64,000 bases of DNA from Actinospica acidithermotolerans (GTDB lineage Bacteria > Actinomycetota > Actinomycetes > Streptomycetales > Catenulisporaceae). The first letter of the stretch is position 1. The number at the start of each line of letters is the position of its first letter. The notes under the pieces are model-generated. The model worked only from the letters and a program-made list of their open reading frames with translations. It was not told where the DNA came from and did no database searches. Of this stretch, positions 1 through 64,000 are shown piece by piece. The DNA lies in NCBI RefSeq assembly GCF_018139625.1, contig NZ_JAGSOH010000010.1, positions 1 through 64,000 on the forward strand, given 5' to 3'. The position numbers were made by a program, and so were the translations under genes.

Positions 1-363
1 GTTGGCGGGGGCGGCCGGGTAGGGCAGGCCGTAGGCGGCGGCCGGGTACCGCGGCGGCTCTGCCGTCCGGCCGAACAGCATGCGCAGCGTCACGCCGCGC
101 TGCAGGCAGAAGAACGCCACGCCGAAGACCGTGACGCTCGCCTGCATCACGTACTGCAGGATCTCCTCGAGAGCGGTGACCGGGCCGGTGATCTGGTCGG
201 CTCCGGCGTTCGGGTCGTGGAGCAGGATGAGCGCGCTGAGGATGCCGAGACCGAAGGACGGTATGTACACGGCGAGGATCTCGCCGAGCGCGCGCGGCAG
301 CGGGATGCGGCGCCCGACGGCAGGCCCCGGCCGGCCGCTCGGTATCTGGACTCCGTTATCCAC
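1..363 (-). CDS. N-terminal part of a multi-pass membrane protein (runs off left edge)
   Basis: An open frame of 121 codons enters from the left edge. GTG at 363 is the only usable start because an in-frame TGA lies just upstream, and GAGG sits about 10 nt before it. Two hydrophobic spans are visible, one around EILAVYIPSFGLGILSALIL and one around VMQASVTVFGVAFFCL. A Pro/Ala/Tyr-rich stretch follows at the truncated end. The arrangement recalls the N-terminus of actinobacterial CPBP-family intramembrane proteases, but the catalytic glutamates would lie outside the window, so the family is a guess. It is transcribed divergently from the ABC ATPase. Confidence 0.6.
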   Translation of the reverse strand, partial: MDNGVQIPSGRPGPAVGRRIPLPRALGEILAVYIPSFGLGILSALILLHDPNAGADQITGPVTALEEILQYVMQASVTVFGVAFFCLQRGVTLRMLFGRTAEPPRYPAAAYGLPYPAAPAN

Positions 364-560
364 GCGCCACGAACCTCACATCTCTCGCCACCGCTCGACA
401 AGGCCCCACCCCTCGAGTTTGCTTTGTATCACGAGTCCGGTCCACGTGCCTGAGAGCGACCGAGAGACGGGGGCCGGATCAGGGAGCGGGTCGAGGGCCG
501 GGCGACGGCAATCGGCCCGCGAGCCCGGCAGCCATCCCTCGGTCGCTCGTGGGGAGCGGG

Positions 561-1217
561 ATGCTCAGTATTCGTCAGGTCAGCGCGGGATACCCGGGCG
601 TGCCCGTGCTCACCGAGCTGAGCCTGGAGGTGCCCGCCGGGCGGCTGACCGGACTGATCGGTGCGAACGGCGCGGGCAAGTCCACGCTGTTCGACGTCGT
701 CTGCGGACGGCTGCGGGCCCGGCGCGGACGGATCCTGCTCGACGGCCGGGACGTCACCCGAACGCCCACGCACCGCCGGGCGCGGCTCGGCCTGGGCCGC
801 ACCTACCAGCGGCTGGAGGTGTTCGGTTCGCTGAGCGTGGCCGAGAACCTGCTGGTCGCCGCGCGGGCCACCGGAGCCGAGGACCCCGCGCGCGCGGTCG
901 CCGAGACCCTCCGCCGGCTCGGTCTCGCCGACTTCGCCGCGTACCCGGCCGGGAAGCTGCCCACCGGCGTCGCCCGGCTGGTCGAGATCGCCCGCGCGCT
1001 CGCCGGGGGCGCCGGCGTGCTGCTGCTGGACGAACCGTCCTCGGGCATGGCGGCGGCCGAGCTGGCCGAGTTCGCCGAGAGCCTGCGGGCGCTCGCCGCG
1101 GACGGCCTGGCGCTGCTCATGATCGAGCACGACCTGGAGCTGGTGGACGCGGTCTGCGACGACGTGTACGAGCTACGGGACGGCCAGGTCCTGCCGAGGG
1201 CCGGCCGGCCCGACTAG
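561..1217 (+). CDS. Orphan ABC transporter ATP-binding protein, LivG/LivF-like
   Basis: This is a complete ABC ATPase domain of 218 residues. It has Walker A GANGAGKS, the LivG-like GLGRTYQRLEVFGSLSVAEN Q-loop region, Walker B GVLLLDEPSSG and the switch histidine in MIEHDLELV. The signature motif is degenerate (LPTGVARLVEIARAL instead of LSGGQ). Branched-chain amino-acid ATPases are the closest match I recognise. No permease or binding-protein gene is next to it, so its substrate is unknown. ATG 561 is chosen, with GGGGAG 4 nt upstream; GTG 549 in the same frame would add four residues. A hairpin terminator follows. Confidence 0.8.
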   Translation: MLSIRQVSAGYPGVPVLTELSLEVPAGRLTGLIGANGAGKSTLFDVVCGRLRARRGRILLDGRDVTRTPTHRRARLGLGRTYQRLEVFGSLSVAENLLVAARATGAEDPARAVAETLRRLGLADFAAYPAGKLPTGVARLVEIARALAGGAGVLLLDEPSSGMAAAELAEFAESLRALAADGLALLMIEHDLELVDAVCDDVYELRDGQVLPRAGRPD

Positions 1218-1258
1218 GCGGGCCCGGCCTGGCCGCATGCAGCGCGGTGCGGCCCCTC

Positions 1259-1284
1259 GCGCCGTCCACGGCTGTGGACGGCGC
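1259..1284. terminator. Bidirectional hairpin between the ABC ATPase and hemB
   Basis: A perfect 11-bp stem (GCGCCGTCCAC / GTGGACGGCGC) with loop GGCT lies between two convergent genes. It is GC-rich with no U-tract, as is usual in actinobacteria. Confidence 0.6.
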
Positions 1285-1323
1285 TGGCGGACCTCCGCTC
1301 CGTGGCAGCGCGGCGCTGGCGGA

Positions 1324-2301
1324 CTAACCGAGCAGCCGGATGGCGTCGACGGCCCAGTAGGTGAGGATGACGCTGGCCCCCGCGCGGCGAAGCGAGGTGA
1401 GCGTCTCCAGGATCGCGCGCTCGCGGTCGATCCAGCCGTTCGCCGCGGCCGCCTCGACCATCGAGTACTCGCCGGAGATCTGGTAGGCCGCGACCGGCAC
1501 GTCCACCTCGGCGGCGACGCGGGTGATGATGTCGAGGTAGGGCAGCCCGGGCTTGACCATCACCAGGTCCGCGCCCTCCTCGACGTCGAGGCGCACCTCG
1601 CGCAGCGCCTCGACGGCGTTCGCGTAGTCCTGCTGGTAGGTCTTGCGGTCGCCCGCGAGCTGCGACTCCACGGCGTCGCGGAACGGGCCGTAGAACGCCG
1701 AGGCGTACTTGGCCGAGTAGGCGATCATCCCGGTGTCCTGGTAGCCGGCGTCGTCGAGGACGCGGCGGACGTAGCCGACCTGACCGTCCATCATGCCGCT
1801 CGGGCCGAGCAGGTGGGCGCCCGCCTCGGCCTGCGCGATCGCCATGTCGCCGTAGCGCTCCAGCGTCGCGTCGTTGTCGACCGTGCCGTCGTCCTTGAGC
1901 ACGCCGCAGTGGCCGTGGTCGGTGAACTCGTCCAGGCACAGGTCGCTCATGATCACGGTCTCGTCGCCGACCTCGTCGGCGACCGCGCGCAGCGTGCGCT
2001 GCAGGATGCCGTCCCGGTCGGTGCCCGCGCTGCCGATCGCGTCCCGGTGCTCGGGGACGGCGAAGAGCATCAGCCCGCCGACGCCCGCGGCCACCGCCTC
2101 GCGGGCGGCCTTGCGCACGCTCGCCAGCGTGTGCTGGACCACGCCCGGCATCGAGGCGATCGGGGCCGGCTCGGCCAGGCCCTCCTTCACGAACATCGGC
2201 AGCACCAGGTCGCCCGGGTGCACCCGGGTCTCGGCGACCAGCCGGCGCATCGCGGCGGTCGTCCGCAGCCGTCGCGGGCGGTACGGAAGGTCGATTGCCA
2301 T
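1324..2301 (-). CDS. hemB: Delta-aminolevulinic acid dehydratase (porphobilinogen synthase)
   Basis: HemB condenses two 5-aminolevulinate molecules into porphobilinogen in the cytoplasm. At 325 residues it has the family length. The Schiff-base lysines are visible as K198 ([14 protein letters not shown]) and K250 ([10 protein letters not shown]), and the metal-binding loop holds C122, H131 and C132 ([14 protein letters not shown]). ATG 2301 has GGAG 7 nt upstream. It is the last gene of the leftward rex-hemA-hemC-hemD-hemB run, 51 bp after hemD. Confidence 0.97.
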
Positions 2302-2352
2302 GGCGCTACTCCTGCTGCTGCTGCGGGAAATCCGGGTCCTGCGGCTCCGATC

Positions 2353-4164
2353 CTACGCCCGGCGGCGCCGTGCCCGGGTCCGTTCCGAGGGACGGGTGAC
2401 CGGGTCCCCGGCCTCGATCTGCGCCGCCCGGCGGGCCGCGCCGAACTCGGCCAGCGCCTCGGCCAGCGCCGCCGCGCTCGGCGTCGGGGCCAGCACGTCC
2501 ACCCGCAGGCCGTGCTCCTTGGCGGTCGCCGCGGTCTGCGGGCCGATGCAGGTGATCACGGTCGCGGCGTGCGGCTTGCCCGCGATGCCGACCAGGTTGC
2601 GCACCGTCGAGGACGAGGTGAACAGGACCGCGTCGAAGCCGCCGCCCTTGATCGCCTCGCGGATCGACTCGGCCGGCGGCGCGGCGCGCACGGTCCGGTA
2701 GGCGGTCACGTCGTCCACCTCCCAGCCGAGCTCGACCAGGCCGGCCGAGAGGGTCTCGGTGGCGATGTCGGCGCGCGGCAAAAAGACCCGCTCGATCGGG
2801 TCGAAGGCCGGGTCGAAGGCCGGGAACTCGGCCAGCAGGCCGGCCGCCGACTGCTCGCCCTCCGGCACCAGGTCCGGCACGACGCCGAAGGCCTTGAGCG
2901 CCAGCGCGGTCTGCTCGCCGACCGCGGCGACCTTGATCCCGGCGAACGCGCGGGCGTCGAGGCCGTAGTCCTCGAACTTCTCGCGCACCGCCTTGACGGC
3001 GTTGGCCGAGGTGAACGCGACCCACTCGTAGCGGCCGGTGACCAGGCCCTTGACCGCGCGCTCCATCTGCTGCGGGGTGCGCGGCGGCTCGACCGAGATG
3101 GTCGGCACCTCGGTGGGCACCGCGCCGTACCGGCGCAGCTGCTCGGAGAGCGCGCCCGCCTGCTCCTTGGTGCGCGGCACCAGCACGCGCCAGCCGAACA
3201 GCGGCTTGCTCTCGTACCAGGACAGTTCCGTGCGCTGCTCCACGACCGCTCCGACCACGACGACGGTGTTCGGGCCGAGGCAGGAGACCCGCTCGGCCTT
3301 GAGGGCGGCGGTGATCCGGTCCAGCGAGCCGGTCACGGTGCGCTGCGAGGTGAGCGAGCCGTCCACGGTCACCGCCACCGGCGTGCCGCCGGGGCGGCCG
3401 GCCGCCAGCAGCTCGGCGGCCACCTCGTCGATCCGGTCGCCGACGCCCTGCAGCACCAGCGTAGACGCGCTCGCGCCGGCCTCGCCGAGCTGGCGGTGCC
3501 AGTCCGACCAGGCGGTGAAGTCCTCGCCGGCCAGCGGGTGCGGGGCCGAGAGCAGCCGCACGTCGCCGATCGAGCCGCGGCTGAGCGGGATCCCGGCGAA
3601 CATCGGCACCGCGGTGGCCCTGGCCAGCCCGGGCACGACCTCGAAGGGCACCTCGCCCTTGACGCACGCGGCGGCCTCGGCCTCCAGCGGGCTGAACAGG
3701 CCGGGGTCGCCGTCCAGCAGGCGCACCACGTGCCGGCCCTCGGCGACCGCCTCGGCCATCGCGTGCAGCACCTGCTCGGGACAGCAGGAGTGGCCGGGCG
3801 CGACCGGGGCGCCGTCCGCGCCGCCGAGCTCGATCACCCGCACGTCGGGGCGGGCCAGCGGCCGGAACCGCTCGAGCAGCGCCTGGTCGAGCACCAGCAC
3901 GTCGGCCTCGGCGAGCGCGGCCGCGCCGCGCACGGTCAGCAGGTCCGGGTCGCCGGGGCCGGCGCCGACGAAGCTCACCCGGGCCTGGTGGGCCGGGCGC
4001 TGCCGCGCGGCGGACTCGGCGGCGTGCGCCTCGGCCTCCTCGGGCCGCCGCTCGGGCGCGACCGGCAGCGGCGCGCCGTCCAGCGCACCCTCGATCTTCT
4101 CCAGCGGCGTCAGCGTGCCGCCACCGACCGGGACGGTCGCGGTCATGGTGCGAAGGGCGCTCAC
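2353..4164 (-). CDS. hemD: Fused uroporphyrinogen-III C-methyltransferase / uroporphyrinogen-III synthase
   Basis: The product has 603 residues. An N-terminal tetrapyrrole-methylase fold (about residues 55-300) opens with VSFVGAGPGDPDLLTVRGAAAL. A C-terminal HemD domain (about 330-580) starts at WRVLVPRTKEQAGALSEQLR and closes the hydroxymethylbilane ring to uroporphyrinogen III. This fusion is typical of Streptomyces. The methylase half has GDPGLFSPLEAEAAA where canonical SUMT has GDPFVFGRGGEE, so methylase activity (siroheme/B12 branch) is less certain than the synthase. GTG 4164 overlaps the hemC stop as GTGA; an ATG at 4146 is also in frame. The C-terminus ends in a short Arg-rich tail. 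Confidence 0.92.
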   Translation of the reverse strand: MSALRTMTATVPVGGGTLTPLEKIEGALDGAPLPVAPERRPEEAEAHAAESAARQRPAHQARVSFVGAGPGDPDLLTVRGAAALAEADVLVLDQALLERFRPLARPDVRVIELGGADGAPVAPGHSCCPEQVLHAMAEAVAEGRHVVRLLDGDPGLFSPLEAEAAACVKGEVPFEVVPGLARATAVPMFAGIPLSRGSIGDVRLLSAPHPLAGEDFTAWSDWHRQLGEAGASASTLVLQGVGDRIDEVAAELLAAGRPGGTPVAVTVDGSLTSQRTVTGSLDRITAALKAERVSCLGPNTVVVVGAVVEQRTELSWYESKPLFGWRVLVPRTKEQAGALSEQLRRYGAVPTEVPTISVEPPRTPQQMERAVKGLVTGRYEWVAFTSANAVKAVREKFEDYGLDARAFAGIKVAAVGEQTALALKAFGVVPDLVPEGEQSAAGLLAEFPAFDPAFDPIERVFLPRADIATETLSAGLVELGWEVDDVTAYRTVRAAPPAESIREAIKGGGFDAVLFTSSSTVRNLVGIAGKPHAATVITCIGPQTAATAKEHGLRVDVLAPTPSAAALAEALAEFGAARRAAQIEAGDPVTRPSERTRARRRRA

Positions 4165-5120
4165 TGTGCTTCTCCCAGCTGCTGAGTCATCAAGGCCGCG
4201 GCGCCCTGCGCCAGCAGCCGGTCGGCGAGCTCGGCGCCCAGTCGGGCCGCCTGCTCCACCGGGCCGGTCAACGAGCCGCGCACGCTGGCGGGCGCGCCCG
4301 TCGGGTTCGGGTCCGCCGAGGCGACGATCCCGGTCACGATCAGTTCCCGCTCGTCGTCGTGCCGCGGCAGCGCGTAGCCGCCGACCGGGGCGGAGCAGCC
4401 CGCCTCCAGCGTGGCCAGCAGCGCGCGCTCGGCGACCACGGCGGCCCGGGTGGGCGCGTGGTCCAGCGGGGCGAGCAGCCCGCTCATCTCCGCGTCGTCC
4501 GCGCGGCACTCCACCCCGAGGGCGCCCTGGCCCGGGCAGGGCAGGAAGTCCGCCGGGTCGAGCAGGTCGGTGGCCTCGGCGATCCGGCCGAGGCGGTTGA
4601 GGCCGGCGTACGCCAGCACCACCGCGTCCAGCTTCCCGGACTCGACGAAGCCGACCCGGGTATCCACGTTCCCGCGCACCGGGACCACCTCCAGGTCGGG
4701 GCGCGCGATCCGCAGCTGCGCGGCGCGGCGGTTGGAGCCCGTGCCGATGCGGGCGCCGGCGGGCAGATCGGCCAGCTTCCGGCCGTCCCTGGCGACCAGC
4801 ACGTCGCGCACGTCCTCCCGCTCCGGCACCGCGGCCAGCGACAGGCCCTCGGCCGCGGCGGTCGGCAGGTCCTTGAGCGAGTGCACGACGAAGTCGACCT
4901 CGCCGCGCAGCAGCGCCTCGCGCAGCGCGTTGACGAACACGCCGGTGCCGCCGATCTGCGAGAGCAGCTCGTTGGTGGCCTGCGAGGTGTCTCCGTAGGT
5001 GGTGATCTCCACCAGCTCGACGGCGTGCCCGGTGGCGGCGGTCAGGGCCGCCGCGACCATGCCGGACTGGGTCATGGCCAGCTTCGAGCGCCGGGTGCCG
5101 AGCCTGAGGGTCCTGGTCAT
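4161..5120 (-). CDS. hemC: Hydroxymethylbilane synthase (porphobilinogen deaminase)
   Basis: HemC polymerises four porphobilinogens into hydroxymethylbilane. At 319 residues it is full length. The dipyrromethane-cofactor cysteine is C242 (EAGCSAPVGG) and the catalytic aspartate is D84 in HSLKDLPT. The Arg-rich substrate-binding segment GTGSNRRAAQLRIARP is present. ATG 5120 overlaps the hemA stop by one base (TGATG), and its own TGA overlaps the hemD GTG. This implies translational coupling along the operon. Confidence 0.97.
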   Translation of the reverse strand: MTRTLRLGTRRSKLAMTQSGMVAAALTAATGHAVELVEITTYGDTSQATNELLSQIGGTGVFVNALREALLRGEVDFVVHSLKDLPTAAAEGLSLAAVPEREDVRDVLVARDGRKLADLPAGARIGTGSNRRAAQLRIARPDLEVVPVRGNVDTRVGFVESGKLDAVVLAYAGLNRLGRIAEATDLLDPADFLPCPGQGALGVECRADDAEMSGLLAPLDHAPTRAAVVAERALLATLEAGCSAPVGGYALPRHDDERELIVTGIVASADPNPTGAPASVRGSLTGPVEQAARLGAELADRLLAQGAAALMTQQLGEAQ

Positions 5121-6433
5121 CACTGGTTCTCCGTTGGCTCGGCGCGGCTGACCGCCACCGCCGTGCCGGGATCGAGGTTGAAGAGTTCGCGCAGCGCCTG
5201 CGCGTAGGTGACGCCGCCGTCGGCCACGGCGAGCTGCTTGACCCGCACCGTCGGCTCGTGCAGCAGCTTGTCGACGACCCGCCGCACGGTCTGCTCGACC
5301 TCCGCCCGGGTGCGCTCGTCCAGCCCCGCGGTGCGGCCGTGGAAGCGGCTCAGCTCGGCCGAGACCAGCTCGGCGGCCATGCACCGCAGCGCGGTCACCG
5401 TCGGGGCGACGGTGCTCGCCGTGCGCAGCTTGCGGTAGGCCTCGAGCTCGGCCTCGACGATCTCCTTGACCGCCTCCAGGCTGTCGTCGCCCGGGCCCTC
5501 GGCCGTCGCGGCCTTCTGCGCCTCGGCGATCAGCTCGAGGTCGATCAGCGCGGCCCCGGCCAGGCGGCCGATCGCCGGGTCGAGGTCGCGCGGCAGGGCC
5601 AGGTCGATCAGGGTGACCGGCCGCTCGGAGCCGGCCCGGGCGGCGGAGAACCGCTCGGCCGTCAGCACCAGCTCGGTGGCGCCGGTGCAGGAGAGGATCA
5701 GGTCGGCGTCGGCGAGGGCCGTGGGCAGCTCCGACAGCGGCGCGGCGGTGCCGTTCACCGCCGCGGCGAGCCGCTCGGCCCGCTCCGGGGTGCGGTTCAC
5801 GACGGTGAGCGCGGCCTCCGGGTAGCGGCGCAGGATCGTGGTGGCGGCCAGCGCGGACATCGAGCCCGCCCCGACGACGACCGCGCGGCGCGGGGCCGGC
5901 GCTCCCTCGGCGACGGCCAGGTCGAGCGCGGCGGTGACCAGCGACTGCCCGGCCCGGTCCAGGGCCGTCTCGCTGTGCGCGCGCTTGCCGACCCGCAGCG
6001 CCTGCTGCATCAGCTCGTTGAGGACGGGGCCCGCGGTGCCGGCCTGCTGCCCGAGCGCGAGCGCGGTGCGCAGCTGGCCGAGGATCTGCGGCTCGCCGAC
6101 CACCATCGAGTCCAGGCCGCAGGCGACGGTGAACATGTGCCAGGCCGCCCGGTCGTCGTAGTGCACGTAGAAGTGCTGGGTGAGCACATCCCGCGGAACG
6201 GTCGTGTACTGGGCGAGCAGCTCGGAGATCCCGGCGAGCGCGCCGTGGAACTTGGAGACCTCGGCGTAGACCTCGAGGCGGTTGCACGTGGCGACCGCGA
6301 CGGCCTCGGAGACGTGCTCGGACCCGACCACGTCGCCGAGCAGCTTGACCGCAAGCTCCTCGGTGAGCGCGGTCTGCTCGAGCAGCCGAACCGGTGCGGT
6401 TCTATGCGAGAGCCCTATGACCAGGAGACTCAT
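5120..6433 (-). CDS. hemA: Glutamyl-tRNA reductase
   Basis: HemA performs NADPH-dependent reduction of Glu-tRNA to glutamate-1-semialdehyde, the committed step of the C5 haem pathway. The product has 437 residues. The catalytic cysteine is C50 in ATCNRLEVYAE, the signature GLDSMVVGEPQILGQ is intact, and a Rossmann segment (VVVGAGSMSALAATTIL) and C-terminal dimerisation helices follow. Its ATG overlaps the rex stop as ATGA. Position directly behind rex suggests haem synthesis is tied to the NADH/NAD+ ratio, as reported for Streptomyces. Confidence 0.97.
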   Translation of the reverse strand: MSLLVIGLSHRTAPVRLLEQTALTEELAVKLLGDVVGSEHVSEAVAVATCNRLEVYAEVSKFHGALAGISELLAQYTTVPRDVLTQHFYVHYDDRAAWHMFTVACGLDSMVVGEPQILGQLRTALALGQQAGTAGPVLNELMQQALRVGKRAHSETALDRAGQSLVTAALDLAVAEGAPAPRRAVVVGAGSMSALAATTILRRYPEAALTVVNRTPERAERLAAAVNGTAAPLSELPTALADADLILSCTGATELVLTAERFSAARAGSERPVTLIDLALPRDLDPAIGRLAGAALIDLELIAEAQKAATAEGPGDDSLEAVKEIVEAELEAYRKLRTASTVAPTVTALRCMAAELVSAELSRFHGRTAGLDERTRAEVEQTVRRVVDKLLHEPTVRVKQLAVADGGVTYAQALRELFNLDPGTAVAVSRAEPTENQ

Positions 6434-7239
6434 GCGGGTTGCACCTCATTCAATTCGGACGCGGAGCGCTGCCGGATCGGGGGCTCCGCCGGGCGGCGCA
6501 CCTGCGCCTGCTCCGCGTCGGGGTCCGGGTTGACCGGATCCTCGCGCAGCGCGCTGCGGACGGTTCGCGCGCCCCGCGGGTGCTGCCCGTCCGCGGATTT
6601 GCGCTGCTCGTGGAAGGCGAGGATCTGCAGCTCGATGGACAGGTCCACCTTGCGCAGGTCGACCCCGTCGGGCACGGTGACCACGGTCGGGGCGAAGTTG
6701 AGGATCGAGGTGACGCCCGCGGCGACCAGCCGGTCGGCCACCGACTGCGCGGCGGCCGGCGGCACGGCGATCACCGCGATGGAGATGCCGAGCTCCGCGA
6801 TGATCTCGTCGAGCTCGTCGACGTGCCGGATCACCAGGCCGGCCACCCGGTTGCCGGACAGCCGCGGGTCGGCGTCGAACAGGGCCGCGATCCGGAAGCC
6901 GCGGGAGACGAAGCCGCCGTAGTTGGCGAGCGCGTGGCCGAGGTTTCCGATGCCGATGATCGCGACCGGCCAGTCCAGGCTCAGGCCGAGCTCGCGGGAG
7001 ATCTGGTAGATGAGGTACTCGACGTCGTAGCCGACGCCGCGGGTCCCGTAGGAGCCGAGGAACGACAGGTCCTTGCGCAGCTTCGCCGAGTTCACGCCGG
7101 CGACGCCCGCCAGCTCCTCGGAGGAGACGGTCGCGGTGCCGCGGTCCTGCAGCGTGCGCAGGGCGCGCAGGTAGACGGGCAACCGTGCGACGGTCGCCTC
7201 GGGGATGGCGGCCATACCAGGACTGCTCATGCTGGCCAT
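6430..7239 (-). CDS. rex: Redox-sensing transcriptional repressor Rex
   Basis: Rex binds operator DNA and is released by NADH. The product has 269 residues. An N-terminal winged helix (about 15-85) includes ATVARLPVYLRALRTL and NSAKLRKDLSFLGSYGTRGVGY. A C-terminal Rossmann domain carries the dinucleotide motif GIGNLGHALANY. A charged tail of about 45 residues extends past the conserved fold. ATG 7239 follows GGGAG; ATG 7230 is an alternative. A Rex-operator-like palindrome lies at 7357-7374, consistent with autoregulation of the whole rex-hem operon. Confidence 0.96.
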   Translation of the reverse strand: MASMSSPGMAAIPEATVARLPVYLRALRTLQDRGTATVSSEELAGVAGVNSAKLRKDLSFLGSYGTRGVGYDVEYLIYQISRELGLSLDWPVAIIGIGNLGHALANYGGFVSRGFRIAALFDADPRLSGNRVAGLVIRHVDELDEIIAELGISIAVIAVPPAAAQSVADRLVAAGVTSILNFAPTVVTVPDGVDLRKVDLSIELQILAFHEQRKSADGQHPRGARTVRSALREDPVNPDPDAEQAQVRRPAEPPIRQRSASELNEVQPA

Positions 7240-7356
7240 GCTGCTCCCGGTCGCGCTCGTGGAACTGTGAGTGAATAGGTGTATGAGGCGGTAACACTGC
7301 GAGCCGGGTGAGCGGTTGTTGTTACTTCCTCAGCACTCACGAAGAAGCGTAGGACC

Positions 7357-7374
7357 TTGTGAAGGCGCGCACAA
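7357..7374. promoter_or_regulatory. Candidate Rex operator (ROP) upstream of rex-hemACDB
   Basis: TTGTGAAGGCGCGCACAA is an imperfect palindrome with intact TTGTG/CACAA arms. It closely resembles the Streptomyces Rex site TTGTGAA-N4-TTCACAA. It lies 118 bp upstream of the rex start codon. The rest of the 301-bp gap 7240-7540 holds no gene that I can support. Confidence 0.7.
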
Positions 7375-7540
7375 AGTTCCTGACCGAATTGTTAGAAACC
7401 TCCGATTTACCCCACTCACCCCCTACGCCCTATCTGACCTGCGGAAACGCCCGCGAAGGACCTTGGGCCCCGCGGACGTGCGACTGAAGTCACAGGCCGC
7501 TCCCAGGCGGCGCGGCCGCCGCGAGGCCCCTGAGGCCCCG

Positions 7541-7783
7541 TCAGCCGCCGAGCGCGGCCCGCAGCCGGGCCTCGTCGACCTTCCAGAAGTCGTGCCGCCT
7601 GCCGTCCACGAGGGTCACCGGGATGAGGTCCCAGTAGTCCTCCTTGAGTCCAGGGTCGGCGTTGATGTCATACTCGACCCAGCCGACCCCGAGATCCGCG
7701 GCCACCTTCGCGACGATCTCGCGGGCCGCGTCGCACAGGTGGCAGCCCGGCTTGCCGATGAGCGTGATGCGGGTGTCGTCCAT
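7541..7783 (-). CDS. Glutaredoxin-like thioredoxin-fold protein (DUF836 type)
   Basis: An 80-residue thioredoxin-fold protein beginning MDDTRITLIGKPGCHLCDAA. The CHLC pair is the redox motif, and the cis-Pro segment IPVTLVDG is present. ATG 7783 is selected because the product then matches the compact family. Its physiological partner is unknown. It sits between rex and a divergently oriented HAD phosphatase, as in Streptomyces, which suggests a redox role but does not prove one. Confidence 0.85.
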   Translation of the reverse strand: MDDTRITLIGKPGCHLCDAAREIVAKVAADLGVGWVEYDINADPGLKEDYWDLIPVTLVDGRRHDFWKVDEARLRAALGG

Positions 7784-7892
7784 GGGACGATTTTCCCACT
7801 CCCGCGCACCCCCGCGTGACGTGGGCGTCGACTGCGCGCCCGCCACCCTTCTCGTCACGGAAACGTCGCGGTCGCGATCTCCCGGTAGGGTC

Positions 7893-8741
7893 ATGAGGGT
7901 GACAGTGCGCCCTGCTCCCAGCGCGGCCGCCGAGGAGTCGCCGCTACCGGTGGTCCGTTGCCCGCGGCCGACCGCCGCCGCGTTCTTCGACCTCGACAAC
8001 ACCCTCATCCGCGGCGCCTCGCTGTTCCACGTGGCCCGCGGCTTCGCGAAGGCCCGCTTCGTCAGCCCCCTCGACATAGCCAGGTTCGCCGGGCACCAGG
8101 CCGTCTTCCGGCTGCGCGGGGAGCGGGCCGGCCAGGTGACGAGCACCCGCGAGCGGGCGCTGGCGCTGGCCGCCGGGCACACCGCGCACGAGATGCGCGA
8201 GCTGTGCCGGCACATATACGACGACTACCTCGCCGAGAAGATCTGGCCAGGCACCAGGGCTTTGGCCGACCTGCACCGCCGCCGCGGCGAGCCGGTGTGG
8301 CTGGTGACCGCCTCGCCGATCGAGCTGGCCGAGATCATCGCGGACCGGCTCGGCCTCGACGGCGCCCTGGGCACCCGGATCGAGGAGATCGAGGGCAAGT
8401 ACACCGGGAAGCTGATCGGCGAGCCGCTGCACGGGCCGGCGAAGGGCGCCGCGGTGCACGAGCTCGCCGAGCGGATGGGCTACGACCTGACGGCCTGCCA
8501 CGCGTACTCGGACTCGGCCAACGACCTGCCGATGCTCACCCTGGTCGGCCACCCGCACGCGGTCAACCCGGACCACCGGCTGCGCGAGCGGGCCGAGTCA
8601 GAGGGCTGGCCGGTCACCGACTACCGCACCGGCACGAAGCTGCTGCGCGCCTCGCTGCCCCCGGCCGCGATCACCGGCGCCGCGACCGGAGCGGTGGCCG
8701 CGGGCGTCGCTCTGGCCAAACGCGCACGGGCGAAGTCGTGA
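7893..8741 (+). CDS. HAD-superfamily (SerB-like, HAD-IB) phosphatase
   Basis: A 282-residue HAD hydrolase. Motif I is FFDLDNTLIRG (nucleophile D33, general acid D35), motif II lies in WLVTASPIELAEI and motif IV is HAYSDSANDLPML. The all-alpha cap between motifs I and II has the IB type seen in phosphoserine phosphatase-like enzymes. A hydrophobic C-terminus (AAITGAATGAVAAGVALA) may associate with the membrane. Substrate unknown. ATG 7893 lacks a strong ribosome site; GTG 7899 is an alternative. Confidence 0.88.
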   Translation: MRVTVRPAPSAAAEESPLPVVRCPRPTAAAFFDLDNTLIRGASLFHVARGFAKARFVSPLDIARFAGHQAVFRLRGERAGQVTSTRERALALAAGHTAHEMRELCRHIYDDYLAEKIWPGTRALADLHRRRGEPVWLVTASPIELAEIIADRLGLDGALGTRIEEIEGKYTGKLIGEPLHGPAKGAAVHELAERMGYDLTACHAYSDSANDLPMLTLVGHPHAVNPDHRLRERAESEGWPVTDYRTGTKLLRASLPPAAITGAATGAVAAGVALAKRARAKS

Positions 8742-9062
8742 CGACGTGCCGTAGCGATCCGGTCACTTAGGGGTATCCTCGTATCTCGTCCTGACGGTTC
8801 ATCACCATCGTCGACGCGCGAAGTGGGTATTGCCGTCAAAGCCGCACACAGCGGGGTCCGGTCCGCCTACTATGGGTGATCGGATCGCGCTGGACGCGGG
8901 GTCCAACGGACCACGAGCGGAACGAGCCGCCCGGTGTCGGCAGCCCACGCGGACGCCCGGACGGAGACGAGGCAGTGCGCACCGGAACCGCATGGCTTGT
9001 CGATGCAGTATTACAAGCGTCACAAGCCGTGCCGAACGGCGCACCCGAGCACCTGGAGCCTT
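8742..9062 (+). other. Long upstream region of bldN
   Basis: This 321-bp gap holds no convincing gene. It contains a 13-nt inverted repeat GGTCC-AAC-GGACC at 8900-8912. The bldN reading frame stays open back to a GTG at 8934, so the leader could instead be coding. In Streptomyces the bldN promoter is repressed by BldD; I do not see a clear BldD site here. Confidence 0.4.
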
Positions 9063-9812
9063 GTGCACCGAGACGTCAGCGCCGACCGCTTAGGCCTCGG
9101 CGGCCTGCGAGCGGCCGTGCTCGCGATGACGGCCGGGGCGGTCCCCCAACCGCCCCGGCCGCTCAGCGCGGGCGCGGCCGTCAGCTCCCCGCCGGCGCCC
9201 CCCGCCCGCGGCGGCACCGGGCCGAGGCCGGCGGCCCAGCCGGAGCCGCCGCGCCCGGACGCGGAGTCCGCACGCATGCTCGCGCTCGTCGAGCGGGCGC
9301 AGGAGGGCGACGGCGAGGCCTTCGGAAGGCTCTACGACGCGTACGTGGACACCGTCTACCGGTACATCTACTACCGCGTCTCGAACAAGGCGCTGGCCGA
9401 GGACCTCACCAGCGAGACCTTCCTGCGCGCGCTGCGCCGGATCTCCACCTTCACCTGGCAGGGCCGCGACTTCGGCGCCTGGCTGGTGACCATCGCGCGC
9501 AACCTGGTCGCCGACCACTTCAAGTCCTCCCGCCACCGCCTCGAGGTGCCCACCGGCGAGATGCTCGACTCGGACCAGACCGAGGCCAGCCCGGAGGACT
9601 CGGTCCTCGCCTACCTCTCCAACCGCGCCCTGCTCGACGCGGTCAAGCAGCTCAACAGCCAGCAGCAGGAGTGCGTCACGCTGCGCTTCCTGCACGGGCT
9701 CTCGGTCGCCGAGACCGCGCAGATCATGGGCAAGAACGACGGCGCGATCAAGACCCTGCAGTACCGCGCCATCCGCACGCTCGCCCGGCTGCTCCCGGCG
9801 GACCTTCGGTGA
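9063..9812 (+). CDS. bldN: ECF sigma factor BldN (developmental sigma factor)
   Basis: BldN directs transcription of aerial-development genes (chaplins, rodlins, bldM) in Streptomyces. The sigma2/sigma4 core is strikingly conserved: SARMLALVERAQEGD, DTVYRYIYYRV, AEDLTSETFLRALRRI, FTWQGRDFGAWLVTIARN and QQQECVTLRFLHGLSVAETA. About 70 residues precede the core, matching the pro-sequence known for BldN, with a GLGGLRAAVLAM start like its orthologues. GTG 9063 is chosen by that homology, with GGAG 4 nt upstream; the frame is open to 8934. The adjacent downstream gene is its anti-sigma factor. Confidence 0.93.
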   Translation: MHRDVSADRLGLGGLRAAVLAMTAGAVPQPPRPLSAGAAVSSPPAPPARGGTGPRPAAQPEPPRPDAESARMLALVERAQEGDGEAFGRLYDAYVDTVYRYIYYRVSNKALAEDLTSETFLRALRRISTFTWQGRDFGAWLVTIARNLVADHFKSSRHRLEVPTGEMLDSDQTEASPEDSVLAYLSNRALLDAVKQLNSQQQECVTLRFLHGLSVAETAQIMGKNDGAIKTLQYRAIRTLARLLPADLR

Positions 9813-9918
9813 GCGCCGCGCCCGGCCGAATAGACCGGCCGCTTCGCCGATCCGCCCTGCGCCCGGCCCCGGACGCCGGGGTACGGCGCGCCGGGGAGGC
9901 ACGCTGCGTGCCCGCCTC

Positions 9919-9947
9919 CGTAACTCCCGGTGGCCCCCGCTCGTTAT
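9919..9947 (+). promoter_or_regulatory. Predicted BldN-dependent promoter of rsbN
   Basis: CGTAAC (9919-9924), a 17-nt spacer and CGTTAT (9942-9947) closely match the BldN promoter pattern I know from bldM (CGTAAC, CGTTGA). In S. venezuelae rsbN is itself a BldN target, so the position makes biological sense. Confidence 0.6.
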
Positions 9948-9983
9948 CGGGGGTGACGCCGCGGTGTCCCGGTCGCCCTGCCC

Positions 9984-10002
9984 GTTCGAGTTCCACTCGA
10001 AC
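9984..10002. promoter_or_regulatory. Perfect inverted repeat downstream of the rsbN promoter
   Basis: GTTCGAGT-TCC-ACTCGAAC has 8-bp perfect arms. It lies about 37 bp past the predicted -10 element and would be in the 5' leader of rsbN. It could be an operator or an RNA hairpin; the binding factor is unknown. Confidence 0.4.
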
Positions 10003-10170
10003 GAGTGAAATAGGGGGCCCTGGGACTGTCCCGGGGTGTCCCGGGCACAACCAAACCCGCCCGGCGCGTGTCGAACGCGGTGACGAACCTCCGCGCTCGG
10101 CGATGCGGGCGGGGGCGGTCCGGGCTCGGCCTGGGTCGGAACGGGAGCAGTGGAGGAGGTGGCAGGCGCG

Positions 10171-11463
10171 ATGAACGACCGGCAGCAGGCCGAGCAGTTC
10201 GCGGCGCTGGTGGAAGCACACGCCGCGAGCCGCGCCGACGGCCACACCGGCCAGGCCGGCCGCGCCGGCGACGGGGCGCACGCCGTGGGGCGCGTGAACG
10301 GATCGGCCGTCGGCAGAGGAGCGCACGGAGCGCACGGGGGCGGCGGGGAGGGTGCGCTCGGGTCGCTGGTGGCCCTGGCCGAGCGGGTCTCGACGGCCGC
10401 GTACGCGGTGCCGGGCCCGGGCGTGGATTTCCGGGACGCGCTGCGCGCCCGGCTGGTCGCCGAGGCGCCGGCGCTGGTGGCCGAGGGCGCGGCGGCCGGC
10501 CGCCGCTCCGGCTCCCGGGTGCCCGCGCAACGGGCCGGCCGCGGCCGCGGCGGGGCCCGGCATTCGGCAGACACGAAGGCCGGCGTGTTCACCGGCATCT
10601 CCGCGTCCTGGCGCCGCCGGCTGCTCGCGGCCGGGGTGGGCGTGGCCGTGGCGACGGGCTCGGTCGGCGGCATCGCGATCGCCTCGGCCGGAGCGGTTCC
10701 GGGAGATCCCTTGTACAACGCCAAGAAGATCTTCGAGTCGCTGCAGCTGTCCCTGTCCGGCTCGCCGACCGACCAGGGCCGCGACTACCTGCACCTCGCG
10801 GACGTGCGGCTCGGCGAGATCGACGCGCTGCTGCAGCGCCCGGACGTGGACCAGCCGGGCTCGCAGACCCAGCAACTGCTCAAGGACACGCTCAGCGACC
10901 TGCGCACGATGGTCACCAACGGCGGGGACCTGCTGCTGGCCCAGGTGCAGCAGAACGGCGACCAGACGGCCTTGCACGCGCTCTCCGACTTCCTGCTGAC
11001 GGAGCGTCAGCGCGTCGAGGACCTGAGCTGGCGGCTGCCGGCGGTCCTGCAGTCGCAGCCCCCGCAGATCGTCGCGCTGATGGACCAGTACTCGCGCGAA
11101 CTGCAGGCGGCGGCGCAGAAGGCGGCGAACCACGCGCAGGGCCCGGGCCTCGGCCAGACCGGCGCCGCCGGCCAGCCCGGCGGCGGCGACGCGAGCAGCG
11201 CCGCGCCCTCGGCGACCGGCTCCGCGACGGCCGCCGGCTCCGCGAGCGCGAGCGACACGGCGAGCAAGTCCGCGTCCTCGGCGAAGTCGTCCTCCAGCAC
11301 CTCGGCGAGCGCCAGCCCGAAGTCGAGCTCGACGATAAGCGTCGCCGTCGGGGGCAACGTGCTGCCCTCGATAGGAGTCACCATTCCCAGCGTGCTCGGT
11401 CTGCCCGAGATCGACGTCAATCTCGGCGGAGGTTCGTCGGCGAGCTCCTCGCCGACGAGCTAG
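10171..11463 (+). CDS. rsbN: RsbN-type membrane anti-sigma factor (DUF5667)
   Basis: A single-pass membrane protein of 430 residues. The N-terminal cytoplasmic half begins NDRQQAEQFAALVEAH and contains the FRDALRARLVAEAP segment. The transmembrane span is RRLLAAGVGVAVATGSVGGIAI, followed by the characteristic SAGAVPGDPLYNAKKIFESLQL of the DUF5667 exterior domain. The final third is Ala/Ser/Thr-rich. Orthologues next to bldN sequester BldN at the membrane. ATG 10171 follows GGAGGAGG by 11 nt; GTG 10150 is also in frame. Confidence 0.88.
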   Translation: MNDRQQAEQFAALVEAHAASRADGHTGQAGRAGDGAHAVGRVNGSAVGRGAHGAHGGGGEGALGSLVALAERVSTAAYAVPGPGVDFRDALRARLVAEAPALVAEGAAAGRRSGSRVPAQRAGRGRGGARHSADTKAGVFTGISASWRRRLLAAGVGVAVATGSVGGIAIASAGAVPGDPLYNAKKIFESLQLSLSGSPTDQGRDYLHLADVRLGEIDALLQRPDVDQPGSQTQQLLKDTLSDLRTMVTNGGDLLLAQVQQNGDQTALHALSDFLLTERQRVEDLSWRLPAVLQSQPPQIVALMDQYSRELQAAAQKAANHAQGPGLGQTGAAGQPGGGDASSAAPSATGSATAAGSASASDTASKSASSAKSSSSTSASASPKSSSTISVAVGGNVLPSIGVTIPSVLGLPEIDVNLGGGSSASSSPTS

Positions 11464-11488
11464 CGCCCGAGCCGGAGCGGAGGTACGG

Positions 11489-11520
11489 CGAAGGGCCGCG
11501 GTTCGCACCGCGGCCCTTCG
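11489..11520. terminator. Strong hairpin terminator after rsbN
   Basis: A perfect 13-bp stem (CGAAGGGCCGCGG / CCGCGGCCCTTCG) with loop TTCGCA lies between two convergent genes. Confidence 0.8.
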
Positions 11521-11532
11521 CCGTTTCCCTCG

Positions 11533-12204
11533 CTATTTCGGCAGGTCGTCGAGCACCTTGGTCCACACGTTCGCGGTGAGCATCTGCTCGATCTGACCGA
11601 TGGAGAACGGCTGGGCCGCACTCCCCGCCAGATGGCCGCGCGAGGACACGCTGACGGAGATCGTCGCGTCGTCGCCGGGCAGCCACGCGTAGATCTCGAT
11701 GGTCTCCGGAGAGGCGCCGTCGACCGTCGCGGTGCTGCATCGGAGTACGGCGGTGCACGCCGGCCACTTGTCCTCGCCACGCTGGATATCGACGTAGACC
11801 GTGTACTGCCTGCCTGACACGAGGACGTTCGCCGTGGCCTGCGTGGACCACGACTTCGAGTCCCCGGCGTGATACCCCTCCGCGGTCACTGCTCCCGTGA
11901 TCTTCGCGTTCGACGGCAGCGCGGCCTCGTACGCGGCGATCATGTAGTCCCGGTTCACCGGCCCGCTCAGCACGCTCGCCGTCGCCGTCGTGTGGGCTCC
12001 GTAGTGCGCGGTCGTGATCAGTGCTCCTCCCGCGGCCAGCACGACGGCCCCGGCCAGTCCCGTGCCCAGAGCCCGATTGCGCTTGATCCGCCGCCCGCGC
12101 CGCACGGCCTCCCCGTACAGCACCTCGGTCGGCGGCGGCTCGACGGAGAGCGCGGCGTCGTGCAGCGCCGCGCTGAGACTCGTCGGCTCTCCGATGATCG
12201 ACAT
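11533..12204 (-). CDS. Single-pass membrane protein, probable partner of the adjacent SigE-family sigma factor
   Basis: A 223-residue protein I do not recognise by name. A basic cytoplasmic N-terminus (EAVRRGRRIKRNRALG) leads into one hydrophobic span (TGLAGAVVLAAGGALITTA) and an exterior domain of about 160 residues with two cysteines (WPACTAVLRCST). There is no HX3CX2C motif. It starts 12 bp after the sigma gene, and this arrangement suggests an anti-sigma or effector role. That role is inference from position. Confidence 0.75.
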   Translation of the reverse strand: MSIIGEPTSLSAALHDAALSVEPPPTEVLYGEAVRRGRRIKRNRALGTGLAGAVVLAAGGALITTAHYGAHTTATASVLSGPVNRDYMIAAYEAALPSNAKITGAVTAEGYHAGDSKSWSTQATANVLVSGRQYTVYVDIQRGEDKWPACTAVLRCSTATVDGASPETIEIYAWLPGDDATISVSVSSRGHLAGSAAQPFSIGQIEQMLTANVWTKVLDDLPK

Positions 12205-12216
12205 ATCCGGGCCTCC

Positions 12217-12777
12217 TCAGCTCTCTGCGAATTCGATGAAGTCGGCGCCGAGCTGCTCGCGCACCCGGGCCAGCGCCCGGAAGCAGCGCGAACGCACCGC
12301 GCTCTCGGTGAGCCGGAGCGCGGCGGCGGTGTCCTCGACGGTGCGGTCGTCCCAGAAGCGGAGCACCAGCACCGCGCGGTCCAGCTCCGGCAGTCTGGCG
12401 AGCGCGTCCAGCAGCGTCAGCCGCAGCTCGACGTCCACGCCGTCGGCCGGCGCGTCACCCAGATGCTCGGTCGGCCGCTCGGAGCTGCTCCTCCTGCGCC
12501 GCATCGAGATGAAGGTGTTGACGAGCGTGGTCTGCGCGTAGCCGGACGGATTGTCGATCCGCCGACGCCGGCCCCACTTCGGGTACATCCGGCCGAGGGT
12601 CTCCTGCACGAGGTCCTCGGCCAGGTGCGTGTCACCGCCGGTGAGCAGGCAGGCGGTGCGGTAGAGATGCGCACCCCGCGACGCGACGAAGGCCTGGAAG
12701 TCCTCCGGATCCACGGCCGCCGGGTCGCCGTTCGGGTTCGACGTTGCTCTCACACCCGAATGACGCTGCGAGACCAC
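12217..12777 (-). CDS. SigE-family (SigE-like) ECF RNA polymerase sigma factor
   Basis: An ECF sigma factor of about 187 residues. Region 2 spans FQAFVASRGAHLYRTACLLTGGDTHLAEDLVQ (two parts of one segment), with PSGYAQTTLVNTFISMRRRRS after it. Region 4 includes LPELDRAVLVLRFWDDRTVEDTA. The RGAHLYRTAYLLTGD-like start of region 2 is typical of the actinobacterial SigE family. GTG 12777 is preferred because the ATG at 12837 would overlap the upstream lipoprotein gene; GTG 12753 is another option. The membrane-protein gene follows at 12204. Confidence 0.85.
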   Translation of the reverse strand: MVSQRHSGVRATSNPNGDPAAVDPEDFQAFVASRGAHLYRTACLLTGGDTHLAEDLVQETLGRMYPKWGRRRRIDNPSGYAQTTLVNTFISMRRRRSSSERPTEHLGDAPADGVDVELRLTLLDALARLPELDRAVLVLRFWDDRTVEDTAAALRLTESAVRSRCFRALARVREQLGADFIEFAES

Positions 12778-12805
12778 TGTTTTGTCGCACCCTTCGGATG
12801 ATCCG

Positions 12806-13357
12806 TCAGTAGGACTCGAAGGCGACGGCCTTCCCATGCGCGTCGAGCGGCTTCGGGACGGCGAGCAGCGTGCCGTCGGAGGCCGGCAGCTGATAGGGGC
12901 CGGCCCAGACCCAGTAGCTCGCGGCGGGCAGCCCGGCGCCGCTCGGCAGCGCCTGCGTCTTGAGCGTGATCTTGCTGGTCACCTGCACCGACACCGCGGC
13001 GGAAGGCACCGGGCCGAACAGGACGGCCACGGTCGGCGGGCCGTTCGTGCCGTTCGAGGCGCTGAGGTAGTACGTCTTGCCCTGCGTCTTCGCGTTGAAG
13101 CCGCACTGGCTTCCCGACATCTCGCCGGCGGCGATGTCGTTGCGCGCGGTGTACGGGCCCGAGCGGTTCCCCATGCCCATGCACAGCTGGCCGGAGTCCT
13201 CCCAGGCCCACAGGTTCCAGTCGACGTTGTCGGTGGTGCCGCTGTCGACGAGCACCGCGCTGTTCTCGCCGTCCGGCGCCGGGGCGGTGGACGAGCAGCC
13301 GGCCAGCGCGGCGGCGGCCAGCAGTACGGCAGCCGAGACGGCCGCGGTCTTGATCAT
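12806..13357 (-). CDS. Secreted lipoprotein, function unknown
   Basis: A 183-residue protein with a clear lipoprotein signal peptide: MIK, a hydrophobic stretch and the lipobox ALAGC (Cys about residue 21). The mature part carries paired cysteines (GQLCMGMGN and GSQCGFN) and Trp/Tyr-rich segments such as ASYWVWAGPYQLP. No family recognised. The gene ends just upstream of the sigma-factor start and may share its transcript. Confidence 0.82.
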   Translation of the reverse strand: MIKTAAVSAAVLLAAAALAGCSSTAPAPDGENSAVLVDSGTTDNVDWNLWAWEDSGQLCMGMGNRSGPYTARNDIAAGEMSGSQCGFNAKTQGKTYYLSASNGTNGPPTVAVLFGPVPSAAVSVQVTSKITLKTQALPSGAGLPAASYWVWAGPYQLPASDGTLLAVPKPLDAHGKAVAFESY

Positions 13358-13386
13358 GTGATTTTTTCCCAGCCCCTGAGCCGCGG

Positions 13387-14236
<850 letters not shown>

Positions 14237-14253
<17 letters not shown>

Positions 14254-15298
14254 CGTCCTGCGCGTGCTTCTCCAGCAGCGTGATCAGCCGCTGCTCGGCG
14301 CCGCGGACCGCCTCCGGCGGGATCAGCGGCCTGATGCCTGCGGTCCTGGCGTGCTCGGCCACCGCCTGAGCGGTGGTGTACCGCGGGGTGAAGCCGAAGC
14401 GCTCGGTCATCCGGGTAGTGTCCAGCACCCGCCCGTAGGTCAGCAGCTCCAACTGGTCCCCGGTGAAGTCGGCGACGCCCACCTGGCGCAGCGCCCGGCC
14501 GAGCCAGGGCGCGGCGAAGCGCGGCAGCGGCACGGTGGCCCTGCCGAGCCGGCGGGCGAGCTGGGAGAGGGTCAGCGACCCGGAACCGGCCACGTTGTAG
14601 ACCCCCGGATGGGCCCCGGACGCGGCGAGCCGCAGCGCCCGGACCACGTCCTCGATGTGCACGAACTGCAGCCGCGGGTCGAAGCCCGCCATGGTGGGCA
14701 GCACAGGCAGTGCCAGGTACTCGGAGAACGGGCTGCGCACGCCGTCGCCGAGGTGGCCGGCGAAGCGCAGCACGGTCACCGAGACGTCGGGACGGCGCCG
14801 CGCGAAGCCGCGCACGTACTCCTCGACCTCGACGCAGTCCTTGCCGTAGCCCGAACGGGGCGGCCGATGCGGCTGGGTGTCCTCGGTGAAATACGCCGGA
14901 TCGCGCGGCGCGCAGCCGTAGACCGCGGCCGAGGACTTGACCACCAGGCGGCGCACCGACGGCGCCCGCTGGCAGGCCGCCAGCAGCTGCATGGTGCCGA
15001 TGACGTTGCGCTCCTTCATCACCGAGCGCCCGCCCGCCTGGCCGGGCGCGGCGAGCACGTCGAGGTGCAGCACCGTGTCCGGGCGGGTCTTAGCGATCAG
15101 CGTGGCGATGGCCGGGGCGCGCAGGTCGAGCCGGACGTGCTCCACCCCGTCCACCGCGAGGTCGGGGTCAGGCTCGGACAGGTCCACCGCGAGCACGCGG
15201 CGGCCCTGTCCGTGGGCGGCGAGGTCGCGCAGCACCGCGGCGCCGAGCCGACGGGCGGCACCGGTCACCAGCAGGGTGCGGTCGGACGCGGACGTCAT
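14237..15298 (-). CDS. NAD-dependent epimerase/dehydratase (extended SDR)
   Basis: A 353-residue extended SDR. The N-terminal Rossmann motif is LLVTGAARRLGAAVL, VLHLDVLAAP is the fourth strand, and SSAAVYGCAP plus YGKDCVEVEEY carry the catalytic Ser and YxxxK. Homologues are annotated as nucleotide-sugar epimerases. It is translationally linked to the downstream acyltransferase, suggesting modification of a lipid or envelope sugar, which is inference only. Confidence 0.87.
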
Positions 15299-15318
15299 CG
15301 TGCGCCGAGGAGCGCCGG

Positions 15319-15417
15319 CTACTTCTTGTTGCGACGCTGGATGCGCGTCTTCTTGAGCAGCTTGCGGTGCTTCTTCTTGGCCATACGCTTGCGACGCTTC
15401 TTGATGACAGAGCCCAC
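15319..15417 (-). CDS. Small ribosomal subunit protein bS22 (AURKAIP1/COX24-like)
   Basis: A 32-residue, almost entirely basic protein: [19 protein letters not shown] followed by [13 protein letters not shown]. This is the conserved actinobacterial bS22 peptide found in small-subunit structures. GTG 15417 has GAGGG 7 nt upstream. It lies 21 bp after... the epimerase start region, on the same strand, in the same local context as in Streptomyces. Confidence 0.93.
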
Positions 15418-15564
15418 GTCGGGTCCCTCGCTCACTTCTTCACATGGAGCAGCAGGTGCTGCGGACATAGAACAGGGAACCAGGGTACCTGTCCGCAGCC
15501 GCTGCTGGGAAAACGGGGCTTGGAGTGCGGGCAGAGCGCGGGGAGAGTTCGCCGGCCGGTCCGG

Positions 15565-15804
15565 TCACTGGCTCTCGACGTAGGCCGCCGACAGGTACTC
15601 GCGGACCGCCTTGGCGGGCACCCGGAACGAGCGGCCGACCCGCACCGCGGGCAGTTCGCCCGAGTGGACCATCCGGTAGACCGTCATCTTCGAGACCCGC
15701 ATGACGCCGGCGACCTCGGCCACCGTCAGGAAGGCCATGTCGCTCAGGTCGATGTCGGCCGCGAGGATCGGACGGTTGGTGCGTGCTGCGTCTGATTCGG
15801 TCAT
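15565..15804 (-). CDS. Excisionase-family helix-turn-helix DNA-binding protein (BdtA-like by position)
   Basis: A 79-residue protein consisting mainly of one winged helix-turn-helix of the HTH_17/excisionase type: FLTVAEVAGVMRVSKMTVYR and VHSGELPAVRVGRSFRVP. ATG 15804 has GGAG 5 nt upstream. In S. coelicolor a similar gene near bldN and bS22 is bdtA, a BldD target; the orthology here is inferred from context. It probably regulates development-related genes, but its targets are unknown. The 279 bp upstream (15805-16083) hold no gene. Confidence 0.87.
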   Translation of the reverse strand: MTESDAARTNRPILAADIDLSDMAFLTVAEVAGVMRVSKMTVYRMVHSGELPAVRVGRSFRVPAKAVREYLSAAYVESQ

Positions 15805-16083
15805 AGAGGCTCCACGCTCATGCTGTCGTTGGGCAGGCGAAGGGGATGGGCACGAGAGGGTAGGCGCCCTCCCAAGCGCCCCGGCGCCGTCCCGTCTGTG
15901 TGTGCGCTTCGTTCCTAAGCGTAGTTGGGTCAGGTGTGGAAGGGGAGGCCTTAGCGCAGAAAAAGGGAGTTTTCGCCGAAGCCGGAACACGGCGATTCCG
16001 GTGCGAAGCAGGCAAAAAGGCTAGCACGGGCGTCGATGAGGGCTCTGATTCCGGCGCCGGGACCCCTCGCCCGGTGCTGCGCC

Positions 16084-16929
16084 TCAGGACTCTGCAATTG
16101 CGCGCGCGGTGTCGATCCTCGCGAGTACGTAGTCCCCGAGCGGCTCGTACACGGCCGGGTCCAGGCCGTCGTCCAGCGGCACGGCGACCCGGACCGTCCC
16201 CTCGTATTCGCCCACGAACAGCGCCGGGTCGTTGCAGTCGGCGAAGCCGACGGCGTCGACGCCGGCCTGACCGGCGCCGCCGCACCAGCCGTGGTCCGCC
16301 ACCACCAGGTCGGGCAGCGGGACGCCGTCGGCGGCGAGCGCGGCGAAGGTGGCGCGGATCGGGCGCGCGGAGTGGCTGTGCACCGGGCCGTCCGCGTCCT
16401 CCAGCGCGGCGACGTCGCCCGTGCCGCCGGCGCCGACGGCGGCCGAGTAGCCGATCGTCAGCCGGCGCGTGCCGTAGCGCGAGGTCGCGTCGTAGCCCCA
16501 GCCCTCCCCGGCGCGCAGGATCGGGCAGCCGTGGCCGCGCAGCGCGTCGGCGAAGCGCTGGTAGAGCCGGGCGAGCGGGGACGGATGGCCGGTGGCGAAG
16601 TAGACGGTCTCGCCGCGCACGGCGGCCGCCGCCAGTCGGTCGGCGTACCGGTCGAGCGCGCCGACGGTGAGCTCGGGGCCGATGGTGTCGGCCCCGGCCC
16701 GGTGCAGCGGATCCGGGCTCACCCCGACGCGCTCCGCCATGAGCTCGAGCACGGATTCGGCCGTCCAGCGGCGGGACGGGTCGAGGCCGAGCAGGTAGTA
16801 GGGGTCGCGGTCGGCCATCAGCCGGTAGTGCAGCAGGTTGTTCTCCCGCGCCGTCGCCACCCGGCCCGCGATCCCCGACGCGGTCAGGTGGGCGAGCAGG
16901 GCGGACCGGTCCGGCGGGTTCATGGTCAC
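16084..16929 (-). CDS. Conserved actinobacterial protein annotated as phosphatase in homologues
   Basis: A 281-residue cytoplasmic protein that I recognise from the same neighbourhood in Streptomyces. Conserved stretches include ATARENNLLHYRLMADRDP, YFATGHPSPLARLYQRFADA, PVHSHSARPIRATFAALA and LPDLVVADHGWCGGAGQAG. The histidines and DHGW suggest a metal- or phosphate-binding site. The phosphatase label comes from annotation of relatives and no catalytic mechanism is obvious to me. Confidence 0.78.
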   Translation of the reverse strand: MTMNPPDRSALLAHLTASGIAGRVATARENNLLHYRLMADRDPYYLLGLDPSRRWTAESVLELMAERVGVSPDPLHRAGADTIGPELTVGALDRYADRLAAAAVRGETVYFATGHPSPLARLYQRFADALRGHGCPILRAGEGWGYDATSRYGTRRLTIGYSAAVGAGGTGDVAALEDADGPVHSHSARPIRATFAALAADGVPLPDLVVADHGWCGGAGQAGVDAVGFADCNDPALFVGEYEGTVRVAVPLDDGLDPAVYEPLGDYVLARIDTARAIAES

Positions 16930-16951
16930 GACTGTAGCGGGCGCGCACCGC

Positions 16952-16993
16952 TTCGGCCCCGGATCCGAGGGTTCGGAGATCTCCGGGGCCGAA
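16952..16993 (-). terminator. Hairpin terminator after the Gly/Pro-rich gene
   Basis: A 12-bp stem (TTCGGCCCCGGA / TCCGGGGCCGAA) encloses a second small stem (TCCGA/TCGGA). It lies just downstream of the leftward gene ending at 17043. Confidence 0.65.
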
Positions 16994-17042
16994 GTCAGTG
17001 TTCTGGTGTCAGCTCAGCATTGTCCGGGTGCGCTCGTATCGA

Positions 17043-17351
17043 CTACCTCCCGCCGGAATCCGCGGCACGCGCGGAGTCCATCTCGCTGCGCAGCCGGCGC
17101 GCCGCGCGCACCGGATGCCGCATGGCCAGCAACAGCATTCCCGGTCCGACGAGCAGGAGTCCGGGTCCGCAGCAGGTGGCCGGACCGAGGCAGCAGCCCT
17201 CACCGCCGCGTCCCCAGCCCATGCCGCGGGGCGGCGGCCCGCCGGGACCGCCCATGCCGAAGCCTCCGCCGAAGCCGCCGGGCCCGCCCGGTCCGCCGGG
17301 TCTGCCCGGACCTCCGCCGGGACCGCCGCCCGGACCGCCGCCCCATCCCAT
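17043..17351 (-). CDS. Small Gly/Pro-rich, Cys-containing putative membrane-associated protein
   Basis: A 102-residue protein of unknown function. ATG 17351 has an excellent ribosome site (GGGAGG, 6 nt spacing), which favours it over the longer upstream frame. The first half is a run of GGP and GGPG repeats. The middle has CCLGPATCC, followed by a hydrophobic segment (GPGLLLVGPGMLLLAM) and a charged tail. The paired CC motifs and hydrophobic core suggest membrane association. No family recognised. Confidence 0.65.
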   Translation of the reverse strand: MGWGGGPGGGPGGGPGRPGGPGGPGGFGGGFGMGGPGGPPPRGMGWGRGGEGCCLGPATCCGPGLLLVGPGMLLLAMRHPVRAARRLRSEMDSARAADSGGR

Positions 17352-17531
17352 CGCGTACCTCCCGCTAGTTCGCGCATCTCCGATCTCCGTCGTCGGTACC
17401 GATGCTGCCGCCGCTTTCTGGGAGCCGTCCTCATGAGGGCCTTGAACTTGTCCAAGAGATTCCCGGGTGCCGGATGAGAGCGAGAACTTGATCACGGCTT
17501 AACCCGTTGCGGCGCCGTCCGCGACCCGCAG

Positions 17532-18647
17532 ATGATGCGGGGCGTGGATCAACGCTTCGTTCCCGGTCTTGAGCTCTCTGCGCGGTTCTATACCGACGCC
17601 GTCGCTCCCCTCCTGCGCCGGTACTTCGGTGCGGTGCCGCACTCGGCAGCACGCATCGGTACCGGGTCCGAGGTGCTCGGCTTCGATACCGAGCGGTCCG
17701 CGGATCACGAGTGGGGGCCGCGGCTGCAGCTCTTCCTGGGCGAGGAGGACAACGCCGCGTACGCGGAGTCGATCCGCGAGATGCTCTCCGAGCGGCTGCC
17801 CAAGACCTTCCTGGGCTATCCCACGCATTTCGCCGCGGACGACGAGGGCGGCCCGGTCCGGCACATGCGGGCGACCGACGGACCCGTCTACCACCGCGTC
17901 GACGTCGCATCGGTCGGCGCTTGGTACGTCGGGCGCCTCGGTTTCGATCCGCGAGCCGGGATCACCACGTCCGACTGGCTTGCCGCACCGACTCAGACTC
18001 TGGCGGAGGAGACTGCCGGCGTCGTCGTACACGACGGGCTCGGGGAGCTCGAGACGGCGCGTGCGCGGCTGGCTTGGTATCCGGAGGACGTGTGGCGGTA
18101 CGTCCTGGCGTGTCAGTGGAAGCGCATCTCGCAGGAAGAGGCGTTCGTCGGGCGGGCCGGCGAGGTCGGCGATGAGCTCGGGTCGGCGATCGTCGCGGCA
18201 CGGATCGCGCGTGATCTGATGCGGCTGGCGTTGCTGATCAACCGCCGATATCCGCCTTACGGCAAGTGGCTCGGCACCGCGTTCAGCCGGCTGCCGATCG
18301 CGGCTGAGTTGAGTCCGCTGCTCGCCGCGACACTCGCGGCGACGGAGTGGCACGAGCGTGAACGGCCGCTTGGCGACGCGTATGAGCTGGTCGCCGGCGC
18401 GTGCAACGGGCTCGGGCTGAGTGCGGCGGTCGATCCGGCTACCCGGAACTACCACGGACGGCCGTTCCGGGTCCTGCACGCCGAGCGGTTCACCGCGGCG
18501 TTGCTCGACAGCGTGACCGACGCCGACATCAGGGCTTTACCGCAGATCGGCGCCGTCGATCAGTACGTCGACAGCACCGACTTCCTGATGCGGGCGCCCT
18601 CAGGTCATCTCTACGCGGGGACGGTCCGGTTCTCGTTGAAGCCGTAG
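17532..18647 (+). CDS. DUF4037 (nucleotidyltransferase-fold) protein
   Basis: A 371-residue protein. The GTGSEVLGFDTERSADHEWG segment resembles the GS...D.S.DH core of nucleotidyltransferase-fold proteins, followed by PRLQLFLGEED. The rest is helical, with WYPEDVWRYVLACQWKRISQ and YPPYGKWLGTAFSRL, as in DUF4037. Substrate unknown. ATG 17532 is followed by a second ATG at 17535. Its 3' end overlaps the convergent MFS gene by 37 bp. Confidence 0.82.
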   Translation: MMRGVDQRFVPGLELSARFYTDAVAPLLRRYFGAVPHSAARIGTGSEVLGFDTERSADHEWGPRLQLFLGEEDNAAYAESIREMLSERLPKTFLGYPTHFAADDEGGPVRHMRATDGPVYHRVDVASVGAWYVGRLGFDPRAGITTSDWLAAPTQTLAEETAGVVVHDGLGELETARARLAWYPEDVWRYVLACQWKRISQEEAFVGRAGEVGDELGSAIVAARIARDLMRLALLINRRYPPYGKWLGTAFSRLPIAAELSPLLAATLAATEWHERERPLGDAYELVAGACNGLGLSAAVDPATRNYHGRPFRVLHAERFTAALLDSVTDADIRALPQIGAVDQYVDSTDFLMRAPSGHLYAGTVRFSLKP

Positions 18648-19822
18648 GCGAACACGAACATCAGGACCGAGAGACCGCAGGGGATCGCCCAGCCCGGCCG
18701 GTAGGGCATCCCGGCCTGCCAGAGGCTGGTCAGCAGCGGGGCGCCGAGCAGGAAGCCTACGTAGTTGAAGACGTTGAGGCGGGCCACCGCGATGCCGGTC
18801 TCGTGCGGGTCGAGGCGGCCGGCCGCGGCGAAGGTGAGCGGGGCCATGACGGAGATCCCGAGGCCCACGATGGCGAATCCGGCGAGCGCGACCCAGGCGT
18901 CGGGCGCGATGCCGACGACGATGAAGCCGAGCACCGCGCACACCGCCGCGGTGCGCGCGATCAGCACGCCGCCGAAGCGATCGGTGAGCTTGTCGCCGGA
19001 GAAGCGGCCGATCATCAGCGGCACGGAGTAGACCGCGTACACGGCGGTGTACTGCCAGCCGTGCGCCATCAGCTCCTTCTCCATGTAGACGCCGCCGGCG
19101 CTGGAGACCGTCGAGTCGCCGAGGTACGCCATCGCGATGACGGCGCAGATCGCGCCCATCGGCTTCCACGGGATCTTGATGGTCTTCGACTCGGCGGAGA
19201 GCGTCTCGTCGCCGATGCCGCGCAGCAGGCGCGGGCCGAAGGCGAGCAGGATCGGCACGATGACGATGAACGAGCCGAGGTAGAGGTTGCTGTAGACCTT
19301 GCCGTCGAACTTCGCGGTCAGCGAGGCGGCCGCGGAGCCGGCGAACGCGCCGAGCGCCCAGGCGCCGTGGAAGGCCAGGATGATGGACCGGCCGTAGCGC
19401 TTCTGCAGGGCCACGGCCTGCATGTTCGACGTCGCGTCCACGCCGCCGAGGACGAGCCCGAACAGCGCGAGCACCGGCAGCATCAGCACGAAGCTCGTCG
19501 TGTAGCCGGCCAGCAGGATGGCGAACAGCACCAGCACCTGGCAGTAGCGCAGCACCACGCTGGTGCTGTACCGGCTGACCAGCATGCCCGCGAGCACCGA
19601 GCCGACGCCCGCGATGACCGGGACGACGGCGAGCAGGATCGAGAGCGTGCCGTCGTCGATCTTCAGCCTGCTCTGGATGTTGGCGACCTCGCTGGTCAGT
19701 GCCGCGAAGGCGAAGCCCTGGGCGCCGAAGGCCACGAAGGTGGCGCCCCGCGCGCGACGCAGCACGTCATCCACGACGGGATGCGCCGCGGGCTTCGACG
19801 CGGAGGCGTCGGTCGTGGCCAT
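18611..19822 (-). CDS. MFS transporter
   Basis: A 403-residue polytopic membrane protein with about 12 hydrophobic spans, for example FVAFGAQGFAFAALTSEVAN and GSVLAGMLVSRYSTSVVL (the TM2-3 loop). The halves are joined by a cytoplasmic loop around GIGDETLSAESKTIKIPWKP. The late span AFAIVGLGISVMAPLTFAAA and R-rich loops fit the major facilitator family. Substrate unknown. ATG 19822 has GGAGGAG upstream. Confidence 0.88.
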   Translation of the reverse strand: MATTDASASKPAAHPVVDDVLRRARGATFVAFGAQGFAFAALTSEVANIQSRLKIDDGTLSILLAVVPVIAGVGSVLAGMLVSRYSTSVVLRYCQVLVLFAILLAGYTTSFVLMLPVLALFGLVLGGVDATSNMQAVALQKRYGRSIILAFHGAWALGAFAGSAAASLTAKFDGKVYSNLYLGSFIVIVPILLAFGPRLLRGIGDETLSAESKTIKIPWKPMGAICAVIAMAYLGDSTVSSAGGVYMEKELMAHGWQYTAVYAVYSVPLMIGRFSGDKLTDRFGGVLIARTAAVCAVLGFIVVGIAPDAWVALAGFAIVGLGISVMAPLTFAAAGRLDPHETGIAVARLNVFNYVGFLLGAPLLTSLWQAGMPYRPGWAIPCGLSVLMFVFAYGFNENRTVPA

Positions 19823-19969
19823 TCTGCTCCTCCAAGCTCGCTGGTCGCGTCAGCGTATGCGGGATGGAGAGGCCGGGGAAGACCCCGGCACCAAAATGTG
19901 ATCCTGGGTTCACGTTGACCGTCCGCCCGTCCCGCCGCGCGGTTCCGGCCGATGCGCCGCGCCCCGCTC

Positions 19970-20779
19970 TCAGCTGCCCGAAGCCAGCTCCCGCGAGCGG
20001 TCCCGGGCGGCCTCGAGCGCCTCGAGCAGCGCGGCCCGGACGCCGTGCCGCTCCAGCTCGCGGATCGCCGCGATGGTGGTGCCGGCCGGAGAGGTGACCG
20101 CCTCGCGCAGCTTCACCGGGTGCTCGCCGGAGTCGCGCAGCATCACACCCGCGCCGACGGCCGACTGCACGATCAGGTCGTGCGCCGTGGTCCGCGGCAG
20201 GCCGAGCAGGATCCCGGCGTCGATCATCGCCTCGACCAGGAAGTAGAAGTACGCCGGTCCCGAGCCGGAGAGCGCGGTCACCGCGTCCTGCTGCGACTCC
20301 GGGACGCGGATGGTCTTGCCGACCGGGCGGAAGATCTCCTCCGTGCGCCGCAGGTGCTCCTCGGTGGCGTGCGCGCCCGGCGAGATCGCCGACATCGCCT
20401 CGTCCACCAGCACCGGCGTGTTCGTCATCACGCGCACCACCGGCAGGCCCTCGACGCCGAGCTGCGCGGCCACGTACGCGGTCGTGATGCCGGCCGCGCC
20501 CGAGATGACGAGGCGGTCAGCCGGGACGTGCGGCGCGAGTTCGGCCAGCAGCGTGCCCATGTCCTGCGGCTTGACGGTCAGGATGAGCGTGTCGGCGTGC
20601 TTGGCCGCGTCCGCGTTGCCCACCGAGGCCACGCCGTACCGCTCGGCCAGCTCCGCCGCCCGCTCCGGCCGGCGCGCGGTGACGACGACCTCGTCCACCG
20701 GCTTGCCCGCGCGCAGCAGCCCGGAGACCAGCGCCTCGCCCATCTTCCCGGTGCCCAGCACCGCGATCCGCCGACCCAT
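19970..20779 (-). CDS. proC: Pyrroline-5-carboxylate reductase
   Basis: ProC reduces pyrroline-5-carboxylate to proline using NADPH. The product has 269 residues. The Rossmann motif is RRIAVLGTGKMGEALVSGLL. The conserved C-terminal signature TALSGSGPAYFYFLVEAM and AGVMLRDSGEHPVKLREAV are intact. ATG 20779 is chosen by fit to the family N-terminus. It follows the isomerase-like gene by 44 bp, probably in one transcript. Confidence 0.96.
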   Translation of the reverse strand: MGRRIAVLGTGKMGEALVSGLLRAGKPVDEVVVTARRPERAAELAERYGVASVGNADAAKHADTLILTVKPQDMGTLLAELAPHVPADRLVISGAAGITTAYVAAQLGVEGLPVVRVMTNTPVLVDEAMSAISPGAHATEEHLRRTEEIFRPVGKTIRVPESQQDAVTALSGSGPAYFYFLVEAMIDAGILLGLPRTTAHDLIVQSAVGAGVMLRDSGEHPVKLREAVTSPAGTTIAAIRELERHGVRAALLEALEAARDRSRELASGS

Positions 20780-20823
20780 GCCCACTCGCTCCACTCGTTG
20801 CCCGACCGGTCCGCGACCGGCCG

Positions 20824-21663
20824 CTAGACCGTGATCTGCTTCGCTTCGCCCGCGCTGTCCGCATCGCCGAGCACGAGGTGCCGCCGCGCGTACGTCAGCG
20901 CCTCGGCGAGGTCCGCGTCCCGCGCCTCCTGATTCGCCGCGCGACGCGTGTTGACCTCGAGTACCACGTTGCCGTCGAAGCCGTTGCGCCCCAGCAGCCC
21001 GAGGATCTCGGCGCACGGCTGCGTGCCGCGGCCCGGGACGAGGTGCTCGTCCGAGTTCGAGCCGGAGCCGTCGGCCAGGTGCAGGTGCGCGAGGCGATGC
21101 CCCATCCTGCCGAGCATCCCCATGGTGTCCATCCGGGACGTGGCCGAGTGCGAGAGGTCCAGCGTGAAGTGCGGGTAGTCCTCCTCGGTCGGGTCCCAGC
21201 CCGGCGAGTACGCCTCGACCCGGCGCTCCCCGATCACCGGGGTCTTGGCCCGCCACGGGTACATGTTCTCGACCGCGAAGCGGATGTCCGTCTCCTGCTG
21301 CATCCGCCGCAGCCCGGCCACGAACTCGTTCGCGTACTTGCCCTGCCAGACGAACGGCGGGTGCACGACGACGGTGGACGCGCCGAGCTCCTCGGCGACC
21401 ATGCGGGCCTTGATGAGCTTGCCCCACGGGTCGGTGCCCCAGACCCGCTGCAGGTTCAGCCAGAACAGGCAGGGCGCGTGCACCGCCAGGATCGGCATGT
21501 TCAGCCCATCGCGCAGCCGGCGCAGGGAGTCGATCGACTGGCTCACCGGGTCGTTGGTCACCATGACCTCGACGCCGTCGTAGCCGAGCCGTTGCGCCGT
21601 CGCGAATCCGGTGGCCGTGTTCTCCGGGTAGACCGAGATGGTGGAGAGAGCGACCTTCGGCAT
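20824..21663 (-). CDS. Sugar phosphate isomerase/epimerase (xylose-isomerase-like TIM barrel)
   Basis: A 279-residue AP-endonuclease-2-like TIM barrel. It shows the expected acidic and histidine metal ligands: [52 protein letters not shown] and [10 protein letters not shown]. Such proteins isomerise or epimerise sugars or cyclitols. The substrate cannot be deduced. ATG 21663 is selected by homology. It lies between ppx and proC, as in Streptomyces. Confidence 0.87.
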
Positions 21664-21740
21664 AGCCACTCGTTCCACCGCGCCGCTACCGCTGACCGCC
21701 CATGTCACGTGTCCGAGAGTAGCTCAGCCGCGCCTCGGCG

Positions 21741-21985
21741 TCAGAGGCACTCTTCGGGCAGGCCGTCCAACCTTCGGTGAATGGTTCACCGACTCGCGCA
21801 GCGCCCACGGCGAGACGTCGGCCTCAGAGCCACTCTTCGGGCAGGCCGTCCAGCCTGCGGAGAATGGTTCGCCGACTCACGCAGCGCCCACGGCGAGACG
21901 TCGGCCTCAGAGCCACTCTTCGGGCAGGCCGTCCAGCCTGCGGAGAATAATCCCCTCACGCAGCGCCCACGGCGAGATGTCGGCC
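21741..21985. repeat. 83-bp tandem repeat derived from the 3' end of ppx
   Basis: Three head-to-tail copies start at 21741, 21824 and 21907. The first two are 83 bp. The third is 79 bp and is the genuine end of ppx, including its TGA. The middle copy matches the ppx copy except for a short block; the outermost copy has drifted further. This is local duplication of coding DNA into the downstream spacer. Confidence 0.9.
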
Positions 21986-22845
21986 ACCTCGGCCTCGAAG
22001 AGGTCTATGGCCGCCTCGGCCACGATCGCGCCCGCCAGCATCTGCTTGGCGCGGCCGACCGAGATGCCGGGCAGTTGCGCGCGCTCGGCGCTGGGCATCC
22101 TGGCCAGCTTGCCGATCCACTCGGACAGGTCCGCGCGGAAAAGCCGCCGCGGCACGTACGGGCCCTCCGCGCTCGGCGCCGCGCCCGCCATCCGCGCGAG
22201 CTGCTTGAAGGTCTTCGAGGAGGCCACGACCCGGTCCGGCCGGCCGTAGCGCACCAGGTCCCCGACGACCTTGCCGATCTCCGCGCGCACGTGCCGGCGC
22301 AGCGCGCGCACCGAGGCCTCGTCCGGCGGGTCCTCGGCGAACCACTCCTTGGTCAGCCGGGCGGCGCCGAAGGGCAGCGAGCGGGCCACCTCGGGCATCT
22401 CGTCGAAGCCGGACGCCATCTCGAGCGAGCCGCCGCCGATGTCCAGCACCAGCAGCCGGCCCGCCGACCAGCCGAACCAGCGGCGTACCGCGAGGAAGGT
22501 CAGCTGCGCCTCGGCCTGCCCGGGCAGCACCCGCAGTTCGACGCCGGTGCGCTCGCGGATCCCCCTGAGCACCTCCTCGCCGTTCGCGGCCTCGCGGATC
22601 GCGGAGGTTGCGAAGGCGATCAGCTCCTGCACGCCCTTGTCCTCGGCGATGCGCAGCGACTCCACGACGAAGGCCTCGAGGCGCTGCTGCCCCTCGGGGA
22701 CGATGTGGTTCGACTCGTCTATGAGGTCGACGAGGTGCAGTTCCTCCTTGTGGGAGGACGCCGAGAGCGGCCGCGCACCCTGGTGCGCGTCCACCACGAG
22801 CAGGTGCACGGTGTTCGAGCCGACGTCGAGGACTCCCAATCGCAT
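21907..22845 (-). CDS. ppx: Exopolyphosphatase / pppGpp phosphatase family (Ppx/GppA)
   Basis: A 312-residue actin-fold phosphatase. Phosphate-binding loops are [17 protein letters not shown] and [14 protein letters not shown]; the acidic catalytic region is [17 protein letters not shown]. Activity on polyphosphate or pppGpp is expected for the family but cannot be distinguished here. ATG 22845 is chosen by homology; GTG 22851 is just upstream. The final 79 bp of the gene are duplicated twice downstream of its stop codon. Confidence 0.92.
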
Positions 22846-22963
22846 GCTCACGAAACTAGTGCACCGCGCCGCGACCTGCCGGGCAACCCCGGTTTTTCGG
22901 GCCACGCCGCCCCGGACGGCTTTCGTATGGTTTCCTCCCCGGATCCCCCTATGCTCTTGAGTT

Positions 22964-23728
22964 GTGCCTGAAGTCTCCCTCGATTTCCCGCGTGCCTGGG
23001 TCGAGTTCCCCGATCCGGAGAACGACGAGCAGGTCTACCGCTGCGACCTGACCTGGCTGTGCTCCCGCTGGCAGTGCATCTGGGGCTCCGGATGCCAGGG
23101 GATCAGACCGGGCCGCGCCGACGACGGCTGCTGCACGCTCGGCGCCCACTTCTCCGACCCGGACGACGAGAAGCGGGTCAAGGCGGCGGCGAAGCGGCTG
23201 ACGCCCGAGAGCTGGCAGTTCCACGCCGAGGGCGTGCGGCGCGGCAGGCTGAACGTCATCGAGGTGGACGAGGACGGCGACCGGCAGACTCGCGTGCACG
23301 AGGGCGCCTGCATCTTCCTGAACCGGCCGGGCTTCGCGGGCGGCGCCGGCTGCGCGCTGCACGGTCTCGCGCTGCGCGAGGGCCGCCACCCGCTGGAGAC
23401 GAAGCCGGACGTGTGCTGGCAGCTGCCGATCCGCCGCACCTACGACTGGGTGGAGCGGCCGGACGACAGCAAGGTGCTGGTGATCAGCATCGGCGAGTAC
23501 GACCGGCGCGGCTGGGGCCCCGGCGGCCACGACCTGAACTGGTGGTGCACCGGCAACACCGAGGCGCACACGGCGTTCGAGCCGGTGTTCGTCTCCTACC
23601 GGCCGGAACTCGTCGAGCTGATGGGCCAGGCCGGATACGACGCGCTGGCCGAGCAGTGCGAGGCGTACCTGGCCGCCCGCCGTCCGGTCGCGCCGCATCC
23701 GGCGGACCCGGCCGAACCGGAAGACTGA
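22964..23728 (+). CDS. Cys-rich conserved actinobacterial protein
   Basis: A 254-residue cytoplasmic protein with many cysteines in spaced groups: [44 protein letters not shown] and DVCWQLP. The pattern resembles YkgJ/DUF3109-type metal- or Fe-S-binding proteins. No enzymatic function is known to me. The start is GTG 22964, and it is oriented divergently from ppx. Confidence 0.78.
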
Positions 23729-23768
23729 ACGGCATGCGCCTTCACGGTGCATTGGTATCGTCTGGCCG

Positions 23769-25268
23769 GTGACCACCGTGTCGACCCCGTCTGCCGCGCC
23801 GACCTCGCAGCACAGTCCGCGGGAGCGGGCCGCCTCCTTCGCCCGGGACCAGTGGCCGTCGCTGGTGGTCGGCGCCCTGGTGTTCGTGTTCTACGCCGTC
23901 GTGGCGCTGGGGCTGCCGCGGGCGGACGACCTGATGCTGCACCTGGCCGTGCTCAAGCGGCTGATCCACGACCCGCTGCATCCCGGCAATCCCGTGATCG
24001 GCATCGGCGGGAGCAGTATCTACTACAGCCCTTACATGCTCGCGCTCGCTTTGCCCGGCAAGGCTTTCGGCATCGGCGCGTACACGCTGTACAAGCTCGC
24101 GGCGGTGGTCAACGTGGCGCTGCTGCTGACCGGCCTGTACCGCTTCGTGCGCTCGATCAGCGGCGCCCGCTACGCTCCGCCGCTCGCGCTCGTCGGCGTG
24201 CTGTTCTGGTGGGGCACGAAGGTCGTAGCGTTCAGCGGATTCCTGTCGTTCATCTCGCTCGGCGACACGCTCGCGTACCCGAGCACTCTGGCGACCGCGC
24301 TCACGCTGCACCTGTGGGCGTGGCTGAACGACGGCGGCCGGACGGCGCGTAGCCCGCGGCGGGCGATCGGGATCGGCGTGCTGCTCGGGCTGATCCTGCT
24401 CATCCACCAGTTCACCGGGCTCAGTGCGCTCGTCGGCGTCGCGGCGATCCTGGTTTCCCAGCACAAGATCGTGCGCACGAAGGCCGTGCTGACGTCGCTC
24501 GCGCTCGGTCTCGTCGCGTGCGCCGCGGTGATCGCGGTCTGGCCGTACTACCACCTGTGGAGCGTCAGCCAGGGCGAGCTCGACGTGCTCGACCCGATCC
24601 ACCATGCGCTCTACTCGCACGCGGAGAAGTGGTACGCGATCGGCATCGTGCTCGGCCTCGTCGCACTCGCGCTGCGCTTCTGGCGGAACATGACCGACGC
24701 GCTGGTGCTCATGTTCGTCGGCATCGGTCTGGTCGTGGCGTACGGCGAGTTCTCGCATCACTGGTCCTACGGCCGCAGCTGGCCGATGCTGATGCTCGTC
24801 GCGCAGGTCGCGGTGGCGATCGCGGTGGCCGAGACGGTTCGCGGCCGGACACGCTGGGCCTGGGCCGTGCCCGTCGCACTGGCCACCGCGCTCGGCGCCG
24901 CGACCCAGTTCGGCGGCAGCTTCGAGAACATCCCGAGCCTCGACAGGCTCGACCGGTACTTCACGCCGACGACGGTCGTCGCCGCCTCCACGCAGTACGC
25001 GCAGTACGAGGTCGCCGCGCACGGCAGCTACGGCGTCACCTCGCCGTGGTACCTGCCGGAGATCCCGCGCACGATGCAGAACGAGCGCAACGCGGCGGTG
25101 AAGGCGATCTTCGCCTCGCAGACCTCTGCTGCCGAGCGGGTGGCGCTGCTGAAGGCGTACGACGTGAGCTGGGTGCTTCTCGCGCCCGGCGAGTCACTGC
25201 CGGCCGGCCTGCCGGCCGTGTTCACCGCGGAGCAGTCCGGCTACCGGCTCTACCGCGTGGTCTCCTGA
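23769..25268 (+). CDS. Polytopic membrane protein, GT-C glycosyltransferase-like
   Basis: A 499-residue protein with about 10-12 hydrophobic spans, starting at LVVGALVFVFYAVVALGLP. An acidic first loop (PRADDLMLHLAVLKRL) fits the Asp motif of GT-C glycosyltransferases. The last 110 residues are soluble and lie outside the membrane. The donor would be a polyprenyl-linked sugar if the fold is right. GTG 23769; it follows the Cys-rich gene by 40 bp. Confidence 0.72.
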   Translation: MTTVSTPSAAPTSQHSPRERAASFARDQWPSLVVGALVFVFYAVVALGLPRADDLMLHLAVLKRLIHDPLHPGNPVIGIGGSSIYYSPYMLALALPGKAFGIGAYTLYKLAAVVNVALLLTGLYRFVRSISGARYAPPLALVGVLFWWGTKVVAFSGFLSFISLGDTLAYPSTLATALTLHLWAWLNDGGRTARSPRRAIGIGVLLGLILLIHQFTGLSALVGVAAILVSQHKIVRTKAVLTSLALGLVACAAVIAVWPYYHLWSVSQGELDVLDPIHHALYSHAEKWYAIGIVLGLVALALRFWRNMTDALVLMFVGIGLVVAYGEFSHHWSYGRSWPMLMLVAQVAVAIAVAETVRGRTRWAWAVPVALATALGAATQFGGSFENIPSLDRLDRYFTPTTVVAASTQYAQYEVAAHGSYGVTSPWYLPEIPRTMQNERNAAVKAIFASQTSAAERVALLKAYDVSWVLLAPGESLPAGLPAVFTAEQSGYRLYRVVS

Positions 25269-25270
25269 CA

Positions 25271-25326
25271 CGCCGAGGGCCGGGCCCCGATCTCCGCGAA
25301 AGATCGGCAAAGCCCGGCCCCCGGCG
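25271..25326. terminator. Two-tier hairpin between convergent genes
   Basis: The outer arms are CGCCGAGGGCCGGGC and GCCCGGCCCCCGGCG. They enclose an inner stem CCGATCT/AGATCGG. It separates the GT-C-like gene from the leftward sigma-like gene. Confidence 0.75.
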
Positions 25327-25336
25327 TCTGGGATCC

Positions 25337-27871
25337 TCAGTGCCTGCGCACCGGCTGCGACGGCGCGGTGGAGGAGGCGCTGCTGTTCGCGCCCGTCGGC
25401 TGGCTGGATGTCGGGGCCTGGGATCCGCTCGCGGTGTCGCCGGCGCCGGTGGCACCCGACTGGGAGCCGGTGGCCGAGGCCGGTGACGACGGTGACGACG
25501 TGGTCGGCGACGAGGTCGTCGGGGCCGGCGTGGTCGGGCTGGTGGGCGCCTTCGTCGGAGTGGTCGGCGAGGTGCTGGTGCCCGCGCTTGCGCCGCCGCC
25601 GGTACTCGCGCCGGTGCCCGAGTCCGTGCTGCTCGCGCTGCTCGCCGGGACGCCGCCGTGCAGCGTGACGACGATGCCGCCCGGACCGAACACGATCTGC
25701 GCGGTCCACTCGCCGCTCGGCGCGGCGTCCGTGGTCGTGGCGGTGACGATCAGGCTCTGTCCGGGGGCCAGGGTGCCGCTGGACTGGCTCAGGGTGAGCC
25801 AGGAAACGGACGGCGCCGCGGTCCAGTTCAGTGCCGCCGAACCGGTGTTGCGGAGCAGGATCTGCACGCTCTGCGGGTCGGCGTCGCGCTGGTTGACGCT
25901 CACATGGAACGCGCCGACCGACGCGGCGGTCGTGCTCGCCACCGCCGTACCGCCGGAACCCGGCAGGCCGACGCTCGTCGCGCCGGACACCTGACCCGAC
26001 GAAGCGGTGGAGGCGGTCGTGACCGAGACCGTGAGGTGGCCGGGGCTGTCGGCGGCGGCGGACGAGGAGGTCGAGCTCGTGCCGACGTTCTCCGTGCCCT
26101 GCGAACCGTCCAGCGCCGACGTGTTCGGGTTCGGACTCGAGCCGATCCCGAGCATCGCCGCCGCGGTGGCCGCGACCGCGCCGATCGCACCCAGCGCCAT
26201 CGCCGAGACGACGGCCTGGCGCATCGGACGCGCCTTGTGCCGAGGCCGCGCCGCGGCGCCCGACTTCACGGCCGGGTCGGTCGGTTTCGGCGCGGCCGGG
26301 GCCGCGGAGGGCGGCCGAGTCGCCGCGGAAGCTGCCGCGGACGTCGCTCTGGATGCCGCCGTGGACGACTCGGCGGTGTACCCAGCGGGCCGCAGACTCT
26401 CGCCGCAGGAAATCCGGGCTTCCCGCCACGTCGATCCGGGCTGCGCGGGACGTGTCGCGAAACGTCCGGACGCCGTCTGCACGAACGTCTGCCCGGGCGG
26501 CGGCCGCCACGGCTCTGCCGCGCCGAACACGTCGCTGCCCGGCGCGGGTGGCAGCACCTTGTCGGCCCAGCTGCCCTTCGCGCGGTACAGGCTGTCGTCG
26601 GGTTCGAGCAACGGCAGTGGTTGCGACTGCTGCCGCTGTGGTGGCCGCTGGGCCGACTGCGGTGATGGCTGCTGCTGGTGTGGCGGCGCGGGCGGACGCG
26701 GCGGCATGCCGGTCTTCGCGGACGTCGCCTGCGCAGTGCCCGCCTTCGCCGACTGCGGACGCTGGTGGTGAGCCGCCGCGCGACCGCTCGGTCCCGGCTG
26801 CCGGCGCCTCGGCACCCGCCCGGTTCCGGCGGACACGGCGCCGGACCCGCCGCCGCTGCTGCCGCCGCTGCCGCTGGTACCACTGCCGGGGCTGCTGCCG
26901 GTACCGTTGCCGTTGCCGCTGGTCGGGGCCTGGGCGGAGGTCTCCAGACGGCCCGGGAAGCCCTCGGGGCCGAACTTGCCGCAGCGCCTGCCCAGCGCGA
27001 CGAGGTCGACGCCCGCGGCGGCCGCCGCGTCCGCGTCCGCGAGCTCGGCAAGCAGCATGTCGCGCAGCGCGCGCGGCGCCGCCACGAACGGCAGGATCGT
27101 CGGCGCGGACGGCGTGCCGATGACCGTGTGCAGGTAGTGCTGGCAGCGCGAGCAGCGGTCCACGTGGTCGATCAGCGGCGCGCGCAACGTGCCGTTGAGC
27201 TTGCCGCTCCACCCGAAGGTCAGCTCGGCGAGCTGGGCGCAGTTGTCGCGACCCGAACCGGCCACGGCGGCGGCGGCGAGCGAGCGCTCGAGCTCGCGCC
27301 ACGCGTCGGCCAGCAGTCCGAATCCGTGAGCGGGCGCCAGGCCCGCGGCCTCGCGCAGCCCGAGCACGAGCGCCAGCCCCCGGCTGTCGAGCCCGTGACG
27401 GATGGTCAGCTCAAGCACCTCGCGATGGGAGGGGGCGAGCCCCTCGGCCTCCGGCCAGGCGAGCGACTGGAACTCGGCACGCCGCAGGTTGCCCTCCAGC
27501 TGGAGCAGCGACGCCGTGACCCCCGACTCGCCGAGCGAGTCCGACTTCGGCCGCAGCCGGCGCGACGCAGGCGCCGGCGCCGAGGCGCCCTCCTTGCCGC
27601 GCAGCCGGCACTCGCGGCGCAGCAGCGCGTAGAGCCACGGCTGAATCTGCTCCGGCTGCTGGAGGTTCGTGTGATTGCGGTCCGCCGCGACGAAGGCGCA
27701 GTAGACGGCGTCGGCCGCGGCATCGTGGTCGTGCAGGTACCAGAGCGAGTAGGTGTGTAGTCCGTCGGCGTAGGCGTCGTAAGCGGCAGCCCGTCCCCAG
27801 CCGTCGCCCGCAGTACCTCCGAGCACGGCTCCGGCGACGGCGTGCCCCCCGCCCGAAGATTCAGCATTCAC
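25337..27871 (-). CDS. Sigma-70-like / zinc anti-sigma / transmembrane / BACON-domain chimeric protein
   Basis: About 844 residues. Residues 30-90 look like sigma region 2 (AYDAYADGLHTYSLWYLHDH, then PWLYALLRREC), and 145-205 like region 4. An anti-sigma zinc motif HX3CX2C follows at H236, C240 and C243 (DHVDRCSRCQHY). A Gly/Pro/Gln-rich linker leads to one membrane span (AVVSAMALGAIGAVAATAAA). Outside the cell are a BACON-like beta domain (NTGSAALNWTAAPSVSWLTL) and a Ser/Thr/Ala tail. The start is uncertain: GTG 27871 is proposed, and the frame is open to 27928. No function is established; a tethered sigma/anti-sigma fusion is inferred. Confidence 0.72.
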   Translation of the reverse strand: MNAESSGGGHAVAGAVLGGTAGDGWGRAAAYDAYADGLHTYSLWYLHDHDAAADAVYCAFVAADRNHTNLQQPEQIQPWLYALLRRECRLRGKEGASAPAPASRRLRPKSDSLGESGVTASLLQLEGNLRRAEFQSLAWPEAEGLAPSHREVLELTIRHGLDSRGLALVLGLREAAGLAPAHGFGLLADAWRELERSLAAAAVAGSGRDNCAQLAELTFGWSGKLNGTLRAPLIDHVDRCSRCQHYLHTVIGTPSAPTILPFVAAPRALRDMLLAELADADAAAAAGVDLVALGRRCGKFGPEGFPGRLETSAQAPTSGNGNGTGSSPGSGTSGSGGSSGGGSGAVSAGTGRVPRRRQPGPSGRAAAHHQRPQSAKAGTAQATSAKTGMPPRPPAPPHQQQPSPQSAQRPPQRQQSQPLPLLEPDDSLYRAKGSWADKVLPPAPGSDVFGAAEPWRPPPGQTFVQTASGRFATRPAQPGSTWREARISCGESLRPAGYTAESSTAASRATSAAASAATRPPSAAPAAPKPTDPAVKSGAAARPRHKARPMRQAVVSAMALGAIGAVAATAAAMLGIGSSPNPNTSALDGSQGTENVGTSSTSSSAAADSPGHLTVSVTTASTASSGQVSGATSVGLPGSGGTAVASTTAASVGAFHVSVNQRDADPQSVQILLRNTGSAALNWTAAPSVSWLTLSQSSGTLAPGQSLIVTATTTDAAPSGEWTAQIVFGPGGIVVTLHGGVPASSASSTDSGTGASTGGGASAGTSTSPTTPTKAPTSPTTPAPTTSSPTTSSPSSPASATGSQSGATGAGDTASGSQAPTSSQPTGANSSASSTAPSQPVRRH

Positions 27872-27924
27872 CCGGACGACGCTAGGCGCGCGACCTCGGC
27901 ATACGTAGCCGTATTTACATCCAA

Positions 27925-27973
27925 TCACCCTGACGGGTGAGGACGGCCGAACCGTACCTCACCCGTTCGGGTG
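27925..27973. promoter_or_regulatory. Pair of GGGTG inverted repeats between the two sigma-like genes
   Basis: TCACCC-TGAC-GGGTGA (27925-27940) and CACCCG-TT-CGGGTG (27960-27973) share arms and lie in the 141-bp gap. They may be operators for the gene starting at 27871 or weak terminators for the gene ending at 28013. Confidence 0.4.
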
Positions 27974-28012
27974 GATAGAGATAATGCGGCGTCATGGCCG
28001 CGAATGGCCTGA

Positions 28013-29329
28013 TCAGTTGCAGGACTTGGAGGTGACAGGCGACGCGGACGTCGTAGTCGTCGGGGACATGGACGTCGTCGTGTATACCGGCGACGCGCTG
28101 TCCGAAGGCGTGACCGTGATGGTGACCGGCACCGATGTCTTCACTGTCACCGTCTTGGTGGTCGTCACGGTGACGCACGTTGTCGTCTTCGTCGTCGGAG
28201 CTGCCGCGGTCGTTGCCGTCGTCTGCTGCCCCGCTGCCGTCGTCACCGTCGTCGCCGCCGCGCTGCTCGTCGTCGCCGAGGCCGAGGCGCTCGCCGACGT
28301 GCTCGCGCTGCCGCTCGCGCTCGACGCCGCCAGCTCCGCGTACGTCGACGCCGTGCTCACCGAGCCGCCGGTCGACGACGAGGTGGTCGTGACGTCCGCG
28401 GATGCCGCCGGGTGGTCGTTCGTCATGTACATCACCAGCGCCACCGCGCAGGCCGCGGCGGCCACCAGGCCCGCGCCGGGCAGCATCCACTTCTTGACCG
28501 CGGAGAAGCCGCCGCCGCCGCGGCCGCCGCCGGTCGGGAAGCCGTTCGCGTCGAACTTGCCGGAGCGCTCCACGATCTGCTCCGCGAACGCGGCGCCCGC
28601 CGGGTCGCGCAGCGCCTCGAGCACCCGCGAGCGGACGCCGGGCGGCATGAACGCGTGCGGCAGCTCCTCGAACAGCCGCAGCGGACGGCGGTTGCGGATC
28701 GCGTCGCCGCAGACCGCGCAGCCCTCGACGTGCTTGCTCGCCGCGCGCAGCCAGACGGGGACGCCCTTGCCGTCGATCTCGTCGAACTGCCGGCCGGCCT
28801 GCGCCGCCTCGTCGCAGCGCGGCTCGCCGGTGCGGGCCGCGAGCACGACCAGCAGCGCGGTCTCCAGGTCGGCCTGCGCCCGCGTCACCTCGACGGCTAT
28901 CCCCGACTCGTCGCGGCCGAGCACCAGCGCGAGGTCGTTGTCCACCAGGCGGTGCCGGAAGGCCAGGTCGAGCAGCTCGCGCTCCTCCGGCTCCAGCATC
29001 GAGTAGACGTCGAGCGCCAGCCGCGCCAGCCGGTCGCCGCGGGCCGCGCTGGCGGCGTCGGCGGGGGCGTCGTCGCTGATGCCGACGCGGTCGCACTCGG
29101 CCCGCGCCAGTGCGTACAGCCAGGCGCCGAACTCCTCCGGCTCGGCCAGCTCGCGGATCCGGTTGACGGCCACGATGAAGGTGTCGCGCAGTGCGTCGGC
29201 GGCCAGCCGGGGGTCGGCCAGCAACTCGTGGCAGTACGCGTACAGCCTGGTGCCGTAAACGTCATAGACCTGCCCCGCCGCCAGCCGGTCGCCGGCCCGC
29301 AGGGTGGTCACCAAATCCCGGTCGCTCAC
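28013..29329 (-). CDS. Sigma-70-like / zinc anti-sigma / transmembrane protein with Ser/Thr-rich exterior
   Basis: About 438 residues and the same plan as its neighbour. Region-2-like residues run about 1-80 (AGQVYDVYGTRLYAYCHELL, GAWLYALARAECDRV), and region-4-like 110-165 (LEPEERELLDLAFRHRLVDN). The zinc anti-sigma motif HX3CX2C is H200, C204 and C207 (SKHVEGCAVCGDA). The membrane span is KWMLPGAGLVAAAACAVALV. The exterior is about 135 residues of Ser, Thr, Ala and Val, likely O-glycosylated or wall-spanning. GTG 29329 is chosen where the sigma homology begins. Function unknown. Confidence 0.76.
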   Translation of the reverse strand: MSDRDLVTTLRAGDRLAAGQVYDVYGTRLYAYCHELLADPRLAADALRDTFIVAVNRIRELAEPEEFGAWLYALARAECDRVGISDDAPADAASAARGDRLARLALDVYSMLEPEERELLDLAFRHRLVDNDLALVLGRDESGIAVEVTRAQADLETALLVVLAARTGEPRCDEAAQAGRQFDEIDGKGVPVWLRAASKHVEGCAVCGDAIRNRRPLRLFEELPHAFMPPGVRSRVLEALRDPAGAAFAEQIVERSGKFDANGFPTGGGRGGGGFSAVKKWMLPGAGLVAAAACAVALVMYMTNDHPAASADVTTTSSSTGGSVSTASTYAELAASSASGSASTSASASASATTSSAAATTVTTAAGQQTTATTAAAPTTKTTTCVTVTTTKTVTVKTSVPVTITVTPSDSASPVYTTTSMSPTTTTSASPVTSKSCN

Positions 29330-29608
29330 GGCACAGGACGCTAAGCCATGACTTGAATTGAAATCCACTGCGCGGGTGCAAACGTTATCTCGCCTTGCCG
29401 GAAAGATCCGGAAATACCCGGAAAGTTCACCGGGCGCGTTCCTGCCACGCCCGCGGTCCACCGTCCGCCGTCCACGCCCGCGGTCCACCGTCCGCCGTCC
29501 GCGACCGCAGCCGCGTCCACGTCACCCGGCACGCCGTGCCGCCGCCACGCCGCAGCCGCCGCCGGGCCCTCGCCGCGCTGTCGGCGCCTGCCTATACCTT
29601 CTTGTCTC

Positions 29609-30994
29609 ATGGCGAACTCGACGAAACCCGCTCGCCCGGGCTACCGCTGCGCCGAATGCGGCGTGACCACGGCGAAGTGGCTCGGCCGCTGCCCGGAGTG
29701 CCAGGCCTGGGGCACTCTCGAGGAGCTCGGCGTGCCCAAGCCGCGCACGGTGAAGGCGGGACCGGTCTCCGCGCCGGCCCGGCCGATCGGGCAGGTCGAC
29801 GCCACGATGGCCAAGGCCCGCGCGACCGGCGTGGACGAGCTCGACCGGGTGCTCGGCGGCGGCCTGGTGCCGGGCGCCGTGGTGCTGCTCGCCGGGGAGC
29901 CCGGCGTCGGCAAGTCGACGCTGCTGCTGGAGGTGGCCGCCGCGTGCGCCGGGGGCGAGCGGCCCGCCCTCGTCGTCACCGGCGAGGAGTCGGCGGCCCA
30001 GGTCCGCTCGCGCGCGGACCGCATCGGCGCCCTGCACGAGGACCTCTACCTCGCCGCGGAGACCGACCTGTCCGCTGTACTCGGCCAGATCGAGGCGGTC
30101 GAGCCGGGCCTGCTGATCCTGGACTCGGTGCAGACGGTCGCCTCGGCCGAGGTGGACGGCGTGCCCGGCGGCATCACCCAGGTGCGCGAGGTGTGCGCGG
30201 CGCTGATCCGGATCGCCAAGGAGAAGGACCTCGCCACCATCCTGGTCGGCCACGTCACCAAGGACGGCAACATCGCCGGCCCGCGCGTGCTCGAGCACCT
30301 GGTCGACGTGGTCCTGCAGTTCGAGGGCGACCGGCACTCCACCCTGCGCATCGTGCGCGCGGTGAAGAACCGCTACGGCCCGACCGACGAGATCGGCTGC
30401 TTCGAGATGCGGGAGTCGGGGATCAAGGGCCTGCCCGATCCCTCAGGCCTCTTCCTGTCGCAGCGCTCCGACCCGGTCCCCGGCACCTGCGTGACCGTCA
30501 CCCTGGAGGGCCGCCGGCCGCTGGTCTGCGAGGTGCAGGCGCTGGTCGCGCCCTCTCCGCTGCCGCAGCCGCGGCGGGCCACGTCAGGGCTCGACGGCTC
30601 CCGGGTGTCCATGGTGATGGCCGTGCTGGAGCGGCGCGGCCGGGTGCCGCTGGCCAAGAACGACGTGTTCGCGGCGACGGTCGGCGGGGTGCGGCTGGTC
30701 GACCCGGCCGCGGATCTGGCCGTGGCGCTGGCGATGACGACCGCCGCGATCGACGCGCCGCTGCCGCCGACGGTCGCGGCCTTCGGCGAGCTCGGCCTCG
30801 CCGGGGAGGTGCGGCCGGTCGCCGGTCTGGCCCGGCGGCTGTCCGAGGCGGCCAGGCTCGGCTTCAAGACGGCGCTCGTGCCGCGGCCGGCGCCGGGCGG
30901 CGAGACGGTCAGGCCGCCCGCCGGGATGCGCGTCGTCGAGGTCTCCGACATCGCCGACTCGCTTGCCGCCCTGCATACGATGATCAGCCGCTAG
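29609..30994 (+). CDS. radA: DNA repair ATPase RadA
   Basis: RadA is a RecA-like ATPase that drives branch migration during recombinational repair. The product has 461 residues. The N-terminal four-cysteine zinc finger is YRCAECG...RCPECQAWG (C14, C17, C28, C31). Walker [10 protein letters not shown] is at 96-104, the KNRYG motif follows, and the Lon-like C-terminal domain is complete. No clear ribosome site precedes ATG 29609; TATACC at 29593-29598 could give a very short leader. disA lies downstream on the same strand, as is typical. Confidence 0.96.
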
Positions 30995-31046
30995 AATCGG
31001 GTACAGCGATTCGGTACAGCTATCGACCGCAGTGATTCGGGACAGC
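30994..31046 (+). repeat. Three 13-14-nt direct repeats between radA and disA
   Basis: GAATCGGGTACAGC (30994-31007), GATTCGGTACAGC (31008-31020) and GATTCGGGACAGC (31034-31046). The first two are contiguous and the third is 26 bp after the second. They could bind a regulator of disA or arise from slippage. Confidence 0.6.
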
Positions 31047-31124
31047 GAGCCAACCGTCCCGGCCCGCGGCATCGGCGCCATCCGATGCCCACGAACCAAG
31101 CCCGGAAGCAACGGAGCGTCCCGC

Positions 31125-32216
31125 ATGGCAGCCACCGACCCCACGGACCAGGATCTGCAGCGCTCGACGCTCGCCACGCTGGCTCCCGGCACCCCGCTGC
31201 GCGAGGGTCTCGAGCGAATCCTGCGCGGGCGCACGGGCGCGCTCATCGTGCTGGGCTTCGACAAGACGGTCGAGTCGATCTGCACCGGCGGCTTCGTGCT
31301 GGACGTCGAGTTCTCCGCCACCCGGGTCCGCGAGCTGTCGAAGATGGACGGCGCCGTGGTGCTCACCCGGGACGGGGCGCGGATCGTGCGGGCCGGCGTG
31401 CAGCTGGTCCCGGACCCGGCGATCCCGACCGTGGAGACCGGCACCCGGCACCGCACCGCCGAGCGGGTCAGCAAGCAGACCGGCCTGCCGGTGGTCTCGG
31501 TCAGCCAGTCGATGCAGCTGATCGCGCTCTACCACCAGGGCGTGCGGACCGTGCTGGAGGACTCGAACGCGATCCTGTCCAAGGCCAACCAGGCGCTGGC
31601 CACCCTGGAGCGGTACAAGCTGCGGCTCGACGAGGTGGCGGGCACCCTCTCCGCGCTGGAGATCGAGGACCTGGTGACGGTCCGCGACGTGGCCCAGGTG
31701 GCGCAGCGCCTTGAGATGGTCCGCCGGATCGCCCAGGAGATCGAGGGCTACGTGGTGCAGCTCGGCGTGGACGGCCGGCTGCTGGAGCTCCAGCTGGACG
31801 AGCTGGTCGCCGGCGTGGACACCGACCGCGAGCTGGTGGCCAGGGACTACCTGATCGAGCGGACCGGCCGGCGCGCGAAGACCGTGCCGGAGACGGTGGC
31901 GGACCTCGACGCGCTGGACCGCGGCGAGCTGCTCGAGCTCGGCGCCGTCGCCCGCGCCCTCGGCTTCTCCGGCAGCTCGGAGGCGCTGGACGGCGCCGCC
32001 TCGCCGCGCGGCTACCGGCTGCTGGCCAAGGTGCCGCGGCTGCCCGGCACGGTCATCGACCGGCTCGTCGACCACTTCGGCGGGCTGCAGAAGCTGCTGG
32101 CCGCCTCGGTCGCCGACCTGCAGGCGGTGGAGGGCGTCGGCGAGACCCGGGCCAGGACCGTGCGCGAGGGCCTGTCCCGGCTGGCCGAGTCCTCGATCCT
32201 GGAGCGCTACGTCTGA
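31125..32216 (+). CDS. disA: DNA integrity scanning protein, diadenylate cyclase DisA
   Basis: DisA makes c-di-AMP from two ATP. The product has 363 residues. The N-terminal DAC domain holds the DGA motif (D75-A77, KMDGAVVLT) and RHR motif (108-110, [15 protein letters not shown]). A helical linker and a C-terminal helix-hairpin-helix DNA-binding domain ([19 protein letters not shown]) complete the octamer architecture. ATG 31125 has GGAG 9 nt upstream. Confidence 0.96.
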
Positions 32217-32245
32217 CGCTGACGCCGGATCACCGGCCGCGGGCC

Positions 32246-33016
32246 TCAGTCGAGGATGAACTCCACGGCGCTGGTGGTGATCCCGTTCGCCTCGGCGTTC
32301 ACCGTGTACGTGCCCTGCGGGACGGTCGGCAGCTTGGAGACCGGGCAGGTGGTGCCCTGCGTCTCCCAGCGCTTCCACACGACCGGGAAGCTCTGCGCGT
32401 CGCCCGGCCCGAGCACCCGTAGGTCGCTGGCGCCGGAGCAGACCTCGGAGGTCCAGATCGGCTTGGTCGTGCCGAGCGGCATCACGCTCACCACGAGGCC
32501 CTTGCCGGAGACGTCCACGGTGCAGTTGGCCGAGCCGGTGTCGGTCGCCGAGATCTTGAAGGTGGGGTAGGTGCCGGCCGGGTACTGCACGGTCCCGGAG
32601 GACGAGGTGCGGTCCAGCGCGATCGTCAGGCTCAGCGCGCAGCCGGCCTCGGCGCCGGACGCGGCCTGCGTCGCGCCCGCTCTCAAACTCGACCCGGCGC
32701 TACCGCTCGCGGAGGCCGTCCCCGTGCCGCCGCTCCCGGCCCCGGCGCTGCCGGTGGTGACCGTGCCGGTCGGGTAGGAGTTCCCGGGCGGCCCGGACGC
32801 CGTCTCGCTCGACCCCGGCGTGATGACCCCGGTCGGGCTGGAGCTCGCCGTGTTCCCGGCGCCGGGTCCGGCCGTGTTCTGCGGGGAGCCGGAGGTGCCG
32901 GAGCACGCGTACGCCACCAGCGCTATCGTGAACAGCGGGATTCCGAGCAGCACGATGCGCCGCCGCCAGTAGACCGAGGCAGGCAGCGGACCCACCGGAT
33001 TGCGGAAGGTTCCCAC
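32246..33016 (-). CDS. Membrane-anchored exported protein of unknown function
   Basis: A 256-residue protein: a short basic cytoplasmic end (YWRRR), one hydrophobic span (IVLLGIPLFTIALVAYAC), a Gly/Ser/Thr-rich linker of about 80 residues and a C-terminal beta-rich domain with four cysteines (GCALSLTIAL, SANCTVDV, SEVCSGA, GTTCPVS). A homologue occupies the same place between disA and mutY in Streptomyces. GTG 33016 has AAGGTGA upstream. Confidence 0.8.
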   Translation of the reverse strand: MGTFRNPVGPLPASVYWRRRIVLLGIPLFTIALVAYACSGTSGSPQNTAGPGAGNTASSSPTGVITPGSSETASGPPGNSYPTGTVTTGSAGAGSGGTGTASASGSAGSSLRAGATQAASGAEAGCALSLTIALDRTSSSGTVQYPAGTYPTFKISATDTGSANCTVDVSGKGLVVSVMPLGTTKPIWTSEVCSGASDLRVLGPGDAQSFPVVWKRWETQGTTCPVSKLPTVPQGTYTVNAEANGITTSAVEFILD

Positions 33017-33082
33017 GGGACGTCACCTTAGGGCATGCGAGAGAGACTGCGCCGGATGTTCAGTGTGCGTTTTCGATGATGG

Positions 33083-33094
33083 GAGAATATTCTC
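33083..33094. promoter_or_regulatory. AT-rich perfect palindrome overlapping the mutY ribosome site
   Basis: GAGAATATTCTC is a perfect 12-bp palindrome ending at the base before ATG 33095. It overlaps the GGGAG ribosome site and stands out from the GC-rich context. It could be an operator; it does not match the actinobacterial SOS box. Confidence 0.4.
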
Positions 33095-33958
33095 ATGTCC
33101 GTCATCGAAGTCACTCTCGGGTGGTACGCCGAGCATCGCCGCGACCTGCCCTGGCGGCGGCCGGAGGCGGGCGCCTGGGGTGTGCTGGTGAGCGAGTTCA
33201 TGCTGCAGCAGACACCGGTCAACCGGGTCCTGCCGGTGTATCAGGCCTGGCTGGAGCGCTGGCCGAAGCCCGGTGACCTGGCCGCCGAATCCAGCGGCGA
33301 GGCCGTGCGCGCCTGGGGCAGGCTCGGCTATCCGCGGCGCGCGCTGCGGCTGCACGCGGCCGCCGCGGCGATCGCGGAGCGGCACGGCGGGGTCGTGCCG
33401 GCCGAATACGAGGAACTCAGGGCTCTGCCGGGCGTCGGCGACTACACGGCGGCGGCGGTCGCCTCCTTCGCGTACGGCCGCCGGCACGCCGTGCTCGACA
33501 CGAACGTGCGCCGGGTGCTGGCCCGCGCGTACTCCGGGGAGCAGTACCCTGCGACGTCGGTCAGCGCGGCCGAGCGCGCGCTGGCGGTGAGCCTGCTGCC
33601 CGAGGAGCCGTCGCGGGCCGCCGCGTGGGCCGCGGCCTCGATGGAGCTCGGCGCGCTGATCTGCACCGCCAAGAACCCCCGCTGCGCGGCGTGCCCGGCC
33701 GCCGAGCTGTGCGCCTGGCGGAAGGCCGGGCGCCCCGAGCACACCGGCCCCGCGCGCAAGGGCCAGAGCTACGCGGGCACGGACCGGCAGTGCCGCGGCG
33801 CGCTGCTCGCCGTGCTCAGGCAGGCGCACGCGCCGGTCGAGGCGGACGTGCTGTTCGCCGCGTGGGCCGACGAGGCGCAGCGCGGCAGGGCGCTGCGCAG
33901 CCTGCTGGAGGACGGCCTGGCCGTGCGGACCGCCGGGAATCAGTACAGCCTCCCCTGA
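33095..33958 (+). CDS. mutY: A/G-specific adenine DNA glycosylase MutY
   Basis: MutY removes adenine mispaired with 8-oxoguanine. The product has 287 residues. It has catalytic E34 (SEFMLQQTPV), HhH motif LPGVGDYTAAAVASFAYG, catalytic D135 (LDTNVRR) and the [4Fe-4S] ligands C190, C197, C200 and C206. The C-terminal NUDIX-like 8-oxoG recognition domain of long MutY is replaced by a short region, which is common in actinobacteria. GGGAG precedes ATG 33095. Confidence 0.95.
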   Translation: MSVIEVTLGWYAEHRRDLPWRRPEAGAWGVLVSEFMLQQTPVNRVLPVYQAWLERWPKPGDLAAESSGEAVRAWGRLGYPRRALRLHAAAAAIAERHGGVVPAEYEELRALPGVGDYTAAAVASFAYGRRHAVLDTNVRRVLARAYSGEQYPATSVSAAERALAVSLLPEEPSRAAAWAAASMELGALICTAKNPRCAACPAAELCAWRKAGRPEHTGPARKGQSYAGTDRQCRGALLAVLRQAHAPVEADVLFAAWADEAQRGRALRSLLEDGLAVRTAGNQYSLP

Positions 33959-34020
33959 GCCATCGCCGCCGAAACGCATTCCGGGAGCTTCCAGTCGCGA
34001 TCTCCCGGTAACCTTGGACT

Positions 34021-35421
34021 GTGACTCTCCGCCTTTACGACACCGCCACACGCAGCGTGCGTGACTTTGTCCCGTTGGTTCCGGGCAAGGTCTCGGTCTA
34101 CGGCTGCGGGCTGACTGTCCAGGGCGCGCCCCACGTCGGGCACATCCGCTTCGGTCTGGTCTTCGACGTGCTGACGCGCTGGCTCGAGTACCGCGGGTTC
34201 GAGGTCACCTACTGCCGCAACGTCACCGACATCGACGACAAGATCCTGCGCAAGGCGGCCGAGCAGGGCGTCGAGTACTGGCGGGTGGCCAGCAGGTACG
34301 AGCGCGAGGCGACCGCCGCCTACACGCTGCTCGGCTGCCGTCCGCCGACCGTCGAGCCGCGCGCGACCGGCCACATCCCCGAGATGATCGCGATGACCGC
34401 CGAGCTGATCGAGCGCGGGCACGCGTACCCGGCGAACGGCGACGTCTACTTCGACGTGCGCTCCTTCCCGGAGTACGGCGCGCTCTCCAACCAGAAGCTC
34501 GACGACATGCTGAGCGCGGACGACGCCGATCCGAAGAACGCCAAGCGGGACCCGCGCGACTTCACGCTGTGGAAGGGCGCCAAGCCGGGCGAGCCGTTCT
34601 GGGAGAGCCCCTGGGGTCCGGGCCGTCCTGGCTGGCACCTGGAGTGCTCGGCCATGACGCACAAGTACCTCGGCCAGGCCTTCGACATCCACGGCGGCGG
34701 CATCGACCTGATCTTCCCGCACCACGAGAACGAGATCGCCCAGTCCAAGGCGGCCGGCGACGAGTTCGCCCGGTACTGGCTGCACAACGCCTGGGTGACC
34801 GTCAAGGACGCGAAGATGGGCAAGTCGCTCGGCAACGCGATGAACGTCGAGGAGGTGGCCCGGCGGCACCGTCCGGTGGTGCTGCGCTACTACCTCGCGT
34901 CCCCGCACTACCGCTCCATGGTCGAGTACTCGGAAGAGGCGATCGAGGAGGCGGCCGTCGCGTACGGCCGGATCGAGCAGTTCGTCACCCGGGCGATCGA
35001 GCTCGCCGGGCTGGTCGAGCCGTCCCCCGAGGTCCCGGCCGAGTTCGCCGCGGCGATGGACGACGACCTGGGCGTTCCGCAGGCGATGGCCGTCCTGCAC
35101 AACACCGTGCGCGCCGGCAACGTGGCGCTGGCGGCGGGCGACAAGGAGGCCGCGGCGCAGCGGCTGGCCGAGACCCGGGCGATGCTCGGCGTGCTCGGAC
35201 TCGACCCGCTGGCCGAGCCGTGGGCCGACGAGACGGCGGGCGGCGCGGCGGCGGACCTGCGGGAGACCGTGGGCAAGCTGGTCGCCGTCGCGCTGGAGCA
35301 GCGGCAGGCCGCGCGGTCCCGCAAGGACTTCGCCGCGGCCGACGCGATCCGCGCCCAGCTGGGCGCGGCCGGGGTCCAGATCGAGGACACCCCGGCCGGA
35401 CCGCGCTGGTCGCTCGGCTGA
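34021..35421 (+). CDS. cysS: Cysteinyl-tRNA synthetase
   Basis: CysS charges tRNA-Cys. The product has 466 residues, a class I synthetase. The HIGH motif is PHVGH (36-40), the KMSKS motif is KMGKSLGN, and C29 begins the zinc site. [14 protein letters not shown] and [19 protein letters not shown] are diagnostic for CysS and exclude MshC by overall length and C-terminal domain. GTG 34021 starts 62 bp after mutY; rlmB follows at 35482. Confidence 0.96.
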
Positions 35422-35481
35422 AGCGGGCCGGGCAGCGCATTGAAGAAGACGTAGTGACCACCCATCAGAAAGGCCCGCATC

Positions 35482-36483
35482 ATGGCAGGCGGTAAGGGCG
35501 GCGGCCTCGGCGGGCGCGGCAACAAGGCGGGATCCTCGCGCAAGGGCGCGCAGAAGGGCTCGGGCGGCCAGCGCCGCCAGAGCCTCGAGGGCAAGGGCCC
35601 GACGCCGAAGGCGGTGGACCGGACCAAGCACCCGGCCGCGAAGCGCGCCGCGGCGGCCGCCAAGCGCGCGGCCGGCACCGGCGGCGGCCGGGGCCAGCGC
35701 CCCAAGGTCCCGTACAAGGCGAACCGTCAGATCAGCGAGCTGATCGCGGGCCGCAACTCGGTGGTCGAGGCGCTGCGCGCCGAGATCCCGGCGACCACGC
35801 TGTACGTGGCCGCGCAAATCGACATCGACGACCGCGTGCGCGAGGCCATCACCCTGGCCACGCAGCGCGCGCTGCCGATCCTCGAGGTCTCGCGCCAGGA
35901 GGTGGACCGGCTGACCGACGGCGCCATCCACCAGGGCGTCGCGCTGCAGATCCCGCAGTACGAGTACGCGCACCCGGACGATCTCGTGGTGCGCGCCCAG
36001 GACGCGGGCGACACCCCGCTGATCGTCGCCCTCGATGGCGTCACCGACCCCCGCAACCTCGGCGCGGTCATCCGTTCGGCGGCGGCCTTCGGCGCCCACG
36101 GCGTCGTCGTCCCCGAACGGCGTAGCGCGGGCATGACCGCGGGCGCCTGGAAGACCTCAGCGGGCGCCGCCGCGCGCCTGCCTGTCGCCCAGGCCGGGAA
36201 CCTGACCCGGACCCTCGAGTCGTACCGGAAGCAGGGCCTGACCGTCGTCGGCCTGGCCGCCGGCGGCACCCTCGACCTGGCCGACCTGGAGGCGGGCAGC
36301 GACCCGCTGGTGCTGGTCGTCGGCGCGGAGGACAAGGGCCTGTCCCGCCTCGTGGAGCAGACCTGCGACCTGACGGTCCGCATCCCGATCGCCGCCGCGA
36401 CCGAGTCGCTCAACGCCGGCGTGGCCGCCGCGATCTCCCTCTACGAGGTGGCCCAGCGCCGCAAGAACGCCGGCCGCCTGTAG
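35482..36483 (+). CDS. rlmB: 23S rRNA (guanosine-2'-O-)-methyltransferase RlmB (TrmH/SpoU family)
   Basis: A 333-residue protein. An N-terminal extension of about 80 residues is rich in Gly, Lys and Arg (likely RNA-binding). The substrate-binding domain starts at ISELIAGRNSVVEALRAE. The SPOUT knot motifs are ALDGVTDPRNLGAVIRSAAA, LVLVVGAEDKGLSRLV and VRIPIAAATESLNAGVAAAI. It methylates a 23S rRNA guanosine. Coupled with cysS as in Streptomyces. Confidence 0.93.
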   Translation: MAGGKGGGLGGRGNKAGSSRKGAQKGSGGQRRQSLEGKGPTPKAVDRTKHPAAKRAAAAAKRAAGTGGGRGQRPKVPYKANRQISELIAGRNSVVEALRAEIPATTLYVAAQIDIDDRVREAITLATQRALPILEVSRQEVDRLTDGAIHQGVALQIPQYEYAHPDDLVVRAQDAGDTPLIVALDGVTDPRNLGAVIRSAAAFGAHGVVVPERRSAGMTAGAWKTSAGAAARLPVAQAGNLTRTLESYRKQGLTVVGLAAGGTLDLADLEAGSDPLVLVVGAEDKGLSRLVEQTCDLTVRIPIAAATESLNAGVAAAISLYEVAQRRKNAGRL

Positions 36484-36552
36484 ATCCGCCGCTCGACGAG
36501 AATCCGCCGCCCAGCGAGAATCCATCGCTCGACGAAATCCGCCGCTCAAGGC
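36484..36552 (+). repeat. Four degenerate 16-nt direct repeats after rlmB
   Basis: Copies at 36484, 36502, 36520 and 36537 begin ATCCGCCGCTCGACGA or a near match, with period 18, 18 and 17. They fill the gap between the rlmB stop and the terminator. Confidence 0.75.
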
Positions 36553-36555
36553 GGA

Positions 36556-36589
36556 AGGGCCCCGCCCGGCTGACGCCGGACGGGGCCCT
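36556..36589. terminator. Strong hairpin between rlmB and msiK
   Basis: A 15-bp stem (AGGGCCCCGCCCGGC / GCCGGACGGGGCCCT, one mismatch) with loop TGAC lies between convergent genes. Confidence 0.8.
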
Positions 36590-36608
36590 CCTCGATCTGC
36601 TCCGCTTA

Positions 36609-37694
<1,086 letters not shown>

Positions 37695-37796
37695 GGTGAG
37701 GTACACCCTTTCAACCGGCAGGAACGTGCCGGACGATCCGAGTTGGAAGGTCATGGCCCGCGTACGCCGATGAGGAGGCGAAGCGGACCTTACGTG

Positions 37797-37825
37797 ACCG
37801 TATAGTCTTACGATCCTTTTGCCAA
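37797..37825 (-). promoter_or_regulatory. Predicted housekeeping promoter of msiK
   Basis: On the minus strand, -35 TTGGCA (37820-37825), a 17-nt spacer and -10 TACGGT (37797-37802, pattern TANNNT). This leaves a leader of about 95 nt before ATG 37694. Confidence 0.5.
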
Positions 37826-37930
37826 GAGGCGCGCCCAGCCCTATTCGGCTGTCCGCACCCCCCGGCTCCCGGTACCATGGCAGCGGCCCGCCCACGGCAC
37901 AACCGCCGCCCGCGGCCGACAACCGCATCC

Positions 37931-38003
37931 GCCGGCGTGGCGCAATTGGCAGCGCACCTGTCTTGTAAACAGGTGGTTAGGGGTTCGAGTCCCCTCGTCG
38001 GCT
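37931..38003 (+). tRNA. tRNA-Thr (anticodon UGU)
   Basis: A 73-nt cloverleaf. The acceptor stem is GCCGGCG/CGTCGGC with one G-U pair. The D-arm is GCGC/GCGC with loop AATTGGCA. The anticodon stem CCTGT/ACAGG carries loop CTTGTAA (anticodon TGT). The T-arm is AGGGG-TTCGAGT-CCCCT. CCA is not encoded. A possible -10 TACCAT lies at 37873-37878. Confidence 0.95.
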
Positions 38004-38195
38004 CTCGCTTCCAGCCCTGGTCGATCGACCGGACTCCGGCTCTGCAACGAGAGCCCCGGACCCAACCAGAGCCCCGGGCCCCAGCGAGCTCGTCCTCGAC
38101 GTGTTCGGGTACTGCCAGTAAACGGTGAGTGAAGGGGCTCGCGGGGCGCCTCCGGCGAGCCCCTTGCCGCGTCCGGATGCGGCAGACTGGAGTGC

Positions 38196-38777
38196 GTGAC
38201 CGACGAAACGCCGGGGCAGGCCGCGGCCGCGCCCACCGCAGCGGACGGGTCCTCGTGGCTGGTCCTGATCTACCGCATCCCCTCGGAGCCGACGCGGCTG
38301 CGCGCCACGGTGTGGCGGCGGCTGAAGGGGCTGGGGGCCGTGTATCTGCAGAACTCGGTGGCGGCGCTGCCGGCCGGGACGGCGGCGGAGCGGGCGCTGC
38401 GGAAGCTGCGGCGGGAGATCCTGGAGATGGGGGGCACGGCGCAGCTGCTGGCGTCGCAGGCGCTGGCCGGGCAGCAGGACATCCTGGCGGTCTTCCAGGC
38501 GGCTCGGGACGACGAGTACGAGGAGATCGTCGACAAGTGCCAGGACTTCCACGGGCAGCTCCAGAAGGAGTACGACGCGGGGCACTACACGTACGCCGAG
38601 CTGGAGGAGAACGAGGAGGACCTCGTCAAGCTGCGCAACTGGCTGACGAAGATCACCGAGCGGGACGTGTTCGGGGCGCCGCGGCGGGCGGCCACGCTCG
38701 AGGCGCTCGCGTCCTGTGAGCAGGCGCTGGAGGAGTACGCGGCTCGGGTTTACGCGGAAGAGGCAGAGGGGCACTGA
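38196..38777 (+). CDS. ChrB N-terminal-domain protein
   Basis: A 193-residue protein with the ChrB_N fold at the start: WLVLIYRIPSEPTRLRATVW, RRLKGLGAVYLQNSVAALPA. The rest is helical and acidic (YEEIVDKCQDFHGQLQKEY). ChrB_N proteins accompany chromate resistance genes, but no chromate transporter is seen here. In this window it faces an iron-type import operon, so it may relate to metal handling; that is inference. GTG 38196 has a closely spaced GGAG. Confidence 0.78.
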   Translation: MTDETPGQAAAAPTAADGSSWLVLIYRIPSEPTRLRATVWRRLKGLGAVYLQNSVAALPAGTAAERALRKLRREILEMGGTAQLLASQALAGQQDILAVFQAARDDEYEEIVDKCQDFHGQLQKEYDAGHYTYAELEENEEDLVKLRNWLTKITERDVFGAPRRAATLEALASCEQALEEYAARVYAEEAEGH

Positions 38778-38793
38778 GGGGCGGCCTGGCACG

Positions 38794-38863
38794 GCATCGG
38801 GACAGCATCGAGACTGCATCGGGACGGCCTCGTACGAGGACGCCGTAGATACGGCATCGGGGC
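38794..38863 (+). repeat. Short GCATCGGGAC direct repeats after the ChrB-N gene
   Basis: GCATCGGGAC at 38794, GCATCGAGAC at 38805 and GCATCGGGAC at 38816 recur every 11 bp. GCATCGGGGC follows at 38854. They are non-coding, between the stop codon and the terminator. Confidence 0.65.
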
Positions 38864-38892
38864 GCCATCGAGGCGCCGGCATACGGCATGAC

Positions 38893-38937
38893 GACGGGTC
38901 AGGGGCGCCGACTTCAGGTCGGCGCCCCTGACCCGTC
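38893..38937. terminator. 20-bp perfect hairpin terminator
   Basis: A perfect 20-bp stem (left arm 38893-38912, right arm 38918-38937, core AGGGGCGCCGAC/GTCGGCGCCCCT) with loop TTCAG. It serves both convergent genes. Confidence 0.88.
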
Positions 38938-38955
38938 TGAGATACCGCTGCGCGG

Positions 38956-39165
38956 TCAGCGCTTCCTGGCGCTCCAGAGGCTGACCGGGAGGATCACGGC
39001 CACGGCCGCGGGCATCAGCCACCAGGCGGCGACCGAGGTCTTGGACAGGCCGAAGGTCGCCAGCAGCGCGAGCAGGACGACGACGGCCACCCGCCAGTCG
39101 TCGCCGACGACGAAGTCGTACCAGAACGCGCCGAAGTCCTTCAGGCGCTTAACCACGGTGTTCAT
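38956..39165 (-). CDS. Small two-span membrane protein, last gene of the iron-type operon
   Basis: A 69-residue protein. The N-terminus (VVKRLKDFGAFWYDFVVGDD) is followed by two hydrophobic spans (WRVAVVVLLALLATFGL and AAWWLMPAAVAVILPVSLW) and a basic end. ATG 39165 starts 2 bp after the stop of the ExxE membrane protein, implying coupled translation and perhaps a subunit role. No family recognised. Confidence 0.75.
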   Translation of the reverse strand: MNTVVKRLKDFGAFWYDFVVGDDWRVAVVVLLALLATFGLSKTSVAAWWLMPAAVAVILPVSLWSARKR

Positions 39166-39167
39166 CC

Positions 39168-39944
39168 CTAGGCTCCCATCAGCTCGGACGCGGGCGACGG
39201 CTCGGCCGCGCGCGGGGCGCTGCGCCACAGCACGGAGACCCACACCAGCGCGTAGACCGCGACGCAGGGGGCGATGACGAGCAGCGCCGCGTCGTCGCCG
39301 GGCCAGTGCGCGTCGGCGCCCTCGGCGCCCCAGAACATGCCGAAGCTGGTGAGCATCACGCCGACCACGAACTTCATCGTGTTCTCGGGGACCTTGGCCA
39401 GCGGCGCCCTGATCGCGAGGCCGACGGCGACGACCAGGACGACGGCGATCGCCGCTGCCAGGGCGGCCAGCGGGACGTCGTGCGCGTTGGCGCCGAAGGT
39501 CAGGACGATGAAGACGACCTCGAGGCCCTCGAGCAGCACGCCCTTGAAGGACAGCGTGAACGCGTACCAGTCGGGGACGGAGAACCTGGTCTGCGCCTGG
39601 GCCGACTTGGCCGCGGCGAGTTCGCGGGCGAAGATCGCGTCCTCGTCGTGCAGGTCCTTGTGGCCGCTGGCCCGCAGCACCGCCTTGCGCAGCCACTGCA
39701 GTCCGAAGATCAGCAGCAGGCCGCCGACCACCAGGCGCAGCGCGCCGAGCGGGATGGCGGTGACGGCGGGGCCGAGCACGGCGGTGATCACGGCGAGCAC
39801 GGCCAGACCGGCGCCCACGCCGTAGCCCGCGGACTTCCAGTCGCGGGCCGTTCCGGCGGCGAGCACGATGGTCACCGCCTCGACCGCTTCTACCGCGCAG
39901 GCCAGAAACACGGCGGCGAACAGTGCGCCTCCGGTGCCGGTCAT
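39168..39944 (-). CDS. FTR1-like polytopic membrane protein with two ExxE motifs
   Basis: A 258-residue protein with about seven hydrophobic spans. Two intramembrane ExxE motifs (AVEAVEAVTIVLAAG and LLEGLEVVFIVLTFG) recall the RExxE iron-binding motifs of FTR1 permeases, but the arginine is missing. The loop between spans 3 and 4 is charged. Its ATG overlaps the stop of the ABC ATPase gene (ATGA), tying it to the ferric-type importer. A role in iron or other metal transport is inferred. Confidence 0.75.
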   Translation of the reverse strand: MTGTGGALFAAVFLACAVEAVEAVTIVLAAGTARDWKSAGYGVGAGLAVLAVITAVLGPAVTAIPLGALRLVVGGLLLIFGLQWLRKAVLRASGHKDLHDEDAIFARELAAAKSAQAQTRFSVPDWYAFTLSFKGVLLEGLEVVFIVLTFGANAHDVPLAALAAAIAVVLVVAVGLAIRAPLAKVPENTMKFVVGVMLTSFGMFWGAEGADAHWPGDDAALLVIAPCVAVYALVWVSVLWRSAPRAAEPSPASELMGA

Positions 39945-41164
39945 TCGGTGACTCCTTGGTTGATCGCGGCGGATTCCTGGCCCGCCGTAACAGTTGTTAC
40001 TTCGTCATCGTAACTGATCTGGGCCGCGTCGTTAAGCGGGAAGGCGATGCAACCTGTGGGATCCAGTGAAAGCCTCGCGTGCGTGCCGCGGGCCCACGGG
40101 CGGGCCGAGAAGACCGAGGTGAGATGACGGTCCCCGCACGCGATGACGTGGTCGTATCCGCGGCCGCGGTAGGCGACGTCGATCACGGTGCCGGAGACGC
40201 TGCCGGAGAGGCTACCGACGGACGACGCGGCGGCGTCGGCGGCGTCAGCGGCGTCGGCGGACTCGTCGAACGCGGGCGCGGCGGGGCGGATCAGCACGCG
40301 CACGGCGTCGCCCGCCTTCAGCGCGTGCGCCGACCTGGCCTGCACCCGCCAGTCGCGGACCTCGACGACGTAGAAGTCGTCCGGTTCGCGGCCGACGACG
40401 GTGCCGGTCAGCTCGCCGCTCAGGCCGGTGAATCCCGCCACGAACGGCGTCGCGGGCCGGTGGTAGAGCGTCTCCGGGTCCGCGAGCTGGACCAGGCGGC
40501 CCTGGTCGAGCACGCCGATCATGTCGGCGAGCGCGAAGGCCTCGGCCTGGTCGTGGGTGATGTACACGGCGGTCGCACCGGACTGGCGGGTGAGCGTGGA
40601 GATCTCGACGCGCAGCCGCTCGCGCAGGTCGGTGTCCAGGTTCGACAGGGGCTCGTCGAACAGCAGCAGTCCCGGCTGGGCCACGATCGCCCGGGCGAGC
40701 GCCACGCGCTGCTGCTGACCGCCCGACAGCTCGTGCGGGTAGCGCTCGGCGAGGCCGGCGAGGCCGACCCGCTCAAGGGCCTCCATGGCCCGGGCCCTGG
40801 ACTGATCCGCCGCCAGTTTCCGCCGCTTGAGGGCGTATCCGACGTTGCCGAGGGCGCTCAGGTGCGGCCAGAGGGCGTAGTCCTGGAAGACCATCGCGAG
40901 GTCGCGCTGCTCTGGCGGCACGTGCGTGCGCGGGGCGCTCACCAGGCGGTCGCCGATGCGCAGTTCACCCTCGTCGAGCCGTTCGATCCCGGCCAGCGCG
41001 CGCACGAGGGTGGTCTTGCCGGAGCCAGAGGGGCCGAGCAGCACCAGGAAGCGGCCGGCCTCGACCTCCAGGTCGACCCCGGCCAGCGCGCGCACGGCGC
41101 CGTACCGCTTGCCGGCCCCGACGAGCGATACGCGGTGGCCGCCCCGATCATCGAGACTGTTCAT
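39941..41164 (-). CDS. Fe(III)-type ABC transporter ATP-binding protein (AfuC/FbpC-like)
   Basis: A 407-residue ATPase. It has Walker A GPSGSGKTT, Q-loop VFQDYALWPHL, signature LSGGQQQRVALARAI, Walker B LLLFDEPLSNLD and switch VYITHDQAEAF. A C-terminal TOBE region contains an Ala/Asp-rich insertion (ADAADAADAAASS). It follows the permease with an ATGA overlap. Family context favours ferric iron, though related systems carry 2-aminoethylphosphonate or thiamine. Confidence 0.87.
   Translation of the reverse strand: MNSLDDRGGHRVSLVGAGKRYGAVRALAGVDLEVEAGRFLVLLGPSGSGKTTLVRALAGIERLDEGELRIGDRLVSAPRTHVPPEQRDLAMVFQDYALWPHLSALGNVGYALKRRKLAADQSRARAMEALERVGLAGLAERYPHELSGGQQQRVALARAIVAQPGLLLFDEPLSNLDTDLRERLRVEISTLTRQSGATAVYITHDQAEAFALADMIGVLDQGRLVQLADPETLYHRPATPFVAGFTGLSGELTGTVVGREPDDFYVVEVRDWRVQARSAHALKAGDAVRVLIRPAAPAFDESADAADAADAAASSVGSLSGSVSGTVIDVAYRGRGYDHVIACGDRHLTSVFSARPWARGTHARLSLDPTGCIAFPLNDAAQISYDDEVTTVTAGQESAAINQGVTE
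39987..40014. promoter_or_regulatory. GTAAC palindrome array within the 3' end of the ABC ATPase gene
   Basis: GTAAC-AGTT-GTTAC (39987-40000) is a perfect palindrome, and a third GTAAC lies at 40010-40014. It is 43 bp upstream of the ExxE membrane-protein start and may be an internal operator. Confidence 0.35.
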
Positions 41165-42915
41165 GACGTCCTTCCCAGTCGACGCCAACCGGCCGGTGCG
41201 ACCAGTTGGAAGATGCCCCACACCAGGCCGATCACGGCCAGCGCGGCGAGCACGGCGATCACTTCCATGGCCGTGCCGCCGGCGTAGTCGTACGTCGACA
41301 GCGCCCGCTCGATGCCCACCGAGACCGTCGGGTCGTTCGGCGGGTAGAGCAGCTGCGAGACCGGCAGTTCCAGCAGCGTGCCGCCGAAGGTCAGCGACCA
41401 GGCGGACAGCAGCGGCCGGGCGAGCAGCGGAAGCATGACGCGCAGCCAGGAGCCGGCCGCGTTCGAGCCGTGCACCCGGGACGCCTCGCGCAGCGACTCC
41501 TGCACCTGGCCGACACTGCCGAACAGCACGCGCGAGGCGGCGGGCAGCGACGTGGCTATGTAGGCGAGCACGAGCAGCGTCGTCGTCATGTAGAGGTGGA
41601 TGCCGGCGTCGTTCACGATCGGCAGGTTGTACGTGAAGATGTAGCCGGCCGCGAACACGATGCCGGGCAGCGCGACGGCCGTGATCAGCAGCAGGTCCAG
41701 CATCCGCGCCGATCTGCGGCCGTGCCGGGAGGTGAGCAGCCGGGCCACGACGAGGCCGATGAGCACGGTGACCGTCGCGGTGATCGTCGCCAGCAGCGCC
41801 GAGTACTCCAGCGGCTGGTAGAGCGCGGGCGATGTCAGGGCCCTGGTGTAGTTGCCGAAGCTGAAGTTCGCCCCGCCTTCGAGGGTGCCGAGGCCCGTCA
41901 TCAGCGACGCCGAGATGGCGCCGAAGGTCGGCACGCCGAGGCAGAGCATGAACAGCAGCACCATCGCGGCGAGCGTGCCTATCGTGCCGGGCCTGGACAG
42001 CTCGCGGCGGCGCGCGGGCCGGGCGCGTCCGCCGAGCACCCGGTAGCTGCGGTTGCGCAGCGCGGCGTGCTGGGCGAGCAGCGCGAGGCCGGCCATCGCC
42101 AGCAGGATCCAGCCGACCGCGGCGGCCACCGGGAACTGCACCGGGAAGTTGTCCACGGCGCTGTAGAGCTCGAAGGTGGCGACCGGGAAGTGCGCGTCGT
42201 TGGCCAGCGTCGAGGCGACGCCGAAGTCGCTGATCGACTCGGCGAACACGATGGCCAGCGAGGACCAGATCGCCGGGGCGAGCAGCGCGGCCACGGTGCG
42301 GGTGACGGACCACCTGCCGCCGCCGTGCACGCGCACCGCCGCCTCGAACTCCTCGCCGAGCCCGCGCAGGCCGGCGGAGATCGCGAGGTACGCGAACGGG
42401 ATGCCCTTCACCGTCAGCACGCCGATCACGCCGACCGGTCCGAACAGCAGGCCGCGGGCCACGCTGTCCGGCACGTGCAGCAGATCGAGTACGCCGGAGG
42501 GCTCGAGCAGCCGCTCCCAGCCGAGCGCGATCAGGTAGGAGGGGACGAGCAGCAGCGCGAACATGCAGCCGGACCACAGCCGTCGCCCCGGCACGCGGGT
42601 GCGCTGCACGATCCAGGCCACCGCGAAGCCGACGATTGCCGAGAGCGCCGCGGTGACGACGCCGATGAGCAGCGTGTCGGCGATGCCCTGCAGCATCGGG
42701 CCCTGGAACGCGCCCTGGAAGCTGCTCAGGGCGAACCACTGCGTCCCCTGGTCGAACAGCCTCGGGCTGAAGGCGACCAGCAGGAACAGCAGGATCGGCA
42801 GCAGCAGGATCGCCGCCACGAGCAGCCAGAACAGCGCGAACGGCGCCTTGCGCGCCCAGCCGGCCACCGCGCGGGTCCGCGCGGTGGCCGGTGCGACTAG
42901 CGTGGTCACGGTCAT
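41161..42915 (-). CDS. Fe(III)-type ABC transporter permease (two fused permease domains)
   Basis: A 584-residue membrane protein with two BPD_transp_1 modules and about 12 spans. Each module has an EAA-type coupling loop: EEFEAAVRVHGGGRWSVTRTV in the first half and ESLREASRVHGSNAAGSWLR in the second. The architecture matches SfuB/FbpB/AfuB. The start ATG 42915 is 6 bp after the binding-protein gene. Confidence 0.9.
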   Translation of the reverse strand: MTVTTLVAPATARTRAVAGWARKAPFALFWLLVAAILLLPILLFLLVAFSPRLFDQGTQWFALSSFQGAFQGPMLQGIADTLLIGVVTAALSAIVGFAVAWIVQRTRVPGRRLWSGCMFALLLVPSYLIALGWERLLEPSGVLDLLHVPDSVARGLLFGPVGVIGVLTVKGIPFAYLAISAGLRGLGEEFEAAVRVHGGGRWSVTRTVAALLAPAIWSSLAIVFAESISDFGVASTLANDAHFPVATFELYSAVDNFPVQFPVAAAVGWILLAMAGLALLAQHAALRNRSYRVLGGRARPARRRELSRPGTIGTLAAMVLLFMLCLGVPTFGAISASLMTGLGTLEGGANFSFGNYTRALTSPALYQPLEYSALLATITATVTVLIGLVVARLLTSRHGRRSARMLDLLLITAVALPGIVFAAGYIFTYNLPIVNDAGIHLYMTTTLLVLAYIATSLPAASRVLFGSVGQVQESLREASRVHGSNAAGSWLRVMLPLLARPLLSAWSLTFGGTLLELPVSQLLYPPNDPTVSVGIERALSTYDYAGGTAMEVIAVLAALAVIGLVWGIFQLVAPAGWRRLGRTS

Positions 42916-42921
42916 CGGTGG

Positions 42922-43998
42922 TTACTTGATGTTCTCGTCGAAGTAGGTGTTGACCTGGGTCTCCAGCGGACCCCAGTAGGACGGGTCGATGCGCTGGTAG
43001 GTGGCCGGCATGGTGCCGATGTCCTTGACCGGCTCGATTCCGGGCACGATCGGCCAGTAGAGCGAGTCGCCCGTCGGGTCGCCGGTCTGCATGACGGCCT
43101 GGCCGGCGGCGGACAGCACGTACTGGACGAACTTCTCAGCCTCCTGCTGCACCTTGGCCGAGGCGCCCTTGTCGATGCCGATCACGCCGGGCAGCAGCGT
43201 GGTGGTGCCCAGGTAGACGACCTTCGGGTCGTAGTTCGCGCTCTTCTTCGCGGTGGCGACCTCGCCGGCCGCGGCGGAGGACTGGATCAGGCCGTAGTCG
43301 ATCTGGCCGGTCTCCAGCGCGTGCAGCGTGTCGCCGTTGGTCGGGTGCACCTGCAGGCCGTTGGCCTTGAGCTCGGAGAGGTACTTCTCGCCCGCGGCCA
43401 CGCCGCCGGACTCGCCGCCCAGCTCGTTCATCAGGCCGGCGATCAGCGGGTAGGTCGGGCCGGACTGCGACGGGTCGTTCATGCCGACCTTGTCCTTGTA
43501 CGCGGCGCCGAGCAGGTCCTGCCAGGTCTTCGGAACGGCGGTGACCTTCGCGGCGTTGTAGATCAGCGCCGGCACGGCGGTGGTGCTGACCGGGCTGTAG
43601 GCGTGGTCCGAGGGGACCAGGGTCTCGCCCGCGGACGTCAGCGTGACGCCGGGGTTGTAGTCGAGCAGCTGGCCCTCCTTGTCGAGGGTCGCGAAGGCGG
43701 TGTCGCCGTCGACCCAGAGCAGGCCCCACTGCGGGTTGTTGCGCTCGGCGCCGACCTTGGCCAGCAGCGGTCCGGTGCTGTCGTCGTCCAGCGAGACGGG
43801 GATGCCGGTCGCCTTGGTGAAGGCCTTCGTCACCGCCGAGTCATAGCCCTGCGAGGAGTACACGACCAGGGTGACGTCGCCGCTGCCGCCTGACACGGAG
43901 GACGCGTTCGAGGAGCTAGAGCAGCCGGCCAGGGTGCCCAGCGCGAGGGCACCGGCCACGGCGGCACCGAACGCCGGCCGTCGGGTCCACGAGTTCAT
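42922..43998 (-). CDS. Fe(III)-type ABC transporter substrate-binding lipoprotein
   Basis: A 358-residue exported protein. The signal peptide ends in lipobox GTLAGC. The mature protein is a ferric-binding type periplasmic fold: DVTLVVYSSQGYDSAVTKAF, then PQWGLLWVDGDTAFATL and TWQDLLGAAYKDKVGMNDPS. Tyrosines in the C-terminal lobe could coordinate metal, but the ligand is not proven. ATG 43998 has GGAG 6 nt upstream. It is the first gene of the leftward import operon. Confidence 0.88.
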   Translation of the reverse strand: MNSWTRRPAFGAAVAGALALGTLAGCSSSSNASSVSGGSGDVTLVVYSSQGYDSAVTKAFTKATGIPVSLDDDSTGPLLAKVGAERNNPQWGLLWVDGDTAFATLDKEGQLLDYNPGVTLTSAGETLVPSDHAYSPVSTTAVPALIYNAAKVTAVPKTWQDLLGAAYKDKVGMNDPSQSGPTYPLIAGLMNELGGESGGVAAGEKYLSELKANGLQVHPTNGDTLHALETGQIDYGLIQSSAAAGEVATAKKSANYDPKVVYLGTTTLLPGVIGIDKGASAKVQQEAEKFVQYVLSAAGQAVMQTGDPTGDSLYWPIVPGIEPVKDIGTMPATYQRIDPSYWGPLETQVNTYFDENIK

Positions 43999-44204
43999 CA
44001 AGATCTCCAGCTGTAGTCATGAGCGAGATGTAACGACCGTTAGAGATGCTGAATGACAGAACTGGAATCGGAGCGGGCAGCGGGTGTCCTCCCGGTGAAC
44101 AGACGACTGCTACCGGGGAAGCCACGCCGGGAGCGATCAACGGCTACCCGGTGGGGAACGGGGCATATAACGTGGAGACACTGACCGTTCGGACGGGAGT
44201 GCAC

Positions 44205-45845
44205 ATGGCAGATGCCGCTGACGGGCGCGAGCTCAGTGCCACTGACGCAGGGTTGAGTGCGCCGGAGGAGACCGATGTGGTCGTCCTCGGCGCCGGGCAC
44301 AACGGGCTGGTGACCGCCGCGTATCTGGCCAGGTTCGGGCTCCGGGTGACGGTTCTGGAGCGGCTCGACCACGTCGGCGGCGCCGCGGTGAGCGAGCAGC
44401 TGTTCCCGGGGATCGAGGCCCGGCTTTCCGCGTTCTCCTACCTGGTCGCGCTGATGCCGTACGCGGTGGTCCGCGACCTCGAGCTCGACGTCGAACTGCG
44501 CTCCCGGCCGGTCGCCTCCTACACCCCCGTGCTGCGCGACGGCCGCGACGACGGCCTGCTGGTCGAGCGCAGGCCCGGCGCGGCGACGGTGGACTCCTTC
44601 CGCCGGATCACCGGCTCGGACCGCGACTGGCAGGCCTGGCAGCGCTTCTACGACCAGATCGGCAAGGCGGCCAAGGTCATCGCGCCCACGCTGCTGGAGC
44701 CGATGCCGGGCAAGGGCGTCGTGATGAAGGCCGTGCGCGAGGCGTGCGGATCGTCCTTCTGGAACGAGTTCATGGAGGAGCCGCTCGGCACGATCGTCGA
44801 CCGCACCTTCGAGGACGACGACGTGCGCGGCGTGGTGCTCACGGACGCGCTGATCGGCACTCAGACCTACGCGTACGATCCGACCCTCATTCAGAACCGC
44901 TGCTTCCTGTACCACGTGATGGCCAGCGCGTCCGGAGAGTGGCGGGTGCCGATCGGCGGCATGGGCGCGGTGACCGGCTCGCTGGAACGCGCCGCGGTCA
45001 AGGCGGGCGCGGTGATCCGCACGAGCGCCGAGGTGACGTTCGTCGAGTCCGACGGACGGCGTGCCAGCGTGCTGTATCGGACCCCCGACGGCGAGCACAG
45101 GATCGACGCGAAGTACGTCGCCGCCAACGTCGCGCCGCCGGTCCTCGCGCGTCTGCTCGGCAACGACGGCGCGCCGCCACCCGAGGGCAACCAGCTGAAG
45201 GTCAACCTCGTCGTCGACCGGCTGCCCCGGCTGCGCAGCGGGATCACCGCGGAGACGGCGTTCGCGGGCACGTTCCACGTCGACGAGTCGGCCGGCCGGC
45301 TGGCGGAGGCGTATCAGGAATCGGAGTCCGGGCGGCTGCCCGACCCGCTGCCCTTCGAGGCCTACTGCCACACGCTGACGGACCGCACGATCCTGAGCCC
45401 TCAGGCGGCGCGCAGCGGCATCCATACGATCACACTGTTCGGCCTGCACACCCCCGCGCGCCTGTTCAAGGAGGAGGGCACGAAGGACCGTGCCGTGAAG
45501 CTCGCTCTCGCGGGCCTCAACAGGTACCTCGCGGAGCCGATCGAGGAATGCCTCACGCTCGACGCCGACGGCAAGCCGTGCATCGAGGCGCTCAGCCCGC
45601 TCGACGTCGAGGCCAGGCTCGCGATGCCGGGCGGCCACATCTTCCACGGCGACCTGTCCTGGCCGTGGGCGACCGGCAGCGGCGTGGCGGGCTCGTGGGG
45701 TGTGGAGACCCAGATCCCGAACGTCGTGATCTGCGGCTCGGGCGCACTGCGCGGCGGCGCCGTCAGCGGCGTCCCCGGCCGGGCCGCCGCGCTCAGCATC
45801 GTCGCGCAGATTCAGCGCACGCGCGGCAGACGCCTGATGCGCTAG
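44205..45845 (+). CDS. FAD-dependent oxidoreductase, phytoene-desaturase/PYROXD2-like
   Basis: A 546-residue flavoprotein. The N-terminal FAD motif is DVVVLGAGHNGLVTAAYLAR with FGLRVTVLERLDHVGGAA. The C-terminal FAD-binding segment is NVVICGSGALRGGAVSGVPG. Length and motifs match the PYROXD2 branch of the CrtI superfamily. No carotenoid genes are nearby, so the substrate is unknown. ATG 44205 has GGGAG 5 nt upstream. TATAAC at 44166-44171 is a possible -10. It is divergent from the import operon. Confidence 0.87.
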   Translation: MADAADGRELSATDAGLSAPEETDVVVLGAGHNGLVTAAYLARFGLRVTVLERLDHVGGAAVSEQLFPGIEARLSAFSYLVALMPYAVVRDLELDVELRSRPVASYTPVLRDGRDDGLLVERRPGAATVDSFRRITGSDRDWQAWQRFYDQIGKAAKVIAPTLLEPMPGKGVVMKAVREACGSSFWNEFMEEPLGTIVDRTFEDDDVRGVVLTDALIGTQTYAYDPTLIQNRCFLYHVMASASGEWRVPIGGMGAVTGSLERAAVKAGAVIRTSAEVTFVESDGRRASVLYRTPDGEHRIDAKYVAANVAPPVLARLLGNDGAPPPEGNQLKVNLVVDRLPRLRSGITAETAFAGTFHVDESAGRLAEAYQESESGRLPDPLPFEAYCHTLTDRTILSPQAARSGIHTITLFGLHTPARLFKEEGTKDRAVKLALAGLNRYLAEPIEECLTLDADGKPCIEALSPLDVEARLAMPGGHIFHGDLSWPWATGSGVAGSWGVETQIPNVVICGSGALRGGAVSGVPGRAAALSIVAQIQRTRGRRLMR

Positions 45846-45851
45846 CCGGAC

Positions 45852-45925
45852 GATCCGCTGGCCCGGCCGATCCGCTGGCCGGGCGAATCCGAGTCGGACG
45901 ATCCGCTGGCCGGCCGATCCGCTGG
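45852..45925 (+). repeat. Four exact GATCCGCTGG repeats between convergent genes
   Basis: GATCCGCTGG occurs at 45852, 45869, 45900 and 45916, with GC-rich flanks (CCGGCC, CCGGGC). A degenerate copy lies near 45886. The repeats fill the 80-bp gap and could form terminator-like stems. Confidence 0.75.
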
Positions 45926-46321
45926 TCAGCGCGGGAATCGTTGCAGTGGCGAGGCGTCCCCGACCGACCAACGGTGGCCGAACGGATCGGTGAAGCCGCC
46001 TTGGCGGTGCGTTCCCCACGGCACCTCGTGGTCCTCGACGGCCGCGCCCGCGGTGGCTCCGGCGGCGACGGCGCGCTCGACGAACGAGTCGGGGTCGTCG
46101 GCGAACAGCTCGATGCGCGTGCTCGTCGCCCCGGCCTGCGCGGGACTGGTCTCCGTGGGATTGCGCGGGTTCACCTCGTGCAGGAAGAACGGCGCGCCGT
46201 CGATCTCCAGACCGGCGACGCCGCCGAGGTTCCACAGTTCCCGGGCGCCGAGCGCGCTCGCGTACCAGGCGAGCGCGCGGGTGGCGTCCGGGACGATGAG
46301 CATTGCCGAGATCGCGGTCAC
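45926..46321 (-). CDS. VOC-family (glyoxalase/PhnB-like) protein
   Basis: A 131-residue single-module VOC fold: SAMLIVPDATRALAWYASAL at the start, GLEIDGAPFFLHEVNP in the middle and QGGFTDPFGHRWSVGD at the end. The metal-ligand positions typical of glyoxalases are only partly kept. Function unknown; homologues are often called glyoxalase/bleomycin-resistance family. The start is GTG 46321. Confidence 0.83.
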   Translation of the reverse strand: MTAISAMLIVPDATRALAWYASALGARELWNLGGVAGLEIDGAPFFLHEVNPRNPTETSPAQAGATSTRIELFADDPDSFVERAVAAGATAGAAVEDHEVPWGTHRQGGFTDPFGHRWSVGDASPLQRFPR

Positions 46322-46352
46322 CGCTCCAGCATGCCGGACGAAACCCGGTTCG

Positions 46353-47582
46353 TCAGCTCACCGGGAAGACGATGGCCGTGGCGATTCCGGTGAGGCCCTC
46401 GGCGCGGCCGGTGAATCCGAGCCCGTCGGTGGTGGCGGCGCTGAGCCGGACGGGCGCGCCGACGGCCTCGGCGAGGACGGCCTCGGCCTCGGCGCGGCGG
46501 GGGCCGATCTTCGGGCGGACGCCGACGACCTGGACGGCCACGTTGCCGATGACGAATCCGGCGGCTCGCACGCGGCGGGCGGCCTCGGCGAGCAGGACGG
46601 TGCCCGCGGCGCCCTTCCACTCGGGCTCGGCGGTGCCGAAGTTGGAGCCCAGGTCGCCCAGGCCCGCGGCGGAGAACAGGGCGTTGCAGGCGGCGTGGCA
46701 GACGACGTCGGCGTCGGAGTGGCCGAGCAGGCCGTGCTGGCCCGGCCAGTCGAGACCGGCCAGCCGCAGCGGACGCGGTTCGACCTCGACGTCCTGCTCG
46801 GTGGCGAAGGCGTGCACGTCGACGCCGATGCCGACCAGCGGGACGACGGGGTTCATCTGCGGCTCCTCACGCCTGTTCAGCACGGCCTCGGCCAGCACCA
46901 GGTCGAACGGGGTGGTGACCTTGAAGGCCTCCACGTGCCCGGGGATCATGGTCACCGGCTCGCCGAGGCTCTCGACCAGACCCGCGTCGTCGGTGGCGTC
47001 GTGGCCGGCCGCGGCGTGCGCGCGGGTGAGCGTGTCGCGGCTGAAGCCCTGCGGGGTCTGCACGGCGCGCAGGCCGCTGCGGTCGACCGTCTGCCCTACG
47101 GCGGGGAACTCGGCGGGGTCCTCGCCCGGCACCGCGGACTTGATCGTGTCGGCGACCGGGAGCACCGGGATCACCGCGGGATGGCCGGACCGGACCGCAT
47201 CGACCACGGCCGCGACGGTGGCCGGCGGGGTCAGCGCGCGGGCGGCGTCGTGCACCAGGATCACGTCGTAGCCCTCGGCGGGCACGGCGGCCAGCGCGAG
47301 CGCGACGGACTGCTGGCGGGTGGGACCGCCGGGGACGATCGTCACCGGGCCGAGCCCGGCGAGCATCCGGCGCACCTCGGCGACGCCCTCCTCGGAGGGC
47401 GGGGCCGCGACGACGACGAGGTCCACCCGCCCGGACGCGAGCAGGCCGCGCACCGCGTGCAGCAGGATGGGCTCGCCGCCGATGGCGCGCAGCGCCTTGG
47501 GTGCTCCGGGGCCGAGCCGCTCGCCGCGCCCGGCCGCCGGAACGAGCGCGGCGGTGCGCGCGGGAGTGGACTCGGTCGCCAT
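46353..47582 (-). CDS. ispDF: Bifunctional IspD-IspF: MEP cytidylyltransferase / MEcPP synthase
   Basis: A 409-residue in-frame fusion. Residues 1-about 240 are Isp[34 protein letters not shown] and a TPQGF motif. Residues about 245-409 are Isp[27 protein letters not shown] (metal ligands D, H, H) and [20 protein letters not shown]. The enzymes catalyse steps 3 and 5 of the MEP isoprenoid pathway. An intact ribosome site (GAGGAG) 6 nt before the internal ATG (46856) means IspF might also be made alone. carD lies upstream. Confidence 0.92.
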
Positions 47583-47650
47583 GAGGGTCACTGTAACCGC
47601 TGTGAACCGCGGCGATCGATCAGAGCGTCGAACGCGATCGGAAAGGGGTC

Positions 47651-48157
47651 TTAAGCCTTGGTCGCGGGGTTGGCCTGGGAGGCCAGCACCTCGTCCAGGA
47701 TGTGCTCGGCCTTGTCCTCGTTGGTGCACTCGGCGAGCGCGAGCTCGCTCACCAGGATCTGGCGGGCCTTGCCGAGCATCCGCTTCTCGCCGGCGGACAG
47801 GCCGCGCTCGCGGTCGCGCCGCCACAGGTCGCGCACCACCTCGGCCACCTTGATCACATCGCCGGAGGCGAGCTTCTCCAGGTTGGCCTTGTAACGACGA
47901 GACCAGTTCGTCGGCTCCTCGGTGTACTCGGCGCGCAGCACCTCGAACACCCGGTCGAGCCCGTTCTGATCGACGACGTCGCGGACGCCGACATACTCGA
48001 CCTTGTCGGTGGGAACCATGAGCGTGAGATCGCCCTGGGCGACCTTCAGCCGGAGATAGGGCCTTTCCTCGCCCTTGACGATCCTGGTCTCGATCGCCTC
48101 GATGAGCGCGGCCCCGTGATGGGGATAGACGACGGTCTCGCCAACCTTGAACGTCAT
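47651..48157 (-). CDS. carD: CarD-family RNA polymerase-binding transcription factor
   Basis: CarD binds the RNA polymerase beta subunit and stabilises open complexes, notably at rRNA promoters. The product has 168 residues. The N-terminal RNAP-interaction domain is [20 protein letters not shown] with [17 protein letters not shown]. The C-terminal helical DNA-binding part includes [28 protein letters not shown] ribosome site precedes ATG 48157. Confidence 0.96.
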
Positions 48158-48495
48158 GTGATGCGTACCCCTTCCGTGGGTAACCAGGATAACACGGTTC
48201 AGGCTGATTCTGAAGGGCGTTTGCCCAGGTCAGATAGGTGATGCCCACTTGACAAGCGTTCCGCGGCCGTACTCGCCCCTGGTCAGCGCGGCGTGGCGGG
48301 CGTTACAGCCTGCCCAAGAATCTTGCTCTCAACCGCCGCCCCGGCGTGAATTCGCCCGCGCAAGGCGTGCGCCCGCGCGGGTTTCACCGAACCCGGAGCG
48401 GCAACAACTCTGGGCAAGCGCGACTTGCGGGCGCACAATGACTCGTACCAGCGCAGCGTGGACTGGCGGCCTCTCGCAGGTGGGGTGATGGATCA
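48158..48495. other. Divergent intergenic region upstream of carD
   Basis: A 338-bp gap. A 79-codon open frame (48249-48488, +) exists but lacks a ribosome site and normal composition, so I do not call it. Promoters for carD must lie here; TATCCT on the minus strand near 48190 is a possible -10 element. Nothing else is apparent. Confidence 0.4.
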
Positions 48496-48801
48496 GTGGA
48501 TTCGAGCAGCGACTATTCCTCTTCGTGGGACGCGGCCCATGAAGATCCCGAGGCGGCGATCGTCGGCCATTGGCCCGACGGCACCGCGATCACCGAGGCG
48601 CAGCTGCGCGCCCCGGCCGACCCGCGGGAGCTGACCTCGGACCGGCGGCGCGTCCAACGCGAGCAGCGCTGGGCCAGGCGCCGCTCCCGGATGACCCGCG
48701 GTCTGCGCTCGCTCGGCTCGCCGCGCGGCGTCATCGCCACGCTGCTCGCCGCGGCGCTGCTGGCGGCCTCGCTCGTCGGCGCCCTCGGCGCGGTCCGCTG
48801 A
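48496..48801 (+). CDS. Small protein with C-terminal membrane anchor
   Basis: A 101-residue protein: an acidic, Ser-rich start (SSSDYSSSWDAAHEDPEAAI), a basic middle (RRVQREQRWARRRSRMTRGL) and a C-terminal hydrophobic span (VIATLLAAALLAASLVGALG). Codon composition is typical of a real gene. GTG 48496 lacks a close ribosome site. Function unknown. Confidence 0.6.
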   Translation: MDSSSDYSSSWDAAHEDPEAAIVGHWPDGTAITEAQLRAPADPRELTSDRRRVQREQRWARRRSRMTRGLRSLGSPRGVIATLLAAALLAASLVGALGAVR

Positions 48802-49009
48802 TCGGCGCGGTCCGCTGATCGGGCGACGCGCCGGGCGAACGGTGAGAACAAGGATGAACCGGGTGAGGCGGGGCGGCGGGCGCCGCCCCGCACCCGTGTC
48901 CGGCGGCTAAACGGGTATCCCGGTGAGTCGCCGTCAACGGCGGTCAGTACGCTGTGGCTAAATGATTCCTGAGTAGCGACCACAGCCACCGCGAGGAGCC
49001 TGACCCACC

Positions 49010-49789
49010 GTGAGCAGCAACCCCACGACGTCCACCGGGCGGACCGGCCGCCGCATTCCGCTGGGTTCCCGCCGGGGCCGGACCGCGCTGGCCGGCTCCG
49101 TGCTCCTGGTCGCCCTGCCCCTGCTCGCCGCCTGCTCGAACGGCAACGGCGCCGAGGTCTACCAGATCAAGCCGGACGCCGGCCAGGCGAAGGTCGGCGA
49201 GACCTGGATCAGCAACGTGTGGGTCGTGTTCGACTCCTCCACCGGCAACGCCGAGGTGACCGGCCAGGTCGCCAACACCGACCCGGTCCCCTCGAACTCC
49301 ATCGAGCTGACCTCCGTCACGATCGGCGGCGCCGCCGCCACCATCGTGCCCCCCGCCGACACCAGCAAGCTGGCCCCCGGCGTGACCGCCAGCGCGAGCT
49401 CGGTGACCATCCCGGGCCTGAAGTCGGTGCAGTTCGGCCAGCCCGGCCAGCCGGAGATCGAGCTCGCCAACGCCAGCCTGACCACGGGTGCGAACACCCA
49501 GGTCGTCTACAACTTCTCGAACGGCCAGACCGCGACCGTCACCGCGATCGTCGAGCCGAACAGCGGGCTGTGGGCGACGTTCAACCCGAACGGCCCGAAC
49601 ACCGGCGCGTCCGCCACCGCCTCGGGCACCGCGACCTCCACCGCCACCGCCACGGCCTCCGGAACCGCCAGCGGCACCGCGACCGCCTCGGGCACCGCGG
49701 CGAAGGCCACCGGAACGGCGACCGCGACCGGCACGGCCACCGGAACGGCGACGGCGACCGCCACGGCCTCGGCCAGCGCGACGCACTGA
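49010..49789 (+). CDS. Secreted lipoprotein next to phoRP
   Basis: A 259-residue lipoprotein with lipobox PLLAAC (Cys about residue 44). The mature domain (about 50-190) is beta-rich, with DAGQAKVGETWISNVWVVFD and VTGQVANTDPVPSNSIELTS. It resembles the DUF461/PCuAC-like lipoproteins at the same position in Streptomyces. The last 65 residues are Ala-Thr-Gly repeats, probably a flexible tail. GTG 49010. It converges on phoP. Confidence 0.8.
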   Translation: MSSNPTTSTGRTGRRIPLGSRRGRTALAGSVLLVALPLLAACSNGNGAEVYQIKPDAGQAKVGETWISNVWVVFDSSTGNAEVTGQVANTDPVPSNSIELTSVTIGGAAATIVPPADTSKLAPGVTASASSVTIPGLKSVQFGQPGQPEIELANASLTTGANTQVVYNFSNGQTATVTAIVEPNSGLWATFNPNGPNTGASATASGTATSTATATASGTASGTATASGTAAKATGTATATGTATGTATATATASASATH

Positions 49790-49835
49790 CCTTTTCGGCC
49801 GTAGCGAGACGCACGCACTCTTTCGGCCCAAGCGA

Positions 49836-49879
49836 AACGGCCCCCGCTGCACCACGCGAGTGGTGCAGCGGGGGCCGTT
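49836..49879. terminator. 20-bp perfect hairpin terminator
   Basis: The left arm is 49836-49855 and the right arm 49860-49879 (core GGCCCCCGCTGCACCAC). The loop is GCGA. It separates the lipoprotein gene from phoP. Confidence 0.88.
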
Positions 49880-49902
49880 CGCGCGAACGGGTGCGGGGAC
49901 GA

Positions 49903-50586
49903 TCAGGGCTCGAACTTGTAGCCGAGGCCGCGCACGGTCACCAGGTAGCGGGGCAGCGCCGGGTCCGGCTCGATCTTCGCGCGCAGCCGCTTGACGTGCA
50001 CGTCCAGCGTCTTGGTGTCGCCGACGTAGTCCGCGCCCCAGACGCGGTCTATCAGCTGCATCCGGGTGAGCACCCGGCCCGCGTTGCGCAGCAGCATCTC
50101 GAGCAGCTCGAACTCCTTGAGTGGCAGCTGCACGCCGTTGCCGCCGACGCTCACCGTGTGCCGCTCCACGTCCATCCGGACCGGGCCGGCCTCCAGCGCC
50201 GCGTCCTCGAGCTCCTCGGTCTGCCCGCCGTGCCGGCGCAGCACGGCGCGGATCCGGGCCACCAGCTCGCGCGAGGAGAAGGGCTTGGTGACGTAGTCGT
50301 CCGCGCCCAGCTCGAGCCCGACGACCTTGTCTATCTCCGAGTCCTTCGCGGTCAGCATGATCACCGGCACGCTGGACCGGGTGCGCAGCTGGCGGCAGAC
50401 CTCGGTGCCTGGCAGCCCGGGCAGCATCAGGTCGAGCAGCACCAGATCGGCGCCGTGCCGGTCGAACTCGTCCAGCGCCTCGGGTCCGGTGGCGGCCACG
50501 GCGACCTCGAAGCCCTCATTGCGCAGCATGTAGGAGAGCGGGTCGCTGAACGACTCCTCATCCTCGACTACCAGCACCCTGGTCAC
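49903..50586 (-). CDS. phoP: Phosphate-responsive response regulator PhoP
   Basis: A 227-residue OmpR-family regulator. The receiver has acidic pair E8-D9, phosphoacceptor D52 (LVLLDLMLPGLPG) and the conserved YVTKPF lysine. The winged-helix output includes LPLKEFELLEMLLRNAGRVL and TLDVHVKRLRAKIEPDP. In Streptomyces PhoP binds PHO boxes and links phosphate to antibiotic control. GTG 50586 overlaps the phoR stop (GTGA) with GGGAG upstream. Confidence 0.93.
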   Translation of the reverse strand: MTRVLVVEDEESFSDPLSYMLRNEGFEVAVAATGPEALDEFDRHGADLVLLDLMLPGLPGTEVCRQLRTRSSVPVIMLTAKDSEIDKVVGLELGADDYVTKPFSSRELVARIRAVLRRHGGQTEELEDAALEAGPVRMDVERHTVSVGGNGVQLPLKEFELLEMLLRNAGRVLTRMQLIDRVWGADYVGDTKTLDVHVKRLRAKIEPDPALPRYLVTVRGLGYKFEP

Positions 50587-51797
50587 GTCGTTCGACTCCC
50601 TGTCGTGATTGCCTGTTGAGCGGGGGTTGTTGGATGCAGCTCGGCCGCCGGGGCCTGGACGGCCACCGGCAACCGCAGGGTGAAGGTGGAGCCGGCACCC
50701 TCGACGCTCCACACCGACACGTCCCCGCCGTGGGTGGCGGCGATGTGCTTGACGATCGCGAGCCCGAGCCCGGTGCCGCCGGTGATCCGCGAGCGCGCCG
50801 GGTCCACCCGGTAGAAGCGCTCGAAGATCCGGTTCAGATCCTGGTCCGGGATGCCGACGCCCTGGTCGGTGACCGAGACCTCGGCGAGCTCGCCCTCCAC
50901 CCGCACCGAGACGACCACCTTGGTGCGGTCGGGCGAGTAGTTGACGGCGTTCTCGACCAGGTTGCCCACCGCGGTGGTGAGCTGTCCGCGGTCGCCGAGC
51001 ACGGCGACCCCGTCCGCGCCCGCCGCGACGATCTCGATGGACCGCGCCTCGGCCACCTCGGCCACCCGCTCGCGGGCGGCGGAGACGACCTCGCCGAGGT
51101 CCACCGGGACGGCCTTGGCCAGCGGGTCGTCGCCCTGGACCCTGGACAGGTCGATCAGGTCCTGGACCAGGTTGGTCAGCCGGTGCGACTCCTTCTGCAT
51201 CCGGCCGGCGAAGCGGCGCACCGCGTCCGGGTCGTCGCTCGCGCTGAGCACGGCCTCGGCCAGCAGCGCGAGCGCGCCGACCGGGGTCTTGAGCTCGTGG
51301 CTGACGTTGGCGACGAAGTCGCGGCGCACCGCGTCCACCCGGCGCGCCTCGGTCCGGTCCTCGACCAGCACCAGCACCAGCTGGGAGCCGAGCGGGGCGA
51401 CCCGGACGGAGACGGCGAGCGTGTCCTGGCCCAGCGGGCCGCGCGGCAGCTCCAGCTCGACCTGCCGGATCTCGCCGTCCCTGCGGACCTGGCGGGCGAT
51501 CCCGGTCAGCTCCTCGGGCACCAGCCGCTGGCCGCGGACCAGGCCCATGGCGTGCGCCGCCGGCGAGGCCTTGACCACGGCGTCGCTCGGATCGAGCAGC
51601 ACCGCGGAGGAGCGCAGCACCTGGAGGACCGCGGCGACCCCGGAGGGGACCAGCGGCTCCGGCGACGGGTCGGACTTGGCCCGGTCCCGCTCGCTCCAGC
51701 GGAAGGCGAGGCCGCCCGCGGCGCCCACGCCCAGCGCGACCAGCGCGGAGGCGGAGACGGCCGCGATGTGCAAGGCGGACGCGACGAATATTGGCAC
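50583..51797 (-). CDS. phoR: Phosphate sensor histidine kinase PhoR
   Basis: A 404-residue kinase. One N-terminal membrane span (LHIAAVSASALVALGVGAAG) is followed by a PAS-like region. Phosphorylated H167 is in NVSHELKTPVGAL, and the N, G1 and G2 boxes are NLVENAVNYS, VTDQGVGIP and GTGLGLAIVKHI. GTG 51797 fits the family. It is transcribed ahead of phoP and divergently from phoU, as in Streptomyces. Confidence 0.92.
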   Translation of the reverse strand: MPIFVASALHIAAVSASALVALGVGAAGGLAFRWSERDRAKSDPSPEPLVPSGVAAVLQVLRSSAVLLDPSDAVVKASPAAHAMGLVRGQRLVPEELTGIARQVRRDGEIRQVELELPRGPLGQDTLAVSVRVAPLGSQLVLVLVEDRTEARRVDAVRRDFVANVSHELKTPVGALALLAEAVLSASDDPDAVRRFAGRMQKESHRLTNLVQDLIDLSRVQGDDPLAKAVPVDLGEVVSAARERVAEVAEARSIEIVAAGADGVAVLGDRGQLTTAVGNLVENAVNYSPDRTKVVVSVRVEGELAEVSVTDQGVGIPDQDLNRIFERFYRVDPARSRITGGTGLGLAIVKHIAATHGGDVSVWSVEGAGSTFTLRLPVAVQAPAAELHPTTPAQQAITTGSRTT

Positions 51798-51869
51798 ACG
51801 ATCAGAGTAAGCGGGCGAACCCGGCGTTTCGAAGGCCAGGTGTACGGGCAACCGCTAACGTCGCCGAGA

Positions 51870-51902
51870 ATTCACGTATGGGTCGCGTTTGATTCACCGA
51901 CC
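51870..51902 (+). promoter_or_regulatory. Candidate PHO box in the phoR-phoU intergenic region
   Basis: Three consecutive 11-nt units (ATTCACGTATG, GGTCGCGTTTG, ATTCACCGACC) match the 11-bp direct-repeat architecture of Streptomyces PHO boxes (GTTCACC-like). A further GTTCAC half-site on the other strand lies at 51916-51926. A possible -10 for phoU, TACGGT, is at 51931-51936. Confidence 0.6.
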
Positions 51903-51974
51903 GCCATGGCCGCCGCACGAGTGAACCACGTACGGTATCGGAGAAATCAAACCACCCATGACCGGGAGTGCCCG

Positions 51975-52613
51975 ATGCGCGACCTGTACCACGAAGAGCT
52001 CGACTCGATCGGCGCGACCCTGATCGAGATGACAGGTCTGGTCGCCTCCGCGCTGAACCAGGCCACCGACGCCCTGCTGAACTCCGATCTGCAGCTCGCC
52101 GAGAAGGTCATCGCCGGTGACGAGGAGGTCGACGCGCTGCGCCGCGACCTGGACGCGAAGGCCCTGGACCTGCTGGCCCGCCAGCAGCCGGTCGCCGGCG
52201 ACCTGCGCACGATCGTCACCTCGCTGCGGATGAGCAGCGACCTCGAGCGCATGGGCGACCTCGCCAAGCACATCGGCAAGGTGGCGCGGCTGCGCTACCC
52301 CGACTCGGCCGTGCCGGCCGAGCTGCACGACTCCATCCGCGAGATGGGCCGCCTCGGCGTCGAGCTGGCGACCAAGGCCGGCGAGATCATCGACGGCCAG
52401 GACGTCGAGGCCGCGCGCGGTCTCGACGAGGAGGACAACGCGGTCGACGCGCTGCACCGCCAGCTGTTCGCGGAGCTGCTGCACGAGGGCAACGAATACC
52501 CGGTCGAGACCGCCATCGACGTCACGCTGGTCGGCCGCTACTACGAGCGCTTCGCGGACCACGCCGTCTCGGTCGCCCGCCGCCTGGTGTTCCTGGTGAC
52601 CGGCGAGAACTGA
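51975..52613 (+). CDS. phoU: Phosphate signalling regulator PhoU
   Basis: A 212-residue all-helical PhoU. It has two three-helix repeats with the metal-binding acidic motifs seen as SSDLERMGDLAKHI and LVGRYYERFADHAVSVARR. It modulates PhoR activity and phosphate uptake. ATG 51975 has GGGAG 6 nt upstream. The PHO-box-like array lies 73-105 bp before the start. Confidence 0.94.
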   Translation: MRDLYHEELDSIGATLIEMTGLVASALNQATDALLNSDLQLAEKVIAGDEEVDALRRDLDAKALDLLARQQPVAGDLRTIVTSLRMSSDLERMGDLAKHIGKVARLRYPDSAVPAELHDSIREMGRLGVELATKAGEIIDGQDVEAARGLDEEDNAVDALHRQLFAELLHEGNEYPVETAIDVTLVGRYYERFADHAVSVARRLVFLVTGEN

Positions 52614-52718
52614 TGCGCGCAGTCCGGGCGAGTTCCGGGCCGAAGTAATACGAATGCCCCGCCGGAGTGATTCCGGCCCGGCATTGCGCTGACGGCCCGG
52701 AGACGGCCAAGAACGGAA

Positions 52719-52764
52719 AAACGGCCCCTCCCCGGCGCCTCGAAGCGCGGGAAAGGGGCCGTTT
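52719..52764. terminator. Hairpin between phoU and gpmA
   Basis: The arms AAACGGCCCCT and AGGGGCCGTTT enclose a 24-nt loop. T-rich and A-rich flanks favour function in both directions between convergent genes. Confidence 0.75.
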
Positions 52765-52776
52765 CGCGTTACCGGA

Positions 52777-53532
52777 TTACTTCTTGCCCTGGTTCTTGAC
52801 GGCCTCGATGGCCTCGGCGGCCGCGGCCGGGTCGAGGTACTCGCCGCCCTTGACGACAGGGCGCAGGTCGGCGTCGAGCTCGTAGTAGAGCGGGATTCCG
52901 GTCGGGATGTTCAGGCCGGCGATGGCCTCGTCGGAGATGCCGTCGAGGTGCTTGACCAGCGCGCGCAGCGAGTTGCCGTGCGCGGCGACCAGGACGGTGC
53001 GCCCGGCCCGCAGGTCCGGGACCAGCGCGTCGTACCAGTAGGGCAGCATCCGGTCCACGACGTCGGCCAGGCACTCGGTGCGCGGGCGCAGCTCGCTCGG
53101 CAGGATCGCGTAGCGCGGGTCGTTGAACTGCGAGTACTCGTCGTCCTCGGCGAGCACGGGCGGCGGGACGTCGTAGGAGCGGCGCCAGAGCATGAACTGC
53201 TCCTCGCCGAACTCGGCGAGCGTCTGGGCCTTGTCCTTGCCCTGCAGCGCGCCGTAGTGCCGCTCGTTCAGCCGCCACGAGCGGTGGGTCGGGATCCAGT
53301 GCCGGTCGATCTCGTTCAGCGCGAGCTGCGAGGTGCGGATGGCCCGGCGCAGCACCGAGGTGTGCAGCACGTCGGGCAGCAGGCCGCGCTCCGCCAGCAG
53401 CCTGCCGCCGCGGATCGCCTCCTCCTCGCCCTGGGCGGTGAGGTCCACGTCCACCCAGCCGGTGAACAGGTTCTTCGCGTTCCACGCGCTCTCGCCGTGG
53501 CGCAGCAGCACGAGGCGGTAGTTGTCAGCCAT
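52777..53532 (-). CDS. gpmA: 2,3-bisphosphoglycerate-dependent phosphoglycerate mutase
   Basis: A 251-residue enzyme that interconverts 3- and 2-phosphoglycerate. Phospho-accepting H12 is in [49 protein letters not shown] and [16 protein letters not shown] complete the active site. Conserved neighbour of the YbjN and mshA genes in actinobacteria. Confidence 0.96.
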
Positions 53533-53559
53533 GCCCCGAGACTATCCGAGCGGCTCGGC

Positions 53560-54069
53560 TCAGTCGCCGGGTGTCTCGGGTCGTAGACGTTCGAAGGCGG
53601 CGAGGTTGAAGGTCGGCTCGCCGCGCTTGAGCCGCCACTCCCACTCCCGCCTGATCGAACTCGCGAACCCGAGCTCCAGCAGGGTGTTGAAGCTGCTGTC
53701 CGCGGCCTCGAGGACGGTGCCGAGCAGCCGGTCCACCTCGGTCGCGGTGACGGCGGCGAGCGGGAGCCTGCCGACGAGGTAGACGTCGCCGAGCCGGTCG
53801 ATGGCGAACGCGACCCCGGCCAGCTTCGCGTTGCGCTCCAGCAGCCAGCGGAAGACGCCCTCGTGGTTCTCGTCGGCGGAGCGGACCACGAAGGCGTTGA
53901 CCGAGAGGGTATGGTCGCCGAGCAGCAGCGAGCAGGCGGTCGAGAGCTTGCGGGTGCCGGGCAGCGAGACGACGTAGTGGCCGGGCGCCGGAGTCTCGAA
54001 CTCCGCCTCGGACTCGCGCAGCGCCTTCTCGATCTCGGACGCCGCGGCTTCGCGCACAGTCTGGCTCAC
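53560..54069 (-). CDS. YbjN-domain protein
   Basis: A 169-residue protein with a YbjN fold: HYVVSLPGTRKLSTACSLLL, ENHEGVFRWLLERNAKLAGV and DRLGDVYLVGRLPLAAV. The fold resembles type III secretion chaperones. In mycothiol producers this gene routinely accompanies mshA, but its role is unknown. It lies 9 bp after mshA, probably in one transcript with gpmA. Confidence 0.88.
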   Translation of the reverse strand: MSQTVREAAASEIEKALRESEAEFETPAPGHYVVSLPGTRKLSTACSLLLGDHTLSVNAFVVRSADENHEGVFRWLLERNAKLAGVAFAIDRLGDVYLVGRLPLAAVTATEVDRLLGTVLEAADSSFNTLLELGFASSIRREWEWRLKRGEPTFNLAAFERLRPETPGD

Positions 54070-54078
54070 GGTTCGAGC

Positions 54079-55350
54079 TTACGCGGCGCGGATCGCCGGG
54101 GCGTGCGGGCCGGTCAGGGCGCGGGCCTCGTCGTAGACCTCGAGGGTGCGGCGGGCGGTCTCGCCCCAGCCGAACTGGGCCGCGTGCAGGCGGGCCCGTT
54201 CGCCCATCCGGGCGCGGGCGGCGGGGTTCTCCAGCAGGCGCGCGCAGGCGGTGGCGTAGTCGGCCGGGTCGTGGCCGTTCACGAGCAGACCGGACTCGCC
54301 GTGCCGCACCGCGGTGCCGAGGCCGCCGACCGCGGCGGCGACGACCGGGGTGCCGCAGGCCTGCGCCTCGATCGCGACCAGCCCGAAGGACTCGTTGTAC
54401 GAGGGCACCACGACCACGTCGGCGGCGCGGAAGTAGTCCGCGAGCCGGTCCTGGTCCACCGGCGGCACGAAGCGCACGTGGCCGGCGACGCCGAGCCGCT
54501 TGGCCAGCCGGGTGAGGTGGTGCGGGGTGGCCTTGCCGCTGCCGCTCGGTCCGCCGACGATCGCCACCACGAGGTCCGCGTAGCGCGCCGGGTCGCGGCG
54601 CAGCAGCTCCGCCGCCGTGTGCAGGAGCACGTCCGGGGCCTTGAGCGGCTGGATGCGCCCGGCGAACAGCAGCAGCGGGGCGTCGGCCGGCAGGTCGAGG
54701 GCGGCGCGGGCCGCGCGCCGGTCGCCCGGCGCGAAGCGGTCCAGGCTCACGCCCGGGTGCACGACCGTCACCTGCTCGTCCGGCGCGTCGTAGAGCCGGA
54801 TCAGCTGCTCGGCCTCCTGCGCGGTGTTCGCGATCAGCCGGTCGGCCGCGCGCACCACCTGGTCCTCGCCGATCAGCCGGGCCGTCGGCTCCGGGGTGTC
54901 GCCCTCGGCCAGCGCGTCGTTCTTCACCTTCGCGAGCGTGTGCATCGAGTGCACCAGCGGCACGCCCCAGCGCTCCTTGGCCAGCCATCCGACCTGGCCG
55001 GAGAGCCAGTAGTGCGAGTGGATCAGGTCGTAGTAGCCGGGGTCGTGGAAGGCCTCGGTGCGCAGCACGCCGGAGGTGAAGGCGCACAGCTGTCCCGGCA
55101 GGTCCTCCTTGGACAGGCCCTCGTACGGACCCGCGGTGACGTGCTGCACCAGCACGCCGGGGGACAGCTCGACCTGTGGCGGCAGATAGCCGCCGGTGGC
55201 CCGGGTGAAGATCTCGACCTCGGTGCCCAGCGCGGCGAGCTGCTTGGACAGCTCGACGATGTAGACGTTCATGCCGCCGGCGTCGCCCGTCCCCGGCAGC
55301 TCGAGCGGGGACGTGTGCACGGAGAGCATGGCTATCCGCCGGGGCTTCAC
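54079..55350 (-). CDS. mshA: D-inositol-3-phosphate glycosyltransferase MshA
   Basis: MshA joins GlcNAc from UDP-GlcNAc to inositol-3-phosphate, the first step of mycothiol synthesis. The product has 423 residues, a GT4 fold. [20 protein letters not shown] is diagnostic. [20 protein letters not shown] carries the EX7E motif, and [20 protein letters not shown] is present. GTG 55350 has AAGGAG at 9 nt spacing; GTG 55356 is only 3 nt away from it. Confidence 0.95.
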
Positions 55351-55508
55351 GATCACTCACTCCTTGTGGGTTGCGCACTTCCGGGCAACCGCCAGAACCT
55401 CTCCCGCCCGATCCAGTATTCCCTAGGGCTCGTGCACCGGCCCCGCGCATCGGAGCGCGCGGGGGGCTCGCGGCGGATGGACGTTCGCCCGTTTGGGAGA
55501 ATGGCCGC

Positions 55509-56249
55509 ATGACCCAACCTGTAGCGGTGGTGACCGGAGCGAGCAGCGGCATCGGAGCGGCCACGGCGCGCCGGCTGGCGGCCGAGGGCTTCGAGGTGTT
55601 CGCGGCGGCCCGGCGGCTCGACCGGCTCGAGCGGCTGGCGGCCGAGACCGGCGTTCGGCCCGTTGAGCTGGACGTCACCGACGACGCGTCGGTCGCCGCG
55701 CTGGCCGCGCGGCTGCCCGAGTGCGCCGTCCTGGTGAACAACGCGGGCGGCGCCCGCGGCCTGGCCCCGGCGGCCGAGACGGAGATCGAGGACTGGCGCT
55801 GGATGTACGAGGTGAACGTCCTCGGCTCGGTGCGGATGGTCCAGGCGCTGCTGCCGGCGATGCTCAAGCACGGCCGGGGCCACGTGGTGAACATCACCTC
55901 GGTCGCGGGCCACGCGGTGTACGAGGGCGGCTCGGGCTACACGGCCGCGAAGCACGCCCAGCGCGCGCTGAGCGAGACGCTGCGGCTCGAGCTCAACGGC
56001 AAGCCGGTGCGGGTGACGGAGATCGCGCCCGGCATGGTCAGGACCGAGGAGTTCTCGCTCAACCGGCTGGGCGGCGACGCGGACCGGGCCGACGCGGTCT
56101 ACCGGGGCGTGGCCGAGCCGCTGGTCGCCGAGGACATCGCGGACTGCGTGGCCTTCGCCGTGACCCGGCCGCCGCACGTGGACGTGGACCTGCTGGTGGT
56201 CCGTCCGCTCGCGCAGGCCGCGTCGCACAAGGTGCACCGCGAGAACTGA
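55509..56249 (+). CDS. Classical short-chain dehydrogenase/reductase
   Basis: A 246-residue SDR with cofactor motif VVTGASSGIGAATARRLAAE, the NNAG motif, catalytic Ser in ITSVAGHAVY and YTAAK. The closest relatives include NADP-dependent 3-hydroxy acid and serine dehydrogenases (YdfG-like). Substrate unknown. ATG 55509 has GGGAG 9 nt upstream. It lies 10 bp before the methyltransferase gene. Confidence 0.92.
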   Translation: MTQPVAVVTGASSGIGAATARRLAAEGFEVFAAARRLDRLERLAAETGVRPVELDVTDDASVAALAARLPECAVLVNNAGGARGLAPAAETEIEDWRWMYEVNVLGSVRMVQALLPAMLKHGRGHVVNITSVAGHAVYEGGSGYTAAKHAQRALSETLRLELNGKPVRVTEIAPGMVRTEEFSLNRLGGDADRADAVYRGVAEPLVAEDIADCVAFAVTRPPHVDVDLLVVRPLAQAASHKVHREN

Positions 56250-56259
56250 GTAGGCGCGG

Positions 56260-57048
56260 ATGGCCAGGACCCGGCCGGTCGGCACGGTCACCCGCGGCAC
56301 GACCGCGCCGAACCGGCTGCGCCGGGTGGACCGGTGGCTGCTCGGCACGCACAGCCGGCTGCTCTGGTCGGCGGAGCCGGGCGCGCTGGCCGTGGACCTG
56401 GGCTACGGCGCGTACCCGGTGACGACGGTCGAGTGGGCCGAGCGGCTGTGGGCGGTCCGGCCTGACCTGCGGGTGCTCGGCCTGGAGATCGACCCGGCGC
56501 GGGTGGCCGCGGCCGGGCCCTATCAGCGTCCGCCGGGCCTGGCCTTCCGGCTGGGCGGCTTCGAGCTGCCGGTCCCGGCGCCGCCGGTGCTGCTGCGCGC
56601 CTTCAACGTGCTGCGGCAGTACGACGAGGGCGCGGTCGCGGAGGTCTGGGCGCGGCTGTGCTCCGGTCTCGCGCCGGACGGGCTGCTGCTGGAGGGCACC
56701 TGTTCGGAGAACGGCCGGATCGCGGTCTGGGCGACGCTGGACGCCGAGGGCCCGCGCACGCTCAGCTTCGCGGCCAACCTCGCGGCGCTGGAGAGCCCGG
56801 CGATCTTCGCGCAGCGGCTGCCGAAGGTGCTGATCCACCGGAACGTGCCGGGCGAGAGCGTGCACGCCTTCCTGCTGGACTGGGAGCGCGCCTGGGCCGC
56901 CTGCGCGCCGCTCGGCGCCTTCGGCGCCCGGCAGCGGTGGATCGGCGCGGCCCGCGCGCTCAGCGCCGACTGGCCGGTCCTGGACCGTGTCTCCCGCTGG
57001 CGGCTGGGCGAGCTGACCGTGGACTGGCGGGCGCTCGCGCCGAAATGA
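56260..57048 (+). CDS. Class I SAM-dependent methyltransferase
   Basis: A 262-residue protein with SAM motif I AVDLGYGAYPVTTVEWAERL, an acidic loop after beta-2 (VLGLEIDPARVAAA) and NVLRQYDEGAVAEVWARL. Conserved as a pair with the SDR in Streptomyces. Substrate unknown. The N-terminal 30 residues are basic. Confidence 0.83.
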   Translation: MARTRPVGTVTRGTTAPNRLRRVDRWLLGTHSRLLWSAEPGALAVDLGYGAYPVTTVEWAERLWAVRPDLRVLGLEIDPARVAAAGPYQRPPGLAFRLGGFELPVPAPPVLLRAFNVLRQYDEGAVAEVWARLCSGLAPDGLLLEGTCSENGRIAVWATLDAEGPRTLSFAANLAALESPAIFAQRLPKVLIHRNVPGESVHAFLLDWERAWAACAPLGAFGARQRWIGAARALSADWPVLDRVSRWRLGELTVDWRALAPK

Positions 57049-57417
57049 CCCGACGCGGGCCTGCTCGGAAAGAGAGCCCCACCCGCGAGAGCCGACCGAC
57101 GTACTGCCTCGAAGGCCCCGCCGCGCCCACCGCAACCGGTTGCGCTGGCGGGCCTGCGAGAGGCCGGGCACCGCCTGCGGCCTCGGGGAGCTCGCGGGGG
57201 GTAGCTCAGCCGAGGCCGCAGGGGTCGGTGCTCGAGGCACCCTCCGGGGGTCGGGCACCCTCGGAGTAGCGGGGCTTTCCGGCGAACCGGTCCGCCCCGA
57301 CCTTGGGGGGTGACTCACACTATGCCGACCGGAACTTAGCCGGTTGTGAAGGCATTTTGAGAGTTTGCTTTAAACCCGGAGGATCAATGTCGGCGCAGGT
57401 CAGCGCGGGGATGGAGC
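57049..57417 (+). other. 369-bp intergenic region with large hairpin
   Basis: Apart from the hairpin at 57174-57222, GGCACCCTC occurs twice (near 57236 and 57258). An A/T-rich stretch (57345-57375) then precedes a strong ribosome site, GGAGG, at 57378. No conserved gene or known riboswitch is recognised. Confidence 0.4.
57174..57222. terminator. Large nested hairpin downstream of the methyltransferase
   Basis: A 13-bp stem (CCTGCGGCCTCGG / CCGAGGCCGCAGG) encloses an inner GAGCT/AGCTC stem. It is probably a terminator 126 bp after the gene, though a structured RNA is possible. Confidence 0.55.
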
Positions 57418-57524
57418 TTACCAGGGCCCGTAGGGTCCGTCGTGCTGGCGGTTCTTCTGGCCGCGCTTGGGGCTGCGCCCGGAAAGCTGACGCAGCGCGG
57501 GCCGCACGTCGACGGCGTAGATGA
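57387..57524 (+). CDS. Candidate small ORF with a strong ribosome site
   Basis: ATG 57387 is preceded by GGAGG with only 4 nt spacing. The 45-codon product starts MSAQVSAGMELTRARR and becomes very Arg/Ala-rich. The last 107 bp run antisense to the DUF2516 gene, so the Arg-rich part may be only the shadow of that gene. Real translation is uncertain. Confidence 0.25.
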   Translation: MSAQVSAGMELTRARRVRRAGGSSGRAWGCARKADAARAARRRRR

Positions 57525-57768
57525 TCGCCGCGGCGGCTCCGATGATCGTCAGGAACGAGACGAACGAGCCCCACTTGAGGTCGTAGAAGGCCGCGATCCC
57601 GAGGATCAGCAGCCAGGCGACCTTGGTCAGCTTGCCGGCGGCCACGTAGGCGCTGGCCGGCCGGATGGCCGCGTCGATGAAGACGAAGAGCTTGAAGCAG
57701 AACAGCGCGAGCAGGAGCAGGTTCAGCACGCTGAAGAAAGTGTCGGTGATCAAGCCGCTGCCCAGCAT
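57418..57768 (-). CDS. DUF2516 family membrane protein
   Basis: A 116-residue membrane protein with about three spans (FFSVLNLLLLALFCFKLFVF, KVAWLLILGIAAFYDL and SFLTIIGAAAAIIYAVDVRP) and a basic tail. It matches DUF2516, an actinobacterial family of unknown role found beside this XRE regulator. ATG 57768 has AAGGGA 7 nt upstream. Confidence 0.9.
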   Translation of the reverse strand: MLGSGLITDTFFSVLNLLLLALFCFKLFVFIDAAIRPASAYVAAGKLTKVAWLLILGIAAFYDLKWGSFVSFLTIIGAAAAIIYAVDVRPALRQLSGRSPKRGQKNRQHDGPYGPW

Positions 57769-57910
57769 GTGCCCGTCCCTTCGATTCGGCTTCCAGAGGC
57801 GATGGTCCGCGAGGTGCGGATACCCCGCAGGCATCCCACGCTACCCCGAACGCGGGATGCCTCGGCGTTTTCTCAGTTTTTTCCGTCGCCCGGTCCGGTC
57901 CCGGCCGCCC

Positions 57911-58624
57911 TTACGGCTTCGGCGGGCGCGGGGTCTTCGGCGCGCTCGGGCGCTTGCGCGGCGGGGCCTTCTTCGCGGCCGGGTTCGGCGTCGCGGGACG
58001 GCTCGGGGCGCCCGGCTCGGTGTCCGCGACGGCCTCCGCGGCCTCCGCGGCCTGCTCGGCCTCCTCAGCCTCGGCGGCCGCGATGAAGACCTCGGCGGCC
58101 TCGGCGGCGGACTCGGCCGGCCCCCCGACGATCTCGTCGTCCTCGACGACCTGCTCGACGACGACCTTCACAGTGCCGTCCTCGCCGGCGACGGACTCGT
58201 CCTCGGCGGATTCGGCCTTGCCGCCGGAGAAGCGCAGGACGATGACCTTGCCGCGCTCGGCGAGCTCGTCGTAGGTCTCCACCGCCTTGCCGGCGGCCTC
58301 GAGCAGCCGGCCGACCTGCTGGAGCGCCACGGTCTGCGCGGTGGCGCGCAGCGCCTCGGTGTCCGGGCGCAGGCCCTTGGCCGCCACGCCCTGCACGGTC
58401 GCGCCGGCCTTGGCGATCTTCTCCGGCGCCTCGGCGGCGATCTTGTTAGCCAGCGTGGTCAGCGTGGCACCGGCCTCGGCGAGCAGCGTCGGGGCGTCCT
58501 TGAACCGCTCGGGGGCGTCCTTGAGCTTCTCGGCGGCGAGGTCGCCCGCGCCGGCCAGCGCGTACAGCGGCTTGGGGTCGCTCAGCGTCTTGCGGATTTC
58601 GTCGGTGATGGCCATCTCAGTCAT
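57911..58624 (-). CDS. Helical HbhA-like protein with Ala/Glu-rich and Lys/Pro-rich tail
   Basis: A 237-residue protein. Residues 1-130 form amphipathic helices (PLYALAGAGDLAAEKLKDAP, ALQQVGRLLEAAGKAVETYD) like heparin-binding hemagglutinin homologues. An acidic Ala/Glu segment follows, then a basic Pro/Lys/Arg tail (AAKKAPPRKRPSAPKTPRPP). Such tails bind nucleic acid or polyanions in relatives. The ATG overlaps the end of the XRE regulator by 8 bp, so the two are co-expressed. Confidence 0.78.
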   Translation of the reverse strand: MTEMAITDEIRKTLSDPKPLYALAGAGDLAAEKLKDAPERFKDAPTLLAEAGATLTTLANKIAAEAPEKIAKAGATVQGVAAKGLRPDTEALRATAQTVALQQVGRLLEAAGKAVETYDELAERGKVIVLRFSGGKAESAEDESVAGEDGTVKVVVEQVVEDDEIVGGPAESAAEAAEVFIAAAEAEEAEQAAEAAEAVADTEPGAPSRPATPNPAAKKAPPRKRPSAPKTPRPPKP

Positions 58625-59030
58625 TGCCTTCCTGCCCGCGCAGGGAGAGGTAGATCTCCCGCAGGGCGTTCTTCTGACGTGGGGTCAAATGGGGGTCGGC
58701 GGCGATGGCGGCGAGCACGCCCGTCCGCTCCGCCGGCTGTTCCGCCCCTCGGCGCTCGTCGCCGTCCTCGGCCGCCGCACCCTGCTCCCCGTCGAGCAGC
58801 CCGGCCCGGACGTACAGCGTCTCCGCGGAGATCTGCAGGGCCTTGGCGAGCTGTTGGAGCACGTCGGCGCTGGGCTTGCGCAGCCCGCGCTCGATCTGGC
58901 TGAGGTAGGGGTTGGACACCCCGGACACCGAGGCCAGCTGCCGCAGCGAGTACTGCGCGCTCTCCCGCTGTTCGCGGATGTACGCGCCGAGCTGGGCCAG
59001 CCGGACCGGGCCGAGGTGCAGATCTGTCAC
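58617..59030 (-). CDS. XRE-family helix-turn-helix regulator
   Basis: A 137-residue protein. The Cro/C1 HTH spans about residues 10-70: LGAYIREQRESAQYSLRQLA, SVSGVSNPYLSQIERGLRKP. The C-terminus is acidic with a helical end (LTPRQKNALREIYLSLRG). GTG 59030 is chosen by homology. A GCTTGC/GCAAGC palindrome array sits 22-45 bp upstream, implying autoregulation. It likely controls the downstream HbhA-like gene. Confidence 0.88.
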   Translation of the reverse strand: MTDLHLGPVRLAQLGAYIREQRESAQYSLRQLASVSGVSNPYLSQIERGLRKPSADVLQQLAKALQISAETLYVRAGLLDGEQGAAAEDGDERRGAEQPAERTGVLAAIAADPHLTPRQKNALREIYLSLRGQEGND

Positions 59031-59051
59031 GAGTCCACGGTAGGCGGAGGT

Positions 59052-59075
59052 GCTTGCTTTTGCAAGCGCGCTTGC
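59052..59075. promoter_or_regulatory. Triple half-site operator upstream of the XRE regulator
   Basis: GCTTGC-TTTT-GCAAGC-GC-GCTTGC comprises two overlapping perfect palindromes that share the central GCAAGC. Its position at -22 to -45 of the start codon suits a repressor site. Confidence 0.6.
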
Positions 59076-59082
59076 TAGCACG

Positions 59083-59616
59083 TCAGGCGAGCAGCTCGTC
59101 CACCCGCGCCTCGCCGGCCCGGTAGCGGCGGGCGAGTTCGGCGGCGTACGCGTCGACCACGTGCTGCACGGTGCGGCGCAGCGCGGAGATCTCCTGCTCG
59201 TGCCGGGTGAGCCGGTCGGCCACCTCGGTGAGCCGGGCCGCGGTGCAGGAGTCGAGGTCGGGCAGGTCTATCTCGGCGAGCGCGGCCTCCATCTCGAGCC
59301 GGTACTCGCCCACGGACACCCCGCCGACCGGCAGGTGCCGGGCCGAGGCCTGCCGGGGCGCCGGCTGGTCGGCCAGGATCTCGGTCAGCCGGTCGATCAG
59401 CGGGCTCGCGTCGCCCGCGGCCCGGCCGCGCAGCTCGGCGGTGATTATGTCGATCCGGCCATGCAGCAGCCGGCGGAGGTAGGACAGGTCGGCCTCCTCC
59501 GCGATCGCCTCGCCGCGCCGCTCGCGCAGCTCGGCGGTGCCGAGGCCGCTCAGGTCCAGGTCGGCGGCGAGCACCCGGTCGAGGCGCCGCTCGGCGCGCC
59601 GCGTCACGTCCGTCAT
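59083..59616 (-). CDS. rsiG: RsiG, c-di-GMP-dependent anti-sigma factor for WhiG
   Basis: A 177-residue antiparallel helical protein. The c-di-GMP-binding signature E(X3)S(X2)R(X3)Q(X3)D of Streptomyces RsiG is perfect in the C-terminal helix (E140, S144, R147, Q151, D155). It is nearly perfect in the N-terminal helix (E41, S45, R48, H52, D56), where His replaces Gln. With c-di-GMP bound, RsiG sequesters the sporulation sigma factor WhiG. whiG is not in the window. The location next to ygfZ/nur is consistent with Streptomyces. Confidence 0.87.
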   Translation of the reverse strand: MTDVTRRAERRLDRVLAADLDLSGLGTAELRERRGEAIAEEADLSYLRRLLHGRIDIITAELRGRAAGDASPLIDRLTEILADQPAPRQASARHLPVGGVSVGEYRLEMEAALAEIDLPDLDSCTAARLTEVADRLTRHEQEISALRRTVQHVVDAYAAELARRYRAGEARVDELLA

Positions 59617-59742
59617 GGCTGCATAGTGCCACGGTGCTCGCCCGTACGGCCCATTGACAGACGACTGTCACCCGATCAGCTGAGCGTGCGGGCGGAAAAC
59701 GTCCGCCCCCTCGATCGGAAACCGGCCTATTCGGTATCGGAT

Positions 59743-60729
59743 TCAGACCGGACGGCGCAGCCGCTCCCGCGCGATGCCGCCGGTGTCCGGCGCGACGACG
59801 ACCTCCTGGCTGGCCGGGACGCCGTCGGCCTGCAGCACGGCGTCCACCGGGACGGTGCGCTTGACCACGGCGAGCGCGATCGGGCCGAGCTCGTAGTGCC
59901 GGGCCGAGCTGGTCACGGCGCCGACCTCGCGGTCGTCCAGCAGCACCGGCGAGCCGTGCGGCGGCAGGTGCTCCTCGGTGCCGTCGAGGTGCAGCATCAC
60001 GAGGCGGCGCGGCGGGTGGCCGAGGTTCTCCACCCGGGCGACGGTCTCCTGGCCGCGGTAGCAGCCCTTGTTGAGATGGACCGCCGAGCCGATCCAGCCG
60101 AGCTCGTGCGGGATGCTCCGCTGGTCCGTCTCCAGCCCGGCGCGCGGCCGGTGCCCGGCGATCCGCAGCGCCTCCGCGGCCCAGACGCCGGCCGGGTGCG
60201 CGTGCGTGCGGCCGTACTCGGCGAGGCGTTCGCGGGGCAGGAACAGCTCGCGGGCGCCGCCGGGCAGCTCGCGGGCGACCACGTCGGCGATCTCACTCGG
60301 CGCGGGCTCGTAGACGAGCGCGTATTCGCCGGTCACGTCGGCGGGTTCGACCTCGAGCATGAAGCGCATCCTGGTCAGGAACGCGGCGAACGGCTCGGCC
60401 GTGCCCGGCTCTACGTGCGCCCAGGTGGACTCGCCGTCGTCGACGAGGTAGAGCGCGTATTCGATGCGGCCGTTGGGATCGAGCAGCAGCGTCTCGGTCG
60501 CTTCGTGCGGCGCCAGGCCGCTCAGGTGCTGCGTGGTCAGCGTGTGCAGCAGGGCGAGGCGGTCCTTGCCGCCGATGCGCAGCACGCCGCGGTGCGAGAG
60601 GTCCACGAAGCCGCGGCCCGCCTCCAGCTCGCGCTGTTCCACGTGCGGATTGCCGTAGTGCGCGGCGACGCCCTCGTCGGGGGCTTCGGCCGGGACGGCG
60701 CCGGGCAGGTCGAGCAGGGGGGATCGCAT
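59743..60729 (-). CDS. ygfZ: YgfZ/GcvT-like folate-binding Fe-S cluster assembly protein
   Basis: A 328-residue protein of the CAF17/YgfZ family. The diagnostic motif KGCYRGQE lies in HLNKGCYRGQETVARVENLG. The GcvT-like domain starts at RGFVDLSHRGVLRIGGKDRL. It acts in folate-dependent maturation or repair of iron-sulfur enzymes. It begins 8 bp after nur, so the two are probably co-transcribed. Confidence 0.92.
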   Translation of the reverse strand: MRSPLLDLPGAVPAEAPDEGVAAHYGNPHVEQRELEAGRGFVDLSHRGVLRIGGKDRLALLHTLTTQHLSGLAPHEATETLLLDPNGRIEYALYLVDDGESTWAHVEPGTAEPFAAFLTRMRFMLEVEPADVTGEYALVYEPAPSEIADVVARELPGGARELFLPRERLAEYGRTHAHPAGVWAAEALRIAGHRPRAGLETDQRSIPHELGWIGSAVHLNKGCYRGQETVARVENLGHPPRRLVMLHLDGTEEHLPPHGSPVLLDDREVGAVTSSARHYELGPIALAVVKRTVPVDAVLQADGVPASQEVVVAPDTGGIARERLRRPV

Positions 60730-60736
60730 AACCGGA

Positions 60737-61228
60737 TCAACTCGCGGAACCGGCCGAGTTGTTCCCGGATCCGTGCCGGGCCGTGTTCGCGCTCACCCCG
60801 CCGGCCACGCACTCGGCGCAGCGGCCGAACAGGGCGAAGTGCGCGACGTCCGTCTCGAAGCCGAATCGTGCGCGCAGGCCCTCGACCAGCGAGTCGGCGC
60901 AGCTCGCGGCGACCTCGGTGATCTTGCCGCACGAGCCGCAGACGAGGTGCAGGTGGTCCCGCTCGTGCGCGGCGTGGTAGATCGGCGCGCCGTGGCCCAG
61001 GTGGGTGTGCGAGACGAGGTCGAGCTCCTCGAGCAGCTCGAGTGTGCGGTAGACCGTGGAGAGGTTCACCGAGCTCGCGGTGCGCTGCACCTCCGCGCAG
61101 ATGGCGTCCGGGGTGGCGTGTTCGAGCGCGAGCACGGCGCCGAGGACGAGCTGGCGGGCCGGGGTGAGCCGGTAGCCCTTGGCCCGCAGCTCCTCGGTCA
61201 GGTCGATGGGTGCACCGCTGGACGACAC
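60737..61228 (-). CDS. nur: Fur-family regulator, Nur (nickel-responsive) orthologue
   Basis: A 163-residue Fur protein. KGYRLTPARQLVLGAVLALE, STVYRTLELLEELDLVSHTH and HLGHGAPIYH match Streptomyces Nur closely, as does HFALFGRCAEC. The nickel-site histidines of Nur (HxH in SHTHLG and H in VAHFALF) are kept. The second site has ERDHLH where Nur has RHHHIH, so one ligand is changed. CGSC and CAEC are retained. GTG 61228. Nur controls nickel uptake and superoxide dismutases. Confidence 0.85.
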   Translation of the reverse strand: MSSSGAPIDLTEELRAKGYRLTPARQLVLGAVLALEHATPDAICAEVQRTASSVNLSTVYRTLELLEELDLVSHTHLGHGAPIYHAAHERDHLHLVCGSCGKITEVAASCADSLVEGLRARFGFETDVAHFALFGRCAECVAGGVSANTARHGSGNNSAGSAS

Positions 61229-61269
61229 GCATCCAACTGTACGCCGTGGCGAGACCCCGTTTCTTATCG

Positions 61270-61770
61270 CTATTTCACGCGCTTGAGCTGCGCGGCGAGG
61301 TGGTTCTGGATCTCCTTGCCGACGGCCGCCATGTCGAAGGTCCAGTACAGGTCGCCCTTCACCAGGCCGTAGAGGCGGTGGCCGGCCGAGTACTCCTTCG
61401 CCGAGCCGGTGCGCGCGACGGCGTCGGTGCGCAGCTCGATCTTGCCGTTGTCGACCGCGCCGAGCCAGATCTCGACGATGCCGGTCGGGTGCGCGAGCAC
61501 GAGCTCGACCTGGTTGTCCGGCTGCGGCCGCCAGTAGCCGTGCTCGCGGGCGAGCGGCCTGACCTTCTCCCCGGCCTCGTCGATCAGCCAGGAGCGCGAC
61601 TCGTAGTCCAGGAACGCCTTGCCCGGCGTATAGGAGACGACGACCTCCTGGCCGAAGCGGAAGTCCTCGATCGTCGGGTACTGACCCAGGCCGACCCCCG
61701 CCCACTCGCCGATCAGGAACGACAGCGGCAGCAGCGCCGGGTCCAGATCGGTCGGGATGGTGATCGGCAT
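61270..61770 (-). CDS. Nitrobindin-like haem-binding beta-barrel (peroxynitrite isomerase family)
   Basis: A 166-residue protein with the FABP-like signature GEWAGVGLGQYP. The C-terminal haem-ligand histidine sits in EIQNHLAAQL. Relatives bind ferric haem and convert peroxynitrite to nitrate. ATG 61770 overlaps the stop of the small membrane-protein gene by one base, and nur follows 41 bp later. Confidence 0.9.
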   Translation of the reverse strand: MPITIPTDLDPALLPLSFLIGEWAGVGLGQYPTIEDFRFGQEVVVSYTPGKAFLDYESRSWLIDEAGEKVRPLAREHGYWRPQPDNQVELVLAHPTGIVEIWLGAVDNGKIELRTDAVARTGSAKEYSAGHRLYGLVKGDLYWTFDMAAVGKEIQNHLAAQLKRVK

Positions 61771-61868
61771 CAGCTCTGGCCCTTGAACAGCTTGAGCACC
61801 ACGTAGCCGGCGAACCAGACGACGGCGATGAACATCACCACGAGCAAGGCGGTGAAGAAGTTCTCCAT
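61770..61868 (-). CDS. 32-residue single-span membrane peptide
   Basis: ATG 61868 has AGGAG 9 nt upstream. The product is one hydrophobic span (FFTALLVVMFIAVVWFAGYV) with a short basic end (LKLFKGQS). Its TGA overlaps the nitrobindin ATG (TGATG), so translation is coupled. Function unknown. Confidence 0.75.
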   Translation of the reverse strand: MENFFTALLVVMFIAVVWFAGYVVLKLFKGQS

Positions 61869-61935
61869 GACGTTGCGCTCCTGTGCGTCAAGGGCTGGGC
61901 GGTTGCGCCTCGATTCTAAATTACGCTCGGTGGGC

Positions 61936-62301
61936 ATGACGATCCGAAACCTCGTTATCAAGCTCACGTCCGGCGCCGAGGCGGCCGAGCGCACGGCGCA
62001 GGCCTTCACCGTCGCGGCGGTCGCCGCGTCCTCCGGCGCCCGCGTCTCGCTCTGGCTGACCGGGGAGTCCTCCTGGTTCGCGCTCCCCGGGCGCGCGGAG
62101 GAGTTCGAGCTGCCGCACTCCGCGCCGCTGCCCGACCTGCTGGAGGCGATCCTGGCGAACGGCACCGTGACCCTGTGCACGCAGTGCGCCGCGCGGCGGG
62201 AGATCACCGAGCCGATGCTGCGTCCCGGCGTGCGGATCGCCGGCGCGCAGGTGTTCGCGTCCGAGATCCTGCAGGACGGGACGCAGGCGCTCGTCTACTG
62301 A
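61936..62301 (+). CDS. DsrE-family sulfur-relay-like protein
   Basis: A 121-residue DsrE/YchN fold: RNLVIKLTSGAEAAERTAQA, then SGARVSLWLTGESSWFAL. Two close cysteines in VTLCTQCAARREI could carry persulfide. DsrE proteins relay sulfur or regulate. The TAAATT element about 15 nt upstream and the lack of a ribosome site hint at a very short leader. It faces DUF1416-sseA, which also handles sulfur. Confidence 0.87.
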   Translation: MTIRNLVIKLTSGAEAAERTAQAFTVAAVAASSGARVSLWLTGESSWFALPGRAEEFELPHSAPLPDLLEAILANGTVTLCTQCAARREITEPMLRPGVRIAGAQVFASEILQDGTQALVY

Positions 62302-62329
62302 GAACGGCGGGGGACGGCGAGGGGAACGG

Positions 62330-62362
62330 CGAGGGCCCCCGGCGAGCTGCCGGGGGCCCTCG
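62330..62362. terminator. Hairpin terminator between dsrE-like and DUF1416 genes
   Basis: A perfect 14-bp stem (CGAGGGCCCCCGGC / GCCGGGGGCCCTCG) with loop GAGCT lies between convergent genes. Confidence 0.85.
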
Positions 62363-62380
62363 GAACGCACGTCGCGCGGA

Positions 62381-62671
62381 TCAGACCGCGATCGCGACCT
62401 CGTGCACCTGACCCTGCGCGGCGACCACGGCGCGGTCGGCGGTGCCGCCGGGCACCAGCGCGCGCAGCGTCCAGCTGCCGGGCGCCGCGAAGAAGCGGAA
62501 CGCACCGGTCGCGGAGGTCGGGACCTCGGCGGTGAACTCGCCGTCCGCGTTGAGCAGGCGGACGTAGCCGGTGACCGGCACGCCGTCCTTGCTGATCGTT
62601 CCCTCGATCACGGTTTCCTTGGACACGTCGATACCCTCCCGGGAAAGGCCGCCGGTGGTGGCGCCGCACAT
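62381..62671 (-). CDS. DUF1416 protein
   Basis: A 96-residue protein beginning MCGATTGGLSREGIDVSKET and folding as a transthyretin-like beta sandwich (GYVRLLNADGEFTAEVPTSA). Invariably found just after the rhodanese gene in actinobacteria, here 25 bp downstream. The N-terminal cysteine is conserved and may accept sulfur; the role is unproven. Confidence 0.92.
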   Translation of the reverse strand: MCGATTGGLSREGIDVSKETVIEGTISKDGVPVTGYVRLLNADGEFTAEVPTSATGAFRFFAAPGSWTLRALVPGGTADRAVVAAQGQVHEVAIAV

Positions 62672-62696
62672 ATCAGTTACCTCTTTCCGCTGACGC

Positions 62697-63530
62697 TCAG
62701 GCGCCGAGCTCGATCGGAACGCCGACCAGGGAGCCGTACTCGGTCCACGAGCCGTCGTAGTTCTTCACGTTCTGCTGGCCGAGCAGCTCGTGCAGCACGA
62801 ACCAGGTGTGCGCGGAGCGCTCGCCGATGCGGCAGTAGGCGATCGTGTCCTTGGCCAGGTCCACGCCCTCCTGCTGGTACAGCTCGGTCAGCTCCGCGTC
62901 GGACTTGAAGGTGCCGTCGTCGTTCGCGGCCTTCGACCACGGGATGTTCTTGGCGCTCGGCACGTGGCCGGGGCGCTGCGACTGCTCCTGCGGCAGGTGC
63001 GCCGGGGCGAGCAGCTTGCCCGAGAACTCGTCGGGGCTGCGCACGTCGACCAGGTTCTTGACGTTGATCGCGGACACGACCTCGTCGCGGAACGCGCGGA
63101 TGGTCTCGTCCTGCTCCTGGGCCGTGTAGTTCGTGGCGGCGCGGGACGGCACCTCCTCGACCAGGTCGCGGGAGTCGAGCTCCCACTTCTTGCGGCCGCC
63201 GTCGAGGAGCTTGACGTCCTGGTGGCCGTAGAGCTTGAAGTACCAGTAGGCGTAGGAGGCGAACCAGTTGTTGTTGCCGCCGTAGAGCACCACGGTGGTG
63301 TCGTTGGCGATGCCGCGCTCGGACAGCAGGGCCTCGAACTGCTCCTTGTTGACGAAGTCGCGGCGGACCGGGTCCTGCAGGTCGCGCTTCCAGTCGATCC
63401 GGATCGCGTTGCGGATGTGGTTCTTCTCGTAGGCGCTGGTGTCCTCGTCCACTTCCACGACGGCCACCTTCGGGTCGTCGAGGTGCTGCTCGACCCAATC
63501 GGCGTCGACCAGGACGTCGCTGCGGCTCAT
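62697..63530 (-). CDS. sseA: Thiosulfate/3-mercaptopyruvate sulfurtransferase (double rhodanese)
   Basis: A 277-residue tandem rhodanese. The N-terminal inactive domain starts at DVLVDADWVEQHLDDPKVAV. The C-terminal catalytic domain has the active Cys in AYCRIGERSAHTWF. Called CysA or SseA in Streptomyces. It moves sulfane sulfur from thiosulfate or mercaptopyruvate to acceptors. ATG 63530 has GGAG 6 nt upstream. A leader peptide with regulatory potential precedes it. Confidence 0.94.
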   Translation of the reverse strand: MSRSDVLVDADWVEQHLDDPKVAVVEVDEDTSAYEKNHIRNAIRIDWKRDLQDPVRRDFVNKEQFEALLSERGIANDTTVVLYGGNNNWFASYAYWYFKLYGHQDVKLLDGGRKKWELDSRDLVEEVPSRAATNYTAQEQDETIRAFRDEVVSAINVKNLVDVRSPDEFSGKLLAPAHLPQEQSQRPGHVPSAKNIPWSKAANDDGTFKSDAELTELYQQEGVDLAKDTIAYCRIGERSAHTWFVLHELLGQQNVKNYDGSWTEYGSLVGVPIELGA

Positions 63531-63664
63531 ATGAGTCTCCTGATGCTAAGGGGTGTTCAATGCCGGGAATGCCGGATAACTCGCGTGCTGGGGTGCGGGG
63601 CCCGTACCAGGCTCGAAGGAGGCCGCCCGCCGGAGTCCGGACAGGGCGCGGCACTCGCCTGGAA

Positions 63665-63745
63665 TCAGGCCAGGCGACACAGGCAGGTGGCGACGCGGCA
63701 CAGGTCGACTGCGCGCCGCTTGGTGAGCTCTGCCTGAGGCCTCAT
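63665..63745 (-). CDS. Leaderless Cys-containing leader peptide upstream of sseA
   Basis: A 26-residue peptide starting MRPQAELTKRRAVDLCRVAT and ending CLCRLA. Actinobacterial sulfur operons often carry such putative leader peptides with an R-x-VDLxRV core and clustered Cys. Three Cys codons lie close to the stop. A -10 element TAGTAT is 7 nt before the ATG, so the transcript should start at the ATG. A hairpin (CGCCTGG/CCAGGCG) overlaps the last codons and stop. Cysteine-responsive attenuation of sseA is inferred. Confidence 0.8.
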   Translation of the reverse strand: MRPQAELTKRRAVDLCRVATCLCRLA

Positions 63746-63752
63746 GTCGTCG

Positions 63753-63782
63753 ATACTAGGGACGGATCGGGCGGACTGTCAC
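63753..63782 (-). promoter_or_regulatory. Predicted promoter giving a leaderless sseA leader transcript
   Basis: On the minus strand, -35 GTGACA (63777-63782), an 18-nt spacer and -10 TAGTAT (63753-63758). The start codon of the leader peptide is 7 nt downstream of the -10. Confidence 0.65.
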
Positions 63783-63787
63783 GAACA

Positions 63788-63802
63788 TCTCACTAAGTGA
63801 GA
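63788..63802. promoter_or_regulatory. Palindromic operator upstream of the sseA promoter
   Basis: TCTCACT-A-AGTGAGA is a perfect 15-nt palindrome 5 bp upstream of the -35. A further GTCTCAC half-site lies at 63808-63814. This suggests an activator or a sulfur-responsive regulator. Confidence 0.6.
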
Positions 63803-63853
63803 CGATGGTCTCACATATGAAACACGGCCGCGCTGCGGGAGCATCCCCCCAAG

Positions 63854-64000
63854 TCAGCCGCCCGAAACCGTGCTCTGGCTCAGGTTCACGTGGCTGCCGG
63901 TGGCCGAGATCTGCACATCGGAGTCGGTGAAGGTCAGCTGGGTCAGGTTCATCCCGAAGGGCAGCGCGCCGAGGCTGTACTTCACGTCGAAGTTCGACGG
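63854..64000 (-). CDS. LmeA/DUF2993-type phospholipid-binding protein, C-terminal end (runs off right edge)
   Basis: The last 48 residues of a leftward gene cut by the window: FDVKYSLGALPFGMNLTQLT, then FTDSDVQISATGSHVNLSQS and the stop at 63854. The pattern FG..LT.....D.GV.I.A.G..V.L is the DUF2993 C-terminus. Such proteins sit near sseA in Streptomyces and bind phospholipids at the envelope. Confidence 0.7.
   Translation of the reverse strand, partial: PSNFDVKYSLGALPFGMNLTQLTFTDSDVQISATGSHVNLSQSTVSGG

What the first reader, a model, noticed from the sequence alone, without database searches (positions are those of the whole stretch)
25337..29329. Two tandem sigma-70-like / zinc anti-sigma / transmembrane fusion proteins
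Both genes encode, in one polypeptide, a sigma region 2/4-like module, an intact HX3CX2C zinc anti-sigma motif (H236/C240/C243 and H200/C204/C207), one membrane span and a long exterior. One exterior has a BACON-like domain and the other a Ser/Thr-rich stalk. A sigma domain fused to its own anti-sigma and tethered to the membrane would be a one-piece transmembrane transcription switch, freed perhaps by proteolysis. Alternatively the sigma part is a degenerate scaffold. I do not know a functional description of this architecture.
Basis: partly seen in the sequence, partly recalled or inferred. Interest (0 to 1): 0.78.

Follow-up and report, generated by a model that had tools for sequence, protein, structure and literature searches.

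The report
Tandem membrane-anchored sigma-mimic/anti-sigma fusions beside radA
Two neighbouring genes each encode, in one protein, an eroded copy of a transcription-initiation (sigma) factor, a domain of the kind that normally blocks such factors, a membrane span and an outside part; the layout is already known, but here the sigma half has lost the residues that read promoters while the gene is kept in the same place throughout the Streptomyces order, so it probably works as a regulator of regulators rather than as a sigma factor.

Summary
Window 28013-29329(-) and 25337-27871(-) are tandem paralogues, each with sigma2-linker-sigma4, a class I zinc anti-sigma domain (HX3CX2C), one membrane span and a long exterior (BACON in one, Ser/Thr-rich stalk in the other). 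Sigma ancestry is firm: profile-profile E 6e-11 and 3e-6 against ordinary ECFs, about 1e-37 against intact one-piece fusions. The predicted fold of the stalk protein (pLDDT 83) matches SigW as held by RsiW.

The layout is not new: ECF48/52/53 and IutY are published sigma+anti-sigma+membrane fusions. These genes form a different clade from NPCBM-type (ECF52-like) proteins. The clade occupies one locus, divergent from radA-disA: two genes in Catenulisporaceae, one BACON-type gene in Streptomyces.

New here: along this clade the sigma half erodes (Pfam region 2 score 37-50 bits in intact relatives, 25 and 12 in the window, none in Streptomyces), and the sigma4 recognition segment is net negative in all 44 sequences, versus zero or positive in all 27 controls. 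Purifying selection continues (dN/dS 0.02-0.32).

Best reading: a membrane-tethered sigma mimic bound to its own anti-sigma domain, a PhyR-like logic in cis, rather than a promoter-reading switch. That step is inferred, not shown.

The parts
28013..29329 (-). ST gene (clade A): sigma-like module + zinc anti-sigma domain + membrane span + Ser/Thr-rich exterior, 438 aa
29084..29314 (-). sigma2-like domain of ST protein (Sigma70_r2 25.0 bits; Q-E of region 2.2 replaced by R-D)
28832..29002 (-). sigma4-like domain of ST protein; recognition segment without the usual basic residues (clade A mean net charge -5.8)
28535..28834 (-). class I anti-sigma domain of ST protein with H200-C204-C207 (28709-28732) and terminal FDxxGFP motif (GFP at 28535-28543)
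28430..28486 (-). membrane span of ST protein (residues 282-300)
28016..28429 (-). Ser/Thr/Pro-rich exterior of ST protein (138 aa, 55% S+T+P)
25337..27871 (-). BACON gene (clade B): sigma-like module + zinc anti-sigma domain + long cytosolic linker + membrane span + BACON exterior, 844 aa
27605..27781 (-). sigma2-like domain of BACON protein (Sigma70_r2 11.6 bits, below cut-off; region 2.2 Q-E replaced by Y-C)
27281..27445 (-). sigma4-like domain of BACON protein (approximate limits); recognition segment net negative in clade B, with a small insertion
27143..27166 (-). HX3CX2C of BACON protein's anti-sigma domain (H236, C240, C243)
26954..26962 (-). GFP motif closing the cytosolic module of the BACON protein
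26144..26200 (-). membrane span of BACON protein (residues 558-576)
25733..25900 (-). BACON_2 domain (36.7 bits, cut-off 25) in the exterior
29609..30994 (+). radA, divergent neighbour of the pair in every order-level locus read that was not cut by a contig end
31032..32216 (+). disA (diadenylate cyclase), conserved next to radA in Catenulisporaceae loci

Best explanation
Shown here: the two proteins descend from an actinobacterial line of one-piece proteins (ECF sigma + class I anti-sigma domain + membrane span + BACON/Ig-like exterior). The sigma half has lost promoter-reading features, while the fold, the anti-sigma domain with its helix 4 and the membrane anchoring are maintained under purifying selection. 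Inferred: the sigma half now works as a sigma mimic docked in cis on its own anti-sigma domain. The pair is a membrane-tethered partner switch: a change sensed by the exterior (wall polysaccharide, mechanical state or proteolysis) alters the docking and frees either the anti-sigma domain to hold a real ECF sigma factor, or the mimic to titrate another anti-sigma factor, in the manner of PhyR. It does not itself direct RNA polymerase to promoters.
For: Sigma ancestry: hhalign against stand-alone ECFs 97.1% (E 6e-11) for the ST clade, 88.1% (3e-6) for the BACON clade, 94.1% (1e-7) for Streptomyces; shuffled controls at or below 0.5%. Fold: ST module pLDDT 83, pTM 0.83; best PDB matches SigW in the RsiW complex (TM 0.74 by target) and CnrH in the CnrY complex (0.75), i.e. 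anti-sigma-held conformations; PhyR/NepR entries further down. BACON module weaker, pLDDT 68, SigW 0.61. Erosion: Sigma70_r2 36.7-50.5 bits in the intact relatives scanned and L023, 21-25 in clade A, about 12 in clade B, none in the three Streptomyces proteins scanned. Sigma4.2 segment net charge: clade A -5.8, clade B -3.1, Streptomyces -2.6, Streptosporangiales -1.8, against +1.5 (other one-piece), +2.0 (NPCBM type), +3.3 (stand-alone ECFs), ranges not overlapping. Maintained: dN/dS 0.02-0.32 over the module; LPxxxxPxxxR of the anti-sigma helix 4 region and the terminal GFP invariant across 22 sequences. Loss is confined to one starred clade. PhyR as a sigma mimic: PMC4598750; the dual sigma2/sigma4 interface of class I anti-sigma domains: PMC7406223.
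Against: No partner sigma or anti-sigma factor was identified. No data on RNA polymerase binding or expression. Some canonical residues persist in the window (the D of region 2.2, the WLY of region 2.3, and in the ST protein the R of the last sigma4 helix), so residual core binding is not excluded. Loss of the region 2.2 Q alone is not diagnostic: the genome's own BldN-like ECF and the NPCBM type also lack it. PhyR-like function is an analogy.
Confidence: 0.5

Rival explanations
1. An active one-piece sigma switch: proteolysis frees the sigma half, which still directs RNA polymerase, perhaps to unusual promoters.
For: Same layout as IutY, where proteolytic release is shown, and SCO4117, where release is proposed. 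ST protein passes Sigma70_r2 and folds as sigma2-sigma4. The region 2.2 D and the WLY of region 2.3 are kept in the window; region 2.3-2.4 charge of the BACON clade and Streptomyces is near normal.
Against: Sigma4.2 is acidic in every member of the clade; no Sigma70_r4 match in the window; region 2.4 of clade A has lost most of its basic residues (2.0 K+R against 5.4 in ECFs); the Streptomyces orthologues scanned give no Sigma70_r2 match at all yet the gene is retained.
Confidence: 0.22
2. A membrane scaffold in which the sigma/anti-sigma module is a stable structural knob and the exterior does the work (wall binding or adhesion).
For: Exterior BACON or Ser/Thr/Pro-rich stalk. Zinc ligands lost in the Catenulispora ST orthologue. 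Very long, variable cytosolic linker in clade B.
Against: The cytosolic module is conserved (about 60-85% pairwise identity over most segments within clades; dN/dS 0.02-0.32) and its interface-side motifs are invariant, more than an inert knob needs.
Confidence: 0.15
3. A membrane anchor for RNA polymerase or an RNA polymerase inhibitor: sigma2 still contacts the beta' clamp but cannot read promoters.
For: Region 2.1-2.2 is the best conserved segment, or tied for it, in clades A and B (85% and 83% pairwise).
Against: Region 2.2 D is lost in Catenulispora clade B, in Streptomyces and in Streptosporangiales relatives; conservation there is equally explained by the fused anti-sigma helix 4, which covers the same surface in class I complexes (PMC7406223).
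Confidence: 0.1

Closest known systems
ECF52 sigma factors (SCO4117 of Streptomyces coelicolor), and predicted groups ECF48 and ECF53
   Same: One polypeptide: ECF sigma, zinc finger anti-sigma domain, membrane helix, Pro-rich or low-complexity exterior, sugar-binding or enzymatic exterior domain; actinobacterial; release by proteolysis has been proposed (PMC5826349, PMC8999054, PMC10766802).
   Different: The window proteins lie in another clade in the tree, carry BACON or a plain stalk instead of NPCBM, and have an eroded, acidic sigma4. ECF48 and ECF53 were not testable because no group models are held.
IutY of Pseudomonas putida (ECF243)
   Same: Sigma fused to its membrane anti-sigma; proteolytic release shown (PMC8999054).
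   Different: Proteobacterial iron-uptake system; its sigma half is a working sigma factor.
PhyR sigma-like domain / NepR (Alphaproteobacteria)
   Same: An ECF-derived sigma2-sigma4 module used as a mimic that binds an anti-sigma factor instead of promoters (PMC4598750); PhyR and NepR entries appear in the fold search.
   Different: PhyR is soluble and controlled by a receiver domain; NepR is unrelated to the zinc anti-sigma domain; no common ancestry of the mimic is claimed.
SigW/RsiW of Bacillus subtilis (PDB 5wuq)
   Same: Closest solved fold for the ST module and among the best for the BACON module; RsiW is a zinc-motif anti-sigma domain wrapped around both sigma domains (PMC7406223).
   Different: Two separate proteins; SigW is a working sigma factor.
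S. venezuelae RS15920, listed only as 'r4, BACON' (PMC11256431, table 3)
   Same: Its domain listing matches the Streptomyces single-copy gene of this locus.
   Different: No function known there, only expression changes in ECF mutants; identity with the radA-locus gene not verified here.

Membership tests
Working ECF sigma factor | sigma2 and sigma4 domains recognisable by curated models | tested here: not met
   ST protein passes Sigma70_r2 only just (25.0 against 24); BACON protein fails (11.6); neither matches region 4. Homology is clear only by profile-profile comparison.
Working ECF sigma factor | basic -35 recognition segment in sigma4.2 | tested here: not met
   Net charge negative in all 44 clade members, zero or positive in all 27 comparison proteins.
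Working ECF sigma factor | binds core RNA polymerase and a promoter | not testable with these tools
   Needs biochemistry.
Class I (zinc) anti-sigma domain | three-helix bundle plus helix 4, HX3CX2C in zinc-binding members | tested here: met
   Motif in both proteins, all-helical module after sigma4. Catenulispora ST orthologues lack CX2C, which class I domains tolerate (PMC7406223). Pfam zf-HC2 itself does not match the window proteins.
ECF52 | sigma + zinc finger + membrane helix + Pro-rich extension + carbohydrate-binding domain | tested here: inconclusive
   General layout matches; BACON is only a putative carbohydrate binder, and the ST protein has no such domain.
ECF52 | groups with SCO4117-type proteins in a tree | tested here: not met
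   Two NPCBM-bearing fusions from the Streptomyces-type genomes sit outside the window's family (split 97/91). Only two such sequences sampled, on a long branch.
ECF48 / ECF53 | match to the group model | not testable with these tools
   The classification paper and its models are not held.
PhyR-type sigma mimic | sigma-like fold that has lost promoter contacts | tested here: met
PhyR-type sigma mimic | receiver domain and NepR partner | tested here: not met
   No receiver domain; the fused anti-sigma domain is the zinc class, not NepR. Not filed as a PhyR family member.
PhyR-type sigma mimic | binds an anti-sigma factor | not testable with these tools
   Needs an interaction assay.

The most novel reading that the evidence does not exclude
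An order-wide family of membrane-anchored sigma mimics fused in cis to an anti-sigma domain: a self-plugged anti-sigma factor. It would be a case of sigma mimicry outside the alphaproteobacterial PhyR system, evolved by decay of an active one-piece sigma switch, and kept as a tandem pair in Catenulisporaceae.
Probability: 0.38. Interest if true: 0.82.

Novelty: new variant of a known kind. Interest (0 to 1): 0.57.

Why it matters
One-piece sigma/anti-sigma membrane fusions are known mostly from bioinformatics, and only IutY has a shown mechanism. This locus gives a natural series, from intact one-piece sigma proteins in other actinobacteria to half-eroded pairs in Catenulisporaceae and strongly eroded single genes in Streptomyces. 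That makes it possible to ask directly what remains useful once promoter reading is lost. The gene sits beside radA in essentially every Streptomyces-type locus read, so it can be deleted and tested in standard laboratory strains.

Tried and rejected
Chance resemblance to sigma factors: rejected by profile-profile comparison with shuffled controls and fold prediction. Pseudogenes: rejected by open frames in the relatives and dN/dS 0.02-0.32. ECF52 membership: not supported by the tree. Zinc as essential: rejected, because Catenulispora ST orthologues lost the CX2C. The GFP motif as a membrane-protease site: unlikely, because it stays with the anti-sigma module when a linker of 130-300 residues separates that from the membrane. 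Region 2.2 Q as a marker of activity: dropped, since presumably working ECFs also lack it. Solved-structure sequence search of the BACON protein gave only a low-complexity match.
Full report
Observation. The two genes lie on the minus strand at 28013-29329 (ST protein, 438 aa) and 25337-27871 (BACON protein, 844 aa). Each protein has one strong hydrophobic span. The ST exterior is 138 aa with 55% Ser/Thr/Pro; the BACON exterior is 268 aa. Pfam places BACON_2 at 36.7 bits in the long protein and Sigma70_r2 at 25.0 bits (cut-off 24) in the short one. The long one has Sigma70_r2 at only 11.6 bits, and neither matches region 4 or zf-HC2. The two modules align over their whole length and are paralogues (35% identity; about 30% in the larger alignment).

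Is it really sigma? Yes by descent. Profile-profile comparison with stand-alone ECF sigma factors of the same genome gives 97.1% (E 6e-11) for the ST clade, 88.1% (3e-6) for the BACON clade and 94.1% (1e-7) for Streptomyces orthologues, while column-shuffled controls give at most 0.5%. phmmer of the ST protein finds BldN (6dxo, 3e-9) and SigW (9e-5) among solved structures. AlphaFold2 gives the ST module pLDDT 83 and pTM 0.83, with helices in the order sigma2-sigma4-anti-sigma. Its best PDB matches are SigW held by RsiW and CnrH held by CnrY, probability 1.00 and TM-score about 0.74-0.75 by target length, although Foldseek E-values are only about 2e-3 to 8e-3. The BACON module is predicted less well (pLDDT 68; SigW 0.61).

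Surroundings. The pair is divergent from radA (29609) and disA (31032). Actinospica, Actinocrinis and six Catenulispora-type genomes carry the same tandem pair beside radA-disA. All 119 genomes sampled from the order have a profile match at E 1e-12 or better; for a few of them that best match may be to another one-piece fusion or an ECF rather than to this gene. In the 22 loci of that genus read there is one BACON-type gene; 21 have RadA next to it, and the remaining one is cut by a contig end. G247, from another family, has both genes next to RadA. Single relatives occur in Actinomadura, Actinoallomurus and Nonomuraea; in the first two no RadA lies within the flanks held.

Evolution. A phylum-wide profile search found proteins of the same layout in many other actinobacterial genomes, several with BACON- or HYDIN-Ig-like exteriors and several with the same GFP motif before the membrane. 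In the tree these intact proteins lie outside a clade of 33 sequences (100/94): ST clade plus Streptosporangiales (90/68, not firm), and BACON clade plus Streptomyces (100/95). If the root is right, the ST/BACON duplication is older than the split of Streptomyces from Catenulisporaceae, and Streptomyces lost the ST copy. Two NPCBM-bearing proteins from the Streptomyces-type genomes, matching the description of SCO4117/ECF52, fall outside the whole family (97/91).

Erosion of the sigma half. Sigma70_r2 scores fall from 36.7-50.5 bits in the intact relatives scanned (L026 and the Thermomicrobium protein score higher still) to 21-25 in the ST clade, about 12 in the BACON clade and no match in the Streptomyces proteins scanned. 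The sigma4.2 segment is net negative in all 44 sequences of the four groups of this clade (means -5.8, -3.1, -2.6, -1.8) and zero or positive in all 27 others (means +1.5, +2.0, +3.3). Because this is one clade, it counts as one or few evolutionary events; the computed p-value of 3e-12 treats rows as independent and should not be read as such. Region 2.3-2.4 charge is reduced only in the ST clade. The module is under purifying selection: dN/dS 0.02-0.32 in 13 pairs. Invariant positions across 22 sequences include L-P-x4-P-x3-R in the anti-sigma helix 4 region and the closing GFP.

What is known. Fusions of sigma, zinc anti-sigma domain and membrane helix are described as ECF48, ECF52 and ECF53; IutY is the only one with proteolytic activation shown (PMC8999054). 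SCO4117 controls development, and release by proteolysis is proposed (PMC5826349). Some ECF52/53 proteins are predicted to carry glycosyl hydrolase or carbohydrate-binding domains (PMC10766802). This genome has three such intact-looking fusions elsewhere, one with a GH catalytic core, one with a CAP domain and one with an unnamed exterior. S. venezuelae RS15920 is tabulated as 'r4, BACON' without a function (PMC11256431). Nothing found describes the eroded radA-locus clade, but the main ECF classification paper was not available, so it may have been grouped there.

Mechanism. Shown: ancestry, layout, erosion, conservation. Inferred: that the sigma half docks on its own anti-sigma domain. Support for this is the predicted fold, which resembles anti-sigma-held sigma factors, and the retained helix 4, which in class I complexes covers the RNA polymerase surface of sigma2 (PMC7406223). 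The closest working analogy is PhyR, an ECF-derived mimic that binds an anti-sigma factor instead of promoters (PMC4598750). Which partner is released to act in trans, and what the exterior senses, is unknown. I put about one half on a mimic/partner-switch role, a little over one fifth on an active one-piece sigma factor, and the rest on scaffold or polymerase-anchoring roles.

Noticed in passing
L027:1441-3369 (same genome, C373): One-piece sigma + HX3CX2C + membrane span fused to a Glyco_hydro_cc catalytic domain (169.7 bits), with intact DVVQE in region 2.2: an enzyme on the outside of an apparently working one-piece sigma factor.
   Followed up: partly
L026:1012-2700 (same genome, C88) and L023:1462-3858 (C188): Two more intact one-piece sigma/anti-sigma/membrane fusions: one with a CAP (cysteine-rich secretory protein) exterior, one with a large exterior that no Pfam model matches.
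   Followed up: partly
window 26954-26962 and 28535-28543: A G[FY]P motif closes the cytosolic module in every radA-clade member and in several intact relatives. It is usually about 19 residues before the membrane span but stays with the module when a long linker intervenes. Function unknown.
   Followed up: partly
window 9285-9803 (+) and 10150-11463 (+): An ECF sigma factor resembling BldN is followed by a DUF5667 protein, possibly a bldN-rsbN-like pair, about 16 kb from the finding.
   Followed up: no
window 22964-23728 (+): Cysteine-rich protein with no Pfam match, conserved (66-86% identity) close to the BACON gene from Streptomyces-type genomes to Actinospica.
   Followed up: partly
L011-L016, ST orthologues: Catenulispora orthologues of the ST gene lost the CX2C zinc ligands while otherwise evolving slowly, so zinc is dispensable in that branch.
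   Followed up: yes
L036:1-1107 and L036:1366-2757 (G075): Another tandem pair of one-piece sigma/anti-sigma fusions, with intact sigma residues, in a different actinobacterial family.
   Followed up: no
L029:3614-4921 (Thermomicrobium roseum plasmid, WP_012642865.1): Outside Actinomycetota: a protein annotated as sigma factor with both sigma domains over cut-off and a weak zf-HC2 match, similar to the BACON protein's module.
   Followed up: no
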